A stretch of DNA of 25,864 nucleotides, from the IMG/VR virus record IMGVR_UViG_3300006117_000046, positions 1 through 25,864 of that record. One strand, written 5' to 3'. A model generated the notes under the pieces. The model saw only the letters and a program-made list of their open reading frames with translations, was not told the origin of the DNA and searched no databases. The position numbers and the translations under genes are program-made. This document shows, piece by piece, positions 1 to 25,864 of the stretch. The first letter of the stretch is position 1; each line of letters opens with the position of its first letter. The stretch comes from a virus.

Positions 1-1
1 T

Positions 2-718
2 ACAACAGATGGTACCCAGTGGATTGATATTAATAGTAATCAGTCTGTAGGGTCATGGAATCCTTTAATACAAAATAATGATGCTTCAGTAATTTATTCC
101 GCTGGTACAATTGACAATGCAAGCAGTGCTCTTGTCATTGGTCCTTGGTCTGCATCATCTAAGGGGCTAAGAATAGATAATAGTGGACGTATTGCTATTA
201 ATACATCTTTTACAGGTGCTACCCTTACATTAAACGGCTCATTAAGTTCCAATAGTACTATTAGTACTACAGGTGATATTAATGCAACTGGTGCTCTCCG
301 CGTTACAGGAAATATTACTACTGCGGGTACTATTAGCGCTACAGGAAATATTACTACTACAGGTACCATTAGCGCTGCAGGTAATATTACTACTGCAGGT
401 AATATTAATGCTGCAGGTGATATTACAGCTTTCTACACCTCTGATAAACGTCTTAAAAATAATATTAAGTCAATTACATCAGCTCTTGATAAAATTGAAG
501 TAATAAACGGTGTAGAATATGACTGGAATACTGAACTTCAAGATAATCACGCCGGACACGATGTCGGTGTAATCGCTCAAGAGATTGAACATGTGTTACC
601 TGAAGCTGTTACAACCCGTAAAGATGGGTATAAGGCGGTAAACTACGATAAGGTTATACCTCTTTTACTACAAGCTATTAAAGAACTTAAAGCCGAAGTT
701 CAATTACTTAAAAAATAA
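2..718 (+). CDS. Tail fibre C-terminus with S74 intramolecular chaperone (5' partial)
   Basis: The reading frame is open from base 2, with no start in the window, and gives 238 C-terminal codons of a receptor-binding tail fibre or spike. The first ~85 residues are Asn/Ser/Gly-rich fibre sequence. Codons 269-430 encode nine six-residue repeats of the type (A/T)G(N/D/T)I(T/S/N)(T/A), as expected for a trimeric beta-structured shaft. From about base 434 comes a typical peptidase S74 chaperone domain: TSDKRLKNNI at the expected self-cleavage site (Ser codon 440-442), then GVIAQEIEHVLPEAV, a KAVNYDKVIPLLLQAIKEL helix and a terminal coiled coil ending in KK. In this family the domain trimerises, helps the fibre fold and cuts itself off. 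The family call is firm; which fibre or receptor is unknown. The gene ends 42 bases before an early-type gene. Confidence 0.9.
   Translation, partial: TTDGTQWIDINSNQSVGSWNPLIQNNDASVIYSAGTIDNASSALVIGPWSASSKGLRIDNSGRIAINTSFTGATLTLNGSLSSNSTISTTGDINATGALRVTGNITTAGTISATGNITTTGTISAAGNITTAGNINAAGDITAFYTSDKRLKNNIKSITSALDKIEVINGVEYDWNTELQDNHAGHDVGVIAQEIEHVLPEAVTTRKDGYKAVNYDKVIPLLLQAIKELKAEVQLLKK
269..430 (+). repeat. Nine 18-bp tandem coding repeats in the fibre shaft
   Basis: Units run in frame from 269 in steps of 18 bases, with a common form close to gcaggtaatattactact. The unit at 287-304 is the most diverged. Units at 305-322 and 341-358 are identical. Translated, they give a six-residue Gly-Asx-Ile repeat. 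This is protein-level repetition of a fibre shaft, with scope for copy-number change by slippage or recombination. Confidence 0.85.
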
Positions 719-725
719 AATTATC

Positions 726-754
726 TTGACCTATAGTGGTACATAGCCTATTAT
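726..754 (+). promoter_or_regulatory. Sigma70-like early promoter, leaderless geometry
   Basis: TTGACC at 726-731, a 17-base spacer, and TATTAT at 749-754. Only six bases separate the -10 box from the ATG at 761, so the usual start point would fall on or next to the A of the ATG. An inverted repeat (CCTATA 730-735, TATAGG 752-757) and a direct repeat (GGTACAT at 738-744 and 756-762) overlap it and could be an operator. Confidence 0.6.
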
Positions 755-760
755 AGGTAC

Positions 761-1633
761 ATGACCAAGATTCTCTGCATAGGCGATATTCACAATAGGT
801 GGGTAGCTGCTGAGGCTATTGCATCGAAGTATGATGCTACTCATACCATTGTATTTGTTGGCGACTACTTCGATAACTTTCATGATACAGCTATTGACGC
901 AGATCAAACTGCTCGTTGGTTGAAGGAGTCATTGTCAAAGCCTAATCGAATTCATCTAATGGGTAACCATGATGTTAACTACGATTACAGAAATGTTCGT
1001 GATAGTGGTCAGATTTATCATTGTTCTGGTTATTCACCCGCTAAGGATGACGCTATTAATAGGAATATGACCAATGAAGATTGGGATAAAATCGAGATAG
1101 CTTATTATAAGAATGGTTTTTGGTTTTCTCATGCTGGATTCCATCCTTTCTGGTTTGGTAATCCTGTAACTGGGATGACTAATGAGTCTATTATAAAAAA
1201 GCTTGATAAGATTAGACAGGACATTAAGGACAGAACTTATAGTAATGAGCTCTGTGGTGCTGGTCGATGCAGAGGAGGCAGTCATCGAGTAGGTGGTCTT
1301 CTCTGGAGAGATCAGTATCAGGAGTCATATACTGGTGAGTACTGGAATGATCAGTCTGGTATTAAACAAGTCTGTGGTCATACTCCAATGCGCAAGGGTA
1401 TTGATATAGAGGAGACTCGAAATAAAGGACTCTGTATTGATATTGATTGTGGTCTTCAACAAGTTCTTGAAATCCTAGAAGATGGTACCTATAATATCAT
1501 TGATACAGGAGTAGAGAACTTTTATCAAGAATCAGAAAGAAAGTTCCAAGAGGAGCTAATAGCTGCTAAAAAGAAACAGTATGCTTCTCTTGGAGCTTAT
1601 GATGGTATCTATAACTCTTTAAACAAATCATGA
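761..1633 (+). CDS. Calcineurin-like metallophosphoesterase (PPP-type)
   Basis: This 290-residue protein has the complete dinuclear-metal phosphoesterase motif set: GDIH (Asp9, His11), GDYFDN (Asp35, Asp38), GNHD (69-71), SHAG (His124) and CGHTP (His207). The LLWRD stretch near residue 180 resembles phage protein phosphatases of the PPP family. It would hydrolyse phosphate esters, either on proteins or on nucleotides; the substrate cannot be told from sequence. It is the first gene behind the promoter at 726 and overlaps the next start by four bases (ATGA), so it heads an early-type operon. No Shine-Dalgarno precedes the ATG. The last ~45 residues are a charged helical tail. Two more phosphoesterases lie within 6 kb, but they share only the metal motifs with it. 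Confidence 0.85.
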   Translation: MTKILCIGDIHNRWVAAEAIASKYDATHTIVFVGDYFDNFHDTAIDADQTARWLKESLSKPNRIHLMGNHDVNYDYRNVRDSGQIYHCSGYSPAKDDAINRNMTNEDWDKIEIAYYKNGFWFSHAGFHPFWFGNPVTGMTNESIIKKLDKIRQDIKDRTYSNELCGAGRCRGGSHRVGGLLWRDQYQESYTGEYWNDQSGIKQVCGHTPMRKGIDIEETRNKGLCIDIDCGLQQVLEILEDGTYNIIDTGVENFYQESERKFQEELIAAKKKQYASLGAYDGIYNSLNKS

Positions 1634-1986
1634 AAAAAGTAATTGTCCCAGAACAAAGAGAAGAAGCAAATTATTATTCTGATTTTTCAGGTCAGCCTCT
1701 TGGAGATGGTTACGAACCTCCTGTTATACTAAAGCTTGAGTTTAGCTATGGATCAGAGTATGATGGATCTGAAATTACTCTACATTTGTCAGACAGAGAT
1801 GTAGCACCAATTCTAGAATTAATTAGTTCAAAACTTAATCCAGATGTTCAAAAGATCTTAAAAGTTGCATTTAATGAAAATGATGAAGAGTATTTCAATG
1901 CCATTGAGGCAAGAGATCCTATGGAGTGTGAGCATAGGATCTCTTGTAATAATCTATACAAAAAGCTTTTAGGACATGAGCGATAA
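1630..1986 (+). CDS. Conserved-looking hypothetical protein (118 aa)
   Basis: I do not recognise a named family. The acidic protein starts with a short polar segment (YYSDFSGQPLGDGYEPP). A beta-rich core follows, LKLEFSYGSEYDGSEITLHL, which looks like a small ligand- or protein-binding sheet, then a helical half with HLSDRDVAPILELISSKL. There are two cysteines near residues 99 and 105, but no metal-binding set. The ATG overlaps the preceding stop as ATGA and the 3' end overlaps the next gene by 11 bases, so translation is probably coupled. Tight packing and AGA/AGG-dominated arginine codons are shared with its neighbours. Function unknown. Confidence 0.7.
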   Translation: MKKVIVPEQREEANYYSDFSGQPLGDGYEPPVILKLEFSYGSEYDGSEITLHLSDRDVAPILELISSKLNPDVQKILKVAFNENDEEYFNAIEARDPMECEHRISCNNLYKKLLGHER

Positions 1987-2245
1987 AGCAAAAGACGAAG
2001 ATTTTATTCCTGTATTCAGTGTAGGAATGTATAAAGGAAACCCTGCTGTAAGGACTTTAGATTATGAAGATAATCTAAGAAGTACTCAAATAGCAGGCTT
2101 TATGACAGCAATTCTAGATTGTGTAGTTGATATGGTTGATGAACAAGATCAAACAGAATTTGAAGAACAAATCCTAGAAGCATTTGAGATCTTTGTTGCT
2201 AATAGATTTGAGAACACAAACAAATATAAAATAGAAGAAGAATAA
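1976..2245 (+). CDS. Hypothetical acidic protein (89 aa)
   Basis: A small acidic protein (SDKAKDEDFIPVFSVGMYKG at the N-terminus). It has a short beta segment, then two predicted helices, one of them around AGFMTAILDCVVDMVDEQDQ, and an acidic tail. It starts inside the end of the upstream gene (overlap 1976-1986), with AGGA only about two bases before the ATG, so translation probably depends on coupling. No family recognised. It belongs to the packed operon 761-3757. Confidence 0.65.
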   Translation: MSDKAKDEDFIPVFSVGMYKGNPAVRTLDYEDNLRSTQIAGFMTAILDCVVDMVDEQDQTEFEEQILEAFEIFVANRFENTNKYKIEEE

Positions 2246-2247
2246 GC

Positions 2248-2276
2248 TTGAAGTGTCCTAGGGTTGGATATACTAT
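2248..2276 (+). promoter_or_regulatory. Internal sigma70-like promoter before the second phosphoesterase
   Basis: TTGAAG at 2248-2253, a 17-base spacer, and TACTAT at 2271-2276, with TATACT at 2269-2274 as an alternative -10 at 15-base spacing. The ATG at 2284 is seven bases after TACTAT. The TTG at 2248 is in frame with the gene, so a gene finder may take it as a start codon; the promoter reading explains it better. Confidence 0.45.
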
Positions 2277-2283
2277 TATTGGT

Positions 2284-2940
2284 ATGAAGGATGTATTTTA
2301 TAAACCTGTAAAGGTTAGCTCAACAGATCATGATGTTCTGTTCTGGGGCTGTATGCACTATGGTCATGATCCAAAATGGGATGTTCCTATCTGGAAGACC
2401 AGAGGATATAATAGTTCTGAGGAGCATGATGAGGGTCTGATTAAAAACTGGAACACAAAAGCTAATAAGAATACTATTGGTTTCCTTCTAGGTGACACTA
2501 TCTTTGGCTATAAGGCTGATGAGAGGCTATTGAAGCTTTTTAACAGACTTAACTTTAAAGAGCTCTATATTCTCCCTGGTAACCATCAGGCTGGATATAA
2601 GCAGATCTTTGATTCATTGCATGAGAATGTTCTTAATGTTGATGGTCATGAGAAGCTGATTCATTTTGTTCCAAACTATCTAGAGGTTGTAGTGAATGGG
2701 CAGGCTATTGTGCTAAGCCATTTTCCTATAATTTCTTGGAATGCTCAGGCTAAAGGATCTTATCATCTTTTTGCTCATGTTCATGGTAATCTTGGAAGAT
2801 CTGAGCTTGGTAGACTCTATCTAAGCACTGGATTGAACCATGAGGTTTCTGTAGAGGTTAATCCTTTTCCTTTGACCTTTGGTGAGATTCGAGCTATCAT
2901 GAGGGCAAAGAAACAAACAGTACCAGATCATCATGAGTAA
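2284..2940 (+). CDS. Calcineurin-like phosphoesterase with altered metal motifs
   Basis: This 218-residue protein belongs to the metallophosphoesterase fold of the small MJ0936/YfcE-like type: CMHYGHD near residue 23, GDTIFG near 70, LPGNHQAGY near 98, LSHFPI near 145 and FAHVHGN near 165. Two normally invariant metal ligands differ. Motif I reads CMH instead of DxH, and the GNHD motif reads GNHQ. The enzyme may therefore use one metal, have a changed reaction or be inactive. I chose ATG 2284 over the in-frame TTG at 2248 because the upstream stretch reads as a promoter and the extra 12 residues add nothing family-like. It overlaps the next gene by eight bases. Substrate unknown. Confidence 0.75.
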   Translation: MKDVFYKPVKVSSTDHDVLFWGCMHYGHDPKWDVPIWKTRGYNSSEEHDEGLIKNWNTKANKNTIGFLLGDTIFGYKADERLLKLFNRLNFKELYILPGNHQAGYKQIFDSLHENVLNVDGHEKLIHFVPNYLEVVVNGQAIVLSHFPIISWNAQAKGSYHLFAHVHGNLGRSELGRLYLSTGLNHEVSVEVNPFPLTFGEIRAIMRAKKQTVPDHHE

Positions 2941-3253
2941 GAAACCAACACTAAAAGATAAAGTTAAAGTATATGAGCAATTTCTGCACAAGATTAGTAT
3001 GGCTTGTACCTGTATGGATAATTTAGCCATTCAAGAGCTTGTGCAGAATGCTGATGCTTTCAGCTATGCTCATAGGCAGGGTAATGGAGAGCTTTCTGAC
3101 AGACAGCAACAAGAGCTTATTAATGCTAAGTTCTGGATGCTTTTATATACACCTAAAGCAGATAAGACTAGAGAAGAGCGAAGAAAAAGGAGAGCTGAAA
3201 ACAGTGATCCTGAGATCATTAATAAAGTTTTGAGAGAGGAGGGATTAATATGA
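2933..3253 (+). CDS. Hypothetical helical protein (106 aa)
   Basis: No family recognised. The sequence is mainly helical and charged: a Lys-rich start, a central HKISMACTCMDNLAIQELVQ region and a very basic stretch (KADKTREERRKRRAE) near residues 75-90 that could bind nucleic acid. Three cysteines are present but only CTC is clustered. Its start overlaps the upstream phosphoesterase gene and its stop overlaps the next ATG (ATGA). The final codons carry the GGAGGG that can serve as ribosome binding site for the following gene. Confidence 0.65.
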   Translation: MSKKPTLKDKVKVYEQFLHKISMACTCMDNLAIQELVQNADAFSYAHRQGNGELSDRQQQELINAKFWMLLYTPKADKTREERRKRRAENSDPEIINKVLREEGLI

Positions 3254-3522
3254 AACAGGCGCCTAATCTCAGAGCTAATGAAAATGGATGTATCTTTGAA
3301 AAAGATATTCTAAAGGCTTTACCTGAAGAGCTAATCCCTTTGTGGGAGAATTATATGAGAGGTAAGACAGTTCAGGATGCAGGTTTTGATGAATGGGAGA
3401 TCTATGCATATGACTATACAACTTTTCAGGACCATATTTTAAACCTTATATGGAAGGAAGAAAGGGCTGTGTCATTAAATGAATTAACTAAACAGGCTCA
3501 AGAACTTGATATGGGATACTAA
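3250..3522 (+). CDS. Hypothetical protein (90 aa) with a true Shine-Dalgarno
   Basis: An acidic helical protein (LKALPEELIPLWENYMRGKTV) of unknown function. It is one of the few genes here with a clear ribosome binding site: GGAGGG at about 3239-3244, several bases before the ATG, inside the last codons of the preceding gene. It is followed by stop-T-ATG (TAATATG), so the next gene starts one base after its stop. Probably expressed early with the rest of the operon. Confidence 0.65.
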   Translation: MKQAPNLRANENGCIFEKDILKALPEELIPLWENYMRGKTVQDAGFDEWEIYAYDYTTFQDHILNLIWKEERAVSLNELTKQAQELDMGY

Positions 3523-3523
3523 T

Positions 3524-3757
3524 ATGAAAGCAGTAAGAGTTGAGTATGATTCAGATGGTGGTATAGGTAATGATGTAATGCACATTGTTGGTGCTGGTAT
3601 GGTTCAAAAGTCTATGACTAATCCTAGATTTATTATTATCAGAGCAGTTGATGAAAATAATCATATAGTAGGAGAGCCTATCAAAATTGATATGGACATT
3701 GATGTGAACTCAGTATTAGAAACAGAATACCCTTATGAAGATTATGACAAATCATGA
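3524..3757 (+). CDS. Hypothetical acidic protein (77 aa)
   Basis: The start is placed at the ATG at 3524, directly after the previous stop (TAATATG), instead of the in-frame TTG at 3506 inside the upstream gene. The product begins MKAVRVEYDSDGGIGNDVMH and looks beta-rich, with strands around GAGMVQKSMTNPRFIIIRAV and EPIKIDMDI, then a Tyr/Asp-rich tail. No family recognised. It is the last gene of the operon; five bases after its stop lies the 3' end of the opposing HNH endonuclease gene. Confidence 0.65.
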   Translation: MKAVRVEYDSDGGIGNDVMHIVGAGMVQKSMTNPRFIIIRAVDENNHIVGEPIKIDMDIDVNSVLETEYPYEDYDKS

Positions 3758-3762
3758 TAAGA

Positions 3763-4539
3763 TTAATTTAGTTCACCCATACCAAGTATAAACCCATCAG
3801 GTATAGGAACATCTCTTTCTATTCTTTTCTTTTGTTTAAGTGTTGGATGGTAAATCCAAATTCTACCTTTAACAGCTTTATTGCCTTTATTTCTATAATT
3901 TCCTTTAACCCATCCAACAGGTATTGATTCATCAGGTCTTATTCTTCTTGTTTCTTTTGTTTCAAAGTTACAGATACTAATCATACCTTTTGTATTCAAA
4001 GGACAGCCTAATACCCATCCTTCTGGTAAGTCATCTTTTGATTTGATTCTTGTTCTTTTAAGTGTTATAGGATTGTAGCAGTGCTTGAGATTATTTGTCC
4101 TCTTTTGTCTTTTGGCATTATATGCAGCTCTTTCAGAAAAATATTTTCTATAATAACTGAACAAATGAGAATTATAGTATCTGTTTGGCAAATCTTTATT
4201 GCCTATTGTCTTCATTCTAAGAAAAGCATTGATCATTTTCATTCTATAGACATCAATAAACATTTTAACCAAAATGGCATGAATAATAAAATGTTCTCTG
4301 GATGTTAAGAATGCAATGTTTTCAGGATCTTTATTACCACCTCTTTTAAAGGATGTTGGTAAGATATGATGGCCTTCGACATAACCTAATAAGGCTTTGG
4401 CATCTGTTCTGTTTCTAGATCTTTCTAATGCTCTAGAAATAATATTAAAATACCATCTTGTATATTTGTTTTTTAATGCTATATTACAAACAAGAGTAAG
4501 ATAGTGATTGGAGTGAGTATAAGTATTTGTGCTGGTCAT
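3763..4539 (-). CDS. HNH homing endonuclease with C-terminal GW-repeat DNA-binding region
   Basis: A 258-residue free-standing endonuclease. The HNH core lies at residues 55-90: EGHHILP (His57, His58), DPENIAFLTS (Asn74) and REHFIIH (His83, His87). Three repeats of about 25 residues follow at 154-178, 190-213 and 230-253, each ending in IPxG(W/F)(V/I)xG. Such repeats are common in phage homing enzymes and probably bind DNA. These genes cut related phage DNA lacking them and spread by repair. It opposes its neighbours and sits between the end of the operon at 3757 and the plus-strand terminator at 4566-4601, as if inserted between a gene and its terminator. A late-type element at 4616-4623 and a hairpin lie in its leader. 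Confidence 0.88.
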   Translation of the reverse strand: MTSTNTYTHSNHYLTLVCNIALKNKYTRWYFNIISRALERSRNRTDAKALLGYVEGHHILPTSFKRGGNKDPENIAFLTSREHFIIHAILVKMFIDVYRMKMINAFLRMKTIGNKDLPNRYYNSHLFSYYRKYFSERAAYNAKRQKRTNNLKHCYNPITLKRTRIKSKDDLPEGWVLGCPLNTKGMISICNFETKETRRIRPDESIPVGWVKGNYRNKGNKAVKGRIWIYHPTLKQKKRIERDVPIPDGFILGMGELN

Positions 4540-4565
4540 AGTGTTTAAGGATATGGTGACTAGAG

Positions 4566-4601
4566 CCTGTGAGGGTTGCAGCCCTGTGACAGGTATTTTT
4601 T
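4566..4601 (+). terminator. Rho-independent terminator (plus), also a hairpin in the HNH leader
   Basis: The outer stem CCTGT/ACAGG (4566-4570 and 4589-4593) encloses an inner stem AGGG/CCCT (4572-4575 and 4582-4585) with a six-base loop, followed by a T-rich tract (about 4594-4601). The direction fits plus-strand termination of the operon ending at 3757. On the minus strand the same bases fold in the presumed leader of the HNH mRNA, ending about 26 bases before its ATG. Confidence 0.65.
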
Positions 4602-4615
4602 ATTAGTACCAATAT

Positions 4616-4623
4616 TATTTATT
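4616..4623 (-). promoter_or_regulatory. T4-late-like element for the HNH gene
   Basis: AATAAATA on the minus strand, seven of eight matches to TATAAATA. Unlike the other late-type elements in this window it lies about 76 bases before the start codon, leaving a leader that contains the 4566-4593 hairpin. It sits two bases from the TTGACA of the opposing early promoter. Confidence 0.35.
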
Positions 4624-4624
4624 C

Positions 4625-4652
4625 TTGACATCCTAGATATTCGAGCTATATT
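4625..4652 (+). promoter_or_regulatory. Sigma70-like early promoter, leaderless geometry
   Basis: Perfect TTGACA at 4625-4630, a 16-base spacer and TATATT at 4647-4652. The ATG at 4659 follows after only six bases. No Shine-Dalgarno is present, so a leaderless mRNA is likely if the promoter is used as drawn. Confidence 0.65.
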
Positions 4653-4658
4653 TTAGGG

Positions 4659-5021
4659 ATGACCAATCATGAAAAGATTATAGAATTGATTAAGATTTGG
4701 CGTAATCTTATCTCTTGTAATCATTGCAAAGATAGGGATTTTCATTTCAGAATTAATACTCATTATTACTACGATGGGTTGTGCGAATATGAAGTCGAGC
4801 ATCATGGCTATATTTTACATGATATAAGAGATGAAGAATTTAAGACATTATATGAAGCTGAAGTTCATCTCATTCATAATGTTCTAAGATTTGGTATTCT
4901 TCAAGAACTTGATTGGTATATTGAGCATTATGGGGATCCTGAATGGGATCAGCATGATAGATACAATAAGCAGGATCTTGAGAGTCTTAGAAAAGCTGTT
5001 CTTGATATAGCACCAGAGTAA
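4659..5021 (+). CDS. Hypothetical protein (120 aa)
   Basis: No family recognised. The protein is rich in His, Tyr and acidic residues, with CNHC near residues 20-23 and several other histidines (HYYYDG, EVEHHGY, HDIRDE), so metal binding is possible but not shown. A helical region follows (FKTLYEAEVHLIHNVLRFGI), then LDWYIEHYGDPEWDQHDRY. It heads a short plus-strand operon behind a strong promoter, and the next gene starts one base after its stop (TAATATG). Confidence 0.7.
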   Translation: MTNHEKIIELIKIWRNLISCNHCKDRDFHFRINTHYYYDGLCEYEVEHHGYILHDIRDEEFKTLYEAEVHLIHNVLRFGILQELDWYIEHYGDPEWDQHDRYNKQDLESLRKAVLDIAPE

Positions 5022-5022
5022 T

Positions 5023-5178
5023 ATGAACCAGCCTGTACAAAAAGCTCTAGAACATTTATCAGACTTTTCGGCTGATGTTATAGCATCATTAACATTAGCT
5101 GAGAATTATGATCTTAAACAAATTGCCTATGATCTGGATTTAGTATTAACTGAATTAAGATATAAACTAGAAGATTAA
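5023..5178 (+). CDS. Small hypothetical helical protein (51 aa)
   Basis: A short open frame starting one base after the upstream stop in the TAATATG arrangement. It encodes 51 residues beginning MNQPVQKALEHLSDFSADVI and ending in RYKLED, an amphipathic and mostly helical product without cysteines or a membrane segment. The stop-T-ATG junction shared with other genes here, and the lack of another gene in this gap, support it as real. No function can be assigned. Confidence 0.6.
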   Translation: MNQPVQKALEHLSDFSADVIASLTLAENYDLKQIAYDLDLVLTELRYKLED

Positions 5179-5181
5179 ATA
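5176..5181 (+). promoter_or_regulatory. TAAATA late-like core before the 65-aa membrane protein
   Basis: GATTAAATA ends at 5181, five bases before the ATG at 5187. The same GATTAAATA-N5-ATG arrangement occurs at 10073-10084. The TAA is also the stop of the 51-residue gene, so this may be coincidence. Confidence 0.3.
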
Positions 5182-5186
5182 ATAAT

Positions 5187-5384
5187 ATGACACCTTTTGA
5201 ACTCATTGGACATATTACAATGGGTTTGTTTGCTGTAGGAATGATTCTATTCTTCTTAATGATCTTTAAGGGAGTTAAGAAAGTAAAGAAGAGAGGTAGA
5301 AAAGCTGATAGAAGGCTTAGAAGGTTTAATGTCTGGTTAAGAGAGTTTGAAAAGTTTAAGAAGAGTTGGTTCTATGAGATTTGA
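5187..5384 (+). CDS. Small inner-membrane protein with basic tail (65 aa)
   Basis: One membrane segment spans about residues 8-29 (LIGHITMGLFAVGMILFFLM). It is followed by a very basic cytoplasmic tail (KGVKKVKKRGRKADRRLRRF) and an aromatic end. By the positive-inside rule the C-terminus faces the cytoplasm. It could be a small host-membrane modulator, or it could tether something to the membrane. It is not in the lysis cassette and has only one span, so holin is less likely. It lies nine bases after the 51-residue gene. Confidence 0.65.
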   Translation: MTPFELIGHITMGLFAVGMILFFLMIFKGVKKVKKRGRKADRRLRRFNVWLREFEKFKKSWFYEI

Positions 5385-5405
5385 GTCAAAAAAAAAACAT
5401 TTTAG

Positions 5406-5413
5406 TATAAATA
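5406..5413 (+). promoter_or_regulatory. T4-type late promoter, exact consensus
   Basis: TATAAATA matches the T4 late -10 consensus in all eight positions, in a non-coding gap after a run of ten A residues. The ATG at 5422 starts eight bases later, so the leader would be only one or two bases. Confidence 0.6.
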
Positions 5414-5421
5414 ATATTAAT

Positions 5422-5688
5422 ATGAAATTTGATAAACTCACAGAAGCCTATTTGAAGGTTGTTAATGAAATGGGTATGAGTAATGTACCCACAACATTAA
5501 ACAGTGTTGGTCTCACTTATGTACCTTATAGAAATGAACAAGAAGCAGGAGCAATTCCTCATTTTGTGAGAGATGAAGGGTACACTTCGATAATTCCTCT
5601 TGAACATGGATGGGCTTGTGAGGCTAAGATGTTAAAGAGACATCAATCAGAAATTAAAAATTTTATAAAAAATTATTGGCTTGATTAA
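5422..5688 (+). CDS. Hypothetical late protein (88 aa)
   Basis: I chose the ATG at 5422 because a perfect TATAAATA lies just upstream. Longer in-frame starts (TTG 5347, ATG 5374) would run back into the preceding gene and through the promoter. The product begins MKFDKLTEAYLKVVNEMGMS, has a central GLTYVPYRNEQEAGAIPHFVR and ends in a basic helix with NYWLD. No family recognised. If the late promoter is real this may be a virion or assembly protein. It converges on the phosphoesterase gene at 5763; the 74 bases between hold no clear terminator. Confidence 0.6.
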   Translation: MKFDKLTEAYLKVVNEMGMSNVPTTLNSVGLTYVPYRNEQEAGAIPHFVRDEGYTSIIPLEHGWACEAKMLKRHQSEIKNFIKNYWLD

Positions 5689-5762
5689 GCTTGATCTGTC
5701 CTTAGATGTCCTATAGAACAAATAAAAGTAACAGCAATTGTTAACTTTGAAATAACAAAAGC

Positions 5763-6434
5763 CTAAATCTCTTTCAAAGTAACCTTACCTTCCTTGTCTA
5801 TTATTAGATAGTGACAAGGTTCATCACAAAAAGAGCCTGAGTTGTGATACTCTTTTCCTGATTCTAAGCATACAAAGCTTTCAGCAAAATGGATATGCCC
5901 TCCAAAAATGGCATCATAGTTTTTGTCTTTAATATAGTTTAGAGCTTTGTCTCTTATATTGGTTTTGATCTTTAAGAACCTTTTAGATGTCCTCTTTAAC
6001 CATCTACTAAATGTTTTGGTTCTATCAATGCTCTGGAAAAAATAATAAATCCTTTCAGCAATATCTGTTATCCAAGGGTGCTTAAAAATAAATGGATCAA
6101 ATTGATGAAAATGAATAAACAACATCTTCTTTCCATTTACTTCAAGTTCTAACTTCTCAACAAACTCGAGTCCTAGAATCTTGATAATGTTCTTTGACTT
6201 TAGATCATGATTACCAAGAATAAAAGTAACTTTCTTCTTCTTTGATATCTTTCTTAATAGGCTCAGAATATTCCAATGTCTCTTTTTATATCTTTCTATA
6301 TACTTTGAGTCAAATACATCCCCATTAAGGATTAAATGATCATACTTTTCATTCTTTAGAACTTTAGCCAAAGATTTAACTTTAGAAACAGGACTCCCTA
6401 GATGAATATCTGAAATGACTAAAATATTGGACAT
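5763..6434 (-). CDS. Calcineurin-like phosphoesterase, LpxH-like
   Basis: A 223-residue protein with all metal motifs intact: SDIHLGS (Asp9, His11), NGDVFD (Asp39), LGNHD (75-77), FIHFH (His108) and GGHIH near residue 178. The compact size and SDIHLG start resemble UDP-2,3-diacylglucosamine hydrolases (LpxH) and related enzymes, but membrane or nucleotide substrates cannot be separated by eye. A basic segment at about residues 135-165 (RTKTFSRWLKRTSKRFLKIK) could contact membrane or nucleic acid. It reads away from the coiled-coil gene. Its ATG lies six bases after AATAAATA (minus 6448-6441), so it may be late-expressed, unlike the other two phosphoesterases. Confidence 0.85.
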   Translation of the reverse strand: MSNILVISDIHLGSPVSKVKSLAKVLKNEKYDHLILNGDVFDSKYIERYKKRHWNILSLLRKISKKKKVTFILGNHDLKSKNIIKILGLEFVEKLELEVNGKKMLFIHFHQFDPFIFKHPWITDIAERIYYFFQSIDRTKTFSRWLKRTSKRFLKIKTNIRDKALNYIKDKNYDAIFGGHIHFAESFVCLESGKEYHNSGSFCDEPCHYLIIDKEGKVTLKEI

Positions 6435-6440
6435 CTTAAC

Positions 6441-6448
6441 TATTTATT
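6441..6448 (-). promoter_or_regulatory. T4-late-like element for the third phosphoesterase
   Basis: AATAAATA on the minus strand, seven of eight to consensus, followed by six bases and the ATG at 6434. It shares one base with the -35 box of the divergent plus-strand promoter, so both polymerase forms could not bind at once. Confidence 0.5.
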
Positions 6449-6475
6449 TGACTTTCCTCTGCTTTGCTCTATAAT
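6448..6475 (+). promoter_or_regulatory. Sigma70-like early promoter with perfect -10
   Basis: TTGACT at 6448-6453, a 16-base spacer and TATAAT at 6470-6475. Seven bases separate it from the ATG at 6483, again a leaderless arrangement with no Shine-Dalgarno. Confidence 0.65.
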
Positions 6476-6482
6476 TTTAAAT

Positions 6483-8123
6483 ATGTTCAATCTATTCGGA
6501 CCTGATAAAAGCACACAAGAGATTATTGATGATACTCTAGGTACTAATCCTTTTGGTTGGCAATATGTACCTAAGGAATCAGTTGAGCATCTTAAAGGAG
6601 AGGCTGAGAAGTTCTATAAAGAAATTCAAAGTCTCAAAGCACTTCAAAAAGGCTATATTCACGAGAGAGATGCAGCAAGAGAGATTAATGCTAAACTCTT
6701 GAAAGAAAAGGAAGAGCTCAAAGCTCAACTTAAGTCTATTGAGGAAGATGGAACAGAGGAGCACAATGCAGCTATTAAGCTCAGACAGGAGAATACTCAT
6801 TTAAAAGATATAATCGACAAGTATAGAAATGCTTTTAAATTAGAGTCCTTTAAAGACACATGGAAGACTCAATATGACCAAGAAGTAGCTAAGAATACTA
6901 AGCTTGAAGATAAGGTTAAAGAGCTCGAGAATGAAATTAAAAACTGGAGAACAGGTGTTATGCACTGGAAGGATCTATATGATGAAAAGGCAGATTATGT
7001 AGATGAGCTAGTGAAGGAGGTTAATGGTCTTAGACATCTTAAGAAAGAAAATGTTGAGTTAATGGAGAGAGTTAGTGAGATTGATAGTGATCAAAATGAA
7101 GCATATAGAGCTGAGATCTTTACTCTTAAGAATGATATTGCTGTATTGAAGGCAAAATATCAAATCCTTGATCATAATTACCAAGGTTGTACAAAGTATA
7201 GAGATGAATATAAGCATCAGCTTAATGCAGCTAATAAGGAGAATGAAGCTTTGAAGAACAAGTTAAGAGAATATCAAGATAGGTTAGCTGAGAGTTTTAG
7301 CTATAGCGATATGAAAAAGTTACAGAATAAGATTGATGAGCAAAAAGAAGAGATTGAAAAGCTAAAGAAAGATATTGTTGATTATGTCTTTGAAAAGGAT
7401 AATAAGATTAACAATCTTCAGAAAGAACTTAATCATATGAAAGCTGTTGCAGAAGGTGCAATTAGTTTGTGTGATTTATCTGATAAAACAGATTATGATT
7501 TAGCTGTAGATGAAATTAAGAAGACTCAGGATTGGAAAGAGACAATCGATGTTCTTAAAAATATGAAGTCTCAGGGATTTGAAGATTATGATCCTACGGA
7601 TTTTGTGAAGACAGAAGAGACAACAGCTGAGAACTTAGAACAAAAGCATCCTATGTACCCTATTCACTGGGGTGGTTACGAGCCTGAAAAATGGAGTACA
7701 ACAAAGGTTGCTGTAGATGATGCTGTTCAAGCAAAGTTGAAGGAGGTATATGGTATTGAAGAGAAAAAGAATTTTAAGCCTTGGGTTGAAGAGCCTATTA
7801 ACTGGAAGGAAGAGGAAGTAGAGTTTAACGCTAAAGAGCTTCTGAAGAGAGTTACAGAATGTGCAGAATCTCTGCCTGTGTCACTTCCTAATGAGCTTCA
7901 GGAAGATAAAGAGTGGATCTGTCCATGTAATATGTGTAAACATGCAAGGGAAGAAAATACAGAAAAGTCTTGGGAACAGACAGCATCCGATTTAGCTTTG
8001 AGAGTTGTAAAGCTTGAAAAGAAGATAGAAGAGCTTACAATCATCAAACACCCTAGTAATTCAAACTTTAAGTACTTTCTTGAGCACGGAAAGTGGCCTT
8101 GGAATAACGAACATAAAGAATAA
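6483..8123 (+). CDS. Long coiled-coil protein (546 aa) with CPCNMC motif
   Basis: Residues ~45 to ~340 are almost continuous coiled coil: heptad-like Glu/Lys/Leu sequence with few breaks and repeated ELKxxL and KLKK patterns. A less helical domain follows (HPMYPIHWGGYEPEKW, then NFKPWVEEPINWKEEE), then a cysteine cluster CPCNMC around residues 481-486, and a last short coiled coil. The shape suggests a scaffold, spacer or spindle-like protein; the cysteines might hold a zinc ion. No family recognised. All arginines I checked use AGA or AGG. It is first behind the promoter at 6448, and the next gene starts one base after its stop. Confidence 0.75.
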   Translation: MFNLFGPDKSTQEIIDDTLGTNPFGWQYVPKESVEHLKGEAEKFYKEIQSLKALQKGYIHERDAAREINAKLLKEKEELKAQLKSIEEDGTEEHNAAIKLRQENTHLKDIIDKYRNAFKLESFKDTWKTQYDQEVAKNTKLEDKVKELENEIKNWRTGVMHWKDLYDEKADYVDELVKEVNGLRHLKKENVELMERVSEIDSDQNEAYRAEIFTLKNDIAVLKAKYQILDHNYQGCTKYRDEYKHQLNAANKENEALKNKLREYQDRLAESFSYSDMKKLQNKIDEQKEEIEKLKKDIVDYVFEKDNKINNLQKELNHMKAVAEGAISLCDLSDKTDYDLAVDEIKKTQDWKETIDVLKNMKSQGFEDYDPTDFVKTEETTAENLEQKHPMYPIHWGGYEPEKWSTTKVAVDDAVQAKLKEVYGIEEKKNFKPWVEEPINWKEEEVEFNAKELLKRVTECAESLPVSLPNELQEDKEWICPCNMCKHAREENTEKSWEQTASDLALRVVKLEKKIEELTIIKHPSNSNFKYFLEHGKWPWNNEHKE

Positions 8124-8124
8124 T

Positions 8125-8352
8125 ATGCCAAAAGCAATCCTTGAATTTGATCTTAACGAAGATCAGTACGAATTTGAACAAGCAGTTAATGCTAGTAAAT
8201 ATCGTTCTGTTCTCTGGGACTTAGATCAGTTTCTTAGAAACATAACAAAATATCCTTCTGATGATATGAAAGAGGATCAACTCACTCCTTATTATGCCCT
8301 TCGCGAAGAACTCCATAAACTAATGGACGAATATAATATAACTCTTGACTAA
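8125..8352 (+). CDS. Conserved phage hypothetical protein (75 aa)
   Basis: The start is set at the ATG at 8125, one base after the upstream stop (TAATATG). An in-frame GTG/TTG-type start at 8080 would lie inside the coiled-coil gene. The product (MPKAILEFDLNEDQYEFEQA, then LWDLDQFLRNITKY and ALREELHKLMDEYNITLD) closely resembles small proteins I know from many phages, which lack an assigned function. They have a beta strand followed by helices, and are soluble and acidic. Confidence 0.75.
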   Translation: MPKAILEFDLNEDQYEFEQAVNASKYRSVLWDLDQFLRNITKYPSDDMKEDQLTPYYALREELHKLMDEYNITLD

Positions 8353-8356
8353 TAAT

Positions 8357-8503
8357 ATGTTTTGGCTATTTGATAAAATTATAGACTCTATTACTTGTTT
8401 TATACTCAATGTAGTTTCTGGCGAGGATCATTCCTATCTTTTTAGAGAAGATAAAGAAATTATAGAAAAGAAAGATAAAGATACATATATTTGGAATTTT
8501 TAA
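8357..8503 (+). CDS. Small hypothetical protein with hydrophobic N-terminus (48 aa)
   Basis: A 48-residue frame starting four bases after the previous stop (TAATAATATG) and ending one base before the cysC ATG (TAATATG). The N-terminal 20 residues (MFWLFDKIIDSITCFILNVV) form a hydrophobic, possibly membrane-associated helix, and the rest is highly charged (EDKEIIEKKDKD). Its exact fit between two genes supports it. Function unknown. Confidence 0.55.
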   Translation: MFWLFDKIIDSITCFILNVVSGEDHSYLFREDKEIIEKKDKDTYIWNF

Positions 8504-8504
8504 T

Positions 8505-9062
8505 ATGAAACCCACTGTTGTTTGGATTACAGGTTTATCAGGTGCTGGTAAGACTACTACCGCTAATGCTTTAAATGAAAAGCTTAAAGCTGAAGGTTAT
8601 AGGTCTGCTGTAGCTGATGCTGATACTTTAAGATACAATTCAAAAACTCCGATTGGATTTGATATTGAAGGTAGATGGAAAGCTGTTAACACAATGATCT
8701 ATGCTGTAAGAAATATGATTGAATTTCAGAGAGCTGAAGTTGTTATTGTTGCAAGTATTTCACCTCTTAAACAAATGAGAGCATTAGCACGAGATATTTT
8801 AACGAAATATTGTAATGCTAAGTTTATTGAAGTCTATATGGATACACCTCTCGAGATATGCGAAGAGAGAGATCCTAAAGGATTGTATAAAAAATTTAGA
8901 GCAGGCCTTATTAAGGATATGTCTGGAATTGACTCTCCTTATGAAGTACCAGAGTGGCCCGATGTAAGAATTCATCCAAGATCTACAGCTTATGGTAAAA
9001 TGACAGTTGCACGAGCTGTAGATATAATCTATAATCAAATTTACAACAAAACAACATTATGA
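8505..9062 (+). CDS. cysC: APS kinase-like protein
   Basis: A 185-residue P-loop kinase closely resembling adenylylsulfate kinase, which phosphorylates APS to PAPS in sulfate assimilation. Walker A is GLSGAGKTT at residues 10-18. DADTLR (38-43) corresponds to the DGDxxR motif, ISPL (85-88) to the ISPYR region, and ERDPKGLYKKFRAG (121-134) plus GIDSPYEVPE (141-150) are family hallmarks. The APS-contact helix usually reading DRxENIRR is replaced by GRWKAVNTM, and ISPYR lacks its Tyr-Arg, so the substrate could differ. It may supply PAPS, or a phosphorylated metabolite, during infection. It overlaps the next gene by four bases (ATGA). No sulfate-reduction partners are visible nearby. Confidence 0.82.
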   Translation: MKPTVVWITGLSGAGKTTTANALNEKLKAEGYRSAVADADTLRYNSKTPIGFDIEGRWKAVNTMIYAVRNMIEFQRAEVVIVASISPLKQMRALARDILTKYCNAKFIEVYMDTPLEICEERDPKGLYKKFRAGLIKDMSGIDSPYEVPEWPDVRIHPRSTAYGKMTVARAVDIIYNQIYNKTTL

Positions 9063-9454
9063 CAAAAAAGACACTACTACCTACTAACGACCTCTATCTT
9101 CAATTTACAGATGAGGAGATTCAAGAACTTGGCTGGGAAGCTGGTCAAAAGCTTGAAGTTAAACAACATGATGATGGTTCCATCGAGCTTCGTCCCTACG
9201 TAAAGCTTGAACTTGATATAGAAGAGTGGCCGAGAGAAGTTCTCGAGATGATTATTAAAGAATCAGTTGAGCAAGATATTTCTGCTAACGACGTTATTAC
9301 TAATATGGTTAAAGAAGGTATTGAACTTCTTAATAAGAAAGAAGACACTTTAAAGAACTCTTCTAAAGAGCTTCTACTTGAAAAGGATTATCTCTATAAC
9401 GCAGAAATAGATCCTAACTTTACTAACAACGATACTAGCATTTATAGCGCTTAG
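9059..9454 (+). CDS. AbrB-like / helix-type small DNA-binding candidate (131 aa)
   Basis: Residues 5-48 (LPTNDLYLQFTDEEIQELGW, then AGQKLEVKQHDDGSIELRPY) have the spacing of a SpoVT/AbrB swapped-hairpin domain: an LG-x-x-AG-x-x-LEV turn followed by a short strand. Residues ~55-95 (WPREVLEMIIKESVEQDISA and VKEGIELL) look like a ribbon-helix-helix or helical dimer. The tail is acidic and Asn-rich. Together these suggest a small regulator or antitoxin-like protein, but the AbrB call is by pattern only. It overlaps cysC by ATGA and ends in TAG. Six to seven CATAAT-like bases precede the next gene. Confidence 0.6.
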   Translation: MTKKTLLPTNDLYLQFTDEEIQELGWEAGQKLEVKQHDDGSIELRPYVKLELDIEEWPREVLEMIIKESVEQDISANDVITNMVKEGIELLNKKEDTLKNSSKELLLEKDYLYNAEIDPNFTNNDTSIYSA

Positions 9455-9468
9455 TCATAATTATCTTT

Positions 9469-10050
9469 ATGAAAAGATTTTTATTGTTATTTACTTTATT
9501 AATAGCTAGCTGTACATATTACACAGAGAAACAATCAGAAGCTCTTAGTCAGAATGTATATGCGACTAATGATTCTTTAGGGAAAGCAAGAGTTGACCTT
9601 GCTTATTTTTATTCTAACGAAACAACAAAGTTTGTCAAACCACCAAAACATCCAGTTAAGATAAATGCTGTTTATCAGGCAGGAGATGTTGTTAAAAATT
9701 CAAAATCAGCTGAAAAAACGAGAGTTGTTATTGTTCCTGATCAATATCGAAACGACAAAGTTGTTGTTGTTGGCTCTACTGAGTATCAAGAGTTACTAAA
9801 AGATAGAGAAATAAAGAAGCAGTTAGAGCAAGATAACAAAAATATGACTAAGCAGTTAGATATCAATAAAGATGAAATTAAAAAACAAAACGATATGCGT
9901 GATAAAATGGTAAAGGATCTAAATCATCTTCAATCTGAAATATATAAGAAGGATTTAGCTATTCTTTGGAGAAATATTATTATTATTAGTTTGCTTGGTC
10001 TCATTGGTGGGTATATCTACTTACGAATGAATAAGTTATTCTTTTTTTAA
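9469..10050 (+). CDS. Candidate unimolecular spanin (lipoprotein with C-terminal membrane segment)
   Basis: The 193-residue protein starts with a short basic and hydrophobic signal ending in the lipobox IASC (lipid-modified Cys15). A periplasmic region follows, including a strand-rich part (TRVVIVPDQYRNDKVVVVGS) and a coiled coil at about 110-160. One membrane span lies at ~165-186, with a short basic end. An outer-membrane lipid anchor plus an inner-membrane span is the layout of u-spanins such as T1 gp11, which fuse the two membranes at the end of lysis. The endolysin gene four genes downstream supports this. It is longer than typical u-spanins. An alternative is a phage lipoprotein of other function. 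Confidence 0.65.
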   Translation: MKRFLLLFTLLIASCTYYTEKQSEALSQNVYATNDSLGKARVDLAYFYSNETTKFVKPPKHPVKINAVYQAGDVVKNSKSAEKTRVVIVPDQYRNDKVVVVGSTEYQELLKDREIKKQLEQDNKNMTKQLDINKDEIKKQNDMRDKMVKDLNHLQSEIYKKDLAILWRNIIIISLLGLIGGYIYLRMNKLFFF

Positions 10051-10072
10051 TAATAAAACCTACCTTTTTGAT

Positions 10073-10078
10073 TAAATA
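10073..10078 (+). promoter_or_regulatory. TAAATA late-like core before the 64-aa membrane protein
   Basis: GATTAAATA ends at 10078 in a 33-base non-coding gap, five bases before the ATG at 10084. It matches TATAAATA in the last six positions plus one earlier T/A position. Confidence 0.4.
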
Positions 10079-10083
10079 TATGT

Positions 10084-10278
10084 ATGGATACGTTTATACA
10101 TACATTAACATCCGTAGAGACAGCTGTTACAAGTGATGTAACCGCTACTAAATCCTATTTCGATAAGACAGCTCCGGTTGTTCTTACTAATATTGAAAAC
10201 TGGATTATTGCTAATCCGAAGAAAGCATGTGCTATTATATTCTTTGTTGTTGGCTTTATCCTTGGAACCTTAATCTAA
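10084..10278 (+). CDS. Small C-tail membrane protein in the lysis cassette (64 aa)
   Basis: A 64-residue protein with a soluble helical N-terminal part (ETAVTSDVTATKSYFDKTAP) and a C-terminal membrane segment at ~47-64 (KKACAIIFFVVGFILGTLI). The NPKK-then-Gly-rich helix ending resembles the C-tail of ElaB/YqjD proteins (ENPWxxVGxAxGVGFLLGLL), which are membrane tethers. In this position a holin-like or lysis-timing role is also possible, though there is only one span. A perfect hairpin covers its stop codon. Confidence 0.65.
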   Translation: MDTFIHTLTSVETAVTSDVTATKSYFDKTAPVVLTNIENWIIANPKKACAIIFFVVGFILGTLI

Positions 10279-10284
10279 GGTTCT
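10264..10284 (+). other. Perfect stem-loop across a stop codon
   Basis: GAACCTTA (10265-10272) and TAAGGTTC (10276-10283) are perfect eight-base arms around a three-base loop, with a further G-T pair. The TAA stop of the 64-residue gene (10276-10278) lies in the right arm. No T tract follows, so it is more likely a processing or stability hairpin, or a weak attenuator, than a full terminator. Confidence 0.45.
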
Positions 10285-10294
10285 TAACAAAGCT

Positions 10295-10423
10295 ATGGAA
10301 TATTATCCTTCACGCTCTCCCTATCTCTTTATTCTCTTGTGTATATACGCCCTATTACTTGGGTTCGTTATAGCACACTGTATTTTATTTCACTTAAATA
10401 AAGTTAGTTTATTCTTTTATTGA
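10295..10423 (+). CDS. Very small membrane protein, holin or antiholin candidate (42 aa)
   Basis: This frame encodes 42 residues: a short start (MEYYPSRSP), a strongly hydrophobic segment of about 24 residues (LFILLCIYALLLGFVIAHCI) and the tail HLNKVSLFFY. It fills the gap between two membrane-protein genes upstream of the endolysin. Single-span proteins of this size occur among holins and lysis regulators, but no family is recognisable. There is no clear ribosome binding site. Confidence 0.5.
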   Translation: MEYYPSRSPYLFILLCIYALLLGFVIAHCILFHLNKVSLFFY

Positions 10424-10454
10424 TATAGATAAGTATTTTTATTGCGCATAATTT

Positions 10455-10817
10455 ATGGAAAGGAGAAAATTATTTCAAAAAGAGAATTTCATGGAAGGTA
10501 ATCGCCAAAGATGGGTGTTTATTTTTCTCGTGTTTATGATTCTTATTATTAGTCTCGATGCGTTGCATCTTCTCAAAGATCCAACACCATACTTGACATT
10601 CCTTACATTTTTAGCAGGTTCGTTTATATTAGGCTATTCAGGTACATCTGTAATGCAATTATTCCGGTCTAGTAGTATAAATGAGAATCAAAATATCGAT
10701 CAAACCGTTGATGAGCACAAGGATATTAACGAAACTAAGAATATTAATTTAAATGAACAGACATTTTCTAATAACGCTAAGGAAAATGACTACAATATAC
10801 AGGATATTAATATATGA
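10455..10817 (+). CDS. Two-span membrane protein, leading holin candidate (120 aa)
   Basis: Two membrane segments (about residues 20-38 and 45-64) are joined by a short DPTP turn and followed by an Asn/Glu-rich soluble tail of ~50 residues that repeats short (E/K)(N/D)IN patterns. Two spans next to an endolysin fit a class II-type holin, although the long acidic tail is unusual. An internal ATG at 10491 would remove 12 residues and leave the membrane part intact; dual starts are known in holin/antiholin pairs, but that is not shown here. The end overlaps the endolysin start by four bases (ATGA), a strong functional link. Confidence 0.6.
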   Translation: MERRKLFQKENFMEGNRQRWVFIFLVFMILIISLDALHLLKDPTPYLTFLTFLAGSFILGYSGTSVMQLFRSSSINENQNIDQTVDEHKDINETKNINLNEQTFSNNAKENDYNIQDINI

Positions 10818-11425
10818 AACAACCATCACCTGAAGCTTTAAATCTAATTCTTGAATATGAGGTTGGCGGTGGTAAAAGTTATTATGAAAAGCTTTTATTG
10901 CACCCTACTTGGCCAGGAGGCGCCTCTGGAACCACTTTAGCTGTTGGTGTTGATTGTGGTTATTATACACCTGATGAATTAGAAAAAATATTTTATTTTT
11001 TACCATCAAATCAGCTCGATGCCGTAAAGAAGGCATCCGGTAAAACAGGAGAAGCTGGTAAAAACTATGTCAAACAAATAAAACCTCTCAATATTACTGT
11101 AACTTGGGATCAAGCTATCGAAATATTCAATACACTCACCTGGCCTAAATTTGCACGTCTTGCTGAACATACGTTCCCAGGGCTAGATCAGCTTTGCGAC
11201 AATGCTTATGGTGCTTTAGTTTCATTAGTTTTTAATAGAGGCACTAGTCTTAGTGGTTCTAGTCGTGCTGAAATGAGGACAATACGTGAATTGGTTCCTA
11301 AGAAGGATTATAAAGGTATAGCAGAAGAACTACGTAGTATGAAGCGTATTTGGGAAGGGAAAAATCTCGATGGACTATTAGCTAGGCGTGAAGCCGAAGC
11401 TAAATTAGTAGAATCTTGTATATAA
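10814..11425 (+). CDS. Lysozyme-like endolysin
   Basis: A 203-residue peptidoglycan-degrading enzyme of the lysozyme-like superfamily. It starts SPEALNLILEYEVGGGKSYY, with Glu16 as likely general acid. HPTWPGGASGTTLAVGVDCGY then gives the active-site loop and Asp47, matching phage muramidases of the pesticin/GH24-like kind, where the usual text is GGASGVTIGxGYDLGY. NAYGALVSLVFNRGTSL corresponds to the conserved C-lobe helix with NRG. There is no signal peptide, so a holin must release it. It ends the lysis cassette, and ATGA overlap couples it to the two-span membrane protein. CGT is the main arginine codon, unlike the early operons. Confidence 0.85.
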   Translation: MKQPSPEALNLILEYEVGGGKSYYEKLLLHPTWPGGASGTTLAVGVDCGYYTPDELEKIFYFLPSNQLDAVKKASGKTGEAGKNYVKQIKPLNITVTWDQAIEIFNTLTWPKFARLAEHTFPGLDQLCDNAYGALVSLVFNRGTSLSGSSRAEMRTIRELVPKKDYKGIAEELRSMKRIWEGKNLDGLLARREAEAKLVESCI

Positions 11426-11426
11426 A

Positions 11427-11627
11427 ATGGCTAACAATATAATAGAAGAGTTCTTTGATTTTAAGCAATCTTGTCCTGATAAGATTCCCAATTGTAGAGA
11501 GCTTCGTGAGCAGTATCAAAAGGATGTACAAACTGTACGAGATGCAAAATGTAGACCATGTGCTGAAACAAGAATAAGAATAAGATATATGGAGATAGTA
11601 TGGAAAGCTTTTATGGATTCTCTTTAA
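11427..11627 (+). CDS. Small cysteine-containing hypothetical protein (66 aa)
   Basis: Starts one base after the endolysin stop. The 66 residues contain four cysteines as CPDKIPNC (16-23) and CRPC (42-45), flanked by charged helices. The pattern could hold one zinc ion or two disulfides. No family recognised, and the role in or beyond lysis is unknown. Its 3' end nearly meets the minus-strand HExxH gene, one base away. Confidence 0.6.
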   Translation: MANNIIEEFFDFKQSCPDKIPNCRELREQYQKDVQTVRDAKCRPCAETRIRIRYMEIVWKAFMDSL

Positions 11628-11628
11628 G

Positions 11629-12105
11629 TTAAGATGTCTGCTTAAATGTTCTATAATATTTGTAAAATTTAGCTGCATGTGCACGTTCAAATTGTCTAGC
11701 ATCTATTTCACATTCATTTCGATAATATGCATTTGTATTACGCTCTACATCTTCATCGGTATAATTTATCCTCGATATACCCACCTTGTAAACTCTTGAT
11801 TGCATCCAATGACGAAATTCATGAAGAAAATGATTAAAAAAAGCTCGCCTCATTTGTATATTTGACGGTCGATTGCTTTTGGTAGGATTACAACATAAAC
11901 GAATTTTATCAGTTTTAAAGGTATAACAACTAAAATCCGAATCAAACATTATTTGTAATGTTAATGTTTTTTGTCTCGTACTCGTCGTTGGTTCAAGTTC
12001 GGCAAAAAGTAAAGAGATAGCTGCCTCCATAGCGTGAAGATTTACTTTATTTTCTTCAAACCATGTAGTAGACTTTTTTGTAGGTCTTAACTTAAAAATA
12101 ATCAT
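11629..12105 (-). CDS. HExxH metallopeptidase-like protein (158 aa)
   Basis: Residues 95-99 read HEFRH, a zinc-peptidase HExxH motif, within a hydrophobic helix (AFFNHFLHEFRHWMQSRV). About 32 residues later comes NECEIDARQFERAH, a Glu-rich helix that could give the third ligand (Glu131), as in gluzincin-type or SprT/ImmA-like families. The N-terminal 60 residues are strand-like and cysteine pairs occur near 60-72. Targets might be a host regulator or a virion part. The gene is alone on its strand between plus-strand genes. Naming a subfamily would need profile searches. Confidence 0.65.
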   Translation of the reverse strand: MIIFKLRPTKKSTTWFEENKVNLHAMEAAISLLFAELEPTTSTRQKTLTLQIMFDSDFSCYTFKTDKIRLCCNPTKSNRPSNIQMRRAFFNHFLHEFRHWMQSRVYKVGISRINYTDEDVERNTNAYYRNECEIDARQFERAHAAKFYKYYRTFKQTS

Positions 12106-12145
12106 GATGGATTATTAGCTGTATACACTATAATATAATATATTA

Positions 12146-12340
12146 ATGGAAAACACAACTAAAAACAACGATATAATTGAAGTTACTACAGAACTTACGG
12201 TCTCTGACGTTAAAACGTTAGATTTTATTCTCGATACCTGCTTAACAGCTAAAATGTTCGCAGAACAAAGTATACCAGTTGTTGAAAAATTAAGTTTAAA
12301 GCTTAAACAGCTTGTAGCTAATTTAGAACTCTCGTCTTAG
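12146..12340 (+). CDS. Small hypothetical helical protein (64 aa)
   Basis: An acidic 64-residue protein: a strand-like start (DIIEVTTELTVSDVKTLDFI) and two helices ending SLKLKQLVANLELSS. No family recognised. It reads divergently from the HExxH gene. The 40 bases between them hold overlapping TATAAT repeats (12129-12139), the second ending six bases before this ATG, without a good -35 box. It ends in TAG two bases before the next ATG. Confidence 0.6.
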   Translation: MENTTKNNDIIEVTTELTVSDVKTLDFILDTCLTAKMFAEQSIPVVEKLSLKLKQLVANLELSS

Positions 12341-12342
12341 AG

Positions 12343-12585
12343 ATGTTCGTTGGCAATATTCATAAATATATGAATATAATGTCAGCTTTAATAGCCATAG
12401 CGTCAGTTTGCGAGGAATTTACGGATACTATTCTTGTCGATAAAAAAAAGAATAGTATTATTGTTAACGTAAAAAAGCAGTGGTTTGCTGTACTAAACAA
12501 ACGCTTACTCTCTATGCGCTGTACTTTGGTTCATAAGACTCCTATTAATACAGGCTATACCTGTACATACATTTATACAGAATAG
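12343..12585 (+). CDS. Small hypothetical protein, start uncertain (80 or 68 aa)
   Basis: The first ATG follows the upstream stop by two bases and gives 80 residues. In-frame ATGs at 12370 and 12379 are alternatives. CATAAATA at 12361-12368, seven of eight to the late consensus, lies inside the longer reading and ten bases before the ATG at 12379, so a 68-residue late form beginning MSALIAIASV is plausible. The product has a short hydrophobic helix and then alternating strands (NSIIVNVKKQWFAVLNKR). No family recognised. It ends in TAG. Confidence 0.55.
   Translation: MFVGNIHKYMNIMSALIAIASVCEEFTDTILVDKKKNSIIVNVKKQWFAVLNKRLLSMRCTLVHKTPINTGYTCTYIYTE
12361..12368 (+). promoter_or_regulatory. Late-like CATAAATA element inside a gene start
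   Basis: Seven of eight matches to TATAAATA. It precedes ATG 12379 by ten bases, consistent with a leader of about four bases. Confidence 0.35.
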
Positions 12586-12588
12586 TAG

Positions 12589-12617
12589 TTGATATTATCA
12601 ATATTGTTATTTATAAT
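12589..12617 (+). promoter_or_regulatory. Sigma70-like promoter before the PD-(D/E)XK nuclease
   Basis: TTGATA at 12589-12594, a 17-base spacer and a perfect TATAAT at 12612-12617. The ATG at 12628 lies ten bases on, leaving a leader of about three or four bases. The TTG is in frame with the nuclease and could be taken for its start. Confidence 0.6.
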
Positions 12618-12627
12618 ATACTCAAAT

Positions 12628-13317
12628 ATGTTAGTCTTTGACCCTATTGCCCATTCTTATAAAAACGAATTTACAAGTGAGATTTATACATCAGCTTCTG
12701 CTGTTTTAGGTAAATTTAAAAAACCTTTTGATGCTGATACTGTTGCTGAGCGGGTTGCTAAAAAAAGAAAATGCACGGTTGAAGAAATTAAAGCGGAATG
12801 GAAGCAGTCAAACGACTTTAGTAAAACATACGGAACAGAAATTCATGCAGCTATTGAGCAATATAATAAACTAGGTACATATGATATAAAATATGTCGAT
12901 ATTATACAGGCATACATCGATTTAAATATTATTGATAATAAACGTGACAGTCTTCTTATTGAACAACAGGTTTATAACCATGAATTTAAGATTGCAGGTA
13001 CAGCCGATATTATTAGAGTTGAAGATAAGGGGGGGTTTAGTATCTTTGACTTAAAGACAAATAAAAAATTTAATTTATATAGCCAGTACAATGATTATCT
13101 CCTTGAACCTGTTAGTCATTTACCAGCTTGTGAGTATTCAAATTATGCACTACAGCTCTCTCTATACGCGTATATGTATCAAGGGATAACAGGTAGAAGA
13201 GTAAATCAGCTCGGTGTTCTTTATTTTGATAGAGAGAGCTGTAAGTTTACACATTACCCTGTAAATTATATGAAGCATGAAATAGTGTCTATGCTTAATT
13301 ATATAAAAAACAAATGA
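12628..13317 (+). CDS. RecB-type PD-(D/E)XK nuclease
   Basis: A 229-residue nuclease with the full RecB/Cas4-like motif series: YTSASAVLGKFKKPFD at the start, GTEIH (His73), IEQQVYN (Glu113), GTADII (Asp127), FDLKTNKK (Asp141, Lys143) and YALQLSLYAYM (Tyr173, Gln176). It probably cleaves or resects DNA during phage recombination, host DNA breakdown or replication-end processing. The ATG at 12628 is preferred to the in-frame TTG at 12589, which is the -35 box. The next gene begins by ATGA overlap. There are no helicase motifs and no iron-sulfur cysteine set, so it differs from AddB and Cas4. Confidence 0.85.
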   Translation: MLVFDPIAHSYKNEFTSEIYTSASAVLGKFKKPFDADTVAERVAKKRKCTVEEIKAEWKQSNDFSKTYGTEIHAAIEQYNKLGTYDIKYVDIIQAYIDLNIIDNKRDSLLIEQQVYNHEFKIAGTADIIRVEDKGGFSIFDLKTNKKFNLYSQYNDYLLEPVSHLPACEYSNYALQLSLYAYMYQGITGRRVNQLGVLYFDRESCKFTHYPVNYMKHEIVSMLNYIKNK

Positions 13318-13775
13318 AATTTATAGACGTAATATTCGAAAATAGTCAAATTAAAGAGGCTAAACTTTACGGGCCATCGAAAAAAGCTGCTGAAAGACCA
13401 GAAACAGGAATTATCATTCAGACACCCGCTGCTTTTCATGTAATTAAAGATTGTGCTATACTTGCTAACAAGTATCTACCACACTTTGTCTTTGGTCATT
13501 ATGCTAATCCTTTCGAAGTATTAAAAGGCAAACTTACACGGTCAGATATTATAGAATTTGTCAATGAGGCGAATTCTGATATTGTGTTACATCAGCTTTT
13601 AATGCTTATTTTAGCTAAAACAGATAAATCAATTACCGCTCAGCAACAGCAGCCAATTATTTCAAATACAGCATCAACAGACCCGTATGGTGATTATGAA
13701 TCTTTTAATATAAATCCAAATAATATACAACTTGATACTACATCGATTCTATGTACTGCTTTCGGTGTAGTATAA
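13314..13775 (+). CDS. Hypothetical protein coupled to the nuclease (153 aa)
   Basis: Translation is coupled to the nuclease by ATGA. The first 110 residues look like a mixed alpha/beta fold (MKFIDVIFENSQIKEAKLYG, IIIQTPAAFHVIKDCAILAN, SDIIEFVNEANSDIVLHQLL). The rest is a low-complexity Gln/Asn/Ser tail (TAQQQQPIISN). It may be a partner or substrate-recruiting factor for the nuclease, by position only. It ends at a late-like element for the next gene. Confidence 0.6.
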   Translation: MKFIDVIFENSQIKEAKLYGPSKKAAERPETGIIIQTPAAFHVIKDCAILANKYLPHFVFGHYANPFEVLKGKLTRSDIIEFVNEANSDIVLHQLLMLILAKTDKSITAQQQQPIISNTASTDPYGDYESFNINPNNIQLDTTSILCTAFGVV

Positions 13776-13781
13776 TAAATA
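13774..13781 (+). promoter_or_regulatory. T4-late-like element before the Dps-like gene
   Basis: AATAAATA, seven of eight to consensus, with six bases to the ATG at 13788. It overlaps the stop of the preceding gene. Confidence 0.5.
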
Positions 13782-13787
13782 TTAAAA

Positions 13788-14147
13788 ATGAAACTTATAA
13801 CACCTTTACTTAAAATTCAGAATCAAATAAGGATCTTTCACTGGCAAACAACAAGCTTTTCACAACACAAAGCGTTTGATAAGGCTTATAAGAATTTTAA
13901 TGATTTAATCGATGAGTTTGTAGAGGTGTTTATGGGAAAGTATGGTCGCGCTAAGGCATCAACACATTATATTATTGAATTAGAAAATTTTGATGATAAT
14001 TTTATTGTAGCTATTGACGAATATATCGGATATCTTATTAATATCACAGATGAAGTAGATGCAATAAATGATACTGATCTTCTTAATATAAGAGATGCTA
14101 TGCTCGGTGAGTTGAACAGGCTAAAATATCTTCTTACGCTTAATTAA
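13788..14147 (+). CDS. Dps/ferritin-like four-helix protein (119 aa)
   Basis: The N-terminal helices read QNQIRIFHWQTTSFSQHKAF followed by KNFNDLIDEFVEVFMGKYGR, the pattern of Dps-like proteins and of phage proteins I associate with DUF5856. His27, Asp42 and Glu46 have the same mutual spacing as the ferroxidase ligands His43, Asp58 and Glu62 of Listeria Dps, as I recall them; the counterpart of His31 is not obvious, with His18 nearby. It may bind iron or DNA, or be a small structural protein. The late-like promoter suggests late expression. Its last four bases overlap the end of the convergent 1100-residue gene. Confidence 0.65.
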   Translation: MKLITPLLKIQNQIRIFHWQTTSFSQHKAFDKAYKNFNDLIDEFVEVFMGKYGRAKASTHYIIELENFDDNFIVAIDEYIGYLINITDEVDAINDTDLLNIRDAMLGELNRLKYLLTLN

Positions 14148-17100
14148 ACATTAATGTCATATCCCCAAACGAACGTCGTTTGATCGTTTGTATCGATATG
14201 ACCTGTTGCTGAACCAGCGACAGTGTATGTATCAAGAAACGAACTACCTATTCTACTACCATTAGGTAGTTTATTAGCAAACGTTATATTATATACATCT
14301 GTAGCGGGTTTATGTAAAGTACATGATACGTTTCGTATTACACTTTGATTAAACTGGAAGCGAGTTGTTATAATATAGAAACAATTTGCAGTATCTTTAC
14401 CGAGATATGTTAGTGTATAGAAATCTGTATCTTTGCTATAATTGAGTGTTGGTTTTTCAACACGTACAATATTAAGCTCGATATTTTTACCAAAGAGTGA
14501 GAACGCGCTTAGCTCTGCAAACGTCATCGCATTAGCAGGTTTTACAGGATAAACCTGCGTTGTTATACCGCTAGCTAAATCGATTGTATAGATGGTCGGA
14601 TATATTGCCTTGTAATTCGTAGCACTCAACTCATAGTGTAATGTTGTTTTAGCAACTATAAGTGTGTTATTCATTTCATTAAACCAGACAGTAGAAAACT
14701 TTTCAAGCTCAGGCCAGTCTCCACGCTCTATTACAGAGTATAAATTCGTCGTACCTAATACTTGATTGCTATTATAATCATATACAATTTTATTGAATAC
14801 TAAATAATTTTCTGTTTCAATTTGAATTGTATCGTAATACACATCAAAGTTAATAACATTATTTGCTATTTCGTTTTGGACATCAAAAGAGTAGTCGGTA
14901 AATACAGCACTTAACGCTGATGATACCGGGCCAACAAAGGTATCATTTGCATTTCTAAAATAGAAATTACCGTATTCAATATTACGTGTATAGTATAAAG
15001 GTTTTCTTGTTATATTAATACCGGAAAGCGAGTTATCTAATACAGTATTAGTATTCGGTAATCTTGTATTAGCAAAATTTGTAGTTTCGTTATATGAATA
15101 CGTATACGGTATTGTTTCTCCTGGTGTATACGGCGCTGCGTCTATACTCCAATCCCAGAAAACACTACAATCATATACTTCTTCAATGAATTTGTTATTG
15201 ATATTATTTGTATAAAAATGAGCTTTGTCTACAAATGTAGCGACACCATAAGGTCCGTCAGCCTGTGGTGCACCGTCAGCAAGCGTGTTGTAGTATAGAG
15301 CTGAATCAATCGGGGTAAATACATTAATATCACTCGGTACATCGGGTAGAAGTGATTTATCTAATCTTGTAAAAACTTCAGCGTCTCTAATAGAACATAT
15401 ATACGTGGTTTGAGCTTGGAAGCCATATACAGTATCATTTTTAAAATCATAGGACTCTAATATATACGGATCACCACCGTCATTAAATGATGCTCCATTA
15501 TCTATAATAAATGACGTTCTATTTATAACTGGTTTATTACCTGGATATAAAGTATTGTTACTTATTATGACGTTTGGTGGTAAGGTCTGTGAAGTATAAA
15601 CAGGTATACCGTTTGATACTATTTCATTTATACTTGTATTAAGTATAACACCTGAATAACTAAGCGTCGAACCAATTGGAGTATATGTAGAAGTTTGTAC
15701 GTTTTGTACGGCAACACCCCATCCGTTTATATCGTTATTATTAGCTCCAGGCCAATCAGGGTCAGTAGCTAAAAGATTCAAAAAGTATCCATCAAAAACT
15801 TTATCCATAATTATGTGTATACTAGAGATAGAGCTAAATTGCTTGTTTACGGCAGTCTTATAAAGTCCATATTGATTACCATAAACATCATTTTTATACT
15901 GAATGAGTGTTTGATTTAAAGGTAATAAGGCTTCTGTTCTTTCAGCTATAGGATACTCACCATATGGTGTTATCGGATAAACATCAACATTATTCCAAAT
16001 TGAATCCTGATCACCTGTGAAAAAATCCTGTGAATCGGTGTATTTTTGTATACCAAAATTTGATTGATTTAGTGTTTGTTCACGTGATTGATATGCACGG
16101 AATATTTGATAATAAGGGTCTGTTGCTACATCACCGAATCTATATTGATTTGAATAATCAATTTTATTGAAATAATTACTTTCAAAAAATGTCAACGGCG
16201 ACTGAAAATCTAGTTTTGTATTACCCGATATATTGCCGTACTTAGACGGATCAGGAAAATAATAAACAGAATTTGGCTGTAATTTGGTAAGATCAATTGT
16301 AGCTGAAAAATTAAAATTAGTAAAATTAATTAAGCCAATTTTGTCTGGTTTAAAGAACAGACCGATCTCTTTCCCGGTTTTTAAAAATTCTTCACTAGGT
16401 ACAGCTGCGATTGTCGGGTATCGTTTATTAAGAGTATTTGCAAAATCGCTATTTGCTTTAAAAAGTAGTCCTGATGTATAGGCAGTTTGTGTACTCGTTG
16501 TGGCAATATAATAAAAATCAGCTCCTATATATTTGGTTATCTCTTGACTTTGTGACTGTAGATTAAGGTTAGAAATATTACCATCATTAACTGTTGAAAT
16601 AAAATCACTGTCTTTAAGAAGATTTGTTTGAGTAGAGTTTACAAGAGGATCGATTGTAAAGTTATTTGTACCAAACTCAAGTGTGTAAAACGGATATGAT
16701 AAAATCGCCTTAAGTATGCTTTGATTAATGTTTAGGTAGAGGTAAGGGTCGATATCGTTTTGATTTAAACTAAAATAATCGTTTCGTGTACCTGTTGTAA
16801 CGTTATAAGCTGAAGCAGGTAATGTTGGACTAATATCATAATAGTCAGTATATGTATCGTACAGATCTTCAATGTCGATTACAATATTATTGCTAATGCT
16901 AGAAACACTGAGGCCGAGCGTGGTAAGCTGCGAGCCAATGTTTTGTGACTGCAGAGCTTTGATAATATTGACGTATAATAAATTCTCAATACCAACATTT
17001 GAGCCTTTTAAGTTATACTGAACAGTAGACGTCTTTACATCGTCACGTAAATTGCTATAATAAAGACAGATTTCTTTAATTTTTTGAGCGAAAAACGGAA

Positions 17101-17446
17101 CGGCAATAGCTAAATCACGTGAATTCGATGTATCAATATTCTGTAAATATCGTCTTTCGTCTTCCGAGGTGTAGTTAATTGTTATCTCGTTTATTAAATT
17201 AGTATAATATGATTGTATGCCTGTTGACGCCTGGTCTATAGACATACCTTTTGCAGCATACCAGTTTTTAAGATATGATTGATATCTATTTAAGAATTCA
17301 CCTGTCGTAGTGAATAGTTGTGTATTATAAGACAGCCAATCTGTAAATGTTAGAGGTTGTAATCTATCAACCGGATTTAGTACCGGTACTACAGCGGTTA
17401 TTGAATTACTAAGTCTTTCGTCTATAAATTGTACAATCTCGGCCAT
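14144..17446 (-). CDS. Large baseplate-associated virion protein (1100 aa)
   Basis: The last gene of the minus-strand gp25-gp6 operon. The N-terminal ~180 residues are helical (FTDWLSYNTQLFTTTGEFLN, then FAQKIKEICLYYSNLRDDVK), like the attachment end of a wedge protein. The remaining ~900 residues are beta-rich and dense in Asn, Thr, Tyr and Ser, with few cysteines, as in tail spikes and wedge arms. Size and place recall the T4 gp7/gp8/gp10 positions after genes 25 and 6, but I cannot show homology. GCTAAATA ends five bases before its ATG, so a separate late start is possible in addition to the upstream one. A 17-base gap separates it from the PKD gene. Confidence 0.7.
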   Translation of the reverse strand: MAEIVQFIDERLSNSITAVVPVLNPVDRLQPLTFTDWLSYNTQLFTTTGEFLNRYQSYLKNWYAAKGMSIDQASTGIQSYYTNLINEITINYTSEDERRYLQNIDTSNSRDLAIAVPFFAQKIKEICLYYSNLRDDVKTSTVQYNLKGSNVGIENLLYVNIIKALQSQNIGSQLTTLGLSVSSISNNIVIDIEDLYDTYTDYYDISPTLPASAYNVTTGTRNDYFSLNQNDIDPYLYLNINQSILKAILSYPFYTLEFGTNNFTIDPLVNSTQTNLLKDSDFISTVNDGNISNLNLQSQSQEITKYIGADFYYIATTSTQTAYTSGLLFKANSDFANTLNKRYPTIAAVPSEEFLKTGKEIGLFFKPDKIGLINFTNFNFSATIDLTKLQPNSVYYFPDPSKYGNISGNTKLDFQSPLTFFESNYFNKIDYSNQYRFGDVATDPYYQIFRAYQSREQTLNQSNFGIQKYTDSQDFFTGDQDSIWNNVDVYPITPYGEYPIAERTEALLPLNQTLIQYKNDVYGNQYGLYKTAVNKQFSSISSIHIIMDKVFDGYFLNLLATDPDWPGANNNDINGWGVAVQNVQTSTYTPIGSTLSYSGVILNTSINEIVSNGIPVYTSQTLPPNVIISNNTLYPGNKPVINRTSFIIDNGASFNDGGDPYILESYDFKNDTVYGFQAQTTYICSIRDAEVFTRLDKSLLPDVPSDINVFTPIDSALYYNTLADGAPQADGPYGVATFVDKAHFYTNNINNKFIEEVYDCSVFWDWSIDAAPYTPGETIPYTYSYNETTNFANTRLPNTNTVLDNSLSGINITRKPLYYTRNIEYGNFYFRNANDTFVGPVSSALSAVFTDYSFDVQNEIANNVINFDVYYDTIQIETENYLVFNKIVYDYNSNQVLGTTNLYSVIERGDWPELEKFSTVWFNEMNNTLIVAKTTLHYELSATNYKAIYPTIYTIDLASGITTQVYPVKPANAMTFAELSAFSLFGKNIELNIVRVEKPTLNYSKDTDFYTLTYLGKDTANCFYIITTRFQFNQSVIRNVSCTLHKPATDVYNITFANKLPNGSRIGSSFLDTYTVAGSATGHIDTNDQTTFVWGYDINV

Positions 17447-17451
17447 ACGAA

Positions 17452-17459
17452 TATTTAGC
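17452..17459 (-). promoter_or_regulatory. Weak late-like element before the 1100-aa gene
   Basis: GCTAAATA on the minus strand keeps the TAAATA core and stands five bases before the ATG at 17446, in the 17-base gap between two operon genes. Confidence 0.3.
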
Positions 17460-17463
17460 TAAT

Positions 17464-20400
17464 TTAGCTGTTGTATGTAATATTAGCGGCTGAAGTAAAT
17501 AGGTGTAATCCCTTTGTTAATTCATAGCTAAGTAAGCTCTGTATAATGCCGTTATCTTGACTCCAATTAGAGTATGAACTATTCGTTGGTAAGAGTGTTG
17601 TATATGGATCATTCCAGTTTATTATATTATCATAATAAGTATTACTATATGCAGGGTTATATATATAGAAATTATAATAATTAGCAATCTGTAGACCTGT
17701 TATATCAGGTGCTACAAGTCCCCATCCCCAATCAGGTATATATGAGGAAAGAGGTATAACATCACCTATATTATACCCATAAATAAGATTTGTATTAATG
17801 AGCCTGTAATTACCTGAAAATGTTTCTTGCGCTACAATAGGAGTACCGTTTATAATTGAACCTGTAAGTGGGTCAATAGCAGAACTTAAATTTATACCGT
17901 ATGTATTATTTGTAAATATAGTACCACGAGGATCAAAATTAATATTATATTTGTTTTGTGTGCCCCATAATATACTTTGCTTAATGGATAGTAAATCAAC
18001 CAACCGACGGAGCTGTGGTGGTAGTGTTGTATTGTATTGCTCAAACTCAATAGATAATTCGTCACAGAATGATAATAGTTCATTGATATTAACCTTATCA
18101 ATATCAACATTATTATCGACAAAATTTGCTATTTTTTCATATACTGTTTTACCGAGTTCATAAGGTTGAGCATCGAGCTTACCTACAATAACCCCTAAAA
18201 ATTGATCGAAGAACACTTGCTTATCTAAAAGTGTTTCTTGAAAGCGTAGAGAATCATAATAACCTGATGCATCCCAATTCTCATTAATTTTAGCAATATT
18301 AAATTGGCCTTGGCTAGGATAGATATTAAACAAACTAGATGAACCTACAATTGTTCTAACAGTGCTAATAGGTGCAGCATATTTGTTTAACCAGTTATAA
18401 CCGTTCCAATCACCATATGCTTGAAACTCCTTAAGTCCATCGCTATAACCATACTCATTATTAGCAACATTAACAGGTGTCGTATAGCTACTAATCGCTG
18501 GAAGCCCTGTTGTAGGGTAGGTGAGTGATAGAGTATATTTCGGGTTAAGAATACCTGTAGTTGGTAGTGTAGTATCAAATATATAGAGATTATTATCAAA
18601 ATTATTAATAACCCAAATATTATTCGACGTGTCGCATGTTATACCACCAATACTGCAAATATATTCCGTTGTATTATTGCCAAGGCCGGCAACATAATCA
18701 GTTGTTATACCTGATATACCATCAATTTTAGTAAGAGTCTCAGCGCCTTGAATTAACCATGCGTTTTGACTACCGTCGATAGCGATATTACCAATTTGCT
18801 TAAATCCACTTAACGGGTAACCAGGCTGTAAGTTACCGTTTGTGTCAAATTTATAGAGATAATCGTTACGATTACTAAACCCAACACCGTTAGCATTATG
18901 ATTAATGGCAGTGACCCAGATATAACCATTTCTATCTATTTGTATTTGTTCAGGTGAAATACCGCTTGGAAAGGATATAGTTAATAAAGTATCTGCAGCA
19001 ATGGTAAAATTGTTATCTCCACGATATTTTATTAGATGACTATAATCAGGATGTGTATATGCTATCCAGACATTATTATCTAAATCAGTATCAATAGATG
19101 AAGGTAGTAATAAATTTTCTCCTGCAAATCCACTTAAACTCAAGTAATCTGAACTTAATGTAGGATAATAATTCGCTCCGCTTAGTGGAACAGGTACAGC
19201 TACTGTCGTAACAAACCCAGTTGCAGCGTCAATTTTAATTGCTGATCCGCTATCAAATAACGATACCCAGAGATTGTTATTACCGTCAAGAGCTATATCG
19301 TTAGGTGTAGCTGCGGAAAGAACTGTTGACGTATATGGTACTATCGATGTTTGGTTATTGACAAGCGTAACCATAGCAGATAGCTGCAGTGTCTGTAATA
19401 AGTTACCATAAACATCGTATTGCAAGAGTTGATCACCTACGGGGTCAGCGAACCAGGCATGATAGTCGTTACTAGCGTTAGATCCCGATGGTGCGACTGT
19501 AACAGCATACACATTATTAGCATTTATCTGTAAAGGGGTTGTACTGTTAAAAGATATTGATAGGTTATTGTTAAATCCATTATATGCTTCTTGTTTTAAA
19601 ATTCTTATTGCGGCACTATATTGTGGAATGGTAATCCAATTAACAAGAGCATCTTTTAAATAAAATGGCGGGTCTACTATATTAACAGAAGCAGTTAAAT
19701 AGCAGTTTTCAGTTGATTGATTCGATACAAAATATCCCTTATAAAAGGCACCTATCGATTGCGGTGCATTAAATGCAAAGTCTTCATAAAATGTAACATC
19801 TGTTATTGGTACTACAACTGTACTACTTAACGGCACTACACCGTAGCCGCTTATATATACAATACCGGTTTGAACATCATATAAAGGTTGAGGTGTAATA
19901 GTTGAATCTTGTACTATAGATGATGAGAGAGGAGGGTAATTTTTTGTTGTAAAATTTTGATTGTCTTTAAATTTTATTAGATACGGTACCTCAGTGTTTT
20001 GCCAGCTAATATATGGAATATCAAAAGCTGTATCAACAGGGTTACCCTCACCGTCAATACCTGTAGTTGTAATGGAAAGATGATCGGCGGGATTATATCT
20101 TGTTTTAATATCCGGAAATACAGCTGGATCTATATTTTGATATCCGTAAGGGGGGTAGCTAATATAATTATACGCGTTTGTTCTCTGTGTAAAAGCATCA
20201 TTGAATTTTGAATTATCAATAGAGGCAAAAATTATAATAGGACTACTTTCTGTGAGTAAATTTGATGGTATATCATCTGTATACCAAAATTGACATGAAC
20301 CTGTTACCCCTGCTAATACACTACCTGTATCTGTTGGTTGACATAACTGTAGTTGGTTATTTTGTATATTAACGTAAACGGCGTTAATGGAGGGTTGAAT

Positions 20401-21012
20401 ACTTTCAATAGTAACGTAATCTGTGAAACCGTTAATTGTTGATAATGTATAAAAACGACTCAAGCTTCTGAGATGTGCCCATTTATCATTTTGTTCGGCA
20501 GCGACATAATTATAAGCACCTCGCGCGCCAGATGCATAGAGATTGATCGTGTAACCTGTTGCACTTAACGTCTGATAGTTCTGCCAGCTAAAATACGCAT
20601 TTATTGTTAACGGGTCAATTAATTTACCTACCGGTATATCGTATATTAGACTTTTATAATCCTCAAACGAAATCTGTGTAGCAATAAAATCATGAATCTG
20701 TACAGTAGATGCAAACGTGCTATCATATGCATTACCGCTTCCATCATAAATCGTTAATGTAACAGTATATTCACCAGGCCATTGATAATTATGGGTAGGG
20801 TTTAATTCTGTAGAAAAAGTACCATCACCGAACTCCCATCGTAGTGTTTTACTGGAAATATTTTGTGCTCCAGAAAGAATGTTTGATGTTGTAAAGTCAG
20901 GTACAAATGTTAGAGGTGTATTACTGAGAGTATAAGAAGACAGTACACTGCTATTGGTGTAATCAAGTACATCAAAGTATATGTATGTGTAATTAAGACC
21001 CGGTGTAGACAT
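17464..21012 (-). CDS. Baseplate protein with PKD domain and six-bladed beta-propeller (1182 aa)
   Basis: Residues ~30-108 form a clear PKD domain (WEFGDG at 59-64, NPTHNYQWPGEYTVTLTIYD at 71-90). Residues ~110-500 are beta-rich and unrecognised. Residues ~500-815 carry six NHL/propeller-type blades, each with a form like (I/V)xxDxxxNxW(V/I): near 515-540, 570-600, 637-665, 688-723, 740-765 and 787-815. The C-terminal ~300 residues have a helical stretch (WDASGYYDSLRFQETLLDKQ, PPQLRRLVDLLSIKQSILWG) that looks like a structural wedge module. PKD and propeller folds bind sugars or proteins, so this may be a host-surface-binding protein built into the baseplate. It starts five bases after gp6. 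Confidence 0.8.
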   Translation of the reverse strand: MSTPGLNYTYIYFDVLDYTNSSVLSSYTLSNTPLTFVPDFTTSNILSGAQNISSKTLRWEFGDGTFSTELNPTHNYQWPGEYTVTLTIYDGSGNAYDSTFASTVQIHDFIATQISFEDYKSLIYDIPVGKLIDPLTINAYFSWQNYQTLSATGYTINLYASGARGAYNYVAAEQNDKWAHLRSLSRFYTLSTINGFTDYVTIESIQPSINAVYVNIQNNQLQLCQPTDTGSVLAGVTGSCQFWYTDDIPSNLLTESSPIIIFASIDNSKFNDAFTQRTNAYNYISYPPYGYQNIDPAVFPDIKTRYNPADHLSITTTGIDGEGNPVDTAFDIPYISWQNTEVPYLIKFKDNQNFTTKNYPPLSSSIVQDSTITPQPLYDVQTGIVYISGYGVVPLSSTVVVPITDVTFYEDFAFNAPQSIGAFYKGYFVSNQSTENCYLTASVNIVDPPFYLKDALVNWITIPQYSAAIRILKQEAYNGFNNNLSISFNSTTPLQINANNVYAVTVAPSGSNASNDYHAWFADPVGDQLLQYDVYGNLLQTLQLSAMVTLVNNQTSIVPYTSTVLSAATPNDIALDGNNNLWVSLFDSGSAIKIDAATGFVTTVAVPVPLSGANYYPTLSSDYLSLSGFAGENLLLPSSIDTDLDNNVWIAYTHPDYSHLIKYRGDNNFTIAADTLLTISFPSGISPEQIQIDRNGYIWVTAINHNANGVGFSNRNDYLYKFDTNGNLQPGYPLSGFKQIGNIAIDGSQNAWLIQGAETLTKIDGISGITTDYVAGLGNNTTEYICSIGGITCDTSNNIWVINNFDNNLYIFDTTLPTTGILNPKYTLSLTYPTTGLPAISSYTTPVNVANNEYGYSDGLKEFQAYGDWNGYNWLNKYAAPISTVRTIVGSSSLFNIYPSQGQFNIAKINENWDASGYYDSLRFQETLLDKQVFFDQFLGVIVGKLDAQPYELGKTVYEKIANFVDNNVDIDKVNINELLSFCDELSIEFEQYNTTLPPQLRRLVDLLSIKQSILWGTQNKYNINFDPRGTIFTNNTYGINLSSAIDPLTGSIINGTPIVAQETFSGNYRLINTNLIYGYNIGDVIPLSSYIPDWGWGLVAPDITGLQIANYYNFYIYNPAYSNTYYDNIINWNDPYTTLLPTNSSYSNWSQDNGIIQSLLSYELTKGLHLFTSAANITYNS

Positions 21013-21017
21013 TAGAA

Positions 21018-22889
21018 TTAACTAGTAATTAATGATTGAATTGAAGGTGTTACTACACTAATGCTATTGATAAAGTTTGTAGCGTTCTTGAGATAAGGAA
21101 ATTTGAAATATGGTAGTGGTACGTTCTGTGTGTAAACATTAATATCGTTATATGGATATATAGGATTATATATCAACAAACTCACACCTGGTGTTGAATA
21201 TGTCTTACCGCCAGCATCAGTATACTGTGTCTTAACACTCGTTACACCGTTTATAGCTAGTATTTGATTTGTTAATCCGCTGTTAATATCAATAAGAAGA
21301 CCGAGATTATTTGCGGTTGTAGAGAAATAATTTTGAAAAATAGTTGTTACTTGTTTTTGTATAGAGTCAGCTGTTGTATTTGATGTAATATCTCTAGTTA
21401 TAACAAGCTTTGTACTATCACCTAGAGTAGGTACAAGTGCTACGCCGGATATATTTACACCGAGACATACTTCAACGTAAACTGGGTCATTAATAATAAT
21501 CTCAGCTGTTGTGAGCTTAGTGTTTTGTAGATCATTTATAATGAGCTGCTTTTGTGCATTATTGAGATAACTAACTCTTGTAGAAACAGAGGATGTTTTT
21601 GTTAGTTTTGGTACAGCATAAATATAAACATTATTGAAATTAGTTGAGTCGGCAAACTTAACTTGATTGTATAGTGCGCGAGATTGTATATTGGGTGATG
21701 AAACACCGATATCATAATAATATTTTAAATTACCGGTAATATAGTCCCAGTTGTTTACAACCTGAGTTGATGCGATAATATTACTGTAATTTTTATTAAT
21801 ATAATTTGTAAAATCATCTGGCGTAATAAGTCTATATTGGCTTCTAAAAGTATTTGGTGCGTTTAATTTAATACTATCAGTGTTTTCTGCAGCAACAAAA
21901 TTTGTTGATGGGTCAATATTAGAAAAAATAATGTTTGCAGATTCCTGTGAGGTGATAATGTTTAAATTCGATGGTATAACGTCATTACTAATATTATTGA
22001 ATCTCGCTGTATTATAGTATGCCAATTGACTATTGTTTAATGTATTAGGCCCAACTTGTCCTTTTGTACCACTTGATTGCAGATAATAAACGGCGACTTG
22101 TGTATTAGGGTTGAGCTGTTGCCCGGTAACATTATTTCCAAATTTAATTTCATAACGTCCGTTTTCATTTAGTCGTATTTCATATTTCGTTGCGTTAGAT
22201 TTTTCTAAAAATAATGATTGGGTTGGTGTCCATAAAATCCATTTAGCGTTTGGATCGACACTATCTTTTACATAAACATCAATATTAAAATGATCGATAA
22301 TAATATTTTGATTATTTGTGTTTACTATTGCAAGTGTTAGTACCTCGAATGGGGCACCTGTTGCGTAGTAGGTTGGATACTCTGTATAAGTGCCTTGATA
22401 GAGGAGGCTATTGTCTTGTAGTGTGTTTATAGAAGTATCTGTTGTGTTGCTGTATGTAAATGTAGCGTCTGCATTAAAAGAATACGCAATATTACCAATA
22501 TTAAAATAAGAATAGCGCGGGATTGTGTATGTACCGGAATTAAAGCTAATTGTAGCTGTAGCTTTAAATGGTAGTATTGCGGTTTGGTAACCAATAGGAT
22601 TATAACCAATGAGCTTTACAATCTTGTTAACATTTTCATATAGCTCCGCTGTAGTAAGTGTACTTTCAGCGCTTGTACGATTTAAATAAAACAATAACAC
22701 GTGATATGCATAGGCAATAATATCAATAATAGAGGATAGATTGCTTCCTTCGTAGCGTTGATCTGTATACGAATTACTTGAATTTAATCTTGTAATAATA
22801 AGATTCTTTAAACTTAAGGCATCAAATGCCGCGTAACCATTAATTGGTAAATTAAAGTCGTTAAACTGATTGTTATTAGGTGATGCCAT
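21018..22889 (-). CDS. 6: Baseplate wedge protein gp6-like (baseplate J family)
   Basis: A 623-residue homologue of T4 gp6 (660 residues), which forms the central ring of the baseplate wedges in contractile tails. The N-terminal signature YEGSNLSSIIDIIAYAYHVL, with LYENVNKIVKLIGYNP following, matches the gp6 pattern (FEGSxLSxLIDVLAYNTHYN; LGYxP). Beta-rich middle and C-terminal domains follow, including RLITPDDFTNYINKNYSNII, typical of baseplate J proteins. It begins three bases after the gp25 stop, so the two are translated together. Gene order 25-6 is the same as in T4. Confidence 0.88.
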   Translation of the reverse strand: MASPNNNQFNDFNLPINGYAAFDALSLKNLIITRLNSSNSYTDQRYEGSNLSSIIDIIAYAYHVLLFYLNRTSAESTLTTAELYENVNKIVKLIGYNPIGYQTAILPFKATATISFNSGTYTIPRYSYFNIGNIAYSFNADATFTYSNTTDTSINTLQDNSLLYQGTYTEYPTYYATGAPFEVLTLAIVNTNNQNIIIDHFNIDVYVKDSVDPNAKWILWTPTQSLFLEKSNATKYEIRLNENGRYEIKFGNNVTGQQLNPNTQVAVYYLQSSGTKGQVGPNTLNNSQLAYYNTARFNNISNDVIPSNLNIITSQESANIIFSNIDPSTNFVAAENTDSIKLNAPNTFRSQYRLITPDDFTNYINKNYSNIIASTQVVNNWDYITGNLKYYYDIGVSSPNIQSRALYNQVKFADSTNFNNVYIYAVPKLTKTSSVSTRVSYLNNAQKQLIINDLQNTKLTTAEIIINDPVYVEVCLGVNISGVALVPTLGDSTKLVITRDITSNTTADSIQKQVTTIFQNYFSTTANNLGLLIDINSGLTNQILAINGVTSVKTQYTDAGGKTYSTPGVSLLIYNPIYPYNDINVYTQNVPLPYFKFPYLKNATNFINSISVVTPSIQSLITS

Positions 22890-22892
22890 ATA

Positions 22893-23402
22893 TTATATTG
22901 AGGTATAGATGAATCCTGAAGTACTTAATACACCGTTCAGGGAGAAGCTAGATGTACCGATAGCAGGTACTCTAAAAGTAATAGTTACACTGTATTGTTG
23001 CGAGTCTGGCTGTGCTACAACATTAATATTAATAAGAGATATTCTCGGTTCAAACGTTGTAATACCTTTTACAATCTCGTTACCAATGACATTTGCCATA
23101 TCTTCAGTGCAGGCCTCGAAGACATACTGCATTAAATTTAATCCAAATAGTGGATTAAGAATCTTTTGACCTGGAATTGTTAAAAAAATATTTTTAATAG
23201 AATTTGCTATTGCACCAAGATCATAATCAGCTACGATATCGACTATTTCTTGCGGATGTAATAGTTCGTTATTTTGCGTGTAAGATCCGTACGGCGGACT
23301 ATAAAACACTGGTGTAAAATCAAGATGTAGGTCGTTATATACGTAACCGGCATTTGATTTAGTGGGTTTCTGTATTAACGAATTTAATTTAATAGATGCC
23401 AC
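22893..23402 (-). CDS. 25: Baseplate wedge protein gp25-like (GPW/gp25 family)
   Basis: A 169-residue protein of the GPW/gp25 family, which links the inner baseplate to the sheath. Visible family features are DLGAIANSIKNIFLTIPGQK, NPLFGLNLMQYVFE, EIVKGITTFEPRI and a C-terminal beta section. The start is GTG at 23402; no earlier ATG exists before residue ~89. GATAAATA on the minus strand ends five bases upstream, so this gene probably heads the late operon gp25-gp6-PKD-1100 aa. Confidence 0.88.
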   Translation of the reverse strand: MASIKLNSLIQKPTKSNAGYVYNDLHLDFTPVFYSPPYGSYTQNNELLHPQEIVDIVADYDLGAIANSIKNIFLTIPGQKILNPLFGLNLMQYVFEACTEDMANVIGNEIVKGITTFEPRISLININVVAQPDSQQYSVTITFRVPAIGTSSFSLNGVLSTSGFIYTSI

Positions 23403-23407
23403 GTATA

Positions 23408-23415
23408 TATTTATC
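23408..23415 (-). promoter_or_regulatory. T4-late-like promoter of the baseplate operon
   Basis: GATAAATA on the minus strand (seven of eight to TATAAATA) lies five bases before the GTG start of gp25. The expected transcription start falls at the GTG itself. Confidence 0.55.
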
Positions 23416-23457
23416 TATTTAAAAAGGTTTCAATGATTGGTTTATTACACCTTGAAC

Positions 23458-23465
23458 AATAAATA
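23458..23465 (+). promoter_or_regulatory. T4-late-like promoter, divergent to the baseplate operon
   Basis: AATAAATA, seven of eight, seven bases before the ATG at 23473. Together with the element at 23408-23415 it gives a divergent late promoter pair in the 70-base gap. Confidence 0.5.
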
Positions 23466-23472
23466 ATAGTAC

Positions 23473-24072
23473 ATGAAAAAGCGTTTTTTAAAGCTCTATG
23501 AAAGTTGGTTAACCCGTTATAACCATGGTGGTTTTCTTCAGGGTGATATTGTTTCGTTTAAACCAAATGCTATTAAGCATAATTTTATTAGTACACAATC
23601 TGATGAACTCAGAAAAAATATTGAAGAGTTAATAAAGGACGGTCGCACTCTAAGAGTTACCAATGTTATAAACAAATACCCTGCTGTCATGGGCGTGGGT
23701 AATGCTGATGATACAGGCCCGGATTTTACAGTTGAGGTAGGGCTCGACGAAGGCGGTGGAAGAATTTACAGGACTTGTATTGTCCACGTCGGTATGATTA
23801 TAAAAATCGACACCGTACCCGGATTAGAAGAAGTGCCAGATAGGAATAAATACGACAATAAGATTAAAATTAAGCCAGAAGTCGTAAAAGATGAAGCTGA
23901 AGAAGTTCCTTTCTATTCACCGGCTCGTACGCGTACAGCAGATACAGGTAATAAAAAACTAGCACCAACAGAATCTTCACTCAAAAACATAAATGTTAAG
24001 ATCCCTGCTTCACCGGCTGTTGGTCATAAAGATCCCGGTTCTTATACAGCAAATTATCTTCCTAAAACTTAA
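23473..24072 (+). CDS. Conserved-looking hypothetical late protein (199 aa)
   Basis: The first ~115 residues form a compact alpha/beta domain: LYESWLTRYNHGGFLQGDIV, then SDELRKNIEELIKDG, TLRVTNVINKYPAVMGVGNA and a GGGRIYRTCIVHVGMIIKID strand region. I have the impression of similar proteins in T4-like phages of aquatic bacteria, with no assigned function. The C-terminal ~80 residues are Lys/Pro/Ser-rich and probably disordered (SPARTRTADTGNKKLAPTES). The late-type promoter and neighbouring baseplate genes suggest a virion or assembly role. Its stop lies in a hairpin shared with the convergent gp44 gene; the two genes overlap by 11 bases. Confidence 0.65.
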   Translation: MKKRFLKLYESWLTRYNHGGFLQGDIVSFKPNAIKHNFISTQSDELRKNIEELIKDGRTLRVTNVINKYPAVMGVGNADDTGPDFTVEVGLDEGGGRIYRTCIVHVGMIIKIDTVPGLEEVPDRNKYDNKIKIKPEVVKDEAEEVPFYSPARTRTADTGNKKLAPTESSLKNINVKIPASPAVGHKDPGSYTANYLPKT

Positions 24073-24994
24073 TTTCAGATAACTGAATTAAGCAAGCATA
24101 GCAGTTAATTTCCTTATCAGCAACAAACGCATCTCTATATAGATATTCTGATATTGTAAGGAGATAAAAACGTTTTATATCAGCGTTTTCTTCCGTTTCA
24201 TCTATAAAGTTAAATAAATTTCGGAGTAGTAGTGTATAATCGGTGTTGAATGTTTGCTCGCTTTCAATTAAAGCTCTGCGAAGTGATTCAACGTTTTTCT
24301 TTTTTATTTCATTAAAGATAAGTTCAAGGACTTTATTATTCTTTGTGTCCCTTAATACGAGTGTACCTGATGACGAAAATTTTTGTAATTCGTTAATGCA
24401 TTTACGTAGATCTGGATATGTACCTTTAATAAACTCAACAAGTTTTACTCGCTGATCATCAGGTACAATAATATTTTCTTTCTTTAAGATACTCGCGCAA
24501 CGCTTTACAGCTAAATCAATAGGCGGCGTCAAATCAAAGCCTTGACATCTACTTTGAAGAGCTGATATTATCTTATATTTGTAATTCGCAGTAAGAATAA
24601 AGCGTGTAATACCTGCAAATTCTTCCATTGTATTTCTTAGAGCACGTTGTGCATCAATTGAAAGACCATCACACTCATCGAGAATAATAACCTTAATCTT
24701 ACCATCAATACTCATGGTTTGAGCAAAATTTACTACTTTATGTCTAATTGTATCGATACCATTTTCATCTGATGCATTAATGTATAGATATTGACACTCA
24801 AGAAGATTATTTACAATAATCTTTGCAACTGATGTCTTACCAATACCTGCAGCTCCAATAAAAAGGAGGTTGGGGATTTCTTCTTTATTCTTAAATGAAA
24901 CTAAAGCATCTTTTATAAAAGGTGTACATACTAGATCATCGAGAGAATGAGGGCGATATTTCTCGACCCATAGATTAGAAAAGTCGTAGCTCAT
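24062..24994 (-). CDS. 44: Sliding clamp loader ATPase, gp44/RFC small-subunit-like
   Basis: A 310-residue AAA+ ATPase close in size to T4 gp44 (319). Motifs in order: EKYRP (11-15), Walker A GAAGIGKTS (47-55), Walker B ILDECD (104-109), the QRALRNTMEE helix (116-125), sensor 1 LTAN (134-137), SRC with the arginine finger (148-150) and a sensor 2-like PDLRKCINEL. With its small partner gp62 it would open the sliding clamp and load it on primer-template DNA. In T4 the loaded clamp is also needed for late transcription. TATAAATT ends six bases before the ATG. The gene reads after the GIY-YIG gene, ten bases apart. Confidence 0.92.
   Translation of the reverse strand: MSYDFSNLWVEKYRPHSLDDLVCTPFIKDALVSFKNKEEIPNLLFIGAAGIGKTSVAKIIVNNLLECQYLYINASDENGIDTIRHKVVNFAQTMSIDGKIKVIILDECDGLSIDAQRALRNTMEEFAGITRFILTANYKYKIISALQSRCQGFDLTPPIDLAVKRCASILKKENIIVPDDQRVKLVEFIKGTYPDLRKCINELQKFSSSGTLVLRDTKNNKVLELIFNEIKKKNVESLRRALIESEQTFNTDYTLLLRNLFNFIDETEENADIKRFYLLTISEYLYRDAFVADKEINCYACLIQLSEIKF
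24068..24092. terminator. Candidate convergent terminator hairpin
   Basis: CTTAATTTCAG (24068-24078) and CTGAATTAAG (24083-24092) pair over ten bases with one bulged T and a four-base loop. It covers the stop of the plus-strand gene and the last codons of gp44. On the minus strand it is followed by TTTT. The stem is AT-rich, so it would be weak. Confidence 0.4.
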
Positions 24995-25000
24995 ATTATA

Positions 25001-25008
25001 AATTTATA
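25001..25008 (-). promoter_or_regulatory. T4-late-like element before gp44
   Basis: TATAAATT on the minus strand, seven of eight to TATAAATA, six bases before the ATG at 24994. It overlaps the stop codon of the homing endonuclease gene. Confidence 0.45.
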
Positions 25009-25852
25009 TTGTATACCGTAATTTGACAAATTCAATAAATTTTTTAATACCGACATGATAAACATGTAAGGAAGTGTTTTCTTTCATATACCTGTAAATA
25101 TCGTATGAATCTTTATTTTGATTTAGTAAATCTAAGACGATACCCCTATACTCTAGTAAACCTGTTCTTCTATACATACTTTGCTGATATAAATACTGCC
25201 GCTTAAATTTTAATTCGGCTGTTTCACTCGCTTTATATCTCTTAACTCCACACGATACTTTCTCGGAATATTCTTTCATATCCTTATTATTAGCTTTTCT
25301 TACTTCCCAGGTTTTTTTTGAAGCTGTACTCTTAAGACGAGATTCATGGTTCCTCTGAGGAGTTGTTCTCTTAGACTTTGTTTCAAGTTCTTTTATTTTT
25401 CTAGCTTTTCTTATATCTACTGTCATATTTTTTTGGTATCGCTTGTTTGCTTCAGATAACTTTTTTGATAAAATTAATTTTTCTTCTTTTGTTCTTTTAG
25501 CGCACGAACGCTTATAGCTTTCAACACGCTTAGGTACTGCTAACTTTAAAGATAATTTCCACTTATCATAATTTTTAATTATTTGTCCGCCTGAGCTATA
25601 TCCGTTTATATTAAGATAATTTTGATTATTACAGCAATCGAGCTGGTTAAGCCAATAATTTTCCTTCAATGTAAGTTCGTTTTTTGTACTGGCTGTATCA
25701 ATTATTATTTTTTGTATATAAATACTATTTCGTTTAAACCAAGGAATTAATTTACCTGAGCCAAGATATTTTTTATTGTTTTTTACATCTTTACCGACAT
25801 AGTAGAATATTTTATTATCTTTTAAGATAAATTTTGTTCTATATATAATCAC
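25004..25852 (-). CDS. GIY-YIG homing endonuclease
   Basis: A 282-residue free-standing endonuclease of the Seg/I-TevI-like group. The catalytic domain is at residues 1-90: IIYRTKF and FYYVGKD form the two strands of the GIY-YIG motif, then KKYLGSGK, catalytic Glu64 in KENYWLNQLD and NYLNINGYSSGG. The middle ~120 residues are very basic and helical (DNA contact). The C-terminal ~50 residues (LNQNKDSYDIYRYMKE, VYHVGIKKFIEFV) look like a helix-turn-helix. The start is GTG at 25852, six bases after TAAATA at the window edge. It lies directly upstream of gp44, a typical place for homing genes beside replication genes. I saw no truncation. Confidence 0.85.
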   Translation of the reverse strand: MIIYRTKFILKDNKIFYYVGKDVKNNKKYLGSGKLIPWFKRNSIYIQKIIIDTASTKNELTLKENYWLNQLDCCNNQNYLNINGYSSGGQIIKNYDKWKLSLKLAVPKRVESYKRSCAKRTKEEKLILSKKLSEANKRYQKNMTVDIRKARKIKELETKSKRTTPQRNHESRLKSTASKKTWEVRKANNKDMKEYSEKVSCGVKRYKASETAELKFKRQYLYQQSMYRRTGLLEYRGIVLDLLNQNKDSYDIYRYMKENTSLHVYHVGIKKFIEFVKLRYTI

Positions 25853-25858
25853 ATAGAT

Positions 25859-25864
25859 TATTTA
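25859..25864 (-). promoter_or_regulatory. TAAATA late-like core at the window edge
   Basis: The last six bases of a possible TATAAATA on the minus strand are in the window, six bases before the GTG start at 25852. The two outer bases lie outside. Confidence 0.35.

Follow-up and report, generated by a model that had tools for sequence, protein, structure and literature searches.

The five adjacent open reading frames (ORFs) at positions 9469-11425 of a 25,864-base virus record, the whole of which is referred to below as the window, raise the question whether they form a phage lysis cassette and which of their products would serve as endolysin, holin and spanin. All five are encoded on the plus strand, and re-deriving the ORF coordinates reproduced both the five ORFs and the ATGA overlap reported in a first-pass annotation:

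9469..10050 (+): u-spanin candidate, 193 aa, with leader, lipobox, periplasmic part, long predicted helix and C-terminal span
9469-9513 (+): leader with the lipobox IASC, Cys15 of the 193-aa protein being its last residue
10084..10278 (+): membrane protein of 64 aa, span at the C-terminus, putative accessory protein
10295..10423 (+): 42-aa single-span protein, putative optional accessory protein
10455..10817 (+): 120-aa holin candidate with two predicted spans and a flexible tail
10773..10793 (+): NAKENDY, the tail motif of the 120-aa holin candidate (residues 107-113)
10814..11425 (+): 203-aa endolysin of the phage lysozyme family PF00959

These five genes probably constitute the lysis cassette of an environmental, T4-like phage, composed of a cytoplasmic endolysin, a 120-aa holin, a 193-aa u-spanin and two accessory proteins. 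Among the T4-type genes in the record are one for a putative clamp loader, 40.6% identical to cyanophage gp44, and one for a putative baseplate wedge protein of the gp6 type (about 25% identity). The presumed functions are ordinary and the sequence families unfamiliar; the lysis reading itself appears well supported by linkage. A nucleotide search of the phages collection gave no match for the cassette DNA, and an identical cassette was found on a contig of 76 kb (L018). Gene order, conservation, lipobox, spans and the endolysin family are all evident from the sequences.

Scans of viral contigs yielded 17 loci with the 193-aa protein as query and 53 loci with the endolysin, which were merged by contig name into 56 distinct contigs. 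A full relative of the 193-aa protein was present in 47 of them (38 distinct sequences), one contig carried a fragment and eight carried none. Among these eight, the contigs L052, L060 and L069 end too early, no spanin-like gene was detected upstream in L059 and L062 (stretch examined 1.9 kb or less) or in L061 (2.6 kb), and L066 and L067 have other genes in that position. According to profile searches the family of the 120-aa protein occurs in 55 of the 56 contigs, the copy of L060 being truncated and the exception, L069, starting inside the endolysin gene; the 64-aa and the 42-aa families were recovered in 37 and 22 contigs, respectively.

A wider scan of viral contigs using the spanin profile gave 75 loci. 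All loci together contain 63 distinct spanin ORFs, 61 of them full-length (187-226 aa; the fragments L058 and L167 were left out), where distinct means non-identical proteins, many of which are close kin from related samples. A cassette was regarded as testable if at least 1.7 kb followed the spanin gene, which applied to 58 of the 61. Both the holin family and the endolysin were found downstream in all 58, and also downstream of each of the 57 distinct spanins from loci that had been recruited by the spanin profile alone and extend over at least 1.7 kb downstream. The spacing between holin and endolysin genes is 20 bases or less in 55/58 cassettes and exactly the four-base overlap in 44/58, as in the window, where the ATGA at 10814-10817 joins the end of the 120-aa gene to the endolysin start; larger gaps occur in L002 (853 bases), L050 (117 bases) and L105 (114 bases). 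The proposal of a lysis cassette is supported, and the arrangement goes beyond chance, since homologues of each protein keep the same order in other viral contigs. In eight related records PF00959 gave one match each, and the spanin profile gave one match in seven; in the eighth, that of L066, the spanin slot is taken up by other genes. These are a gene for a 71-aa proline-rich lipoprotein with weak matches to PHROG "Rz-like spanin" profiles (best E 0.0095) and an adjoining gene for a 173-aa membrane protein (4808-5541). The corresponding slot of L067 (5335-5697) encodes a lipobox protein of 121 aa with its span at the C-terminus, the start being chosen inside an ORF of 137 aa.

The ratio pN/pS was below 1 for all five genes in every comparison (13-15 pairs per gene), with values of 0.16-0.54 for the 64-aa gene and noisy values of 0.03-0.69 for the 42-aa gene (31-42 codons). 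Taken together with the conserved order and the sequence conservation, the low ratios suggest that both of the smallest genes are genuine.

The lysozyme-like enzyme of the initial annotation was confirmed by the score of the 203-aa protein against PF00959 (39 bits, curated cut-off 22.3), and solved lysozymes matched the endolysin profile with a best E of 1.5e-05. The protein resembles phage lysozymes in sharing 41.8% identity with the endolysin of Xanthomonas phage AhaSv and in having relatives of similar domain length. It differs in that the family match spans residues 88-195 and does not cover the N-terminal part in which the catalytic residues are expected. The catalytic arrangement of phage lysozymes is Glu-Asp-Thr, and E16 and T41, both in the N-terminal part outside the match, are invariant in 34 sequences. 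Neither an N-terminal signal nor a SAR-like hydrophobic segment was detected in the 203-aa protein, and the N-terminal hydropathy reaches at most 0.84 in 40 distinct relatives; due to this lack of a hydrophobic segment the canonical holin route fits the cassette and a SAR endolysin does not. L066 and L067 share this endolysin family despite their different spanin-like genes.

The 193-aa protein carries Cys15 behind a short hydrophobic leader ending in IAS and, as indicated by hydropathy, a C-terminal span. Among the 38 distinct relatives of the first two scans the lipobox and its cysteine were recovered by pattern in every case, with leaders of 13-21 residues and with Thr (33) or Ala (5) following the cysteine. 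The u-spanin architecture proposed earlier was confirmed across all 61 distinct full-length relatives, each of which has the lipobox cysteine (57 by the strict pattern and four read by eye, one of them from an internal Met) and a C-terminal span by hydropathy. Across 37 aligned sequences, C15, Y18, K21, Y31, R41, D43 and P90 are among the residues that never vary. The window protein has no periplasmic cysteine; among the 38 distinct relatives a periplasmic Cys48 occurs in L048 and L053, and Cys170 of L032 and Cys165 of L003 lie at or in the span.

Searches of Pfam, PHROG and NCBIfam returned no convincing match for the spanin, only weak and scattered ones: phrog_6073 (Rz-like spanin) matches 9 of 37 members weakly (best E 0.0021), and twelve members score as well against a PHROG of unknown function as against phrog_6073. 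At E values up to 10 the 193-aa protein hit nothing in the phages collection, from which T1 may be absent. In a relative of 193 kb, present in ten pieces, six of 470 ORFs of at least 45 aa match the lipobox pattern, of which only the spanin homologue appears credible by our own reading. Six ORFs with a lone N-terminal span, as expected of an i-spanin, were also found, none of them closer than 2 kb to any of the five remaining ORFs with the lipobox pattern. Hence no convincing i-/o-spanin pair was detected in this relative by simple patterns, which an embedded or unusual pair could escape. Both membrane anchors of the candidate are placed in one ORF, unlike the separate subunits of two-component systems, and we read the 193-aa protein as a putative unimolecular spanin.

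An AlphaFold2 monomer model based on an alignment of 37 rows (mean pLDDT 83.1, pTM only 0.64) contains helices at residues 24-38 and 42-52, strands at 68-71 and 83-86, a short helix at 104-109 and a single helix of 78 residues (113-190), the end of which (about 163-183) corresponds to the inner-membrane span. The strand-rich domain that had been postulated in front of a coiled coil is therefore mostly wrong; two helices plus a small beta element, with loops making up the rest, would describe the N-terminal region better. The long helix seems well predicted. The mean hydropathy of residues 113-159 peaks at a period of 3.57 residues. The moment at a fixed period of 3.5 was reached by 27 of 5000 shuffles, but the maximum with the period left free was reached by as many as 21 of 500, so that a coiled-coil pairing of the helix is plausible and at most suggested. 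A structure search of a viral library gave a single match at E 0.001 or better, an uncharacterised phage protein of 58% identity, and a search of the PDB with the model gave none at this threshold. The sequence search of the PDB returned only six matches (E 0.017-0.99), some of which are de novo designs.

In the consulted sections of Kongari et al. 2018 (PMC6139136), 58 u-spanins of 13 families, with T1 gp11 as prototype, are described as predicted mainly beta and devoid of periplasmic cysteines, and a beta-sheet collapse is proposed for them; the mainly-beta description and the collapse are repeated in the part of PMC7830690 available to us. The 193-aa protein resembles these u-spanins in its N-terminal lipobox, its C-terminal span, its place in the lysis cassette and, in the window, the lack of periplasmic cysteines. 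It shares the company of a canonical endolysin with 17 of the 46 u-spanin genomes with an identified endolysin that are counted in section 13 of PMC6139136. It is set apart from the published descriptions by a predicted long helix with two short strands, so that a beta-rich make-up of the T1 gp11 type was not found in the model, which is mostly helical. The predicted helical and possibly coiled-coil periplasmic stalk and the lipid anchor expected in the outer membrane are, in turn, reminiscent of lambda Rz/Rz1, from which the candidate differs in being one protein, in placing the inner-membrane span at the C-terminus and not at the N-terminus of a separate i-spanin, and in the lack of a periplasmic cysteine in the window protein.

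The first-pass description of the three small proteins as membrane proteins was supported, but their joint designation as holin/antiholin candidates was based on size and hydropathy only and became weaker: the 120-aa family is present in every testable cassette, while the 64-aa and 42-aa families are found in 40/58 and 19/58. Because of its two spans and its presence in every testable cassette, to which a conserved tail motif may be added, the 120-aa protein appears to be the best holin candidate. Judged from charges, it would have two spans with both termini in the cytoplasm (N-in/C-in), and a model of low confidence (mean pLDDT 61.7) shows helices at 16-36 and 43-79 and a disordered tail. 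One example of a class II-topology holin is S68 of phage 21, with two spans and N-in/C-in orientation. The 120-aa protein resembles this type in its two predicted spans, in the cytoplasmic location of both ends suggested by the charges and in the overlap with the endolysin start, and differs by a C-terminal tail that is long, flexible and marked by a conserved motif. Searches of Pfam, PHROG and NCBIfam gave no convincing match, with one of 40 members hitting a PHROG annotated as "holin" (E 0.043).

All 42 distinct members recruited via the endolysin or the spanin carry N-x-K-[ED]-x-[DG]-Y in the tail; a wider tally of 64/64 includes loci recruited by the motif itself and is not independent. 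An RNA signal for endolysin translation was rejected as the sole cause of this conservation, since synonymous codons are mixed (AAC 21 and AAT 21; AAG 19 and AAA 23) and the residues hardly vary; it is further countered by L043, L050-L052 and L061, in which the holin gene stops short of the endolysin start. The family occurs in a short version of 111-127 aa, to which the divergent copy of L067 belongs, and a long version of 137-158 aa with another N-terminus, which is 17-29% identical to the window protein; the second span and the tail seem to be common to both versions. A comparison of L003 (333-1654) with L033 (3369-4691) gave a pS of 0.81 for the spanin and 0.39 for the holin, the lower value pointing to mosaic cassettes in which the holin gene may have been swapped recently.

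Homologues of the 64-aa protein are missing from 18 of the 58 testable cassettes, and the 42-aa family was never found without the 64-aa family. In 7 of these 18 cassettes an ORF of 38-43 aa stands in place of the 64-aa gene, and in the other 11 no ORF of 25-85 aa lies between the spanin and the 120-aa gene. W40, P45, G57 and G61 of the 64-aa protein, which has its span at the C-terminus, are invariant in 29 aligned sequences. No convincing match was obtained in Pfam, PHROG or NCBIfam for either protein, and from the sequences they are presumed to be accessory, with putative roles. Several small membrane proteins in one lysis set, considered unusual in the initial annotation, are not unprecedented: the portion of PMC9025707 consulted describes for phage P1 the holin LydA, the antiholin LydB and the predicted holins LydC and LydD, and that of PMC8776804 three multi-span proteins near a potential u-spanin in Cellulophaga phage Nekkels.

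Different assignments within the cassette have to be considered. The 193-aa protein might be an envelope-bridging lipoprotein with another job, such as superinfection exclusion or envelope stabilisation, that merely lies beside the holin and endolysin genes. The lack of a strong spanin family match would agree with such a role, as would weak matches of 2 of 37 members to the superinfection exclusion family phrog_1119 (best E 0.0063) and a conserved N-terminal domain bigger than a simple tether requires. Taking into account that holin and endolysin genes follow all 57 spanins found independently of them, that other spanin-like genes occupy the slot in L066 and L067, and that the 193-kb relative offers no other credible lipobox ORF, this seems quite unlikely, and the u-spanin assignment is preferred.

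As to the holin, the 64-aa or the 42-aa protein could be the true pore former and the 120-aa protein an antiholin or a regulator binding the endolysin via its tail. The tail motif present in 42/42 distinct relatives is unneeded by a simple pore, the 64-aa protein is common and bears glycines in its span, and the small ORFs that replace its gene in seven of the cassettes without a recognised relative may point in the same direction. We nevertheless regard this arrangement as unlikely in view of the universal presence of the 120-aa family in testable cassettes and of the 11/58 cassettes without any small ORF ahead of it. The 120-aa gene might alternatively produce holin and antiholin from a dual start like that of lambda S, given that Met13 in the window follows Met1 at a distance of 36 bases with basic residues in between; as only 4 of 13 short-type relatives have Met at the aligned position (Leu in 6, Cys in 3), such a mechanism seems very improbable.

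With the 120-aa protein as holin and the 193-aa protein as u-spanin, the endolysin, which lacks an export signal, would remain cytoplasmic up to the moment at which the holin breaches the inner membrane. The u-spanin would act after cleavage of the peptidoglycan, anchored to the outer membrane by its lipidated N-terminus and to the inner membrane by its C-terminal span. A collapse of its long helix, which probably oligomerises into a coiled coil, would then fuse the two membranes. The 64-aa and 42-aa proteins would probably tune the timing, either antiholin-like or as accessory factors. In this scheme we infer lipidation, membrane sorting, helix oligomerisation, fusion, holin activity and the roles of the two smallest proteins.

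More tentatively, and with somewhat less than an even chance in our estimation, the locus may represent a class of helical single-protein spanins, in which both u-spanin anchors are combined with a coiled-coil stalk of the two-component type, together with a new holin family whose cytoplasmic tail, with its nearly invariant N-x-K-E-x-D-Y, serves binding or regulation. The consulted parts of PMC6139136 and PMC7830690 hold u-spanins to be mainly beta and thus to fuse membranes unlike the helical two-component spanins; if our proposal were true, unimolecular spanins would not need to use beta-sheet collapse. Helical u-spanins may already have been published, the contrast being drawn here against what those two sources say in these parts. 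The conserved anchoring by one protein and the predicted helical stalk make the beta-only claim directly testable by swapping stalks or anchors, and the conserved holin tail offers a target for studying the timing of lysis in such uncultured phages.

Concerning the host, no relative was found in the genome collection using the spanin profile. The endolysin profile gave two matches there, in a Leptospiraceae MAG (40% identity), whose ORF list shows no spanin/holin cassette beside the endolysin relative, and in an Alphaproteobacteria MAG (partial, 43%). A Shine-Dalgarno-like site within 20 bases upstream was detected for 3 of 26 window genes with ATG starts and was absent from 23. Among distinct relatives such sites precede 3/37 spanin, 3/30 64-aa, 1/17 42-aa and 2/39 holin genes, and 24/39 endolysin genes. 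This scarcity might suit a Bacteroidota host, and according to the accessible part of a survey (PMC12596118), Bacteroidetes phages use only u-spanins. The sequence TANNTTTG, which we take to be a Bacteroidota promoter-like motif, was not enriched (38 found vs 35.1 expected), which counts against such a host.

The cassette is flanked upstream by an adenylylsulphate kinase-like gene (8505-9062, +; PF01583, E 4e-45), which is 94-95% identical in L006, L034, L035 and L036, the cassettes of which differ more. Between kinase and spanin genes, in the window (9059-9454, +) as in several relatives, lies a gene for a 131-aa protein with a MazE-like N-terminus (23.5 bits, below the Pfam cut-off of 24.7). 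Further away, the ORFs at 3763-4539 (-) and 25004-25852 (-) resemble by eye what we presume to be homing endonucleases (HNH-like and GIY-YIG-like, respectively). Just past the cassette a convergent gene (11629-12105, -) encodes a 158-aa protein without a Pfam match above the cut-off, which contains HEFRH, presumably fitting the zinc-peptidase motif HExxH. All 19 contigs that allowed an alignment of the protein retain this motif, and in one of the 19 the copy is identical to that of the window.
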